Shown: one piece after another, positions 1 to 64,000 of the stretch
How positions within the stretch are numbered: position 1 is the stretch's first letter
Layout: every line of letters begins with the position of its first letter
Source of the DNA: Xestospongia bergquistia
Taxonomy: Eukaryota > Porifera > Demospongiae > Haplosclerida > Petrosiidae
Assembly (NCBI GenBank): GCA_963965975.1
Contig: OZ014422.1
Span: 3,123,155 to 3,187,154 of the forward strand
DNA: 64,000 bases
Direction of reading: 5' to 3'
Translations under genes and position numbers: made by a program
Notes under the pieces: generated by a model
The model's input: only the letters and a program-made list of their open reading frames with translations
What the model was told of the DNA's origin: nothing
The model's database searches: none

Positions 1-202
1 CCTATAAAAAATATAAAGGAGAGAACCTTTTATTGCTAAAATCAAGAAGAAGATATATGAAACATATTCAGTTGGTTTAGGTGACAAGCTACCTGTGTAT
101 GTATGTGTATGTCTGACAAGCAAATAAGGGGCTTGACAAGGCAAATAAAATTAATAATTAGGTAGAGTAAAAATTTTATTTAGGACATTTCTTTTTCCTT
201 AC

Positions 203-266
203 CATTAAAACCTATAGTATTGACCATTTCTAATTGTCCTGGAGTGTTTTCTTGTTCTTCGGCCAT
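203..266 (-). CDS. CFAP52: CFAP52 (WDR16)-like gene, first coding exon only
   Basis: This is the first coding exon of a gene read leftwards out of the window. It has 21 codons plus one base, from an ATG at 266 to a GTAAG donor just below 203. The peptide begins MAEEQENTPGQLEMV and ends TIGFNG. The end matches the conserved start of the cilia- and flagella-associated WD40 protein CFAP52/WDR16, whose N-terminus has an 'IGFNG' motif before the first WD repeat. In other animals the family sits in the lumen of motile-cilium doublet microtubules. The intron runs to the window edge, where a TATAG acceptor is visible at about bases 3-7, so the next exon probably starts at base 1-2. Identity rests on a short peptide, but the X-box about 43 bases upstream of the ATG, typical of ciliary genes, supports it independently. 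Confidence 0.6.
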
Positions 267-308
267 TCTAGTACTCTCTCTTTTTAAAACTATTGTTGAT
301 CAGACTTC

Positions 309-322
309 GTTGCTATGGTAAC
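309..322. promoter_or_regulatory. RFX X-box in a bidirectional promoter
   Basis: The 14-base palindrome GTTGCTATGGTAAC is a full X-box, the binding site of RFX transcription factors (consensus GTTRCC-AT-GGYAAC with small variation). It lies in the 70-base gap between the divergent CFAP52-like ATG (266) and the Ulp1-protease ATG (337). RFX factors drive ciliary genes in animals. Confidence 0.75.
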
Positions 323-336
323 TCTCCGCCCAACTT

Positions 337-3218
337 ATGGCTCGAGTTACTGTCAATGTATGTTACCGTACGAAATTATTTAAGGTAACTACTTCTCCTG
401 ACTGTTATGATATTATTTATATATTATCTGCTTTTCAGGTTTCTTGTTGTCCTCAAGAAACTATTGGTGACATTCTCCATAAAGTGAATGCTGATTCCTT
501 GTAAGCAATTAAATTTTGTTGTATTTCTCATGCCCACACAAATACTAGATAGTACAATGAAACTGATGAATGGAAAGTTAATATACAATTACATGAGCAA
601 AAGTTTTAATACAGAATGAACTGTTTTACCATAGATATTAGAGTACTCTGGTATTATAACTGTTCAGCTAGGTAATTGATAGACAGTCATTCTACCAGTG
701 GTAAGCTCGTGTGAATTTTATTTAAAATGTGACATCATCAGTGGTAACTTTTGTCAGAAAATACAGTAATGTGGAAATATAAACTCTAGCATGTTTTTGT
801 GCCCTCTTTGGATATTTTAAATTGTTCTTTCTTCTATGAAAGTATCATTTTATTTTAAGTAAATTTGAACAAAGTAGTTGTTATTTTTTATCTGCTATGT
901 CTCGTTTACCTTGTGTTGAGAGAATCATATTTATTGAGTTTCAATGTCATTGTTTTGTCAGAAGTAAAGTGTATTCAGGTAATAGCAGTAAACCAAGTAA
1001 CAATCATATTTTCATTAGACTACTATTCTATGTATTTTCTTTTGAAAGTGACAGCTTTTCTCTTGTTTTGTCTCATGACTACTGGCCATGATTGAGAGGA
1101 TTTTTCATGATAGTGCTTGTTTTAAGTTTTATAAGACCAGTAATTAGTTGTTTATACACAAATATATGCAAATGGCATATAATATATATATATATATATA
1201 TAGTAATACATGTATAATTTTGAAGTGTAAGCAAGAATAACTTGAAATTTTGGATAAAGTAAGCCCCATCAATTACAACCTAATATCTATAGCTTCTTTG
1301 GAATATGATGGTCTGAAAAGGAAACTTATCAGATATTAAAACTGTCATGAAAACTGCTCATGTCTGGAAATTCTATTATCCAACTGCAGCCAAATATACA
1401 GTGAATATAATTAATATAATTAAGATGATATTAAGATATTTAAAAATTTACGATGTAGAGGAACAAACAAAAGTAAAGTTACAGTCCTGGAAAAATGTTA
1501 TGAATAACTTCATAAAGCAGCCTGGCCTTTTATGCCTTAAAATAAATTTGTATGGAGGAAATAACTTCTGGATCCTCTGGTTACATGACCATAGAGCCCA
1601 GTAATGGATGTGATATCTATGGGAAGTTATTATTTACATGCTAGACCCTAAACCCAAAAAGTATGATATTCCATACCAGCTCTCACGTTGTCAATTAATT
1701 AATAAAAGATTACAAATTTCAATGATAAAGATCTGTTTTTAATTCAATAAAGATACATTTTGCAATCTTTATGAATTTTGCTGAAGGCAATACTTGTAGC
1801 TAGTAAAACACACACAAGAGATATCATTGAAATTCGTAATCTTTTATTAATTAATTAATAACATGAGAGCTGGTATGGAATATCATATGTCTTGTGTGTG
1901 TTTTACTAGCTACAAGTATTGCCTTCAGCAAAATTCATAAAGATTGCAAAATGTACCTTATTGAGTTAAAGCAAATCTTTTTCATTTTATAGGACTGATA
2001 TTGTATTACTTGTACCTTTAATGTTTTTATGGGGAGGGATATCTTCACAGCAATTTGAATTGGTGCCTTTTCATTGTACTGTTCATACTCTACTTTTACA
2101 AGTGAACTTATCACACATTCTTGTACTTCTGTCATCAAACAATCCTTACTCAAATCAATTTGAACTATTTGGTAACAAAAGTGAAACATTGTCTACACAT
2201 ACAGAGAAGGAGAAAAATTGTGACTTAAAAAGTAATAATGACACTGTTATCATTCTTTCTGACTCTGAAGATGTTATAACATCTGATACTGTGGCATGTT
2301 GTGGTATTAAACTCTCTCACTTGGACATATCTAGTCTTTATCCTTTACAATGGCTTAATGACCAGGTATAGTTGTAATTGACTCAGCAGTCCTTTGTGTC
2401 TTTAATAGGTGATAAATGCTTACATGAATCTTCTCATGTTGTATCACAAGGTATGTCGTCATACTAATTCATCATTACTTCTTTATATGTCAAGGATATT
2501 CATATTGTTAGTACGTTCTTTTACACAAAACTAGCACAAACTGGTAGTCAAGGAGTGACCAAATGGCTAAAGAAAGTAATAGATAAATTGTAATAAGGTG
2601 TTTTACTTCCATTTTGTAGGTCAATGTCTTCAGTTTATCAAAGATATTAATTCCAGTTCACTTGCCAGGTCATTGGAGCTTAGCTGTGATAGATATAAAG
2701 TGTCAGGTAGTTTAGTCTGTATTGAGTGGCTCCAATGTATTGTTCAAACTATAGAAAGTTGAATATTATGACTCATTAGGAATTCATAATAGAAAATGTT
2801 TAAAAGTATGGCACGAATAACAACCATTAACGGTTATATTTGTCATAGAAACTACTGATGTTAGTCTTTAAATTAGCCCACAAGATGAAGAGAAGGTTAA
2901 AACCACACTGGAAGACAACCCACCCAAAAGTGAAGCAAAGATCATGCATACAAACACACACACATACTTACAATAAATCTTTAGAATATACCAAAACAAG
3001 ACAATACAAGTGACTGTGGTGTATTTATATGCCAGGTATTTGATAATTAGATTTATACATTTGTAATTTGTCATTTCTTGTAGTATGCTCGATGGTTATG
3101 TAACTCAGATCTTGTCACTTCATGGACTAATAATGATCCGTTTTCATCAAAAGACATAGTGAAGTTGAGATATCACATGATCCAAGAAATTACACAAAAT
3201 CAACTACTGCCATTATAA
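337..3218 (+). CDS. SUMO/ubiquitin-like protease (Ulp1/SENP family) with ubiquitin-like N-terminus
   Basis: Exons read with consistent phase: 337-384, 439-500, 1993-2365, 2409-2450, 2495-2575, 2620-2706, 2755-2805, 2985-3035 and 3084-3218. The C-terminal part is a C48 cysteine protease. It shows 'LYPLQWLNDQ', 'STFFYTKL', the catalytic His in 'GHWSLAVID', the catalytic Asp in 'VEYYDSLG', the oxyanion Gln and catalytic Cys in 'PKQDNTSDCGVF', and the final helix ending 'ITQNQLLPL'. One short exon between 2805 and 2985, the helix between Asp and Gln, was not placed. The first two exons (MARVTVNVCYRTKLFK, then VSCCPQETIGDIL) look like the opening hairpin and helix of a ubiquitin fold. The family cleaves SUMO precursors or deconjugates SUMO; the exact substrate cannot be read here. 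Intron 2 (501-1992) holds a large inverted-repeat structure. A serine/acid stretch 'IILSDSED' in exon 3 resembles a SUMO-interacting motif. Confidence 0.8.
1661..1967. repeat. Two interlocked inverted repeats in SENP intron 2
   Basis: Bases 1741-1818 are nearly the exact reverse complement of 1891-1967 (about 77 bases). Bases 1661-1733 are nearly the reverse complement of 1818-1888 (about 70 bases). The arms are therefore in the order B', A, B, A'. This looks like a rearranged or duplicated foldback (MITE-type) element. No coding sequence is seen in it. Confidence 0.8.
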
Positions 3219-3392
3219 TGTAATCAAATACTTGTAATGATATTCATAGTTGTGGTTGGCAACTTAGCTATTTGTTGGCGAAGTTGTCTACCAAGTCCAA
3301 GTCCCTTGTTAGAGAATTTTTTATACCAGGATTTCGTTTGGTTTGTTCAGGATAGAAGTAGATCTTTCTGCTGGGGGTATTAAGTTACTAAA

Positions 3393-6300
3393 ATGTGGAA
3401 ATTTTGGAAGAGAATCGGAGGTGGTGCTAGTAATAGTACACAGGGCTCAACGGCTGATCTTAATGAGAAATTTGAATTAGAGAAAGTGAGCTACCGTTGG
3501 AAATGTAGAAGAATCTAAGTTACTACTATTATTTACGATTAATAAAGTTTTAAAGAAAAAAAGTGGGGGGGAATCTCCACCCACTTAATTTAACTAAGTG
3601 CTTTAGTACCTTGTTTGATCTTGAAGGGGTGGGCATATGATTGCTGTTACACTACTGAAACTTTAACATGCCTTGATTACTATCGTGTCTTTATAATTAT
3701 GTGAAATCAATGTGACAGGAAACACAGTCTTTGCTCTATATTAACATGAAATGTGTTCATCAATTACTACTTGTTAGTTGGTTCAAATTGTAGATTTGAT
3801 GATTCCAAGTATGGACTAGTAGCTTTTATCATACCAGCTGTTTAACTCACATTTAATGAATATAACTAATTTTATTTCTTTTCACAGCATGGTAGTCATG
3901 GTTTTCCACTAGGACCTTCAGCATTAGCATATGATCCTTGTCGACATGTTATGTATATTGGGACAAGTATTGGAGAATTAAACTTGTAAGTTGCTAATTG
4001 TTTTTGTAGTTAAGTTCTTTTAATTAAACTTACAGATATGGTAAACCTGGTGTTCAGTTATCAGCAGTTCATCTTGATAATTATAAAGTTCTTCAGATAC
4101 TACCTTTCTCAACTGAGGTTTGTCTTTATGTATTAAAGTTATTACAAATGCTTACATAGTTCCATTGTCTTGTATCAATTATATTAAAAATAGTTGTAAG
4201 TGTGGGCATAACAAATAGGTGTGATCATAATTGCAACAGAAGACCACTAATGTACGGGTATTTGCAACACCTACACTTCCATTGCTTCTTTGTGGGCATC
4301 TATTAGAATGACTGTGTAAACTGTACATACATTCTTGCATATCTTATAAGCAAAACAGGAACTCTAAATTCAAGGGAAAGATTGGGTTAATTCTCATCTG
4401 TGCAAATGATTTGTTGCAGATATTCTTGTCATCTTGGTGTATTAAATAACGTTCCATTCTTTTTTCTGACTTGGCACCAACTTTTATATATAATCTTAAG
4501 AGTTGTACCACTTGTTATGTACATATGTAACAAATCTTGTCTTCGTTGCTTTAGCCTGTTGTTGTATGACAATATCAAAGAGTATGAATGGAATTAAGCT
4601 ACACATCGCATTATTTCAAGTACTCTTAACATTCTCAGGTGATTGAGGAACAATGGGAAGTGAATAGCTAGCTACCTGTAAATGATCATGACCACTCCCA
4701 TATCAGAGCAATTGTACTTAGCTTCTGACTACTCTGTTAGTAGCACATAATTGTATTACTATTATCAAACAATCTTAGAGTAATTGTTTTGTGATTATCA
4801 TTTTATTGTAGTTGGTAGTGACTGTAATCAAATTATCATTCCTTGATATTGTGTTGCTGCTAATAATTTCTATGGAAGCACTTGTACCATCAGCTTCTGA
4901 ACATGCTGATAGTGATAATTTCTTGTTATTTGTTTTAGTAACATTAAATTTTATATTTAACTTTATTATCTAGCCGGCACTAATTACTGTATGTAGTAAC
5001 AATATCCTTAACAAATGGCAGCTAGTAGAAGATGAAGGCAAAAGTCATTTAGTGTTGACAAGAACTTACAAATTTCAAGGTGGCTTGTAAGTGTTTTACA
5101 ATAATGTTTTCCATTTGTTAAACTTTTTTTTACTTAGAGCAAAGACAATTACTGCGTGTTGTCTTCCACCATATGGGGAGTGTCTTTTTGTTGGGACATT
5201 AGGGGGCATTACTTACCCAATGGATACTGACTTTGATGGCATGTCTCCTGAGGTACTTTCATGGTCAAGAGCAAGAACCTAGTAAGTTTAAGTTATGTAG
5301 CAAGTAACATTGTTTATATATGCATAGTCTTGGATACAAAAAGAAAGATGTTCCAGGAGAAGTTAGAACTCTGAAGATTAATCCAGCTTACCCAAAACAG
5401 GTGTTTATGATTTAGTGTATCTTCTAAACAGTTTTGACTTTTATTTTATTTTAGCTCCTCATAGGATATGAACACAGTTACATTGAAATCTGGGATGCAA
5501 TGACATGGAAACCACGATCTATATTTGAACCACACAAGGTAACAAATATTATCTGTCCATTCAATACAAAGTAGAAGTGGTATGCAGTCTTTTCATAATT
5601 GTATGATGCTTGAATTTTGTGTACCTTTCACTATCTGTTCAGCTTTGTATCAATACATATTACATTCACATCAGTCTTAGGCCCTTTCACTCATAGTACA
5701 AAATATGTCAGTTACTTGGTATGTTTGTGTACTAGAAAAGATTTAGTTTGGCAAGTAAAATAAATATAGCAAGTGAAAACTCATACATTGTTTACTTAGT
5801 ATCATTATATCTACTGTGAATATTTTGTGTAAGGAATAAATAATGTTCTGTCATGAGAAAAATTGTTGCCTATATCTAATAGGAAAATACCACTTAAGCA
5901 CCTTATAGTTATAGTTGGTTGGATTTTAATTTTCATGAAGACACCAATGCACAAACATTTAATCCCACAAAAGAAACAACCATATGTTAAATAAACATAG
6001 GATATAGTAGAAAATAAAATGTAATATAAATTTTGCATCACTTCATACTCACCATTGTTATACACTATTTTTAAAAACAATGAGGGGATTGTATACATTT
6101 AATTTTATTAGTTTGTATTTTTATTTTAGGGATCAGGTGATTTATGTGATGTTTGCTGGCATAGTAGTGGCATTCAGTTTGCAACTGCTCACAGTAATGG
6201 ACATGTGTATATCTGGAACAGCAATACACCTGATAGCCCAGTGATTCAAAAGAAATTCTATGGTATATATCAAAATGTTATATTATTGTTATATCATATT

Positions 6301-9300
6301 TGTATAGAGGACAATAATTTACAATCTATTGGAAGGATTCTGTGGCCAGAGTAAGTACCATTTGTCTGGTTATATTAGTGTGTTGATATTTGTTGTAGGG
6401 ACAACTTTATGATTTTTAGTGGTGGAGCTCCTTACAGTCTTGTTGATGGTGATAGTGTCACTATTTGGGACAATAATGAAACTGTAACACTTCAATTGAC
6501 TTCTGGAGTTAAAGGAATGCACATAATTGATAGTAGTCTGACTGATATGGACTCTGGGATTGTAGGAATATCCTCTGATGTAGGCACCACTTCAACAAGT
6601 GAGAACATTGTTTTTGGATTAAATTATTTTGTTATAGTTCGTAAGGTTTTGATTTTACTTTTGGAACAAGAGATTCTATTCATTGACTTGAGTTCACCTG
6701 AGTAAGTTGTACAATGTGATATATGACAACATGTCATAACATTTCTTAGTCTGCCACTTCTTCAGCCACCCTATCTATATAGTATGCATAATAGTCCAAT
6801 CAAAGAAGTTGCTGTATATAGTAATATTGACCGTGATGTCTGGTCAATTATTCAGCGTGTTGGTAAAGTACAGCAGGAGAGTGTTTTTAGAGCTCCATGC
6901 AAGGTAACCATTGTGCCTTTGTACTTGTAGCAATTTTTAGACAATGTAGGTGTGGCCAATTGATGGAGGCTCAATAGAGCATTTGACTCAAGATAAACGT
7001 GACATCCTGTTGTCTGGGTTAGTCAATGATCATTAGTACTTTTATGATTGTGTGCTCTCTAGTCATGAGGATGGTTCTGTGAAGTTTTGGGATATCAAAG
7101 ACAGTAAGAGCCATCTTGGTATTTAGTGATCTTTACAATTTTTTGCACTACACAGTATCAATGAAGTTGATATATGAAGTTAATTGTGTGCAGTACTTCA
7201 ATACACCAGAGTCTGACTTCTTGAGGTCTGATAGCCTCGGTGAACACTTACCTCAGTGTCGTCAGGTTTGTTAGTATTGATAATGTGATTATATGTTTCA
7301 TCTTACACTATAGATTGGATTCTGGGATCCACGTAGTGATGATGATCAGTTGATTGTTACCTCCTTTTTGTTGTCTGGACATCAACTCTTGATTGGGTTT
7401 CAAGGTGGCTATGCTCTATTACTGACAGTAAACAATCAGACATCAGACTGCACTGTTATTGTAAGTGTATTGATACAATTATTGTTACTTGTGGGAGATT
7501 AGTTTGTGTTTATTGTTCAAGGCTAATATGTTTTTATTACTTATTGCTTTCCTTTTCAATAGTTATTACAAGTTTCAATCATGAGAGATGATCCACGCCA
7601 ACGAGGTCGGGCATGGCAAGCACCTCTTGAAGTTCGTACTGATCCAATTGAATGTCTTCCTGGTTTCCAACCAAGCCATTGTGTTCATTTTTTCCCTGCT
7701 GTTCCCATCACTGCTTTAGCAATTGCTAGAGAACAAGGACTGTATGTTTACATATTTATATGAAATTTCTAATATGGGTAGTGGGTAATGTATGAATAAT
7801 GAACTTTGTTGTTTGTCTTTAGGGTAGCTATTGGCTGTGTTTATGGTTTTGCTGTGATTGACTACTTTAAGAACGAAACACTATATGTACATTGTACATT
7901 TGATCAAGATATTGATGATCCTACAGCAATGTCTCGTGTGCAATCTATAAGACGGTCATTTCGACAGAGTCTTCAGCGTATGAATATTCGACGTAGTATG
8001 CGAGGGATGCAGAGTGTCAATCGGTCTTATCGTCCACAGAGTTCTCCTCTAGTTCGATCAGGAAGTGCCCGTCCATCCTTTTTCAACAGAGTAGCCAGTA
8101 TTAGAAGAACAACGGGAACCAGTACTAGTACTGCTAGCAAAGGAAGTACTCCGCAAGGAGCATCAGCAGTGGGTGCAAATATTCCACCTTTGAGACGCAA
8201 CTCCATTCGTACTCTGACATTTACTGCACCAACTCATGTAGGAGGATCTGCTTTAATTCACGGACTCTTTGTGGGTACTAATCAAGGTGCTGTGTTAGGC
8301 TTCACCATCGATATACCTACACAAAAACAGAGACAAACAAGATCTCCTATTATAATGCCTGTTGGTATGTGTTTGTGTACCTGGAATTACTTTATTATTA
8401 CTGCATCTGTTTTAGACAAAGAGTATAACCCGCGTAAAAATAATGCTGTCTTATTTGTTGGTGTGATTGATGGACTGAACTATCTGCTAGATGTTAATGA
8501 TGAAGGTAGCTATAAACAAAAAGGAACTCATTATCTGGTTATGTGTACTGAAGAAATACTTCGAGTAAGGATATCAAAACAGATAATATAAAAATTTATT
8601 TATAATATTCCAGGTTACAGACATTCCTGGGATGAAAAAGAAATATAGGGTTAAATTTAAGCAGAATGATTTAGATGAATATCATGCTGTATCTGCCCAT
8701 TATATACGTGTATCTGGTAAGTAGGTACACTAGTGTGATATACTATCTATTTTTTGTTTTACAGGGACATCTGCTATTTTAGTAATGGACAGTGAAGGTT
8801 ATATTAATATCTATTCTTTACCTGATCTACAGTTATTATACAAAGAGAACTGTGTTGATGCAGCTGATGCAGTGTAAGTATAAGTATAACAGTAAAGTGT
8901 AAATAATTATTGCCTTTCAGGGGTCAGCGACACTTTGTATCTAGTACAGTTGGTGTTGTTTTGCATCAAAAATCACCTTCTGAGTTCACAAGAGCCTCAC
9001 TCACTGATATTGCTAGGTTAGTAATAGTCACAGTTTGTCACTGTCTATCAGAGGAAATATTTAGACTGGATGTACAATTTTCACTGCCTGTGAAAGTTTC
9101 TACTCCTCAAACTCCAGCTAGGTTTTCAAGGCCATTATCTGATGGACCACATCTTGTTGAACTAGAGGAGGTGTGTTGTTAGTTGTACTCTTGGGTGTAA
9201 ACAAAGTGGATGGACTAAGTTGATGTAGTCTTTAGATTATAATGACAGTAATGATTTGTTTGTAGAGCTGTGGTCTTGAGGTTGAAGCTGAAGTATTCAC

Positions 9301-9463
9301 TGATGGACTTGGACCAGTTGATAGCAAGACATCTGTTGAAAGCACGCAAAGTAACAAGTCTCGTAGAAGTACTGGCTCTAGGAAGAGTGTTGAATTGCCT
9401 GATCACTATTTCACCCATCACAATCCTGAGTTAAAAAGTGATTTTCAGGAAAGAGCTTTGTGA
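3393..9463 (+). CDS. LLGL: Lethal giant larvae homologue (Lgl/LLGL), complete
   Basis: Twenty-one exons join in phase to about 1088 residues, close to vertebrate LLGL (about 1020-1060). Exons: 3393-3485, 3888-3985, 4036-4117, 4974-5086, 5138-5281, 5328-5400, 5455-5538, 6130-6262, 6308-6350, 6399-6701, 6750-6903, 6950-7017, 7063-7103, 7156-7265, 7314-7460, 7563-7741, 7823-8564, 8614-8716, 8765-8873, 8921-9170 and 9266-9463. Landmarks are 'HGFPLGPSALAYDP' and 'GTSIGELNLYGKPGV' in the first WD repeat, 'LLIGYEHSYIEIWD', 'GHEDGSVKFWD' and 'ITALAIAREQGL'. The basic, serine-rich aPKC site block 'MSRVQSIRRSFRQSLQRMN' lies in exon 17. Lgl is a double beta-propeller cortical polarity protein that aPKC phosphorylation releases from the membrane. 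Tomosyn (STXBP5) is the nearest relative, but the aPKC block and the lack of a C-terminal SNARE motif favour Lgl. It starts 174 bases after the SENP stop, on the same strand. Confidence 0.93.
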
Positions 9464-9692
9464 GATCAAAATCATTTTATTATTTATTTTATTACATGAC
9501 CCTTTATTGATACATGGTTTGTTGTTGAACAACTAATTTACAATTGAGAGTGTAAAATGATATGTTTTATTGCTGTCCATTTTATTTCTTATTATTTAGT
9601 CACTACATCAGACAATAATTATTATTATTATACATTTACAAAGTTTCCTTTAAAATTAATAGAAGAAATGAAAAATCTCTTGTAAAATGACA

Positions 9693-12600
9693 CTAGTGAT
9701 ATTTCCATCCATGAAAACAACGTGTGAACTCCCAAGGTTCTTGACCTCTTATAGCAACTTTGAATTTCCTTTTTGATTCTTCTTCTTCTTCAGCAACAGA
9801 TTTAATGTATAGCTAAATTTGTTGTGAACAGACACAAAACAGAATTAACCTAACAATTTACCTGAGCACTTTTCATCGCTAATTTCTTTTCTATGTCACT
9901 ACAACTTGATCCAAACCAAATGTAGACCTGCATATTTAATAATTACAACAAATGGAAGGGACAACAACAATATACCTCATTGCCATTATCAAGTATCATG
10001 ACATCCTCGTCAGAGAGATCTCCCTAAAGATTATAGTATACATCAAGTTACTATAATGAAGATATATATATAGTACTTGACAAAAATCTGGAGTTTTCTC
10101 TGAAACTGAGAAATAGCCTTTTTCATTGGAACATCGAAAAAGTCGTTTAAATTTCATGTACTCAGCCTCCTGTGAAATTTGTAGTATATATTTCACAAAC
10201 CAATCTACTAACCCTATCATAATCACCACGTCCACCTAAAGCCACCCAGAAAAAATTTTCAGGTTCTGCACCTTCTTTTACCACAACATTGGAATAGCTT
10301 GACTAGATAACAACATCTTTTATTATTTCATACTTATTAATTACCTCAAAGATAGTTCTTCCCATTTGTTCTGCATGTATAGCTTCTTCTGTTCTAGTTT
10401 TGCTAAAGAAAGCCAAAAGTGAAGAAAATATAACTAAGATAGTACCTGCCAATCCAAATATATACAATACCAGATCCAGGGGAGTTTTCAAATGGTACTT
10501 TTAATATGAAACTATCAAATTAACAACAAAACAATGTACAGTATACAGTTTGTTTACCAACCAGAAGCACGAGTTGAGGTATTTGGGTTCAGCTGTCACC
10601 TAGATCAAAGTTAAAAAAATTACAAAATTATTTGTCATGAGATGCAAACTTGTGTGTCTGTTAATAAACTATGTACAATTATGGATAATTATGTCACTGT
10701 GCTTTCTGCTAATAAGAACTATTAATACATGTATTTAATTAAATGGTTGGATATAGCTAGCATGGTGTAGCTGACCATTCCCATTTCCCAAGAGACAAGG
10801 GGTGGGGCAATAGATCAACTTGTCTCTGATATTTAGATATTTGCACCAAAGCTATGTTAGGTACCACTACTGTATAGCTGGTTTATTCATGGACATAAAA
10901 AATGGTCACTAAAGTTTATGTGAGAGTTAATTTTCATGTTTGCTTCCATTCCTCCATGTTTAATTATTACAAAGATTGTGCATTGGAGGGTTGACAAAAT
11001 GACATCACAACAAACGTATCAGTTATATGGTATAAAAATTTGTGTGAAAGGTAACATAAACTGTGATGACATGGCAACACCTGATTAAGGTGCAAATATC
11101 TGGATGTTGGACTAAACCCTTCCATCTCAGAGAGTGAGAATAGTTGGTTATGACAGACTAGGACACAGTTAACAAACTAATACACTAACATACTTTAATC
11201 TATCTTTGTTTGTCTATTTTATTGTCATGTATACACATTTTATCTACTCAGGTAGTGGACGGTGGTCTATTGAAGATTAGACAACACAAACTAATAAATT
11301 TTTAAAATGGCATCAATGAATGTGAAGCAGGCATGGGGTCAAATACATTGAATAGTATTTAAATACAAATACAAATACTCTCAAAATATGAAATACAAAC
11401 TACAAATACAAATACTTCTAGCAGGAATGTATTTCAAATACAAATCAAATACTTTGAAAAATTAATATTTAAATACTTTTCAAATACTGCTTTGTACTAT
11501 CCAGAACACCCCCATTATTTGCTTTTACATGTAATCAACTAATCATTACAAATTATTCATTGCATCTAATAAACACAAGTTCTTCAAATATTTTGTCACA
11601 GATAGTGTACTTGTTGGTACTAATAGGTATTAATAGATCTTACACATAATCTTGCAGAAGAAACAAACAATTTAAAAAGGAGTATTTGAAAATTTCATGA
11701 AGTATTTGAGATACAAATACAAATACTTCCTGTTTCAAAAATTCAAAATACAAATACAAGTACAAATACTCCAAAAAGTACTTAAATACAGCTAAATACA
11801 AATACTAATGTGTTTGACCCCAAGCCTGATGTGGAGTAACACAAGTCACAAAACAAATATACTTGAACAAGGTAACCTATTCTATAACTCTACCAAAATA
11901 CCCAAAATGTCTAACATTTCAAATTAAATACTAAATATCATGAGAAACAGGATTTGGCAAATTTTAATTCTAAATGGCAAATTAAAATTACACATTCAAA
12001 AATTCTTTTATTTCACACGTTTATCCTTGCTGTACATTAAAAGAATGTACAAAACATATATTGTCTAAGCATGTAGATCAAGTTTACCTGGATCACTCTT
12101 CTAGACAGACGACTATTATTAGCTCTGATTTGGTAGAGAGCTGGTTTATTAGCATTGAGTTGACTTTGTCGTTTACCCTAATGGGATAAGATTAAAAATG
12201 TCATTATTACAACATCACCAACCCAGTGTATTATAACTTTCCCTCCGAAATGAGCCAGGAATTGAAAGCTTTCTTGTTGCTATACAATCATATAATAATA
12301 AATATTAATCATAAATTGTATTGTACTTGTTTCAAACGTATGACTTCAATAGCTCCCATAGCTTTTTCAAGTTGTTTTCGAATCCTAAAACATATTAATC
12401 AGTACTGTGTCATGTCAAGGAAATTTTAGCATTAATTTTAGGGCTTTGCTAATGTCGTTCTTTTTGATCTATAGATTTTCAACTTTGTTAATTGTTTGAT
12501 TATGATGATGCTAAGTAGAATGCAGCCATTTACCTGTTTATCTCGGAGCAAAATTAAGTATTGTCAACCACCAAATCTTACTCTGTATATCTCAGAAACT

Positions 12601-15600
12601 TCTAAGTGTCTTACATGTACAATCATTCTACAATGCCTGAAGCTAAGATTTATGCTTTACTCATAAAGGTATGGATTACATTTTATTAAACAATTAGTTA
12701 TTAAAAGTATTGTAGGAATACACTCTTAGGCAGAGCTTACCCTAATGTAAACTGTAGCCATCCCATGTTACTTGCATCTTGACCCTATTTAATAAATTAT
12801 TGTCAAAATTTGATATTAGAAATAATAGCATTAGTATAACTTGCCTGCCAAAAGTACACCACAGTCTGCAGTTCTTCTTCTTCATCACTATCTTCTTCAC
12901 CTAACACAAAAAAGTGAATGAACTGTTGCACACATTATGTATATCAAGTACCTTCATCTTCCACGACATATTGGCATAGAAAGAAATAACACTCAGCACT
13001 GTAAAAATGTCCTGTTAAAAAATGCATGTCTCCCGCATGAGTTTAAGGAAAATACCTTTTTCCTCCTTAGACAATATAGAGAATTTCTTTCCTTCAATGA
13101 TACAACACTGCATCATTTTTAGAAGGCTATTGTAATACAAAATTAGTTCTTCAGCTTCACTGTTAGTGACTGGGTTATTACGAGGAAGAAATAGTGCAGA
13201 CAAGTCTACTTTTGCTGTTTTCTTCTCAGGAGAACCAAGAACACTCTATAAGAAATAGACTAAAGTATTTATGAGTATTTGTTACTTGTTCTTTCTTTTT
13301 TGCCATCATTTGTGTAGTTTTGGTATAGTCTACAGTAAGGACATCATGCCAGTCATGAAACCACAGTCGAAAATTCAAAGATTCCACACTATAAGTGGTA
13401 ATATAAACAGCACTTTATCAATGAAGTTCTCATACCCTTCAAGAACTCTTGTCACAGAGGCAACAGTAGGCCGTACTATCATTTCAAGAAGTTCTTCAGC
13501 TAATCTTAGGGCAGCTGCCCTCACAAGTCGTGGTGATTTTCGTCCAATCCTAACAGTATTGAAGAGTATTGTCATAGTTAGTTACTGAAAATGTCTCTTA
13601 CCAAACATATATATCAGAATGGCAATCCAACACATATACTTCATGAGATTTTAAAAGTCCCTTTTCAAGTCCATTAGGGCACTCAACTGACAGATATTGT
13701 AAAGAAATTGTTGGTAAATATTTAGTTACCTTGAGGCAATTCAAGATAACCTTGTCCCATTGCTGCTTTATACATAACAGGTTTATGTTTTTTAGAGCAA
13801 TCAATTGAAGGCACAGCCTTAAAACATAAGATTGTTATAAATTATGATGTAAAATACAGTATTACTTTAATAGATTCATTGGGATAGCCTCCAAAGTAAT
13901 CCCAAAATTCTTCAGGCTCACTACCCTAGCAGCACAATGTAGTGATGTGATAATAATATACTTGACTTACTGCTCTATATGTGGATATAACAGCAGTGTT
14001 TTTTTTCTCTACTTTATTAATTCTTTCAGCAATTAGACGTGCTTTAGATCGCTCAGCCAATTTAGATTTACCTCCAGACCAAATATATATATTCTTCTTT
14101 CCAGCATCAAGAATGAATACATGACTATGATTTAATGAGCTGCTATTTAAGGAAACCTAAAATGTATTCCAACTAGGACAATAATCATTATATAACATAC
14201 TGACTCCAAATGAAGTTGTTTGCCATTATGTTCACCACAAAGCTGGTAAAGTCGTACTGGTTCATCCTGAAGCATACCCACATGAACACAATACACCAAA
14301 TAAATGCTTACCAAATCTTCCAAGGTATAAAATCCACTCGCAGATCCTCCTATTCAATAATTTAAGTCATTACAATACAATTTTTTGTACCTTCTATGTA
14401 TATAATATTGGAGTCAAACAATTCTTCAAATTCATCTGATTCTTCTCCTTGTTCCTCTCTTTTGGTGCGACCTTTAGCTATTAACATATTTCGTATATGA
14501 ACAGCATGCATGGCTGCACAGGCTTTCTTGTCCAACTATATTACATAAAATAACAACCTAACATGTCAACCAACATACAGATGCTTCTCGTCCAATCCAG
14601 TAGTAAATATTCCAGTCCAATTCTGAAGATTCATTGAAGAAAGTCTACAATCAAAGTGAGTATACCAGTAGACAAAGGAATGAACTTACATCCAAGACAA
14701 TGTATGCATCACCCGTGTAAAAGTGTCCAAAGAAAGCTATCAATTGTCTTAATTGACTATACATAGAATGTATTACTACCAACCTTCTTCAACTGGTATT
14801 GGATAGAAATTATCAATTTGCCACACAGTTAGACCAGGTAATGATCCAGTATCATCAGTAAACAGCGAGCTATAATCTAAATTAGGGCGAACCAAAGACT
14901 CATCCCAGCGTTTAGGTCTATAGGTGGAGAGAAATAGCATAAAATATTCTGAAAGAAAATTATTACTTTCGTGGAGAGTAGTTTTCTCCATCATCAACTG
15001 TTGTAGCAACTCCAACACCAGCAGATAACTATAATGACATCAATATGATCAACAAGCTTACGTTTTTACGTTTAACTTACAACATCTGATTCATTAGAGT
15101 GATGTTGTTTATAGTCTGCAATATCTACTAGCCCCTAAAATAACAGGACTGTAATTAAAGTGAAAAATTGATTGCCCTTTTTAAACCTTAAGCACTTTGA
15201 TTGCAGAAGCATCATCATTACGTGCAGTTACTGAACTACGTCGACCTCGTTGCAATTTCATGTATCGTTCCTACACAGAAGTATGATTTTAATAGCACAA
15301 AAATAATTTCCCTAAGTGATAATTGTGTACCTTTTGCTTGCTATAAGAAGCTGTAAGGGATAAGAGTATGTAAATTTTAATTGTCATTACAATGGTTGAA
15401 CATACTTTTAACAGTTTTACTTGCTGCTAATACAGCACCTTGACGCAACAACTTTGTGTCAAAGTCAATGTTATAAAACTCAGCTCCAGTACCAGTCACT
15501 TCTGGAACTGGTTTACGAGGTAGTTGTAAGTTAGGGTTATCACTGGTATCTAGATTCTATTATAAATATAAATAATAGTAAGTGCTCTAATGACAGATCA

Positions 15601-17854
15601 TGCTGACCTGTATTTTGAGATAGTGAATAGCTTCAGGGAGTGTGACCAAACAATTAGATGTCAAGATAAGACTTTTAAGAGAATAACAACGACATAGTCC
15701 CTCAGGTATGCACTCCAACTGATTACGGGCAGCAATGAAATAAGTCTATAGAATAACAAAGAAAAGTAAGTTATCTTTGTAGACAACTAACCAATTCTGA
15801 TAATTTGTTGATACCAGGAGGGATCCCCTGAAAAGTCAGCTTGTTATCTAGTAATTGCATCTTAATTTATAATATGCTATTACAGGGACATACCACTTAG
15901 AAACAATCTTTTCAACTTCGTACATTTACAAATGTGAGGCTAAAAAAACAACAATTATTGTCAGTTTGAGTAACAACTTACGTGCAATGCTATAATCAAG
16001 TTACCCGTTAAATTAAGAGTCACTAAATCAGTCCAAGTATCTGTAGAACAAGGTTAGAGAGTGCAATAAACATTTATTCTTATATACCAATCAAAGAGGA
16101 CAATTCCCTGATTTGATTGTGGCTAAAGTTGACACGTGATAACTTGTCCAATAAATAAACAGATTCAGGAACTATAGCAGGAAAGATAGATATGATACAT
16201 CATTAGACGATTTATAATACTTCGTGGCAGATGATTATGAGACATATCAATATCAGTGAGGTTAACTAGCTTGTCCAAATTAGGAGTGTTGTCAAGATCT
16301 CTCTACAGTAGTACAGTAATAAACACAAATATGAATACAAGGGGGCTCACCCCACAATTAGATAAATTTAAAGTAGTCAAGTTTGTAAGTTTGTCAATAA
16401 TTCTAAATAAATACAGAATTAACATGACAATAATGACACACATTAAAATATTGTACTTGAAGACAAAATGCTCCATAGGATTATTAGCAATATTCTGAAA
16501 AAGGGAATATAATAATAATATTAATGTACTAACAATTACCAGTGAAGTAAGTTGATCTAGCCGTCTTAATTGAGGAGGAAGTGACTCTGTAATTATTATA
16601 GAAAATATCCTTAAATTTTATACATCATATTTTATTGTCAAATAATTTGAAGATTTGAAACAATGACATACAATATCTAAAATAGTTTTGTAACACATAC
16701 CAAACAGAAATCACTAAGTAATGCTATATATAAATAAGATTGACCACATAATCAATGTTGCATGTATCATATGTTATGATACAAAACAAAAGAGCTTTAA
16801 ATTAAGAATTAATGAGCCTGTCTTAATAAACTACACATAACAATATTCTATTTTAGTGATTAATGGACTCCACCCATCTAGTAATATATTTGTACTTACG
16901 TATTTCATTGTTGCTCAAATCAAGATGTCGTAGACATGTACAATGAACAAAAAGCTGACATATAATAAATACTCATAATATATAAAACATTTTACCTGTC
17001 CAGGTACACTGGTGATCTTATTGTGACTTAAAGATAACACAATGAGTTCTTTAGCATCCTTTAGTTCATCTGGAACTTTGGACAAATTGTTATGACTTAA
17101 ATCCTATAAAGAATTCTATATAGAACTATAGAATTGGACTATAAATGAACTTACCAGTGTAACTAGTTCTGATAAGTGGAAGACATTTACAGGAACACCA
17201 CTATGACTGAGTTTGTTATCTCGAGCAATGATTACCTATAATTAATTTATAATGGAATAGTAAAACAGAAAGGACATTTCACTTTTAGTGAAGGAAAAGT
17301 AGAAGGATTAATATCAGAAAGATTCTTCACTTCATTATGTGTCACAGACAATACTTCCTGTAAATCGTAAATGAAAATTAGAAAATTCTAAGTTCCATAC
17401 CAGTTTTGAAAATCCATCAACATCATGAGGAATTTCCTCAATTTTTGTTCGATTCAATCGAAGCCATCGTAAGTTACGCATCTGAAAAGCATTCTTGCAC
17501 AACCCTCCATCCTATATGAGTAATAAATGAACACAACATTGTTTAGTGCAGGTTTAAAGTAAGATTGATTGTCACTATTATGTTGCTTAATTAACACTGT
17601 GACTAATGGAATACTATACTATAATTATGATGATATTACTTCTTTTAATCCTTAGGACCTATATAGTATATACTAGCAAGTAATTAGTTATCACCGAGGA
17701 ATAAATTCTGGTAAGTCACCTCTACCACGCCTACATAAAATTGCTTTTAGATAATCTGCTCTTTTTACAACTTCTTTTGTAAAACTAATACCTTGAGATC
17801 GTTCCCAGAGAAGTCTACACCTCTTACAAAGGGAAGCACTGAGCCAGAAGACAT
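9693..17854 (-). CDS. FLII: Flightless-I homologue (LRR plus gelsolin repeats)
   Basis: This is a many-exon gene read leftwards. The first exon (17854-17792) encodes '[19 protein letters not shown]', the characteristic FLII start. Leucine-rich repeats follow from about 17.5 to 15.6 kb ('[15 protein letters not shown]', '[15 protein letters not shown]', '[11 protein letters not shown]'). Gelsolin-like domains run from about 15.0 kb to the end: '[21 protein letters not shown]', '[19 protein letters not shown]', '[11 protein letters not shown]', and '[19 protein letters not shown]' at about 10.15 kb. The last exon (9812-9693) ends 'RCFHGWKYH' before the stop. FLII binds actin and acts in cytoskeletal and nuclear-receptor coactivator roles in other animals. 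The order of LRR then six gelsolin-type domains and the residues above fit the whole family length. Not every small exon was phased. Larger introns hold repeats (see 10770-11150 and 11320-11836). The stop is 229 bases from the convergent Lgl stop. Confidence 0.93.
10770..11150. repeat. Degenerate inverted-repeat element in FLII intron
   Basis: Bases about 10771-10850 ('agatatttgcacc' at the inner edge) are loosely the reverse complement of about 11086-11150 ('ggtgcaaatatct'). The inner 12-13 bases match well; the outer part is much diverged. It is probably an old MITE. Confidence 0.4.
11320..11836. mobile_element. Non-autonomous hAT-type MITE filled with AAATAC repeats
   Basis: The element spans 11328-11828. 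The left end reads CAGGCATGGGGTCAAATACA. The right end, read on the other strand, is CAGGCTTGGGGTCAAACACA. It is flanked by ATGTGAAG (11320-11327) and ATGTGGAG (11829-11836), an 8-base target duplication with one mismatch, as hAT transposons leave. The interior is mostly degenerate AAATAC units, in both orientations, with no ORF. It lies in an intron of the FLII gene. Confidence 0.75.
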
Positions 17855-17904
17855 TTCGGTATGTTAACGAATTTTAACTCTTTCGACACTACATTACTAC
17901 AAAC

Positions 17905-17912
17905 TCACGTGA
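17905..17912. promoter_or_regulatory. Palindromic TCACGTGA E-box in the FLII/EMRE shared promoter
   Basis: Only 65 bases separate the FLII ATG (17854) from the EMRE ATG (17920). The gap contains the palindrome TCACGTGA, an E-box of the USF/MITF/TFE type, 8 bases before the EMRE start codon. The same octamer lies upstream of the G alpha gene at 23842-23849. Confidence 0.5.
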
Positions 17913-17919
17913 TCTAATT

Positions 17920-18177
17920 ATGGCGAGCTGGGGCAGATTGTTAGGAAGATTGTCCTTTCTACACAGTAGGTATCAATATGCTGGCAGAAGGACAGCAGTG
18001 ACTACGTCTACTGGTGCCGTCCTGAAGAAACCAGTTAAATATTACAACTTTGGCTTATTACGTGTTGTAGCAGTGATGATACCCTTTGTATATGTGGGCT
18101 ATTGGGTTGGAGGAGAGTTTGCAGAATTCCTAGAAAAGTACGAATTTTACATTCCAGATGAAGATGAAGATGATTAG
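17920..18177 (+). CDS. SMDT1: EMRE (SMDT1), essential regulator of the mitochondrial calcium uniporter
   Basis: This is an intronless gene of 85 residues. Residues 1-30 are basic and hydroxyl-rich (MASWGRLLGRLSFLHSRYQY), a typical mitochondrial presequence. Then come 'VTTSTGAVLKKPVKYYNFGLLR', matching the conserved EMRE motif before the membrane helix, and one transmembrane segment at about residues 49-68 with 'IPFVYVG'. An acidic tail ends 'PDEDEDD'. In animals EMRE is the single-pass inner-membrane subunit that makes the MCU pore conduct and couples it to MICU1 through the acidic tail. Human SMDT1 is 107 residues; this one has a shorter leader. It is divergent from FLII with 65 bases between starts. 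Confidence 0.93.
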   Translation: MASWGRLLGRLSFLHSRYQYAGRRTAVTTSTGAVLKKPVKYYNFGLLRVVAVMIPFVYVGYWVGGEFAEFLEKYEFYIPDEDEDD

Positions 18178-19356
18178 GTATGACAATGAAAGGGAAGTAA
18201 GTATAGATAACTAATTGATTTAATTGTGGGAGTAATTTTTGTGATTATTTGAAGCCATTAAACTTACCATTAATTGTGTTTACTACTTTTAGTGAAGATA
18301 ATAACAACTGTTATATTCACTAAAAATTGTATAAGTGAAATTAAATGCTACAAATAAATTGATGTGACTTGGAAAAATAAACTAAAATTACTATACACTA
18401 AATCCAATTGTTTTAATATTGCTACATTCTTAGTAAACAAATTAATAGTTATCTTAAGGTAGAAAGATTGTGGTTTTAAATTGATTCATGACCATCATAA
18501 ATACCAATGAAAGAGAATGGACTGGGAAGGTCGATATAAATTCATTTCTTATATGCCATATTAGGAATGGGTAATAATAAAAGTAACCGTGAGTGAGACT
18601 ACATCATCAATGGATGATCTCTAAGGATAGACATTCTCTATACTCTGGTCCTAAATCCCTTCTTTATGTTATAACATGTAATGTATGATATAGGATTTCA
18701 AGAAATGTGTAGTTTATATGAACAAAGAGTTGAAAATGGACACACTCCATATTTTGTGTACCCAGTATTCCCGTGTCAAACAGAAGTTCATTATGACTTT
18801 ATATTGCTTGCATTTTGAAGGATATTTCAAACTATATAATATGAAACTAACCACATGTCAACGGACAAGTCTGATCATTATTGTCTACATTTATAATAGT
18901 GTCAGGATTAACTCAAACTGTTTGTTTTTGTATTTCATTGTAAGTTGCTTGTGCTTTGCTAATATGAATTTAGGAAAGTATCGTTGTGTGTGTGTTCATT
19001 TTCAAGACACAAGTTTTTAATGTCTAGTTATTATATTGTCACCTTTTAGTGATGTAATCAATATTTGTAAGTGTATATAATCCATATTTTTTTTTACAGG
19101 TGAACAGATCAGTTCAAGACAAGGAATTTTTCAAACCACTTTCAGAACTAAAAGATTGTAGTAACTGCTTATTATTAGAAAAATAAAAATTAATTATATC
19201 ACTCAATTAATAATAATTTCACTAATGATAATGATAACTTGAACAAAAGAAAAATACAGGCAGTTTGGTGCATTTATGCACTTAATAGTAATTACAATAC
19301 TCACACATTCTAAATGGTTAAAAGGGTATTAATAAAGAAAACTGACAGAACCGATA
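18178..19356. other. Intergenic, no gene seen
   Basis: This is AT-rich sequence between the EMRE stop and the G alpha stop. A 100-codon open frame at 18718-19020 (+) has no recognisable domain and a composition like the surrounding DNA. It probably holds the EMRE 3' UTR and the G alpha 3' UTR. Confidence 0.6.
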
Positions 19357-20845
19357 TTAAATCTGCATAATTTCTCCAATATGCCACGATAGTATAATGT
19401 CTTTGACAATATTAAACACCATCATAATATTATCAGTGTTTGTAGCTGTTGTGAAGTAATGGTAAAACTCCTGGTGCTGATTTTTTCTAACACTATCAAA
19501 CATCCCAACTAAGAAACCCTTAACATGGTCAAGATTGTGAGAGTCACCAGTAAACTCAGAAAAGAAATTTTTAATACTTGATGTTTTTACTTTTTTCTCA
19601 AGAAGATCGCTCTTGTTAAAGAAAACGATAATGGCGACTTGTCTGAAACATTTGTTGTTGACGATTGTCTCAAAAATATTCCTACTCTCAACAAGCCTGT
19701 TGGTAACACGATCTTCCAATAAAGTCATGTCATAACCACTAGAAGCTACTAGATATAAAATGGCTGTTACTTCATCAAAACATTTAAACCATTTTTGGCG
19801 CTGTGACCTCTGACCACCCACATCAACAAATCGAAACTGCTGACCTCGAATTCCTGTAACATATTCACACACACCTCTTGTCGCCTTTCTGGAATGCAGC
19901 ACATCCTCTTTAGAAGGTAAATAGTCCTAGAAGGAAATCCATATATCTGTTCATAAAGTATCTACCATTAATAACTTCAAGATTACTATTTACGTCAACT
20001 ATAACCAGTTTTACAACAATTTACATAACAAAAAATTTTGTATCTACACATAATAATATAAATTTGTTCTTTTTAATTATTTATTTGTCACTTATTTCTT
20101 CACACCTTTTGTTATGTTCTCATTTTTATGACCCTTGTGTTGTTACAGTTTTAGCACACACAGTGTCATTTAATATCAGTAGCAGTGTTTCCTGCAGAAA
20201 TCTTATTAAGCCCTCATAATTGATAACACCAACAAAACACATCTATTTCTATTGTTCACATGAAACTTTGCACACTTATTGAAATAGATCTGAATACAAT
20301 ATAAATTGTATATCATGTAGGTGCCAGTGTATCTAGCTATGGTACAAACTCCTTCTGCTTTTTTGGAAGATTTTTTGCTATAAATATGCTTTCAAACACC
20401 TTGCTTTTAAATTCATATTACCTACAAAACTTCCAAAATGAACAGTGCTGTCCTAGCTGTTGCAATTGACATGCTTCAATCTACAAACAGGCCTGACATT
20501 TATTTGAGCCAGGTGTTTATTAATGCAATGTGTTAGCTCATAGCATTTAATAAAGACAGATGTTTATCATAGTACAGATTTAATTGAGGAAATACAGTAC
20601 ATAGCCATGGAGCAATACTCTATTATTACAATCACAAGTTGGCAGGTTCATAATGCTTATAGACCATCAACAATGACAGGAAGGCAAAGCTTGCCATGAG
20701 ATCTATATAAACTTGCTGCTATAATGTTTATAAAGAAAGAACTAGCCATTTAAGCTCTCAGGTTCTATATTTTCATATATAAACCTGCTGGGTGCATTAT
20801 AAGAACAGGTACTCTATTCAAAATATATTGATTATGAATTTCATT

Positions 20846-20940
<95 letters not shown>

Positions 20941-23799
20941 TTGTACAATGCTATGCCTTAATTGACAAATCAGATTGCTCCATTTCAGGTCAATAAACAA
21001 CTAATACACTTCTCTGGGAGATGTATATGTTTTTTTTAATGATTTCTAAGGTTATAATAATCAATTTAGCTGAAATTGCTCCCTTATATTTCTATTTTAT
21101 GTAAATCAGTAAATTTATTATAAAAAACATTGTGAAATTTAGGCTAGTAATAAATAGGCGAGCAATCTCAAAATTTATAACCCAAGACTGCTTGTATATT
21201 GAAGACAATGCTCTTGAAAGCGTAAAACAAGCAAAAACTGAGATTTAAAGAGTGATCATGATGAATGCTGAGTGTGCTGGTGGCATATTCAGTGGTAGTC
21301 TCATGAGGTCTTCTAAGCAAAGAGGCTGGCCTCGGATCAGTGGTCAATTTTCCAGTTGGTAGAGTGTAAGTTTTTCATGAGCGATCATTAATTTTTGATA
21401 ATAATCCTCTGTTTAAAAGCAACAACTATAAGCCAAGTTGAACAATGCTTGACAGAACATCAAAGGAGGGGGTGGGGCTAACAAAGGTGTTACACTCTAG
21501 CTGTATAGTTTTGTCATGTATTATAAACAAAGGCATTAATAAGAAAATCCATTTCTTCTACTACAAGTAAAATGTTAAGCATTCCTTTGCTAGCTAATAA
21601 GTAGATCTTAATGTACAGAGATCCAAAGCAACAAATACAACACATCTAATATAGCAACTGAAAGGACATGGTACAAGTGAGTTATACACCTTAGTCTTGT
21701 TAGCTACATGTTTTATACACATTTGGCTTGTGGCCATCAGTGTATAAATCATGTATCTACCTTGACATCAGTGTACAACCTATACAAAGATATAGTATAG
21801 CAGGTAAATTTGGGATTCCTTTTTTTTTGGTGATTAGACTCATAAACAAAATTCAATTGTGTGCAATTACATGGAGGTGTGACAAATATTGAGGCCATGA
21901 AATCATATCATGTATGCTAACTTTAAAGCCAAAGAACTTATTGTGCAAAAGGTCAGGCTTCACAGAAGAGGATAAATATAATATCCTTGACCTATGGCTT
22001 CAACTGTGAAGGAGACACATGCCATAATTCACTACCAATAGTGAAAGGGTGTGGTGAAATATGAGCCTTTAAGCAAACTTTTACTGTGAAATGTCTAAAA
22101 TTGCACCATTGTGAACTTTTTTCCCTCGAAATAATATAATATTATACCCACAATATAGTATATAATGTATATCAATGTTATAGATATTCTATTTCAGCGG
22201 TTTATATGAACTATATAAACCTGCCAACTTGGGATTTCATAGAAGATATCACTTCCGTTGGCAGGTTTATATAACAATAATAGATCTCTGAATTATGATA
22301 TATATCTGATACAAGTTATCATGAGACTCACAAAAACCTGCTACTTTCACTCCATAAAACAGCACATGGCTGTTGAGCATTTTTTCTTTAAAATATCAAG
22401 TTAGCAAGATTATATAACACTCATGGACCCATAACAATGACAGAACTGATAAAAGTTGTCATGAGATTTGTATGAACCTGCTATTTGTGTCATTTGTGAA
22501 AAGAAATAACCTGTTTATGGTCTTGGATTTGTATATTTAAAAAAAAACTACTAGGAGGTTTATATAGAGCCAATGAACATGTACGGCTACAAATCACATT
22601 ATAAGATGTGCATAAAATATGTACCTATCACCAATCAGTTTAAAATAGATTACCTAACTTTATATAGGGTTGAATAATAATTACTGCTTTAATATAATTA
22701 ACATGAACCCCACAAAAGAGATGGAAAGTCAACCTCTAATAAATTTTAAAAAATTAAGTATTTTTAACAAGTATAAGAGTTCACAAATTATCATTTACAA
22801 ACAATTTCCTCAGACAAAGCCTGCCCAATATAATGTACATGAAAGCAGGTTAGGTAGTAAAAACAAAGCATTCTTGCTGAAACATGTAATAAAGGGTTAA
22901 TGACATTACTCCAGAGTTATCAAAATGCTTTTAACATGTATAAACTACTATATTATTTTGGGAGTGAAATTCCATATAAGATCACTTACAATAGCCCCTA
23001 CTTCATCTAACTTGCGAAGAAAAAAAGGTACAGAGTCACCCTAGAGAAGACAACAATGTGATTAAAGAAACCCTTCTTGTGCTTAAATTACCATTATTAG
23101 GATGTAATTAAAATAACAGACATTATCATGATATTGTATATGAGAATTCACAGATTTTATTAAATATATTGATTACTGCACATTCCACAAACACACACAC
23201 ATACTACTACTACTACAGGACATAAAGTGTAGGTGGATATTTGTTCAACAAAAATTCTATACTCATTCAATAAAGCCAATTACACATATCAAAGTGAAGG
23301 GTCATAAAATAAACAAACACCTTGATGTATCTCTTACCAGTTGGTACTCATTACTACGTTTTAATGTAGCTTGAATACCATCATCCTTCCATAGAGCAAT
23401 AAGAGGTTCAACATAACGACTGAATTGCTCCGGTGTTAACTCCTGGGAGTGCTGGTAACCAGATACAACTAGCTCTCCTTTCTCGTCATTCTCTGGATTA
23501 GATAATGGTATTTGCAAGCGTCGACATGCCTCAACCAGTACCTTCATGCCTTTTAATACATTATGGTAAATTAAGGGACGAAACTCTAGTCTATCGTTAT
23601 CAGAATAATCCTCTCCATGAATAATACGCATTTGCTTCAAGAATGTACTCTTGCCCGATTCTCCAGCACCAAGAAGTAGAATTTTCATTTCTCTTTTCCA
23701 ATCTTTATCCCTGTCTTGTTCCCTTAGTTGACGTTCCACTTGTCTACTTCGTCTCTTAGCTTCTCTCTCTTCCTCGGATTCAAGGCAAGGGAAAGCCAT
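19357..23799 (-). CDS. GNA13: Heterotrimeric G protein alpha subunit, G12/13 class
   Basis: Three exons (23799-23338, 23040-22990, 19926-19357) join in phase to 360 residues. The P-loop GAGESGKS is at residues 44-51, followed by 'TFLKQMRIIHG', typical of the G12/13 class. Switch I has 'SRKATRGV' with the catalytic Arg at 184. Switch II has 'DVGGQRSQRQKWF', and the base-recognition motifs are NKSD and 'TTATNTDN'. There is no Gly at position 2, so no myristoylation is expected; Cys5 is a possible palmitoylation site, as in G12/13. These proteins couple receptors to RhoGEFs. The C-terminus, ending GEIMQI, is unlike the usual '...LKQLMLQ' and may change receptor choice. The symbol marks the class only; it could be orthologous to GNA12 and GNA13 together. 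Intron 2 (19927-22989) is 3 kb and full of repeats. Confidence 0.9.
20850..20938. repeat. (AC)n microsatellite
   Basis: About 89 bases of uninterrupted AC dinucleotide lie in intron 2 of the G alpha gene. Confidence 0.98.
22213..22277. repeat. Perfect hairpin in G alpha intron
   Basis: TATATAAACCTGCCAAC and its exact reverse complement GTTGGCAGGTTTATATA are separated by about 30 bases. It is part of the repeat family described for this intron. Confidence 0.85.
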
Positions 23800-23841
23800 T
23801 TCTATCTATATTTAGGGCACAGAGCCGCACGCCCAATGTAG

Positions 23842-23849
23842 TCACGTGA
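23842..23849. promoter_or_regulatory. TCACGTGA E-box upstream of G alpha
   Basis: This palindromic octamer lies 43 bases upstream of the G alpha ATG (minus strand), with a CCAAT box about 10 bases nearer the gene. It is the same octamer as in the FLII/EMRE promoter. Confidence 0.45.
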
Positions 23850-24179
23850 TTACCGATAATAATTATTAAAACACGACGTGGGTGTGACTAATCTTGAAAC
23901 GAAACTACAAAACGCATAATCATTGTACAGTGATTACTACGTGGATATATATCGCCCATAGATGCAGCGAGTGTACTTGATATGCTTGTTCTTGATGAAT
24001 GCAAATTTTCTTGGATAATTTATGCAATATTATTATATGCAAATATATTGAGGTCACATTCAAAAATGCTTTGCTGTAATACTGCTTGATCTTAAATTTC
24101 TATAGACAAATATTAATACTAAATGTATCCTTGCTTGGTTTATGAGTTATGTAATATCATCTTTCAATTAAAGATCAGA

Positions 24180-24870
24180 AGATATAACTACACCAAGGTA
24201 TTTGAAGTTTTCACTTCCTCAATGGAATTTCAATAGATGGTCAGATTCAAAGAGGGACGAGAATGTTTATCAGAAATGACTATGAATTTGGTCATTTTTT
24301 ACAGTTCAGTCTGCAGAGACCCACTCTATCTATCAAGTCATCAACCTTATCTATATATGATTAAAGGCTCTGATACCATTCTAATCATTTGAAACCTTAT
24401 ATCATCAGGGAAAAGAACCAACATGGAACCCTAGGTCTCAAAGGAGAACCCTGTGCCAAGAGACAGCAAGAGGTATAGGTTGACAATTTTGGCATATACT
24501 ATGTGTAAGTCAAGGCCAGACAGCCATGGAAATTCTTTAATAGCATATGAGTAGATGGAATACATGCAGTGTGATATGACAAGTCATGAAAAGGTTTGAC
24601 TAAATTAGTTATTTGATGAACTGTAAGAATTGAGGTCTTCAAGAGAGAATTTCCAAGGGAAAAGTTGCATCTTGATGATGCCATGCTGCACATACCCTTT
24701 TTACAAACTGAGGAGGAGGATTCAAACTTTAGTTGGATGGAAATATGGTCTGAGATTACTTTTGGTTCACAAATATCAAGAAAGTATAACATCCACGTTT
24801 GAAACAAAAATAAGATCAAGGAGTATGATGACAGATGAGCTGGTTTTGTTATGTACTGAGACAAGCAATT
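24180..24870 (-). pseudogene. Decayed LINE (non-LTR retrotransposon) ORF2 fragment
   Basis: On the minus strand, broken frames show three fragments in the right order. An endonuclease-like 'ISDHISIQL' is at about 24770, then 'VDDLIDRVGLC' and 'TKFIVIS' at about 24300, then 'ENFKYLGVVIS' at about 24190, the motif after the palm domain of LINE reverse transcriptases. Several stops and a large deletion between endonuclease and RT show that it is dead. Confidence 0.5.
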
Positions 24871-26945
24871 AATGAGAAGGTTAACTTTTGCATTTATAAA
24901 TTAAATACAATTTATATATGGATGAACAACTTGTGTCAATGTTCAAACTTCAAATCACCTATTATAATAATATTGCATTGTAATTTTATTCAACTCTCTT
25001 ACCTTAAACTGACCTAAAAATGACTGATTAGTGGCTACTGTTCAATTTAAGATGTGTTGTTTTAACAAATGATGTGTTAAATTGATGTCTTGTAATTGTC
25101 TGGATCTGTAATGGTTCAAATAACTTCATTTAAAAATATCTAATTATGGATACTGATCTACATTTTCTTTTAGCTATAAATAATATTATAACAGACATCT
25201 CTTGAAATATCACACATGTGCTGTTAAAAGAAGACATTAATTAACAACAGCAACCAATTACAAACATAAATTGCACCTATACACTGTGAGGTTAATTTAA
25301 CCAATATATGGTTATATAAATTGCATGTACCATTTGATCATAAAGTATGCATAATACTGTTTTGATTATTAACTATATAAATACCCAATTTCATAGAACA
25401 TTAGTAATTAAAACAGTATTATGTTTACTTTTGCATATGCAACGCTGTATAACCATGTATTAGTTATAATCAACCAATCAATTTTTATAGTGATATAATA
25501 GAGAAGTAGTAATAAGTAGATAAAATATTATATTTTTTTACATAAAATTACATGATTCACAAAAACTAAAAATCTTGTAAAAGAGAAACACATATTTCAC
25601 TCACACACACACACGCATACATAGAATGAATGTCAATATGTTTTTTACGCATAAGTATTTTATCAAAAATTGCATTTATGTAAAATATATGTCAACACAT
25701 AGGTTCCATTCAAATGAAAGTAATCATTACAAAGATTAATTCCTATTATTAAATCAAATAATATTGTGATACATCTCTTTGGTGTATTGTCTTACTTTAT
25801 TAATCCTCAGTAATGCAGGAATCAGTCTGGAAATTATAATATTCCTAATCCAGAAGATCAAAGACATTACAACTCTTGTTGCATATGACCCTACAACAGG
25901 TATAATTCATCTACTTGAATACCATAATTCTTTCTATCTTTACTATATATAGCCACTCAGTATGAAATCATTGGTATAAATTAAGAGGTTTATAATATGA
26001 AAACTTCTGAAATGTAGAATTGTTAGAAACTTAATAATCACTCTTACTGTACTTGAGAGATGACACATAGGTTCTGGTTAATAATTTATGACAACAACAA
26101 ACAATGCCACCATATTAGATCTACCTAGTATAGTTAGTCTACGAGATTAGAGTATACATAACTTAAAGCATGTAAAATTAAGCAATCTGATTGGTCAGAT
26201 GCAGGTAACTATATTCTCTGTTACTCACTGAAAATGAATGGATGCATAGACTAACAAATAAATCAATGAAGAATTGTAGTTAAAAAGTGTCTATAATAAT
26301 GTATCAATTACCACTTATATTGCATACTAGTGTCAGCCATCTTTGTGCAATTAGGCTAAAGAGAAACTAAAATATTAGGAATTAGAGAGGAATTACCTTT
26401 GACATTGTATGTCAGACAATATTTATTGACAAGGACTTTCATCAAACCATTCTAAAGACAGCACATCAATCTGTCACCTTTATCATGTGAACCTATAATA
26501 CACCATGCATTTTCCCACTAATATATGCGTGTGTGTATGCAGCATCAATTCATTAATCACATACCTAGCTATATTATAGTATTGAAAATGGTATGTGAAG
26601 TTGAATACTGATGATCATTACTCACAATTCTAATAAACATAATTCATGTGAATTAGTATTCACAATACTATAGTACACATACAATATGCACTATGATGTG
26701 TATAGTTAAGTGTACTTGCACATGAAGTGCTAGGGTAAACATAATGTGTACGATTAGGATATGTTGTTGTATTACTTGGATTCTCAATTTACATTTTACA
26801 GAATAGAATATGCACATCACCAAATATAACTGGCTTCTAAATAAGTCTTTGTTGTTACAACTATTATGATGTATATATTCAATGCATACTCAGTATACGG
26901 AACCTATTTGTAAAGGTTTATAAACCAAATGCATAATTATTATTA

Positions 26946-27175
26946 GTGACCTGATTTGCAATAAGGGAGGCCAAACATTTGTGACCTAATTTGTGAAAAG
27001 GAACCACAGTTAAAACATCTCAAAAAGCACTTTTCTATACATACAGTTGATATATATGCACAATTATTCACGGTAACTGTATCTATACAAAATTGTTTTT
27101 GAGGTATTTTAACAGTGGTTCCTTTTCACAAGTCAAGTTTTGACAGAAGTGGTCCCTTATTGCAAATTAAGTCAC
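26946..27175. mobile_element. 230-bp MITE with two-part terminal inverted repeats
   Basis: The left arm begins GTGACCTGATTTGCAATAAG. The right arm, read on the other strand, begins GTGACTTAATTTGCAATAAG. A second matched block inside each arm reads GTGAAAAGGAACCAC. The arms are about 80 bases each and there is no ORF. Confidence 0.8.
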
Positions 27176-28244
27176 ATCACATAGTTACTATATATTGTAT
27201 ATCAGATTTTGTTATGTGATAACTGTATATTAAAAGGAGGTAATGTATGTTGATAATGGCTGGCATTTCCCAGTAATTATACTCAATTTAACCTGTTTTG
27301 TTGAGTGATGGTGGTAACTTATTATGTCTATGGCTCTACTGTATAGTACATCATGTCAATGAGTTTCAAAGTTAATAGTTATCATTGAAGAAACATACCA
27401 CTTAGTAACGATTGGCTTACACAAGCCTTTGATATCAACACCATAGTAGTATGTTAGTTCACGACATAACTATCATATATTGCCAAGAAATTTGAAAAAA
27501 CCAGATAGCTAGTGAATATAAGGTCAAATTGTACACGACCATATGTAATAATAGATGTACATTACCTTACTTACCACAAAAAGAATAGTATTTTTCAGTT
27601 AGCTCATGTCATACACACTGATATGCTAATACCTTTTTACTATCACATATCTATTTCTTGACATTCTAACTACCTAAATCGATTAAGGATTCAAGTCCAA
27701 CATGGAATATGTATCTCTCATGTTGATCCTACATGGAGAATACAGGTATAATTTATGTTTACTATTATGTAAGCAAATTTTGCCTTACATCTGATTACAT
27801 AATACATAAGCAATTGATATCCATATACACATACAACCATGTGTAAAACCAAATACACAAAATATATTGCTATAATATTGAAACCACTAAAGCAACCAAT
27901 ATGGGGAAAAAACTAAAATATCTAGGCATAAATGGTCACTAATAAGCAGATAATTGACAAACATAATGCACATTTAATACATACATTTTACGTATATATT
28001 ATAATCCACAATGATTATAATTATGTAAAACTATGTACATTTATTATACATATAATACAAATATTTTACAAAGTATATATACTATAATGATTATATGTCA
28101 AACACATATACATCTATGACATATATTATACATATCATAGACATAGATTGAAAATATGAAATCATATGTCACATATATGTAAAATATATGTTAATTTTAC
28201 CTGGATTGTTTGAATTCTAACAAAATAAAATTCTCAAAACAAGG

Positions 28245-28246
<2 letters not shown>

Positions 28247-28297
<51 letters not shown>
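28247..28297. repeat. (TA)n microsatellite
   Basis: A run of about 50 bases of alternating T and A. Confidence 0.95.
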
Positions 28298-28301
<4 letters not shown>

Positions 28302-28975
28302 CCTATAGAATGGAAGTTACAAAGAGACTTTCATCAACAACTGCATACACAAATACATAATATGACAATAATGTTGATACAATAAAAGTTTTAGCATACT
28401 AGTTTAAGAATAAAATAACACACAGAATTGTGTAGCAAAAGCAAAAGTTTTTGTGTGCTACTGTTATGAATATTTTGACAAACAAGGCAACACCGTAAGA
28501 AGCAAATATAGGCAAGTCAGGGTGTATTAAATTGATCCCCACCCCCTAAACTCTAATCATTAACTCTACACAGCAAGGTATGACAGACTATTGAATCATT
28601 CTCTGACTGAAATATCTAGTCCCAATTTAGTGAAATGTCAAAAATAAGTAGAAGCACTTGCAAATGTAAGCAATGCATCAATAAGATAATAAAACGTCAT
28701 GAAAAACAGGACCAGTAGTCTATGTCATAGGTAATTGACTTTGACTCTAGGTGACAAGTTAGTAGATTAAAGCTTTTGAACACGTATATGATTGTACCAT
28801 CGACTCCAGGAGCTTTGTTACTACTTGAACTTCCAATGCCAGAAGGTCCAGAGTCGAATGGATAGCTTCATGGAAAAACGGAGTCAATAATGTTCGATTT
28901 TCTCCTTCGAAGACGAACGAGACTAGGGCGTGGTAGTGTCATTTCTAATTATTGCGCAGTTAATAAATTACTAAG

Positions 28976-34885
<5,910 letters not shown>

Positions 34886-34943
34886 ATGTAACATTGTTTA
34901 TTAACATAAGACTATTGGTTTGAACTATGACAGTTTTTATATC

Positions 34944-35991
34944 TCAGTTGTTATCTCTCTGTGGTATAATGTGAGAAAAGTGGTCCTGTATCTCCACAAG
35001 CTGACAAAATCTCTAAACAAAAACACAAATAATTAAGATTTACAGTATAATTTCACTCACTTTCCATAATATCTATGTAAGCTACTGATGTTGGAGAATC
35101 AGGAGCTTCAACTAGGACAGACTTACCAAGATCACAACACTGGCCTGTGTGTATTGGACATTCACATATCATTTTACTTAGTATATTGATAGACAATGGA
35201 CAACAAGCAATGTATTAATTACCTAATAGTGGGTCTAATGGCAAACGACCTAAGAAAGGTATTTTCATGTCTTTAGCCATCTTTTCAATCCCTCCTGTAG
35301 TTGGTGGAAATATTTGAGATTCCTTCTAAAGGAATGAAATTGACCTTTAGTGTTTGGTACATATTCAATATAGTACAACATGTGCTGTCTCCATGTTTAG
35401 TTATCATTAGTCAACTGATATCAAATTTGTCAACAATAAAGTACATAACTGTGTTATGCTTACATGACATTTAGGACACATAAAGCTGCTCATGTTCTCA
35501 ACCACACCTATTATGGGTAGGTTCACTTTGTGGCAGAAATTTATTTCTTTTCTTACATCCAAAAGTGAAACCTCCTAAAGAAAAGAGTAGTATTTTGTGT
35601 TAATGAATAATGTTATAAGCTGTAATGATAAAACAATGCCGCTATTGTTCTTAGTTATAGTTTTGAGAGTCTATTGTTCCATATTGTTATACATGTTTTG
35701 ATAGAAGACCTACAGCTGTCATAATTTGTCTGAGTTAGCATTCCCAATAAATGTTTGAATCTTAATTGAGATCATTTATCAAAGAGTGACCTACTTGTGG
35801 TGTTCCTATCACAACAGCACCATCTATGGTACTAGCTCTCAAGTATTGTATTATACTCAAATGTTCATCAGATGTACCAGGAGGAGTATCTACTAGAAGA
35901 TAGTCAATTGGCCCCCAATCCACATCTTTTATGAATTGTTTGATGAGACCTATTTCAAATATATATATGTGTGTGTGTGTGTGTGTATATA

Positions 35992-36022
<31 letters not shown>

Positions 36023-37647
36023 CAGTATAATATCTGTACAAATTTAATCTATCAATAATATGTATGTTTGAGTTGCTCTCATACCATGCCAAACATCAGG
36101 CTAGTTTAAAAATTATTTGATGCACTGTCGTATTAAGTCATTACCTGATAACCAATGGAGTAAAGTAAGACCAATAATAAGTTCAGAGCTATAAGCATGA
36201 CCTTAAAGTTTGTTTTTCTTTGGAATGAAGAGGCTTAGAGCATCCCTATGACTTACTATATTACCAATCAGCCACATCAAAAGCAATTCTATAGAATACT
36301 CCATACTCCCAAGACATTCATTAGTAACAGTGAAGACAGTTATGAATATCACTAACACCTAGTGATATCATCATAGTATAGTATAACAAATGACAAAGTA
36401 TTGCAAAGGTGGCTCTTTATCCTCAACAAAGAGAAGGCTTGTTTATGTAGCCTAGCATCATGATCTAATTATAAGTTTAAGCTTAACTTTACCATTCTTT
36501 TTAGGTCCCCTCCATATTACAGCATCATCAGAACTAGCTAGTAGAAATGCAACTGACATGACTGACAAATTATCATGAACATACTAAAAGAAAATAAATA
36601 TAGATAGCAACGTCAGTAGTCCCAGGTCATATTGTGTTATAATTCACCACTTTAAATGTTATTATAATTCTCTACTAGTACATCTAAATTCAAAGTTAGT
36701 CTCATGCTAATATAATTTACCTTAGAATATAATAAAGAATGTACTGCACAATAAAGCTATTACTTACCACAGGAGACCAGCCAGAACCACTCTGATGAAC
36801 TTGTTCACCTTCAACACCTAATATCTTTGGAATGGATGGACCACATATATCAACATCTAAAATAGCTACCTAAGAGATCATTAAGACTATCAACTAAATT
36901 CAGCATACTAACTTGTCTGTCTTCCTTTGTTGCTGCCAGACTATATGCTAATTGAGCAGTAAAAGTACTTTTACCAACACCACCTTTTCCAGATAGTACC
37001 ACTATCTTATGGTGAACTGCTGAGAGATGAAGTTGGATTTTGTCAATATCTAAACAGAATATCAATGAAAGTCAACAATAATAGAGATGCATTCTTAATT
37101 ATTTATCAGGTAGAATGTACCTTAAGATTGTTCACATTTAGCATTGGAGGCACACCAAATTCAACCTAACTATTCACACATTTCTATATATTTTTCACCC
37201 ACAAATAGTAGCATTTTAGCCTTTTCATCTAAATACCTAATGTCTACCAGTTGTTATTAATTTATCCAGCTTTCATTATGACAATTAGATGAGATAGTCC
37301 AGAGTGGAATATCATATTAATGTGAAATTAAAGCATTTAGCCTTAAATATTTAAGGTCTTGGGTACAGTATTAACATCCCATTAAAGTATGGTATCCCTT
37401 GCTAACACTCTAGACACTGCCTTTATACAACAGACTACAATTAAAGAATAATCACATGTATACCAGGATCAGGAAGATTGTGAAGACCGGAAGTGCAAAT
37501 GCTCTGATTTGGACACCCCTGACAAGCAGATGTTTTACCAGCTTGTTCACTTTGTACTCCTGGACAGTCTACAAAATAAAAGTGGAAAGACTTATTGCTT
37601 GGTTTATATCTAGTCTTACTGGATGGAACATTGTTGGGAGCATCCAT
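34944..37647 (-). CDS. NUBP1: NUBP1 (Nbp35), cytosolic Fe-S cluster scaffold ATPase
   Basis: Exons read leftwards: 37647-37620 (start 'MDAPNNVPS'), 37568-37464, about 37050-36914, about 36870-36770, about 36585-36493, about 35950-35797, about 35575-35465, about 35327-35221, about 35145-35062 and about 35014-34944. The N-terminal cluster motif has the spacing of NUBP1/Nbp35, CPG then 13 residues to CQGC and CPNQSIC-like cysteines, and this separates it from NUBP2. The P-loop is 'GKGGVGKST'. Then come '[14 protein letters not shown]', 'WRGPKKN', '[17 protein letters not shown]', and the bridging CxxC in '[19 protein letters not shown]'. NUBP1 with NUBP2 forms the scaffold that makes 4Fe-4S clusters for cytosolic and nuclear proteins. 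It is complete. It is head to head with the zinc-finger gene and convergent with TVP23. Confidence 0.93.
35960..36022. repeat. (TG)n/(TA)n microsatellite
   Basis: A compound TATG/TG/TA run lies in a NUBP1 intron, just upstream of the exon carrying 'GTSDEHLS'. Confidence 0.9.
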
Positions 37648-37749
37648 GATGGAGGGGGTGGTACAGGTAGTTGTAACCAGCTCCACCCAGTGAGTTGCCA
37701 AGTATGGTGGTTGAGGTCACTGATTGTTAGTGGAGGCTCTCCGCTGCTG

Positions 37750-40303
37750 ATGAGGACAGAGCAGTCTGTTGTGAGGGGCTCTGTTGTCTGCCATGAGCAG
37801 ATGGAGCCGCTTAGAGGGCAGATTAACCTTTCAGAAGTAACTGATTACACACCAGTCAATTTTACTTCAGATCATTCTTTCTCGCCGTCATCTTCGATTC
37901 AAAATACCGATCAATCTTCTAGTACTCGGAGAACTCCTGAAAATTCGCATAATGGAAGAGATAACGATATATTTTCGAATATAGTTTTTCGTGACTCTTC
38001 AGTGCTAGCTAATGGTGATTGCAGGGAAAGTGAACCTTTAATTCCAAGCACCCCTAATTCCACCCTTACTTCTCTGGACATAGCAACATTACGAAAGAAT
38101 TTAAGTGGTAGACCTAGACTTCGTCGAGTTTGCCATATATGTGGTCGCGAGTGTCCAAGTCGACACAAACTTCAAAGGCACTTGAGTACACATTCTGAAG
38201 AGAGGCCTTATAATTGTAAGGTATGTGGCAAAGCCTTTAAATGGACCGAGTACTTGTCAAAGCACATGAGAACACAACATGGCTCTAGCAGTACTGATGG
38301 TAAGTTTGAAGTTTAATATTATGTACTTTTTTAACCCCTCTTTGGTATTTAGCATCTAAGTCATGCATTACCACCACCATAAGGAACACAGACAGCACTG
38401 TCTCCTACGAATTAGTTAGCAGTAATAGTTCCAGCACAACTTGTATGCATCCAGTAGAAAGGCATTCATCATCTAGCTCCACAAGTAGCTCTATTGTTAA
38501 TGACATTAGCCATGAAAATAAACTATTTAAAGGATCAGAGAATACTGCTTCAAGTAAGTACATAAGGCATGCAGTTGATTGTCATTTGTAGAATACTAAT
38601 CACTGATTTACATGTTTGCATTATTCCATTTACACTATGTGCATGACTCATTCAGTTGGTTAGTTGTATAACTGTGTGAATAAGTATTATTAGCAAAACA
38701 AATAAATTATATACAGACTTTTTTAGATTTAAGTGGTGCTCATCCTTATTCTACCAGTAACACTTTTTCTTCTTGCCTTACTAATGAAAACTACAATGGA
38801 AACCCTGAGCCTCAACAGTCTACTGGCTCATTAACACCACTTATGTCAGACCAATTAACTCAATCTTACTCTGGGAACTATTTTCCAAATAACTTTTCTT
38901 CTATTCCCTATCCTTCTTTCCCAGTGAACTGTTATGGGTATCCAACAGGAAATTCAGCTGGAGCATATGCTGTTTCTGCACATCCTATCACTCTTAATGG
39001 CATATTTTCATTTGACTCTGGCTATCCAAGCTTCATGCCACCACAGTCAATGAATGATTCTCATGGGATAGATGCTGATACTTCCCTTCTTCAATCAACT
39101 TCTCCGTCCTGTGTTTTTGAGCCATGTAATGACTTAAAAACTACCAATCCTTCAAGTAGTGTGAGTTGTCAGACTCCAGAGTCTGTAGACATTGGGATCA
39201 ACGTTCCTGCAAGGAGGTCTTCAGTCAAAATTATTAATTTATGCACAAAAAAGGATATTGGTATCCAATGTGAAATGGGAGATGAAACTTTACAGGCCCT
39301 ATTTGAAGAAGAACATGGAAGTTTTTTTAGTAATCATTGCTTGAATATTAATTCACTTACTAGACATGGCTTTGGTGAAGACAATAGTGCAAAAAAGGGT
39401 GATGACGGACCAAGTTGTGTTAGTAAATATCCATGTGAGTATAATGGATGTACTCGTGCTTATGTTCATCGTAAGGATCTTGTACGTCATATGAAAGTTG
39501 CTCATAGTGTTTTACCTAAAGTGCTAGAACCTCGTATTATTGAAGCTCCAGCTAAACCTTATGTGTGTCAAGTTGGTGATTGTGATAAGTCATACTATCA
39601 TTTAAAAGACTTGCGCCGTCATCAACGTCAATGTCATTTAGTCTGCATTTCTCCATTAGATGCTACTGTCACAGTTGACACAGAAGAGACCTCTAGTTCA
39701 TTACGATACCCATGTGACTTCAAAGGCTGTGCCAAATCCTATATACATAAGAAAGACCTCATTCGTCATAAAAGAATGTTTCATCATGACAATTCTGCTC
39801 ACCCATCTATACCTGACCCAGTTATTGTAATACATGTTAAAAAAGGTTGCTTTAGTGAAAATTACAACGAAGAAAGTTGCAACAAAGGAGAAAAAGAGGG
39901 TTCTACAAAAAGGTTTCAACTTGGTAGCTCAGTGGAACCAATCAACAATGCTCATTTACCTGTTAGTAATCAACCAAATGCTCCAGAATTGACTGAAGAA
40001 GGGGATTTAGCCTCATTGAGTGCTTCCACTATAATGGATAACTTGTCAGCTGCTGTTGCTAACATGGCTGATATGGAGGACCTCTCTCCTCACATATTCC
40101 CTCTTACAAATAATCTATCCTCTTCTGTCACACCTGATCCAACCTTACAATTCATAAATCTACCTCCTCCAGTTGTATCTGCTCCCATCCCTTTAGTGAG
40201 AAGTAATACATTCCCATATTCTCCTTCAAGTTCATCTAATGCATATGTTATAACTTCTTCTCCTTCTTCCATTTCCATGGCATTGCTTTCTCAAAATATT
40301 TAA
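37750..40303 (+). CDS. C2H2 zinc-finger protein with five fingers
   Basis: Exons: start to 38299, 38353-38553 and 38727-40303. The ATG at 37750 or at 37801 (MEPLRGQINL) both lie in the same open frame; from 37801 the protein is 758 residues. Two classical fingers end exon 1 ('CHICGRECPSRHKLQRHLSTH' and 'CKVCGKAFKWTEYLSKHMRTQH'), joined by a linker EERPYN close to TGEKPY. Three further fingers with four residues between the cysteines are in exon 3: 'CEYNGCTRAY', 'CQVGDCDKSYY' and 'CDFKGCAKSY', each with an H-x3/4-H end. The rest is Ser/Thr/Pro/Asn-rich and probably disordered. It is likely a sequence-specific transcription factor. I do not recognise a specific orthologue. The start is about 100-150 bases from the NUBP1 start. 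Confidence 0.85.
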
Positions 40304-41156
40304 TCTACTTTTATATGATTACTTTTATTGTCTAGTTTCATTTATTTAGTAATTGTTGAGTGATCAGGTATCATCTTGAACAATAACTATTTATTACAAT
40401 AACATGCAAGTATTCACAAGTTCATGTAGAAATTTTCATCATTATTACTACTTAGATTCTTTTTTTATAGACTTTCTTATTCATTCCAAAACTGCAATAG
40501 ATTATAAGAAATTGTATTATAGCACTCAGGAACAAAATCTTAAGAAAATTACATAATAATTGATATTTGCTCAAAATCAAGATAATTACTATGTCCCTTT
40601 TGACTTCTAGGTCTGCTCTTTAGTGTGGAATCTTGATGTCCTATCTCTTACATATAAAATTAATATGGACTAATTGTCCAAAGATGTGATTGTAGTCTTG
40701 GAAGCATTTGTGGTCACATGTTCATATATTATAAGTTGATGCTGTATATGTATGACATGGTGCAAATATGCATGAGATAGACAAGAAAAAATTAATTACT
40801 TATAGAATAGTCTGTAAGTCTTGTCATATAAAGTCTAATCCCTCTCATCTAGCTATATAGCTCATGAGATTTATAATTGTAAGTATAATTATACTTACAG
40901 AATCAGCATTTAGCATGCAGAGTAGGCAGGACTATTATCATTAATTCCATTAGATAGTTTCAGTTAGTATAGAAGACAAAGAAGTGTACCTGCAGAACAG
41001 AATCGGAAATAGTCTGAATAAACTTTGAGGAGTGGTAAAGTAATCAAGTGGCAGTCTGCCACTTTCAATTAGCTTGACCACGTATTGTAATTAAAAGTCA
41101 ACGTTGTGAATTCATGTATAAATAATCAACGAATTATTAATATTGTAGACACAAAA
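40304..41156. other. Intergenic / 3' UTR
   Basis: No gene seen. A short hairpin (GTAAGTATAATTATACTTAC) is near 40880. Confidence 0.6.
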
Positions 41157-41400
41157 TGGCTGGTCCAGGTGATCATATGCATGATGAAATAATTGTTGTC
41201 TTTGCTTGTATGATTGCTATTGTGCTTTTGTTAAGAAAGAGGCAAAATAGGAAGAGTAAGAGAATCAGAAAGTATAGACAAAGAAAAGGATAAAGAACTG
41301 GCCTAACTGATCAGGAAGCATATAATAATTTATCTCAAGAATTACAGAGCATAGATACATGTAATTACAAAAAAATCATTACTTCTGAAGAGCTTTAAAT
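41157..41400 (+). pseudogene. 45-residue membrane microprotein ORF or broken amidase N-terminus
   Basis: The ATG at 41157 opens 45 codons ending at TAA 41292-41294. There is a hydrophobic segment (IIVVFACMIAIVLLL) followed at once by a very basic tail (RKRQNRKSKRIRK), the layout of a single-pass microprotein. The same frame continues after the stop for 34 more codons ('DQEAYNNLSQELQSID...ITSEEL'). Another frame then gives 'LKYILSLFGK'. A membrane helix, a basic stretch and an 'LTSEEL'-like helix also start animal FAAH-type amidases, and the amidase remnants nearby begin the same way. I therefore lean towards a broken amidase 5' end; a real microprotein is possible. Confidence 0.4.
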
Positions 41401-41972
41401 TAAAGTATATCCTCTCATTGTTTGGCAAGACATGCAGCAATCAAACATGGTTGTACTTTGCAATAGATCTATGTCCTGAATCGTGATACAATAAAATAAC
41501 ACAAAATACATTTGTTGTAATTGTCATTAACATTGTGTACAATATTATACTTCTTTTGTCTTACCATTAATGGAGAGAAAATCAAAAGAAGCTCATTTGA
41601 ATAAGCACCAGTATATTGACTCTGAAAACACAGACATACGACTTCCACAGGCTAAACATTCCATCATGTAGTACTGTATAGGTTCCTCCAATATTCTTTA
41701 GGTCACTACTGGAACCTTTGGAATAGCTACTATATGTGAAGAGTACAATTGTGAATAGACTAGACAGAGAGAGCAACTAGATAGAAAGGGCAGTGAGAGT
41801 AGGTAAGTTAAAAGACCTTCATCAACAGCTAATCCATATCATTGTAAGTTTTTGAGCAAACAGCATTGTGAACCAAGTTTAATTTTGTTTATGTCAATGT
41901 TCAGCTTCTTACAATGCTAAAGAAAGAGCAAGAAAAGTAATGTATATGGAAGAAAATATACATGTGTACATA

Positions 41973-42693
41973 GATATGGGGCGCTGTTTGTTTCAAAATT
42001 TGAAGATTATCATGATATATTAAATAAGTCATGATTTGTTAAATAACTCTTGATTTACTTCTTATTTATTTAACAAATCATGCATTATTTAGTAAATCAT
42101 ATATTATTTAATAAATAAATCAAGCATTATTTAGTAAATCACAAGTTATTTAACAAAGAATGTGCACTAAAAAGTAAATCATAACTTGTTAACTGTACTA
42201 TTGAATACATTCAATTTTGATGCAAATGACACCCCCATAATTAAATACATGTAGCCTTCATATTTATGGGGCGCCGTTTGTGTCAAAATTGGATGACATT
42301 GTTTATTAAAATATACGGAAGCCTCAGACGGACATTCCAATTTCAATATAACGGGGTTATACGGAGTTTTAATGTCCGTCCTCGACTTCTACAAAGGCAG
42401 CGGACCCAACCTAACTGGAAACATCTTGCTGACGCTCGATTCTAAGAGACGGCTCGTGCACGGTGGTACTCACGCTCGGAGTTTTATTAAGTAACAATAA
42501 AAGGTAAATCATAACATGTTAAATGTACTGTCATGACAATTGCGTGACAGTGTATACCATTGAATGAATTTAATTTTGACACAAACGGCGCTCCATAAAT
42601 AAGAAGTAAATCAACAATAATTTGATAAATAATGACTATTTATTATAATATCATGATAATTTTAAATTTTGACACAAACGGCGCCCCATACAT
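41973..42693. mobile_element. Nested pair of MITEs with GGGGCGCCGTTTGTGTCAAAATT ends
   Basis: Four copies of the end sequence occur: forward at about 41977 and 42268, reverse at about 42568-42595 and 42664-42690. The inner pair bounds a 330-base element inserted in an outer element of about 710 bases. Outer parts hold degenerate 'TAAATCAT(A)' repeats. The inner element contains a GC-rich block with an ORF (42372-42494). Confidence 0.75.
42372..42494 (+). other. GC-rich 40-codon ORF captured inside a MITE, OGFr-like
   Basis: ATG at 42372 to TAA at 42492-42494. The start, 'MSVLDFYKGSGPNLTGN', resembles the FY-x-G-x-x-P-N/D-x-x-G motif that opens the opioid-growth-factor-receptor (OGFr) conserved domain. 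The tail (SKRRLVHGGTHARSFIK) is less clear. The block at about 42330-42480 is far richer in GC and CpG than anything around it. Identity is tentative; the fragment is much shorter than the domain. Confidence 0.35.
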
Positions 42694-42764
42694 ATTGGGC
42701 TATGCTCATGATGATTCTCAAGTATGACTCTAATGCAGCACAAGTAATGTCAGTTACATAACCA

Positions 42765-43970
42765 TCAATGTGAAGAAAGTATCAACATAGAACAATTGTT
42801 ATCATAATCATCAATCATTGTAAGGAAAGAAAAGTGATGATCCTGGCATTTTGTGACAATTGTGATACATGATTTGAGAACAACTGACTGAACTGGCTTG
42901 GTTATTTTAAATGAAACTTGCTTTTCCAAGGAGTAGATGAGCAGATTGCCATTACCCATTTACTGAAGACCAATAGGAGTCTCTCTGAGTGCACTCCAAC
43001 TAGTACTGGTACAGCTACACCTGGAATACTGGCTAAATTAGCTAGCTATAGGTAAACAATTGTATCAAACAACAAGTCAGTTCAACATCACCATAGCCAG
43101 AATTCTCTGCTCTAGGAGAAATTAGTGGAGGTACACACACAGTCTATTATTGGAGTGACAATTATATTGACTTTCCTTAAAGATCTTTTCCAAGATGATC
43201 AATGATCTAGTACATTGTTTCTGAGCATTGACATACTGAAAAAACTTCAGCCAAAAGTTAAGACCAATAAAATCTCATCATTCCATTTTTAATATTTCTT
43301 ATCCACATCAACAGATAAAATACTACCTATTTTTGATGCTACAGTTAAATAAAGCAAAAAACACTTTAATTTCCTCTAATTCTGGCATACCTATTTCATG
43401 AACTTCAGCTCCAAGTGTCACCATTTCTTTTACAGCTTTCTTACATTAAGCAACAACGTCCTTATCAGCATGTTCTAAGTACTTACTTCCAAATTGATTC
43501 TTGATTCATCAGGACCAATAATGTTCTTGTAAGAGCTAGGTCAATATTGATGCACCTAAAGGATCTGGAACCAACAATGAATGCATTAGGGACACGTCCA
43601 CAATTATCAAGAAGATTAGCCATTAGTTTTAGACTAGTAAGGCCACACAAAATCAGCTGGTATACATATAGATCCTCCTCCATCTACAACCATAGCAGTA
43701 GGACAAAGACCAGCTGCTACACTACAAGCTGATCCATTCCTCCAGGACAATGAAGGGTATAAGGCTAGAGGTGTCAGGTACTCTTTGTGTGCCTTTGATC
43801 CTAGAGCTCCAGTTCCAAATTCTTGCATATTAGTAATGCCAGTTGAGTATTTATAGCACCAGTGAGCGTCTTGAAACTTCTTAACAAGAAGAGATTCAGG
43901 CATTATCTTGCAACAACTTAGCGTAAGTGTTGCTCTGTCTATGAAAGGATAAGGTTCAACTTTGAACACA
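42765..43970 (-). pseudogene. FAAH-like amidase pseudogene, minus copy
   Basis: Broken frames on the minus strand follow an amidase-signature enzyme in order. 'LVKKFQDAHW', 'NMQEFGTGALGSKAHKEYLTP' and '[26 protein letters not shown]' come first, holding remnants of the Ser-cisSer-Lys region. Then 'TLGAEVHEIGMPELEE' lies at about 43390, 'ERLPIGLQ' at about 42975, and the C-terminal 'YSLEKQVSFKI' at about 42910. Stops and frame changes separate the pieces. It is closest in wording to the plus copy at 44339-46117, head to head with it. Confidence 0.75.
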
Positions 43971-44004
43971 ACTTTAAAACAAAGGGAAGTCCATCTATAA
44001 CAGA

Positions 44005-44260
44005 TGCTATACTGTAATTCAAGCTGTTCTTCATGCTGTTTAAATTTCCAACTAAACTAACGCACCACTATGAGCTGTAATGGAAACAGGCAATGCTAGT
44101 GTGTTAGCAATGGATGATGCTCCCATTGAACAATGGAAAAAGCCAACCATTGCAAATATGATAGCCTTGTCTGTTTCTATTGCAGCTCGTAGTGGTGAAT
44201 TAGCTTAGCTGGAAAGTTGAACAGCATCGAGAACAGTTTGAAATAATACATCACAGCACA
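44005..44260. pseudogene. Back-to-back duplicated amidase fragments
   Basis: Bases 44010-44125 repeat, in plus orientation, the segment at 44816-44930 (encoding 'VIQAVLDAVQLSNQ..PPLRAVIETDKASVLAMADA'). Bases about 44130-44255 repeat the same segment in minus orientation. This is an imperfect inverted duplication between the two larger amidase copies. Confidence 0.7.
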
Positions 44261-44338
44261 GATGTTATTAGTGTTATTTTTCCGTTTACTTCCGTGTTAT
44301 AATATATAGTGTTAAGTTAAAACTTGACACAAGAGGCA

Positions 44339-46117
44339 ATGATGCAGTTATGGATTTCTGTAGCAGTAGTTGTCATCTCTTTGATGTTCTTCCTTCTAAA
44401 AAAGAGAGATGTCTGTAAAGGAAGAAATGCAAGAAAAGTCAGACCTCCAATTGAAGATATTCTTAATCAAAATCCCAAAGATATCAAATATGATTTAAAG
44501 GACTTGAAATCACCAAAACTAACTGGATATCCATTTCATTTACTAGTCAGATTTGCATATACACATCTAGGTAGTACCAGTTTGATACCTAGCATTTTAC
44601 ATAAGAGCAACCTCAATCTAATGGGAGGTGAATACATACCTGAGACACTAACTTTATATCCTAGTGTACAACAAAGGATAATGGAAGATTACTCAATAAC
44701 AAAGTTTTACAGACTCTTGCTGATCAATATGTGTCTAATACCAGTGGTACCTTCCTTCATTACACCTCTCTTGACTACTATCAAGCTTATAACTCTTGTA
44801 AATGTACATCAAGTGATGTAATTCAAGCTGTTCTTGATGCTGTTCAACTTTCTAACCAAACTAATCCACCACTACGAGCTGTAATAGAAACAGACAAGGC
44901 TAGTGTATTAGCAATGGCTGATGCTTCCACAGAACGATAGAAAAATGGCTGACTATTATCTATTCTAGATGGAGTTCCCATTGCTTTTAAAGCTGAATTC
45001 AAGGTTAGACCTTATTCTTTTAAAGGCAAAGCAACATTTACAGCAAGTTGTTGTAAGGGATTACTTGAGTCTCCTCTTGTTAAAAGGTTTCAAGATGCTG
45101 GTGCTATAATTATTGGTATTACTAATAATATGCAAGAATTTGGAACTGGAGTAATAGGATCAAACCCACATAAGGAGTATCTGACACCTTGTAATCCTTA
45201 TAATACCCTTCATTATCCTATCGGGATTAGCTTGTAGTGTAGCAGCTGGACTTTGTCCTATTGCAATGGGTATAGATGGAGGAGGATCTATACGTATACC
45301 AGCTGGATTATGTGGAGTGTCTGGTCTAAAACCAACGGCTGATCTTTTCAATAAACCTGGATATGTTCCTATAGCATATTCAGTGACCTAGCTCTTACAA
45401 TGAATATTATTGGTTCTGATGAATCGAGAATAGGCTTTGGTAAGGAAGATTTAACAAGATAGGGATTTATACCGAGTGCTTTGAACATGCTGATAATGAG
45501 ATTGTTGCTCAATGTAAGAAAGCTGTACAAGAAATGATCACACTTGGAGCCGAAGTTCATGAAATAGTCATACCAGAATTAGAGGAAATGAAAGTGTCTC
45601 ATGGTGTAACTGCAGCTTCTGAATTTGGTAGTTCTTTAGCAGTTGATGTGGATAAGAAATTTGAACAGTTCAATGATGAGACTTTGTTTCTTTTAGCTTT
45701 TAGCTATAGTTTTTCAGCTGTTGAGTATATCAATGCTCAGAAGCAACATACTAGATCATTAATTATCTTGGAAAAGATCTTTAAGGAAGTCAATGTAATT
45801 GTCACTCCAATAACAGCCTGTGTAGCTCCAATAATTCCTCTTGGAGCAGAGAACACTGGTTATGGTGATGCTGAACTGAGTGGTCATTTGATGTGATTTA
45901 TTTAGTTTTTTTTTTTACTTAGCAAATTTAGCTGGTATTACAGGGATAACTGTACCAGTTGGGGTGAACTCAGAGGGACTACCTATTGGTTTACAGCTAA
46001 TGGGTAATGGTAATTGTGATGGTCATCTACTTCAGGTTGCTTATTCCTTGGAAAAGCAAGTATCATCAAAAATGATGAAGCCACAAGTCTACTTTGACAT
46101 TCTTGGAAAGTTTTAAT
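44339..46117 (+). pseudogene. FAAH-like amidase pseudogene, plus copy
   Basis: It starts at ATG 44339 with a membrane anchor ('WISVAVVVISLMFFLLKKRD') and reads amidase-like sequence. 'ILDGVPIAFKAEF' (about 44965) holds the catalytic-Lys region. 'QDAGAIIIGITNNMQEFGTG' comes next, then a frame break in the Gly/Ser-rich core around 45215, then '[20 protein letters not shown]' equivalents and 'ITLGAEVHEIVIPELEEMK' (45534-45896). The end is 'GITGITVPVGVNSEGLPIG' to a stop at 46115-46117. At least four stops or frameshifts (about 44760, 44940, 45220, 45390) rule out an intact product. Living members hydrolyse fatty-acid amides; the wording is closest to plant-type FAAH. Confidence 0.8.
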
Positions 46118-46800
46118 GCAAAGCATTATTGTCTTGTCTATGTTAAAATTAAACACCTTGTGAAATTCTTTGATTTTTTAGTTTTACAATTAATCACATA
46201 GCTACAAGTCATTTTTTTCAATTATCTTTGTTTCAACACAAGTTAGAAATCACTATTAAATATACCAATGTAATAGGAGTTCTTCAAATATGATCTTATT
46301 AATAGACACTTCAGGTATGTACATTTCATGTGAAATCACATGATCTATACATTAGGTTCTGACTCTATTAGATTGATGGATATAACTCCATTGTACGTTG
46401 GCTTATGATCACATGACATTTTAAATATACAACTATTAATACTATAACTGTCAAAGAATTTAATGCTACAGTATTGAGTATGGACTTCTTTGATCAACTC
46501 TGCTAAATGTACTGGCTAGATAAAACACTAATGGATGTATAATACAGCATTGGACAAATGCATGACGGACACTATCCTTTGTAGGTGTGGTCAGAAAGAG
46601 TGGTCATACTAGTGTCTGATGAACTGAAAAAAGTGAAGTATTTATTGTTCCAAATTAAATAGTCATTTGTTAAACACTCACAACATTATCATATAATAAT
46701 TATAGTGCTCAAGATAGAGAGGAATTGTTATTTAAAATATTCCAGCATCTTGTACTTGGTGGATCAGTAAGCTTAAATCAAGAACATCAAATAAGTTTAT
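46118..46800. other. Intergenic, no gene seen
   Basis: AT-rich with no supported feature; it lies between the amidase pseudogene and a retrotransposon fragment. Confidence 0.5.
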
Positions 46801-46819
46801 ATATTTTTATTCAATGAGT

Positions 46820-47560
46820 CCAAAGCTATTCCTCCAATGGCATCTGCTAGGATGCCAGAAAATGCAAACCACGTGAAGTCTCGGATTGATAGAAACCATT
46901 GTTAAGCAAAGTCAGACATTACATGCAGCATGGTTGGCCAGGTGACAATGATCATAATTCAATGGATGATCTCATTCCCTTTAAGAGAAGGAAGACTGAA
47001 TTGTCTGCACAAGATGGTTTTCTTTTGTGGGTATCACATGTTGTTATTCCTCCACAGATATTATTTTAAATGATGTATATGAGACTCATCCTGGTCCTTT
47101 CAGAATGAAAAGTTTGGCAATAAGCTATTTTTGGTGGCCACACATGGATTCTGATATTGAAGAAAGGTGAAAACATGTGAGACCTGTCAGATAATAGAAG
47201 ACTTCACAACCTTCACTCTTACATCATTGGCCGTGCCCAACAGAAGCATGGTCTCATATTCATTTGGATTTTGCTAGTCATTATTTAGGAAAGTTGTACC
47301 CAATTATCGTGGATGCTCATTCCAAGTGGATGGAAGTCTTGACACCTACAATATTAGAATCAACTATTACAACAAACATTTTCCACTTTTGGTGTCCCTA
47401 AAACTTTAGTGACTGATTATGGGTCTGAGTAAGGAGTTTGATAGATTTTGAAAGAAAATGTGATACAGCATAAGAGAGGTGCTCCTTATCAACCAGCCAT
47501 GAAGGGTTTGGCTGAAAGAGCTGTGCAGACATTTAAAGCATCATCTATATAATTGTTCAT
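46820..47560 (+). mobile_element. Ty3/gypsy-type LTR retrotransposon fragment (RNase H end and integrase), decayed
   Basis: In broken plus frames: 'IPPMASARMP' (end of RT/RNase H), 'PFKRRKTELSAQDGFLLW', then 'MKSLAISYFWWPHMDSDIE', which is the zinc-finger/integrase linker. An integrase core piece 'WSHIHLDFA' with 'YPIIVDAHSKWMEV' follows, and then 'GLAERAVQTFK'. Stops and frameshifts occur throughout and no LTRs were recognised. Confidence 0.7.
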
Positions 47561-47678
47561 ATACATGGAGGAGGTATCAATATTACTTTGTGTTAGCATA
47601 GCAGTACATACTATGATAACATACCTAGACACTCCTTCTTTTTGTTTAAAAGGAGGAGGGGCTAGGCATTAAGTAGGC

Positions 47679-48434
47679 ATGTTCACATTGTCTACCAAGT
47701 CAACATGTTTGTGTTCCATTTCCAATCTATTTATATATCAGGTTGTATTTAAATACTGTGGAGTAATTAGGACACTAACAGTAAGTAATGGAAGGAGTGA
47801 TGAACATAGTAAGTCAGCAGAGTTAGAAGGAAAAGAGATTAAAGTAGTAACTAGTTCACTTCGTGTGGATGCTGTAGCAGCTCGTGGTCTGAATATATCA
47901 AGAAAGTCAGTACTACCGTCAAACATTGTCACACCCACCTCTTTTTTTCTAGAACTCTGTGGGAGATAGCTCTTGAAGGTCGTTTGATGTTAAATGGTGT
48001 TCATGTTAACAAGAAAAGTACAGAGGTATAGCTGGTCAAATAAGATGAGATGAATGGATGAATGGCATGGATTAGTGTCACATGACCAAACAAGTAGCTG
48101 GGAAAAATAGTATAGACATTAATATGAATAACCAGTTCTATAGACATGAATATGAATGGTGGACATAACATAGATGGATCATATAATGTAAATCATATGG
48201 TCCATTTTCTAGGTATCAGAAGGTGATATTGTTGAAGTAGATACACTCTTAAAAACAAATAACAGAACTCGTCAATCAAGAAACGAAAACTGGTTAAACC
48301 AACACATATCTGATGATTCTGTCATAAAGAGGGGTAGGGTAGTTATCAAGGAGATTGGTAGTTGTACTCATAAGGGAGGCTATCATTTAACACTATTACG
48401 ATATAAACAGTATGCAATAATTACAAGAACATAA
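47679..48434 (+). CDS. MTRES1: MTRES1 (C6orf203)-like mitochondrial S4-domain protein
   Basis: Three exons (47679-47905, 47953-48025, 48213-48434) join in phase to 173 residues. The S4 RNA-binding motif spans exons 1-2: 'SLRVDAVAARGLNISRK', then 'TLWEIALEGRLMLNGVHVNKKSTEVSEGDIVEV'. This matches the order seen in MTRES1 ('R-x-D-x-V...GL..R', 'GRLRLNG', 'VKEGD'). The C-terminal part ends 'HLTLLRYKQYAII', like the family's 'V.L.R.K'. The first 45 residues are poor in acidic residues and hydroxyl-rich (MFTLSTKSTCLCSISNL), which would suit a mitochondrial leader. An upstream exon cannot be excluded because an acceptor-like site lies at about 47740. MTRES1 binds mitochondrial RNA and helps rescue ribosomes and transcription. 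Confidence 0.75.
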
Positions 48435-50028
48435 TAATACATTATATTACTCTTATATATTGGTAATAAATGTGTAGTTTATATAATGTCATGTCTATTG
48501 TTTCATAAAACTCATTTTTACTGAGTTAAATTCTTTTTTTCATCTTAGTTGCTAAACTATGTAATAATAGAGCCTTTGGACACAAAAAAGAGAAAAAAAA
48601 TAGACAATTACAAATATAATCAAATCAAATGACTTAAGAGATGATGTACATGTGATATATGGAGTGACTTTAGAGATCGTTATATTTGACAAAATGGTAT
48701 CTATTATAGATAAAATGCACTTTTTAGTTCTTCCATTCTTGAATGCATAATTATAATTGACAGTTTTAGAATTAAAAATGTATGTATGTTAAAATGATTA
48801 ACACAAGTTATGTAGATAAACATGTGTGTGACAGATAAAAAGCCTGGTGTGAAGATGTCTGTTGCAATTTGCATACCTTAGTCTATAGACAATCTTTAGT
48901 ACATGAAAAGGGAAGTTTGACTAGTCACACTCAATTAGAGGAATGATTGTCAACATTGACACCTACACAGTAAATATACATTATATAAGAGAAGTTTGAC
49001 TAGCTACAGTCAACTAGAGGAACAACTGTTAACATTGACAGCTATACAATAAATATACATTATATCATACTTTGATATATAGTACGTGTGGTCTACATGG
49101 GTCAAATTCAGTAAATGACAGTAGCTTTCCTAACATCCTGTAAATTGTAATGAGAGACAATAGGTATATATGCTACAAGTGATTTAAGGGGTAGTGCCCA
49201 TGAGATTACCACTCCTTTTTGTATTAATTGCATGGAATAAGAAGTGGTAGCTGTCACCTATATCATATAAATTTATTTAAGCAGGGAATAAGGAACTCCC
49301 TCTATGAACTAAAGCAGCTAGTACTACTTTCAGTGGTCACAAATTGTCACAAATTTATGCTTACATTTAGCTAAAGTTCTCAGACCACTTACCACAACTC
49401 CATGTTGAGCTTTACTAGCCCAAGATGATTTAGAAGTTAAGAACATATTAGAGACTAAGTAACATCATCACAGTACATACAAGAAGATTGTCTATATTTT
49501 ATCATATAAGATTTGAGTTGATTGTATATATGATCTTTTTAGTCTCTTATTTTAGTGGTAAATAAAAACAAGTGGATCTTTATTGCTGGTCCCAATAACC
49601 TAGAGTGAGATTTGTGAGTCAATATGTGAGTCACATATATAATTAACTATGAAAAGTACAACAGCTGCCTCAACAAAAAAGATCAATATTATAATCTTAA
49701 AACTCTGAGGGTATGTGTGATGGTACAATTTTAGGGGTGGGGCCATGGGTTTTGCCCTATATAAAACCTTTAGGCCTATTAGGTACATACCATAAATACA
49801 CAATAATTAGTTTTGAAAGGTGATGACAAACCTTAATATCACATTGTTTGGATACAACATACAGTTAAATATATCTGACCTTTAGCTCAGAAACTGTATG
49901 GAAGAGACTTTGTCTGTTAGTTCTCAAAAGTAAGGTTGTTGTTTTTATTATTCATCACAAAAATAACTTAAATACATACTACTTAAGAACAAACCTTCTA
50001 AATTATGTTTGTTACATTACACTCCAAG
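48435..50028. other. Intergenic with tandem and dispersed repeats
   Basis: No gene is supported. It contains a two-unit 79-base tandem repeat (48912-49065) and an exon-like segment (about 49381-49450) shared with 57368-57450. The last part is probably the 3' UTR of the minus-strand gene ending at 50029. Confidence 0.6.
48912..49065. repeat. Tandem repeat, two units of 79 bases
   Basis: Both units start GAAGTTTGACTAG and share TAAATATACATTATAT at the end. Internal identity is about 85 percent by eye. A related start is seen near 57089. Confidence 0.8.
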
Positions 50029-53000
50029 TTAAGAAAGTTTGGGTACTAATTTCAAGCATTCCGTTAATTCTGTTTGTTCATTAAGAAATGACTGGATGAC
50101 AGATATATCAATAGGGTGGTGTCTCTCAACCATTCGATTTAAAAAAGGAAGTTTAACAACTGAGGTATACTCATCAACTTGACATCCATCCAATACAGTT
50201 AAACCTGGTACAGCAATAACAAACACAATGGAGTACACGCAATTTTCATTTTCAAATACAATGTAGTATTCGATCCTTTCATTTTGACCCCACTGTGATA
50301 TTTTTTGCATTAACACTGTTAGTTTATTAGGAAAATAGATTTTAATCATGTCGAAATTTAGGCTTACAACATAGTCACAAGGTAGGTGGTTGATAACCGC
50401 AGATTTTTTCAAGGCAACAGTATTCTCAGTGGGATACAATACACAGGGCTCTATTATAACTGATGAGTCTTCAGACTCTTTAACTGACAATATTTCCTTC
50501 ATGTTTTCTGTGGTGTCGAAGTTCTCACATGCCTGTGCAAAAGCATTAAATATTTGCCAAACACCTGTTGGAATGCTTTGCCATCGTTTGTGCTCATCAG
50601 GAATCACAATCTTACCTCCTGAACAGTTGATGAATGCATTTTCTGAAAAATGAAGCTCTTGTGGCAAGGGGGCAAAGTGAATAAGTAAATTCATGTGGTC
50701 AAAGTGAGCGAGAAAGAAAGAGCGCTGAAGGTTATGTGCATATACACCATCCTCCAAACAAATAGGACTTAAGAAAAGACCTGGAGCTTTGAGTATATAG
50801 TTAAAATAGCCAACTTTACCTTTCTTATGTCCCACAGATGAAGCTATTCTTGGATTCACAAAGAACAAAGTGACTAGTTGTGCTTCCTCTGAAGGAACAG
50901 AGTGTGTACTTTTTTTATATGCATCTCTAGCTGCCTGGCACTGATCTGACTTCTTCACTTGAAAAGGCAGTGCGAGTAAATGCTTCCTACAGGAGGTAAA
51001 AATGTTGTAAGATCTTGCATCAATGCCAAATATGCTAAATTGGTCAGAAATTGCTAGAGTTCGAAAGAGTAACCCAATTGCAAAATCATAAAGCCAATTG
51101 CCATAAGGTATGGTAAGCCTTGTAGTGACCACATTCCTTTCAAAGCACACTTTCCGATGAATTTCTTTAATAAATTGGTTTTCTCCATTTTGACAAAGGC
51201 GTTCTTCACAATCCGAGCATAGCAACCAGAAAGTTGAATCTCCAGGAGATTTCTTGATAGTCTTTCCCAACAAAGGTACAAAAACCTTCTGTTCATCTTC
51301 CTTTATAACAAGATCCTTTGCTATTTCTTTCAGAATTGATTTTGGTATTATGTGACTGCGTCTCAAGTCACTTCGTTTCAGACACAGAAGACATCTTTTG
51401 CAATCTTTAAGACTATTAGTCTCACGAACATAGTCAATCATTGCTCTGTCTAATAACTCATTTCCTTCAGCATCTAGAAAGCCATTGTCGTGGGCACTTC
51501 CAAGTAAGAGGATACATTCTTTCGTTTTTTGGTAAAATTGTGATTTAAATGGTTCAACTATTTTAGCAGAAGTAGTACTTCGAATTTTGAGATAGATTCG
51601 CTGTTCGCCTTGGTACTCATAGTACAAGGACTTTCCTTTAAGAAGCTTGGCTTCATTAATGCTTCTTGGATCCAGTCTTGGCTCTTTTGACTCTAGCAAC
51701 TGTGTAGTAAATTCAATACAATGACTAAAGTTCTTATACTTGTAACAATTCCGGAAATAAGATACAAGTTCTGGCAAGTCTGTTGGGAAAAGGAAAGACA
51801 CACACACATGTAAATAGGTATTAATGAATATAGAGGAAAGTCTCTATAAGGCTACAAATACACATGTAGCATGAAGCCATCAAGTTCTATATTATAGATG
51901 ATTTACATACACGGTATTGAAACCAAGCATATTCAAAGTTACATGACATTAACAATGATTATAAGTATTCTATCATGCAATTTTAACATTCAACAAAAGT
52001 GTAGTTAAAAATGCAACAGAAAATATAATCTGTGCAGTTTACCTGCCATAATATTATGATCACTTCTGTTGAGCTGTTTTAACATGAACAGTAGACATTT
52101 GTGAAGTGGTTGTAGCACAACGTCTGGACTAAATTCAGTAACAGCAAGCAATAGTGAATAGGTGTTAAAAAAAGGTTCTTTTGTTTTTTGATTAGCTAGA
52201 GAGTTCCAACAAAGAAGAAGAATCTCTTCTTGAATTGAACAATTTGGGACACGAAGAAGCTTGATTAGAATTTCTGAAAGTCCAGCAGCCATTAAGAATA
52301 GAAAATTATCACCAACATAGAGAATGTTACGCAAGCTATGAAGAAACTCTGTACATGAATATCCAGCAGAGGTTGTATAATCAGAGGAAACCAATGATGC
52401 TTCAAGATTTGAAATTACAAACTTGATCTCATCTTGGTTCAATTCAAGACATTTCTTTAAACTGTCATGCAATGATGAGGATAGGAAGCCCATACATAGC
52501 TTGCTCTGAAACTTGACAAACAAATACGTGGAAGAGGTAAATTTTACTAGGTAGTCATCCAAATGTCTTGTTCGGAAAAATCGAAGTGAACATTCTGGCT
52601 TCTGAACACAGTTGTAAAAGATAGTCAGGACAAATGTAGTTTGCGTTGTGAGCCACTACACATAAATAAAAAGAAATATAAATATTTTTATATTATTCCT
52701 ACAAATCAATTTATAATTTTAATACAAGCTGTTCTACCAATATTAATGCACAGCTTTGAGTCTACCAAATGATAAGATAATGATCAGTGGAGTAGGTGGA
52801 ATTGAAAGATGGCCTGTTGGCATTCAAATTATTGTTAATTGATTGTTCCTCCTGTCCCTAATTAAGTCTGTATGGAAATGATTTTCACCAGTAAACTATA
52901 GCTGGAATTCTAGCCTATTGTTATGTTGTCACTATGAACTTTAATCAAGCTATAAGAAGTTATAAACCAATCTTCAGTTTTGCTACCCTTGTCCTTACCT

Positions 53001-55314
53001 TTATTATATTTAGCTATGGACTACATATGCATTCTATAACCATAATTTTAAATTCATGACAATGACCAAGTCGCTGAATATAGCAATATGCCTGGGGCTA
53101 ATTGTTTACCATAACAGCTCAGTCTTTTAGGCACATATATTTCACACAACTAACACTTGCCCCTCCCCCCACACACACTCTCATGCATATTCTTACTCCA
53201 CTGACTAGTTTCCCACTTATGTCAAATTAAATTAGTTGATATACTACTTACTTGATTTAGGACTGGTAGTACTGATCCAAGTCTCTTTAATTCCATTTCA
53301 AAAAAATGTATGAGACCATTTTCAATAAGCAACTGACAAAAGAGAGAGCTACAACTGGTCCATTGCACAACACAGTTTAAAATATCAAAGAAGGTATTTA
53401 TCCATAGCATATGGAGTTCTGATATTATGCTTTCATTGATTGGGAGAACAACTATAATAAAACAATGATAAGATTAAACTCTCAGTATCATTATTTCCAT
53501 AATATTAATAAGAGTGACGTAGGATTAGTAATCACAAAGGTTAATTATACCTGTACTTCCCCACAGCATTAACACGATCCCATGACCTATTTCAGGTAGT
53601 TTTGTGATTTCATCAGCAGCTAATGTGAGGACAGATTCATTTTCTTGTTCAAGAACATCCAATATTAGTTTGACCAATGTTGAAGTATACATTAACTGCA
53701 TAGAGGCTTTAGACTGAAGGTTTTGTTCACATGCCAATCTAAAGTTTTCAAAACAGTTCAGGATACATGGAAGTAATTTTTGGACCATCTCTACTGCTCC
53801 AAAGCCTGGAGTATGTGTTTGAATCACTTCTGATGATATTGAATCTATTATAAAATATGTATGATAGTAGTTAATGTTAGTTAGCTAATGCAAAAAACAG
53901 GAAATGCAACTGATAACAATTGTATTATGTATTTCTTATAGTAAAAAATATTAAAAATGAAAAAAAGAGGGAACTGCATTATTCTATGGCTACCACATGT
54001 ATAATAAGTATAGTCATTTTCATTTTACCTAGTGAGTGAGAATTGGTCTTTGAAGGCCTAGGAATGAAACCATCCTTTGAAGATTCCACTTCATTTTCTT
54101 CTAGAAGCAGCTTAGTAATCAAATCTGCTGCAAGTGCTTGCTCAGCACAATCACCTTCCTCAATAACCTTCCCAAGAATCTCTAAAAATCCTGCATTCAA
54201 GAAAAGTATTTTGTTTAAAGAGTGGTTCATGAGCACTTTCAACTGTCCAAGTGCTTCACATCTACTAAAAGTAGAGGCAACTCCCGAGAAGTCGATTGCA
54301 TTTTCCAAGAAGACCAATTCATCTTGTTTCAAGTTGACAATTGTGTCAGTTGATTCTCCAATTAATGACAGTATTTGAATAAGTACAGATTTAATTAAAA
54401 TGCTAGTTACGGGCTGAAAGGAGGTACATTCAAAAATCTTCTCTAAGCAGATCCTTGTCTTTGCTATTGTATCAGGTTCTTGTTTAGGTCCAACATGACT
54501 TAGTGCTTTAATAGCCAAATGTATTGCTTGAGGAGAGACCTAAGGAGAGTGAGTAAAGTCTTGAGCATTTTTATCATACATACTTTCTTTACTTCATATT
54601 TAGGCAATGCCATTAACAATGAAATAATTGAGTCCATGGTCCAGTCATTGACAGCGTCTAATTTACACTCAAAAATTGCATTTGTTAAAGTTAGTAACAT
54701 CTCTGTGATCTCTGGGAAATTTCTTTGGTGTCCACCTTCTAAAAAATAAAGGCAAATATAATTTGTAATGTACATTTATCAATATTTAGTGATCAAGTTG
54801 AACTATGATCGACTCATCAACCTGAATGTACTAAATTGACCTTCCAGTATATGGCTTAATATTATACTGAGAAGCCATAGCTGGCAAATCTTGCATATCT
54901 ATGTATTCCTAGTAAATTTTAGAAATATTAGGGTCTAGATTAAGTAATCTACAGATTCAACCACTGGTAAAAACTGAGTCACAGCCCATGGATTAAAAGT
55001 ATATCTAGTAGACAACATTACTTTATGCTCTGATACATAATTATTATTAAAAACTTTAACATTGTACCTTGTAGTATAAACTTGAATACATCACTAAGAA
55101 ACAAGCTGTTACTATTGGTAGTTGAGAGACTGATATACAAAAGGGTATCAGAGTTCTTTTCAACAAAAAGTTGAAGTGTCAGGACAGAGTACTTCAGTCT
55201 AGCAATATATGTTTTGTCGGCCACATCACAACATCTCAAAGCTGTTAATAGTTTGCTTGTTCGTTCAAGAAAGGAGTCGCAGACTGGTCCAACACATTCC
55301 GAGGGAAAGGCCAT
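50029..55314 (-). CDS. Helical-repeat protein with HNH-like Cys/His module, function unknown
   Basis: Seven exons (55314-55068, 54738-54584, 54539-54029, 53844-53551, 53451-53252, 52655-52043, 51779-50029) join in phase to 1256 residues. Residues 1-670 are Leu-rich amphipathic helices like HEAT/ARM repeats ('ALAADLITKLLLEENEVE', 'TLAADEITKLPEIGHGI'). Residues about 675-790 resemble TPR helices ('LVSYFRNCYKYKNFSHCIEF'). At about residues 803-864 there is 'CLLCLKRSDLRRSHIIPKSIL' and, about 45 residues on, 'LLCSDCEERL'. The pattern CxxC, SHIIPK, CxxCE resembles HNH-type zinc nuclease modules of bacterial proteins, though no catalytic activity can be assumed. The last 390 residues follow with 'WLYDFAIGLLFRTLA' and no known domain. 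There is no signal peptide or membrane span. I do not recognise the gene. Confidence 0.85.
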
Positions 55315-55355
55315 AGCTTGACCTAACTAGGTCCACGCCCTATCTGTAAATGATG

Positions 55356-55380
55356 GACCTCCCATTTAAGGAGGGAGGTC
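55356..55380. promoter_or_regulatory. Short palindrome upstream of the helical-repeat gene
   Basis: GACCTCCC and GGGAGGTC are separated by 8-9 bases, about 45 bases upstream of the ATG at 55314. It could be an operator-like site or chance. Confidence 0.3.
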
Positions 55381-55679
55381 TGCAAATTCATACATTTGTT
55401 AACATATTAAAAGAATTTCCTCATACATTCACGTCTACGTTATGCAAATGTTGATGACTTTACTTACTCCTAGACCCATGGCCAGCTTGGAGGGGTGAAT
55501 TTAAGGAATACTTTTTTTAACAATAATTATTTACTAAAAATATTTACATCCATGCAATTAAATTAGTTATCATTACTATAAAGAACAGCATTCTGTAAAG
55601 GTTAGCAGTATATGTAAATGAGTTGTCAGTAGTACCACTGGTGGAGTTATTTGAAAGATGGTTAAACAAGAGGAGATAG

Positions 55680-56521
55680 AAGTGCTGGCTTCTGGAGTAG
55701 ACATTTGTCACAAAATCTTCAAAAGTTAGATGCACCATTGTCCACAATACTAGATGTTACATATGAAGAAACAATAAAGTTTTGTAATGACAAGTATCAA
55801 CAACAAATCAAGGTACAAGGCCCTCACTATGTATCCTGTGTTGGACCAGTTTGGCTCAGAGGTAAGGCTTCCTAATTAGAATAAGATCGTAATATGACAT
55901 ATACATTTATACATGTGCAGATCCTAACCGAAGTCTTGGAACAATTTCCCAAGGTAAGCAAAAGCAATTCAAATCAGTTAGTGTAATTATAAATTGTTAG
56001 GTGGTGGTATTGAGAATGCTGGTATTGAGGATACTGATCAAGTGATAATAGTCTATTTATGTAAAATTACCATTTCAATACATCAATTAGAACCAAAGGA
56101 ACCAAGTGATCATGAAGATAGCACAAGTGTTGATCAAGTTATCAGTGTTAAACTTACTTATAAAGTTGGTAAGCTTATAAAATGAAATATAAAACATACA
56201 ATTATCATCATCACTGTATAATCAATTAGTGTTGAATCAGACACCTGAATTAGATATAGCCTTTTCTTATTTAAAAAAGTGCCCATTAAAATGGAAACAA
56301 ATAAAAACCTTTAGCAAAGTGATATTGATGTAATTGATATTAATCAACGACTGCAAGTAAATGAAAGAAGGCATTCTATGCTAATTATATGTAAAAGAAT
56401 TCTTGGAGACAAGTATACTTGGAGGGCGTTAATTGAAGTTTTAAGAAAAGCTTATGAAAATGCAATTGCTTCTGATATTGAAGAAGATCTAAAAAAGAAA
56501 TATCCAGCAAGCTGTAACTAG
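55680..56521 (+). pseudogene. Death-domain-like gene, frameshifted or mis-modelled
   Basis: Likely exon pieces are about 55680-55861 ('LDAPLSTILDVTYEETIKF', 'VQGPHYVSCVGPVWLR'), about 55920-55953 ('DPNRSLGTISQ'), about 56002-56171, about 56230-56318 and then to TAG 56519-56521. The C-terminus has the layout of a death domain: 'LDIAFSYLKKCPLKWKQIKTF', then 'DIDVIDINQRL', 'HSMLIICKRILGDKYTWRALIEVL', and 'ASDIEEDLKKKYP'. The two halves are in different frames at about 56315-56320, one base apart. An acceptor-like TTTAG at 56314 could start an exon in the second frame, but it would then overlap the first half. No ATG was found in frame at the 5' end. It is divergent from the helical-repeat gene with about 350 bases between. 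Confidence 0.5.
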
Positions 56522-56664
56522 ACTTGAATTAACTTAGTTATTGTTTTGTATAAAAGGGTGATATTTTTCATTGAAATAAAAAGTTTAGTGACAATCTAAA
56601 TTAAGTTACAAATAACTACAAGACAAAATAGTTTAATAAAATGTTCTTGAATATAACAAAATAT

Positions 56665-56994
56665 TCACACCCATGGAGTCCATCCATCATACAGTTGACA
56701 AAAGTTGTCCAAACTAGTAGCTTCATCAATGACATACTTGACCTAAAATAAGTGACATAACACTCTGTGTACATGTACATGTATATTCTACTTGTTCAGC
56801 AACTGTCATCTGGTAGGTGGGGACAGGATCTCTCCTGTCTAATTTGCTGTTGACTAATCTCCATATACTCACAACATATTAGTTCTGTTCTTGTAGAGCT
56901 AAAGAGACAATTAAAATATAACAATACATTACAGTGACAAACCTTTCCCAGTATGTAGGTCTCTGACAATGCCTTGACTAGAACAATATACTAT
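56665..56994 (-). pseudogene. SMG1: SMG1-like PIKK kinase, last three exons, with in-frame stop
   Basis: Three minus-strand exons join in phase. About 56994-56946 gives 'SSQGIVRDLHTGK'. 56898-56792 gives 'ALQEQN', a stop codon, 'YVVSIWRLVNSKLDRRD' and 'MTVAEQ'. 56742-56665 gives 'VKYVIDEATSLDNFCQLYDG' and ends 'WTPWV'. The last exon is a complete FATC domain, required in PI3K-like kinases. 'ALQE.N.Y...WR' and 'AEQV.YVI.EAT.LDN' fit SMG1, the nonsense-mediated-decay kinase, better than ATM, ATR or mTOR. No kinase domain was found upstream within the window. With the TAA (about 56880), this looks like a truncated duplicate. Confidence 0.7.
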
Positions 56995-57367
56995 AGAGGA
57001 AAAGAAATATACAATACAAATTGTAACAAATACTACATAATTCTACTCTTAGATTCCTGAGTTTGTTGTTCAGTTTGACTAGTTATACTCAAATGAGCTT
57101 GACTAGTTGCCTCCAATAAGGCATAAAGGCAACACTTATGCAAACTAACTAAACATGCAGTAATAAAGAGCAGCAGCAGAGCATATATCTATCCTCTTAG
57201 ATTACATAGTTAACATACTATAAGTATGTTATATCACAGGGACTAAGGAAACCCTAGTTTATCAAGGTAGGCATTAGTGTCTAGGATAAACTCAGAATTC
57301 TTTAATTATACTATACTAGTGTACTAGTATACTAGTTTAGAATAGACATATCATTCAGTTAAGCTCT

Positions 57368-57450
57368 CAGATTACTTACCACAACTTCATGTTGACAAAA
57401 TGAGCTTTACTAGCCCATGATAGTTTAGATGTAAAGGACATATCAGAGGC
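57368..57450 (-). repeat. Exon-like segment shared with 49381-49450
   Basis: On the minus strand both copies read 'FTSK.SWASKA' followed by a splice-donor-like GTAAGT. The codons match apart from a small indel. They are either a duplicated coding exon or an exon-bearing repeat. No family was recognised. Confidence 0.5.
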
Positions 57451-57538
57451 AATACACAGAGGGTCTGTTATTGGATAAATATTAATCAAGAACCTGTTCT
57501 GTTTGCTACTAGTATTATGGAAAATTTATGTTACTGAA

Positions 57539-58500
57539 ACCAAGAAAACTAACAAAAACTAACTAAAATTAGTGCATTAATGGCAAAAACTAACTATAAC
57601 TAACTATTATAGTTAGTACTGAACTAAAACAACAGATACCTGTACTCAATAAATAACTGTCATAACTGCACAAAAGATAAACCACTAGTAAGTGATAAGC
57701 TAACTGTGATAAGTTAACTGATAACTAAAAATAGCACTATTCAATACAATCACATGTATACCTTTCACCTTGGCTGTATAATAAGCTATTGCAAAGCAGA
57801 ATGTAACCATGTGCAGGGCATAAATCAGTAAGCAGTAAAAAGTGAGGAAGTTGAAACTACTTTCATGACTGCTATGTCAACTGGACGACTAAAAACAAGC
57901 CCAGTTTGGGAATACTTTTGACGATGATGAAGCACCAAACAATAATGTTTGCAAGATTGCGACCTCAAAAAAGGTTGAATATAAGAATAAAATAAAAGGA
58001 AAAAATCCAACTAATTTAAAACAGTACTTGAGCAAATATCATGCTTGTACTTATAGGAAGTTATTGGAGAAAGAAAAGAATCTTAAGGATACTTGTAATG
58101 GTAAAACAACGCCAGGCAACTAAGCCTTGCTTTAATGCTGCATAAATCTTCTTACATCAAATAATTTAGATAATAACCTAGCTACATTAATTGATAGTGC
58201 AAATGTAGCAACAATTCTAGTGGAAAACCAGGAATTTTGTGATCTACTAATGAAACAAGAATCTCCTTCCAAAGCTGGGTATGCATCAAGTGATAGAAGA
58301 AACCGATTGGCAGATACAAACTTAAAGAATGAAATACTTTTAAGTAAAACAAGCAATATCTTTAGTCTAATAATGCATTACATTTTACAAACTTTCTCAA
58401 CTGTAACTAACTAAAATTATTCATAAAGCAGAGAAATAACTAAAATTATTCTATTGGCAGAAAAACTAAATATAACTAACTAAAATTATATAAAGCTAAA
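57539..58500. mobile_element. hAT-type transposon fragment (BED zinc finger) flanked by CTAACTAAAATTA repeats
   Basis: Clusters of AACTAACTAAAATTA-like units are at 57539-57630 and 58398-58500. Between them the plus strand encodes a BED-finger-like stretch at about 57870-58090: 'TSPVWEYF', a frame break, 'CKIATSKKVEY', then 'GKNPTNLKQYLSKYHACTY'. This has the W-x-F, Cys, N-L-x-x-H-L-x-x-x-H pattern of hAT/ZBED proteins with one Cys not placed. No transposase core follows. Confidence 0.55.
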
Positions 58501-59420
58501 GTAAAACAACACTAGTATATATTGAACATTACGTTATGGTGTAATAGAAACAACTAAAATTAGAACTTTGCTTACAGTAGATAATTTTGATTTTATATAA
58601 TAACCAAATCCTGGATTTGATCATTTGAGTATAGAATAACTTTTAGAATTATAATCTTGTTAAATTATCCTTATTAAGTAAATTTAATTCTCATTTTTGT
58701 TGTCTATACTATAGATTGTATTGTTCTTTTTATTGCTCACAGACTTAGTGCAATTGAAGATGCTGACAACATAGCCATCATACATCAAGAAGATGTCACA
58801 CTAAACTGTTGATATAAACTTATCAATTAAGACATTACCTTACAATAGCTAACACTAACAACAATTATTGTTCTATAATTTTTTCCTATAGACTGGTACT
58901 CATTCTACATAATAAAATAAGAGGTCTTTATTCTAAATTAGTTAAAGACAAGCTCTTTTAGATAATTAATATCATAATGTATTACAAAGTTTATTTTTAT
59001 TTACAAGAAATACTCACATAAGTATTTGCTTAATACTTATATACATTCCAGTTTTGATATCATATTATAATATCCAGTTTTATGAATCTATTCAATGTAC
59101 TGTATAAGTGATATCAATTGTAATGGTACATTAAGTGCTATGCTTTTATTTGTATCACTATATATACAGTTGATACTGTGATGTATTTGTTACAATTGCC
59201 TATAAGATTATAACAAAGAACAAACACAAGATACTCATAATACAAAGAAAACATGGATACTCACACAAGAACACTAAGAGCATGCGTGAACAATAACCAT
59301 GCATAACCACAATACTATCAATATACATAATACTATTAATACATAATTCAGTAAATGTATACTACACTCCTTCATTCTTACACTGAAACGATCAGGAGGT
59401 CTATGTATATAACTTGGATA
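58501..59420. other. Intergenic, no gene seen
   Basis: AT-rich sequence between transposon remnants; it may include the LTR of the minus-strand gypsy fragment, but none was identified. Confidence 0.4.
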
Positions 59421-59426
59421 CTGAGG

Positions 59427-60500
59427 CTAAGTTGAGGGGATAGGAGAGGACATAGGGATAAAACATTTACTGATATTTAAGTCACTATTTTTTTTATTAG
59501 ATATAAAATCCGGTCCAGTTTGTCTATTAACAATTTCTTGAGTACTTTCATTATTAGTTGAATTTTCAAATGCATCTGTTCCATTTTTGTCAAACCAGTC
59601 GGAGTCATTTCCTGCCTCAATTAATTGGCTAGAACTTGTACTTGAGTAATGGCTGGACACCAACACATAAAAACATCTGAGTTGATTAACATGTCTCTTG
59701 ACATCTTTAATCTTGCCTAGATAGAGCAATGGTCCAATCCTTCTGACAATTTCACCTTTCTTCCATTTGGTTATACTATGGTAATTAATTGCGAGTGAGA
59801 AATCTTTGGCAACTTTGAATTCTCTGGACTTAGAGCACCTGTCTAAATATGTTTTCTGTTTATTCTGGTTCTCTCAAACTACTCATCAACATTCTGGTCT
59901 TAGCAAGTCCAATCTTGTCCTGCATGGGTAAACATTACAGGAACAACTCAAATGAAGTTTGGTTTGTAGTATTATGGGGAGCTTGTCTATAACTGAGTAG
60001 GAATACACATAACTCCTGATTAAAACTGAATCCATCATTTGTACTAGCCTTTACTGATTTCTTAAAGGTCTGAATCAATCTACTAAACTATTCGATGCTG
60101 GATCACTTGACTATGGATGACTTTGAGATTTCAGAAAGTTATGAACTCCTGAGGCTGAAAGTTATGGTCCATTATTGGAAACAACTTGTTTTGGTAGACT
60201 GAAGAGCTAAATAGTCATCTGAGTTCATTAATAATAGCCTCTGTAGTAGTATTTTTATTTCTATAACTCTGGCCATTTTGAATGAGCATTTACAATAACA
60301 CAAAAGAACTATTCATAAATGGGCATGCATAATCAATATGCAATCTCTCCTACAGTTGACTAAACGGAAAGGTACTAATGGAGGGACAGGATCTTTATTG
60401 TACTTCCCATAACTTTACCCAGCACATTACGGTCCACACTAAGGCTTCAAAATGATAAGACCAAAAACCTTGAAGTGGTTCTTATAATTCTAAAACAAAA
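59427..60500 (-). mobile_element. Ty3/gypsy-type retrotransposon fragment (integrase C-terminal end), decayed
   Basis: Minus-strand pieces occur in order. 'VKASTNDGFSFNQELCVFLL' and 'SYRQAPHNTTNQTSFELF' are integrase-end hallmarks. Then 'KKGEIVRRIGPLLYLGKIKD', a chromodomain-like or GPF-like C-terminal module, comes with 'RHVNQLR'. An acidic tail ends at about 59427. Frame breaks upstream of 59760 show decay. Confidence 0.7.
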
Positions 60501-62000
60501 GTTCAAACTGGATACATCTGGGAATAATTACAGTACCTGTTATGATTGGAAAAAAAAACTGCTTTGTTTGAATTGTAGGAAGCTTGAGGAATGAGGATCA
60601 ATTGATTGCTAGTCATGTAGGTGTGTTCTTTAATGCTTTTATTACGTAATTAATGAATACGCTCTCTAGGACAGAGTTGACGGAAGGCTCGGAAGCAAGT
60701 ATATAGTTAGTACTGTTGAAGACTCAAGCAGCCATACATAGCTGTAGTCGATCGCTAAGTACAGTTCTGAAACAAGACGAAGACACAGTCTAATATCTAC
60801 AGTTTACTGGCACAGACACAAGCGGACAGAGAGTATAGTGAGGTCATTATTTTCATTAACATAATTATCGTTCTACCGTAGTAACTGAAGTGTAACATTT
60901 TGTAATCAGGTAAGCCTTAAATTTCAGCTATACTCAGTTAATAATAGGACTTCCTATATACCACATTATAAGTGTAGTCTATCTAGTTATATCCTTGATG
61001 TATTGTGCTAATATGTTGATATAACTAGTGTTATTATATGTAGTAGAACAGACATTTGTTAGTTTTTGAAGACAGATAAATGATAGAGGTGTTGTACCTG
61101 TGCAAGGAATATTTACTATGACATACCTATATCAACCATATTAGAACTATTCTTGTCCTCGTCCTCTCTCAAACTTACATTGATATCAGCTATTAATATT
61201 GACATATATCTCAATGTTAATACAGTCCATGTCATAGATATAATAATTATATTAGATATCTATCATTGTTAATGTAAACAACATTATACTTGTTATAATA
61301 ACTGTTATTATTATTATATCAAATGTACTTATATTATTTAGTTGTAATAATGATTAGATAATTACTTTGTGTAGGTTATAATCTAACTAACTAAAATAGT
61401 GGAACTATTGACTGTTATAAGTCTACCAAATCAAGAGCTACCATCTTTATTATTTATCAGGAAACATCACTTTGTAAGTTATAAATTATTAAGGTGGCAG
61501 TACATATATATTTTAAAAGATGACATACTGTCAAATATAAACACCATTGGGTCACTATTACTTTATATAGCTTTAGAGTTAGGTTACAATATGTACTACT
61601 GTAATGTTAATAAGATGATCAATAAGATTGGTTGTACTTGATCTTGTCATAGAGAGTGAGGCATGTTGTGTAGAGATACATAATTTTAATACAACACATC
61701 TACCTAGTCAATTGAGAACCTTATTATAGTAATGTTGACAAAACATGATTTCTCTAGACATTTATTCACATTATAAGAGTATCTCTTTTATTTAATTTTA
61801 TAAATGTAGTAATGTACAGTCTCTATGTCAATGTCATACATGTATGTTAACAGTAGATCCAGAGTATAGAAATTGGAGGTGCACAGACTGCGCGCAAGGA
61901 GCATGGCTAAAATTTAAGCACAATAAATATTCATAAATTTATTATTCATGGACACATCCTTATAATCAAGAAAGCGCTAAGTCAATAAGGTGATAAAGAA
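60501..62000. other. Unassigned, no gene seen
   Basis: A block at about 60660-60840 is less AT-rich than its surroundings and ends before a donor-like GTAAGC (60910). It could be an LTR or an untranslated exon. The rest is AT-rich without supported features. Confidence 0.35.
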
Positions 62001-62349
62001 ACAAAGTACAATTGGTCATCGCTGTTAACAATATTTGTCAGCTTCATTCTTCTAGGATGCTTTCTAGAAAATGAGTTAACAATCACCTGGCAGTCAATGT
62101 CCATGCTATAATGAATACTCATGAGGAGTAACCTTTGTCTCTCTTATATAATCATTGAATGAAGCTAACTTTTGACTCTTCTTAAAGAGCTTATACATCT
62201 TTCTCGAGAACAAATTGTCACTGGGATGATATGGTTAATTATTAAGAGTGAACAAATATTTAAAAAGAACAAGTCAGTAGCAAGAGCATCCTGTCGTCTT
62301 TTTGGAAGATCATCATCAGCAGAGTTTTACCACTTATTTTGGCAACTTA

Positions 62350-63760
62350 ACAGGTCTGTGTCTATATTGTGAGGAGATGGAAGACCAGCTTCATCAATTT
62401 GACCATTTGAGTGTTATCTCTGTTTTGCTGTCTACCACATGTATGATGGATGGTAATCAAATCATTATCAACCTGAACTGACTCTGCCATAGACTTAGCA
62501 ACAGTAAACCATTCTTGATTAACTCTATCTATTTTATCTCTCACTCTCTGGATACTTTGTTTTGTAAGATCAATGTGCCTGTGTCCCTTAAAATATTTAT
62601 AGTACTAGACAGAAGACCAAAACTTAAACCCTTGACAAGGCCTCAGCCCTTCACAGGTCAATGTGCCTGTGTGCCTTAAAATATTTATAGTACTAGACAG
62701 AAGACCAAAACTTAAACCTTTGACAAGGCCTCAGCCCTTCACAGGCAATAACAAAAGCCATCACAAACTGTATGTTTATAATAGCTAACAGGAGAGTACA
62801 TGTATCAATAACTGTATTTGTATTCCATTCAGACTGTGATGTTATCTCTTCCAAAAGTTGTAATACTATTTCATAAACTCTCCAAAGTTATGAAGTGCCT
62901 CGTGACACTCTATCCATTTTGTTTTACATAAATTCGAAAGGTTTCAATTTCTGTTAGGCTGAACTAACTGCTTGATTTTGTCAACAAAAGCTTCCCACCT
63001 TTTTAGAGAGTTGTTAAAGAACAATGCAATGATGTCACAAGATTTATCAATAGCAAGGTTGAGCTTGTGAGAGATACAATGTACATAAACTGCTTTTAGA
63101 AATGACTTTGGATTCAAGCAGCTATTCCTCTTTGTCCAGTAATACATCCAGACACAGCACCAGCTCCATCATATCCATGACCCCTCATTAATTTAAATTT
63201 AATTCATGACTTGAATTGTTAGTGTTGATAATATTACATTTGATAAAGCTTCTCCAGATATTTCACCACTATACCATACAAACTCCAAAAACACTTCTCA
63301 TGCTTGATTAAACCCCACAACAAATCTTAAGACTAAACTTAATTGCTCCTGATTGGAAATGTCAGAAACTTTGTCTCCTAATACTGAAAAGAAGAAGCCC
63401 TCTAAACCTCTTTTTAAATTTTAGTAAAGATATATTCACCAATTATCTCGGCATTTTCAGGTTTGAAAACTTTAGTTATGATGTCATACCTAGCATTCTT
63501 TTGAAATACCAGTTAAAGCAATTTTATTATATCCCAAATAATATTATAAATTATTGTAATTGTTAATTGGTTTCTCTAGATTAGATAGTGAGCAATATTA
63601 TAAGCTTCACTGATGTCATAAGGGCAACATATCTCAGAAAAGCTTTTCCTGTTAGAAACAGAGTTACTAGAAGAGCTAAAGTTAAGCCTAGTAGAGAAGC
63701 TACTACTACTGTGACCTTGATTCTCGGATGTCATCTATTTCTCAGAAGGAGTAACAGCAT
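62350..63760 (-). pseudogene. Decayed hAT-family transposase (DUF4371-type)
   Basis: Read on the minus strand, 'GYDGAGAVSG' (about 63165) and then 'AVYVHCISHKLNLAIDKSC' (about 63060) are the GxDGAxxMxG and YxHCxxHxLNLxxxxS motifs of hAT transposases with the DUF4371 region. Further upstream, 'VFKPENAEIIGEYIFTK' (about 63440) also fits. Frames are broken many times. A tandem duplication (62570-62745) lies in the 3' part. Confidence 0.65.
62570..62745. repeat. Tandem duplication, two units of 88 bases
   Basis: Unit 1 starts TCAATGTGCCTGTG at 62570 and unit 2 at 62658; they are almost identical over 88 bases. Recent by its identity, it lies inside the decayed hAT element. Confidence 0.9.
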
Positions 63761-64000
63761 CTAGTCCCAAAGAAGTGATTTTCACTTGACACTTTGTCAT
63801 ATTCACTATGTATTTGTTGCATTTGGCTTATCACAACAGTATCATCTATGTAATGTGGACTTAAATAAAGGACATGTGTTCACAGTGCGAAAATCTATCA
63901 TAATTTCTTATATGTACTGTAAATCTGATTAAGTGCAATGATCCATGTCAATGTTCGCATAAATATCAAATGTTGCTATATGGTGTACACTACTATGAAT

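Follow-up and report, generated by a model that had tools for sequence, protein, structure and literature searches.

The X-box of bilaterian ciliary genes is bound by RFX factors, and a sequence of this form lies at positions 309–322 of the window, the whole stretch of 64,000 nucleotides analyzed here (C12:3123155–3187154, in an assembly of 146.46 Mb and 21 contigs). The question raised by the locus is whether this site is a promoter element of the ciliary gene to its left, of the divergent gene to its right, or of neither. Our reading, which we hold with a probability of roughly 0.82 on the basis of the sequence comparisons described below, is that 309–322 would be a working RFX promoter element, of a kind shared by most of the ciliary genes tested.

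The X-box observation itself was confirmed. The sequence GTTGCTATGGTAAC fits the X-box consensus GTTRCYATGGYAAC exactly, and the minus strand, GTTACC-AT-AGCAAC, reads as two inverted half-sites that fit GTNRCC N0-3 RGYAAC, the X-box consensus quoted in the accessible portion of the paper by Coyle et al. (2023; PMC10530576). The first-pass annotation had described a perfect X-box palindrome. The exact consensus match stands, but the inverted repeat is imperfect, with mismatches at 2 of the 7 base pairs. When GTTGCYATGGTAAC was searched with up to two mismatches, 309–322 was the sole match in the window. At least one match at this tolerance was found in 55 of 100 shuffles of the window (mean 0.74), so the tolerant count is uninformative and it is the exactness of 309–322 that counts. 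With GTTRCYATGGYAAC, one additional site with two mismatches was found in the window, at 11065. The features around the site are as follows.

203..266, minus strand: coding part of CFAP52 exon 1, from the ATG to the splice donor (MAEEQENTPGQLEMVNTIGFNG...), taken from the joined gene model.
267..336: interval of 70 bases between both ATGs, probable bidirectional promoter/5' UTR.
309..322: X-box, putative RFX dimer site by consensus match (GTTGCTATGGTAAC on the plus strand, GTTACCATAGCAAC on the minus strand).
337..384, plus strand: exon 1 of the right-hand gene (MARVTVNVCYRTKLFK), from its reading frame and GT...AG borders.
385–438: intron of the right-hand gene, 54 bases, with GT...AG borders.
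439..500, plus strand: probable second exon of the right-hand gene, assigned by its frame and splice signals.
2409..2450, plus strand: probable exon of the Ulp1/SENP-type gene (VINAYMNLLMLYHK), in the joined query, outside the matched residues 31–72.
2620..2706, plus strand: exon of the Ulp1/SENP catalytic domain (VNVFSLSKILIPVHLPGHWSLAVIDIKCQ), with the Peptidase_C48 match (residues 31–72 of the joined query).
2755..2805, plus strand: next exon of the Ulp1/SENP catalytic domain (KVEYYDSLGIHNRKCLK), borders set by eye.

The site lies 42 bases from the ATG of CFAP52 (position 266, minus strand) and 14 bases from that of the right-hand gene (position 337, plus strand), in agreement with the distance of about 43 bases and the 70-base interval reported by the first-pass annotation, and it could lie within a 5' UTR. 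The remainder of the CFAP52 gene extends beyond the left edge of the window (locus L025), and a model of 592 residues was obtained by joining frames from about 20 kb to the left. This leftward extension yielded WD40 exons, as proposed earlier for a CFAP52/WDR16-like gene, and the joined model matched the CFAP52 chains in the PDB with an E value of 2.5e-206. The alignment covers residues 12–462 and 493–617 of 7ung_e (620 aa), and about 30 residues between both stretches are absent from the joined model. Judged by this match, the left-hand gene is genuine CFAP52.

A Pfam search with exons 1 and 2 of the right-hand gene gave no match. The joined right-hand exons matched Peptidase_C48 (Ulp1/SENP) with an E value of 5.8e-12 over residues 31–72, and the gene is probably of the Ulp1/SENP type. 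The divergent SUMO-protease gene claimed previously is thereby recovered as far as the Peptidase_C48 exons are concerned, while we infer that these exons are part of the gene with its ATG at 337. At about 1680–1980 of the window, probably in an intron of the SENP-type gene, there is also an inverted repeat, long and imperfect, that is MITE-like by eye.

The scan of other ciliary promoters suggested by the first-pass annotation was performed on 13 regions, each upstream of the first matched exon, which were chosen from Pfam matches before the DNA was read. The Pfam families, which we take to be ciliary, comprised CFAP20, a CFAP20-domain relative, three tektins, two TPH genes, a DRC1-type and a DRC2-type gene, two EFHC-type genes (with three DM10-like repeats each), an RSPH4/6 radial-spoke protein, and IFT46; the names of all 13 genes rest on domain matches. 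The RSPH4/6 and IFT46 regions were added once the first eleven had been read, and weak extra Pfam places were left out (one in the CFAP20 search, one tektin, one radial-spoke, and two C-terminal IFT46 places). Altogether, the regions (L052–L062, L071, and L072) make up 9923 bases, with 601–921 bases each.

An X-box within one mismatch of GTTRCYATGGYAAC was found in 9 of the 13 ciliary regions, at a threshold that was settled after the first results; the count of exact sites is independent of the threshold and stands at 4 of 13 (the CFAP20 relative, DRC2, EFHC-b, and RSPH4/6). The other five regions, those of CFAP20, tektin B, TPH1, DRC1, and EFHC-a, have the site with one mismatch. All nine X-boxes end 24–83 bases before the ATG, a range that includes the 42 bases of CFAP52, and the 14-mer of RSPH4/6 is identical to that of CFAP52, in the opposite orientation relative to the gene. 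No 14-mer X-box with one mismatch or fewer was detected in the regions of tektin A, tektin C, IFT46, and TPH2 (4 of 13). The region fetched for TPH2 resembles internal exons, so that its promoter was missed, and tektin A has two X-boxes of different spacing, farther upstream. The pattern GTNRCY N0-3 RGYAAC, slightly looser than the published one, was present exactly in 7 of the 13 ciliary regions and in none of eight proteasome regions, and one other site was found in 84 kb.

The background density of the motif was low. Besides the CFAP52 site itself, one site within one mismatch was found in 84 kb (the window plus about 20 kb to its left), and four were found in 154 kb around sampled places of C1, from which 150 bases on each side of the chosen site were excluded. 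This gives a total background of 5 sites in 238 kb, 154 kb of which are flanks of sites selected for the motif, or about 0.02 per kb, and 0.21 sites would be expected in the 9.9 kb of ciliary regions. The Poisson probability of nine or more sites there is 1.7e-12, and dinucleotide shuffling produced no site in 60 of 60 rounds. Proteasome genes were used as a control, taking the 8 of 13 gene places where the Pfam match started within the first 8 positions of the family. No site within three mismatches was found in any of these eight 5' regions. The contrast between 9 of 13 ciliary and 0 of 8 proteasome regions has a Fisher P of 0.0046, the proteasome regions being shorter (401 bases each, vs. 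601–921) and having a start codon that is clear by eye in about four of the eight. Because of the shorter regions and the few clear start codons, this comparison is weaker than that of densities. The results support a strong enrichment of X-boxes just upstream of the ATGs of ciliary genes in this genome. Two findings could have spoken against the first-pass annotation, a left-hand gene other than CFAP52 and a lack of enrichment at ciliary promoters; both were looked for and neither was obtained.

Several of the ciliary genes are arranged head-to-head with other frames. Opposite tektin A lies a frame starting with a GIY-YIG domain (E value 1.5e-9), opposite DRC1 a frame starting with a TAF domain (4.2e-6), and opposite DRC2 a frame with a Rossmann-type match (best E value 8.6e-4, below the curated cut-off); these loci are L054, L059, and L060, respectively. 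Candidate divergent frames were also seen opposite the CFAP20 relative and EFHC-a, and those opposite CFAP20, tektin B, and EFHC-b gave no convincing match in Pfam. The arrangement of CFAP52 is therefore not unusual in this genome. With divergent frames opposite several ciliary genes, bidirectionality could be the common factor, and the X-box would then be a general core-promoter or bidirectional-promoter element instead of a ciliary one. We consider this unlikely, as the eight proteasome regions, short and with about four clear start codons, were all without a site, and EFHC-b has an exact X-box although its sole candidate divergent frame within 420 bases is 328 bases off.

The same arrangement bears on which gene of the pair is served. 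The X-box is nearer to the ATG of the right-hand SENP-type gene than to that of CFAP52 (14 vs. 42 bases), as would be expected if it chiefly served the former and CFAP52 were a passenger. However, nine other ciliary-family genes carry the X-box and the CFAP52 distance falls inside their range, which makes a passenger role very improbable. Since some other ciliary promoters are also head-to-head, it is plausible that the element is shared but that the response is on one side.

Throughout the genome, GTTRCYATGGYAAC gave 1403 exact strand-hits (708 + 695), vs. 6 (2 + 4) for the reversed pattern, perfectly palindromic copies being counted twice in these totals. Such a number would agree with an over-represented genomic sequence, spread in repeats and the flanks of gene families, that came to lie at CFAP52 by accident, as would the copies beside a PR-domain zinc-finger array, beside collagen-like genes, and in a frame that is transposase-like by eye. 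Many X-box copies in the part of C1 examined do lie in repeats and gene-family flanks. Loci L004–L010 (C1, about 1.666–1.747 Mb) have flanks in common, as judged from an alignment of 24 loci with 329 rows, of which the first 80 were covered, and L012, L013, and L016 have flanks in common with L038. L004, L007, and L010 appear to be copies of a PR/SET-domain gene with C2H2 zinc-finger repeats of 28 residues, in which GTTACTATGGTAAC lies about 90–200 bases beyond the finger frame; the PR part of L004 matched PRDM2_PR in Pfam (E value 2.5e-29), and its best solved structure was PRDM9 (1.8e-25). As the motif is common for several reasons, an exact copy alone proves little. An accidental copy at CFAP52 is nevertheless very unlikely in view of the nine sites in 9.9 kb of ciliary regions, against a background of about 0.02 per kb, and of their tight position before the ciliary ATGs.

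In the reverse direction, the surroundings of exact sites were inspected at 20 places of C1 (L032–L051, 4 kb on each side). These were drawn, among the matches listed, from 100 strand-hits, all on C1, and apparently clustered sites were left out, with L038, L050, and L051 still having flanks in common with other fetched loci. Most neighboring genes were assessed by eye, using open frames with a minimum of 90 aa, with Pfam searches on nine frames and a few further checks. Only two possible ciliary genes were recognized around the 20 places, many neighbors being unassigned. At L036:3995–4026, an exact X-box precedes by about 17 bases the ATG of a possible further ciliary gene, whose DUF4639 match was weak and did not reach the cut-off. 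At L041:3993–4006, an exact X-box lies within an open frame, by eye that of a divergent tubulin gene; a nearby GTPase-domain exon matched Tubulin in Pfam (E value 2.5e-22), and this tubulin-type gene could be ciliary. Because so few ciliary neighbors were recognized, the exact copies sampled on C1 mostly do not resemble ciliary promoter elements, and the motif by itself marks ciliary promoters poorly. None of the 13 ciliary genes is on C1, and the sample is thus not representative of the genome.

Some additional features were seen at the C1 loci. By eye, L012, L013, L016, L038, and L049–L051 encode a family of short collagen-like proteins, whose cysteine-rich end is conserved. L051 gave a Collagen match in Pfam that was below the cut-off (E value 3.2e-5), and L050 and L051, about 100 kb apart, have long stretches in common. 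Within about 350 bases at L048:3778–4123, there are four X-box-like sites, of which two are exact, one has a single mismatch, and one has two.

The reading of 309–322 as an RFX promoter element involves a factor able to bind it, and the RFX DNA-binding family (PF02257) gave five exon matches at three places in the genome. The exon on C5 (L027, 69 aa) matched the DNA-binding domain of human RFX1 with an E value of 2e-29 and that of RFX5 with 1.1e-7; by this similarity, it is an exon encoding an RFX1-type DNA-binding domain, and the assignment to the RFX1/2/3 type comes from a comparison covering the DNA-binding exon. The matches L028 and L029 (C1, about 15.107 and 15.119 Mb, some 12 kb apart) are, as we take them by eye, RFX4/6-like. 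In the mechanism that we propose, the RFX1/2/3-type factor whose DNA-binding exon is on C5 would bind both half-sites as a dimer, with the CFAP52 start codon about 40 bases downstream. Its binding would raise the transcription of CFAP52, presumably in ciliated cells, and the same element in a similar position would serve dynein-regulatory, radial-spoke, tektin, CFAP20, and EFHC-type genes.

The first-pass annotation had further suggested that such a site would put this wiring at the base of animals. That claim has largely been anticipated by published work, in which ciliary genes of choanoflagellates are under RFX control. According to the accessible portion of the paper by Coyle et al. (2023; PMC10530576), ciliogenesis in these organisms is controlled by an RFX factor, an RFX mutant has a ciliogenesis defect, and the RFX motif occurs in 21.9% of the conserved-ciliome promoters vs. 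2.0% of all promoters. The RFX-ciliary wiring seems to predate animals, and the earlier RFX-ciliary interpretation of the site is, as a whole, partly supported. Neither RFX, X-box, nor cilia is mentioned in the main text, as far as accessible, of the Amphimedon promoter paper (PMC4773876), nor is RFX in the accessible main texts of an Amphimedon histone paper and of a chromatin study from 2025 with a sponge among its species. RFX and ciliary genes, including DAF-19 and dRFX, are discussed by Chu et al. (2010; PMC2873420), and the accessible text makes no mention of sponges. A literature search, partial in the texts it covered, returned no paper describing X-boxes in the promoters of sponge ciliary genes. 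Work by Piasecki and colleagues from 2010 may bear on this subject.

The point of interest that is left is the high frequency of full X-boxes in this genome. A guess about a single site has become a pattern within a genome, with canonical dimeric X-boxes at 9 of 13 ciliary 5' ends. The organism is likely to be a sponge: its genome size, the 21 contigs, the short introns, the head-to-head genes, and the short collagen-like proteins agree with a demosponge, although no single one of them is proof. If the organism is a sponge, the gap between choanoflagellates and bilaterians would be filled and the timing of the step from half-site to full X-box would become testable. In that case, we put forward, tentatively and with more doubt than conviction, that a full X-box 24–83 bases before the start codon may have been the default ciliary switch in the last common ancestor of sponges and other animals, that the change from a half-site to a dimer site may mark the animal stem, and that, in head-to-head promoters, a single X-box may act on a ciliary gene and a non-ciliary one at the same time.

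Compared with the bilaterian X-box, the predicted sites described here are alike in being inverted repeats of two RFX half-sites near the start of ciliary genes, and unlike in lying partly in head-to-head promoters. Their position is also different, since the X-box of Caenorhabditis elegans is placed 100–250 bp upstream of the coding sequence in the accessible text of Chu et al. (PMC2873420), and the sites found here end 24–83 bases before the ATG. With Amphimedon, as described in the accessible part of PMC4773876, this genome has in common that it is a compact animal genome with many head-to-head promoters. With choanoflagellates, as far as the accessible portion of PMC10530576 goes, it shares RFX sites near the starts of ciliary genes and the presence of an RFX factor; the choanoflagellate motif, however, resembles a single half-site, whereas the X-boxes found here, in a much smaller set of genes, are complete and have two half-sites.
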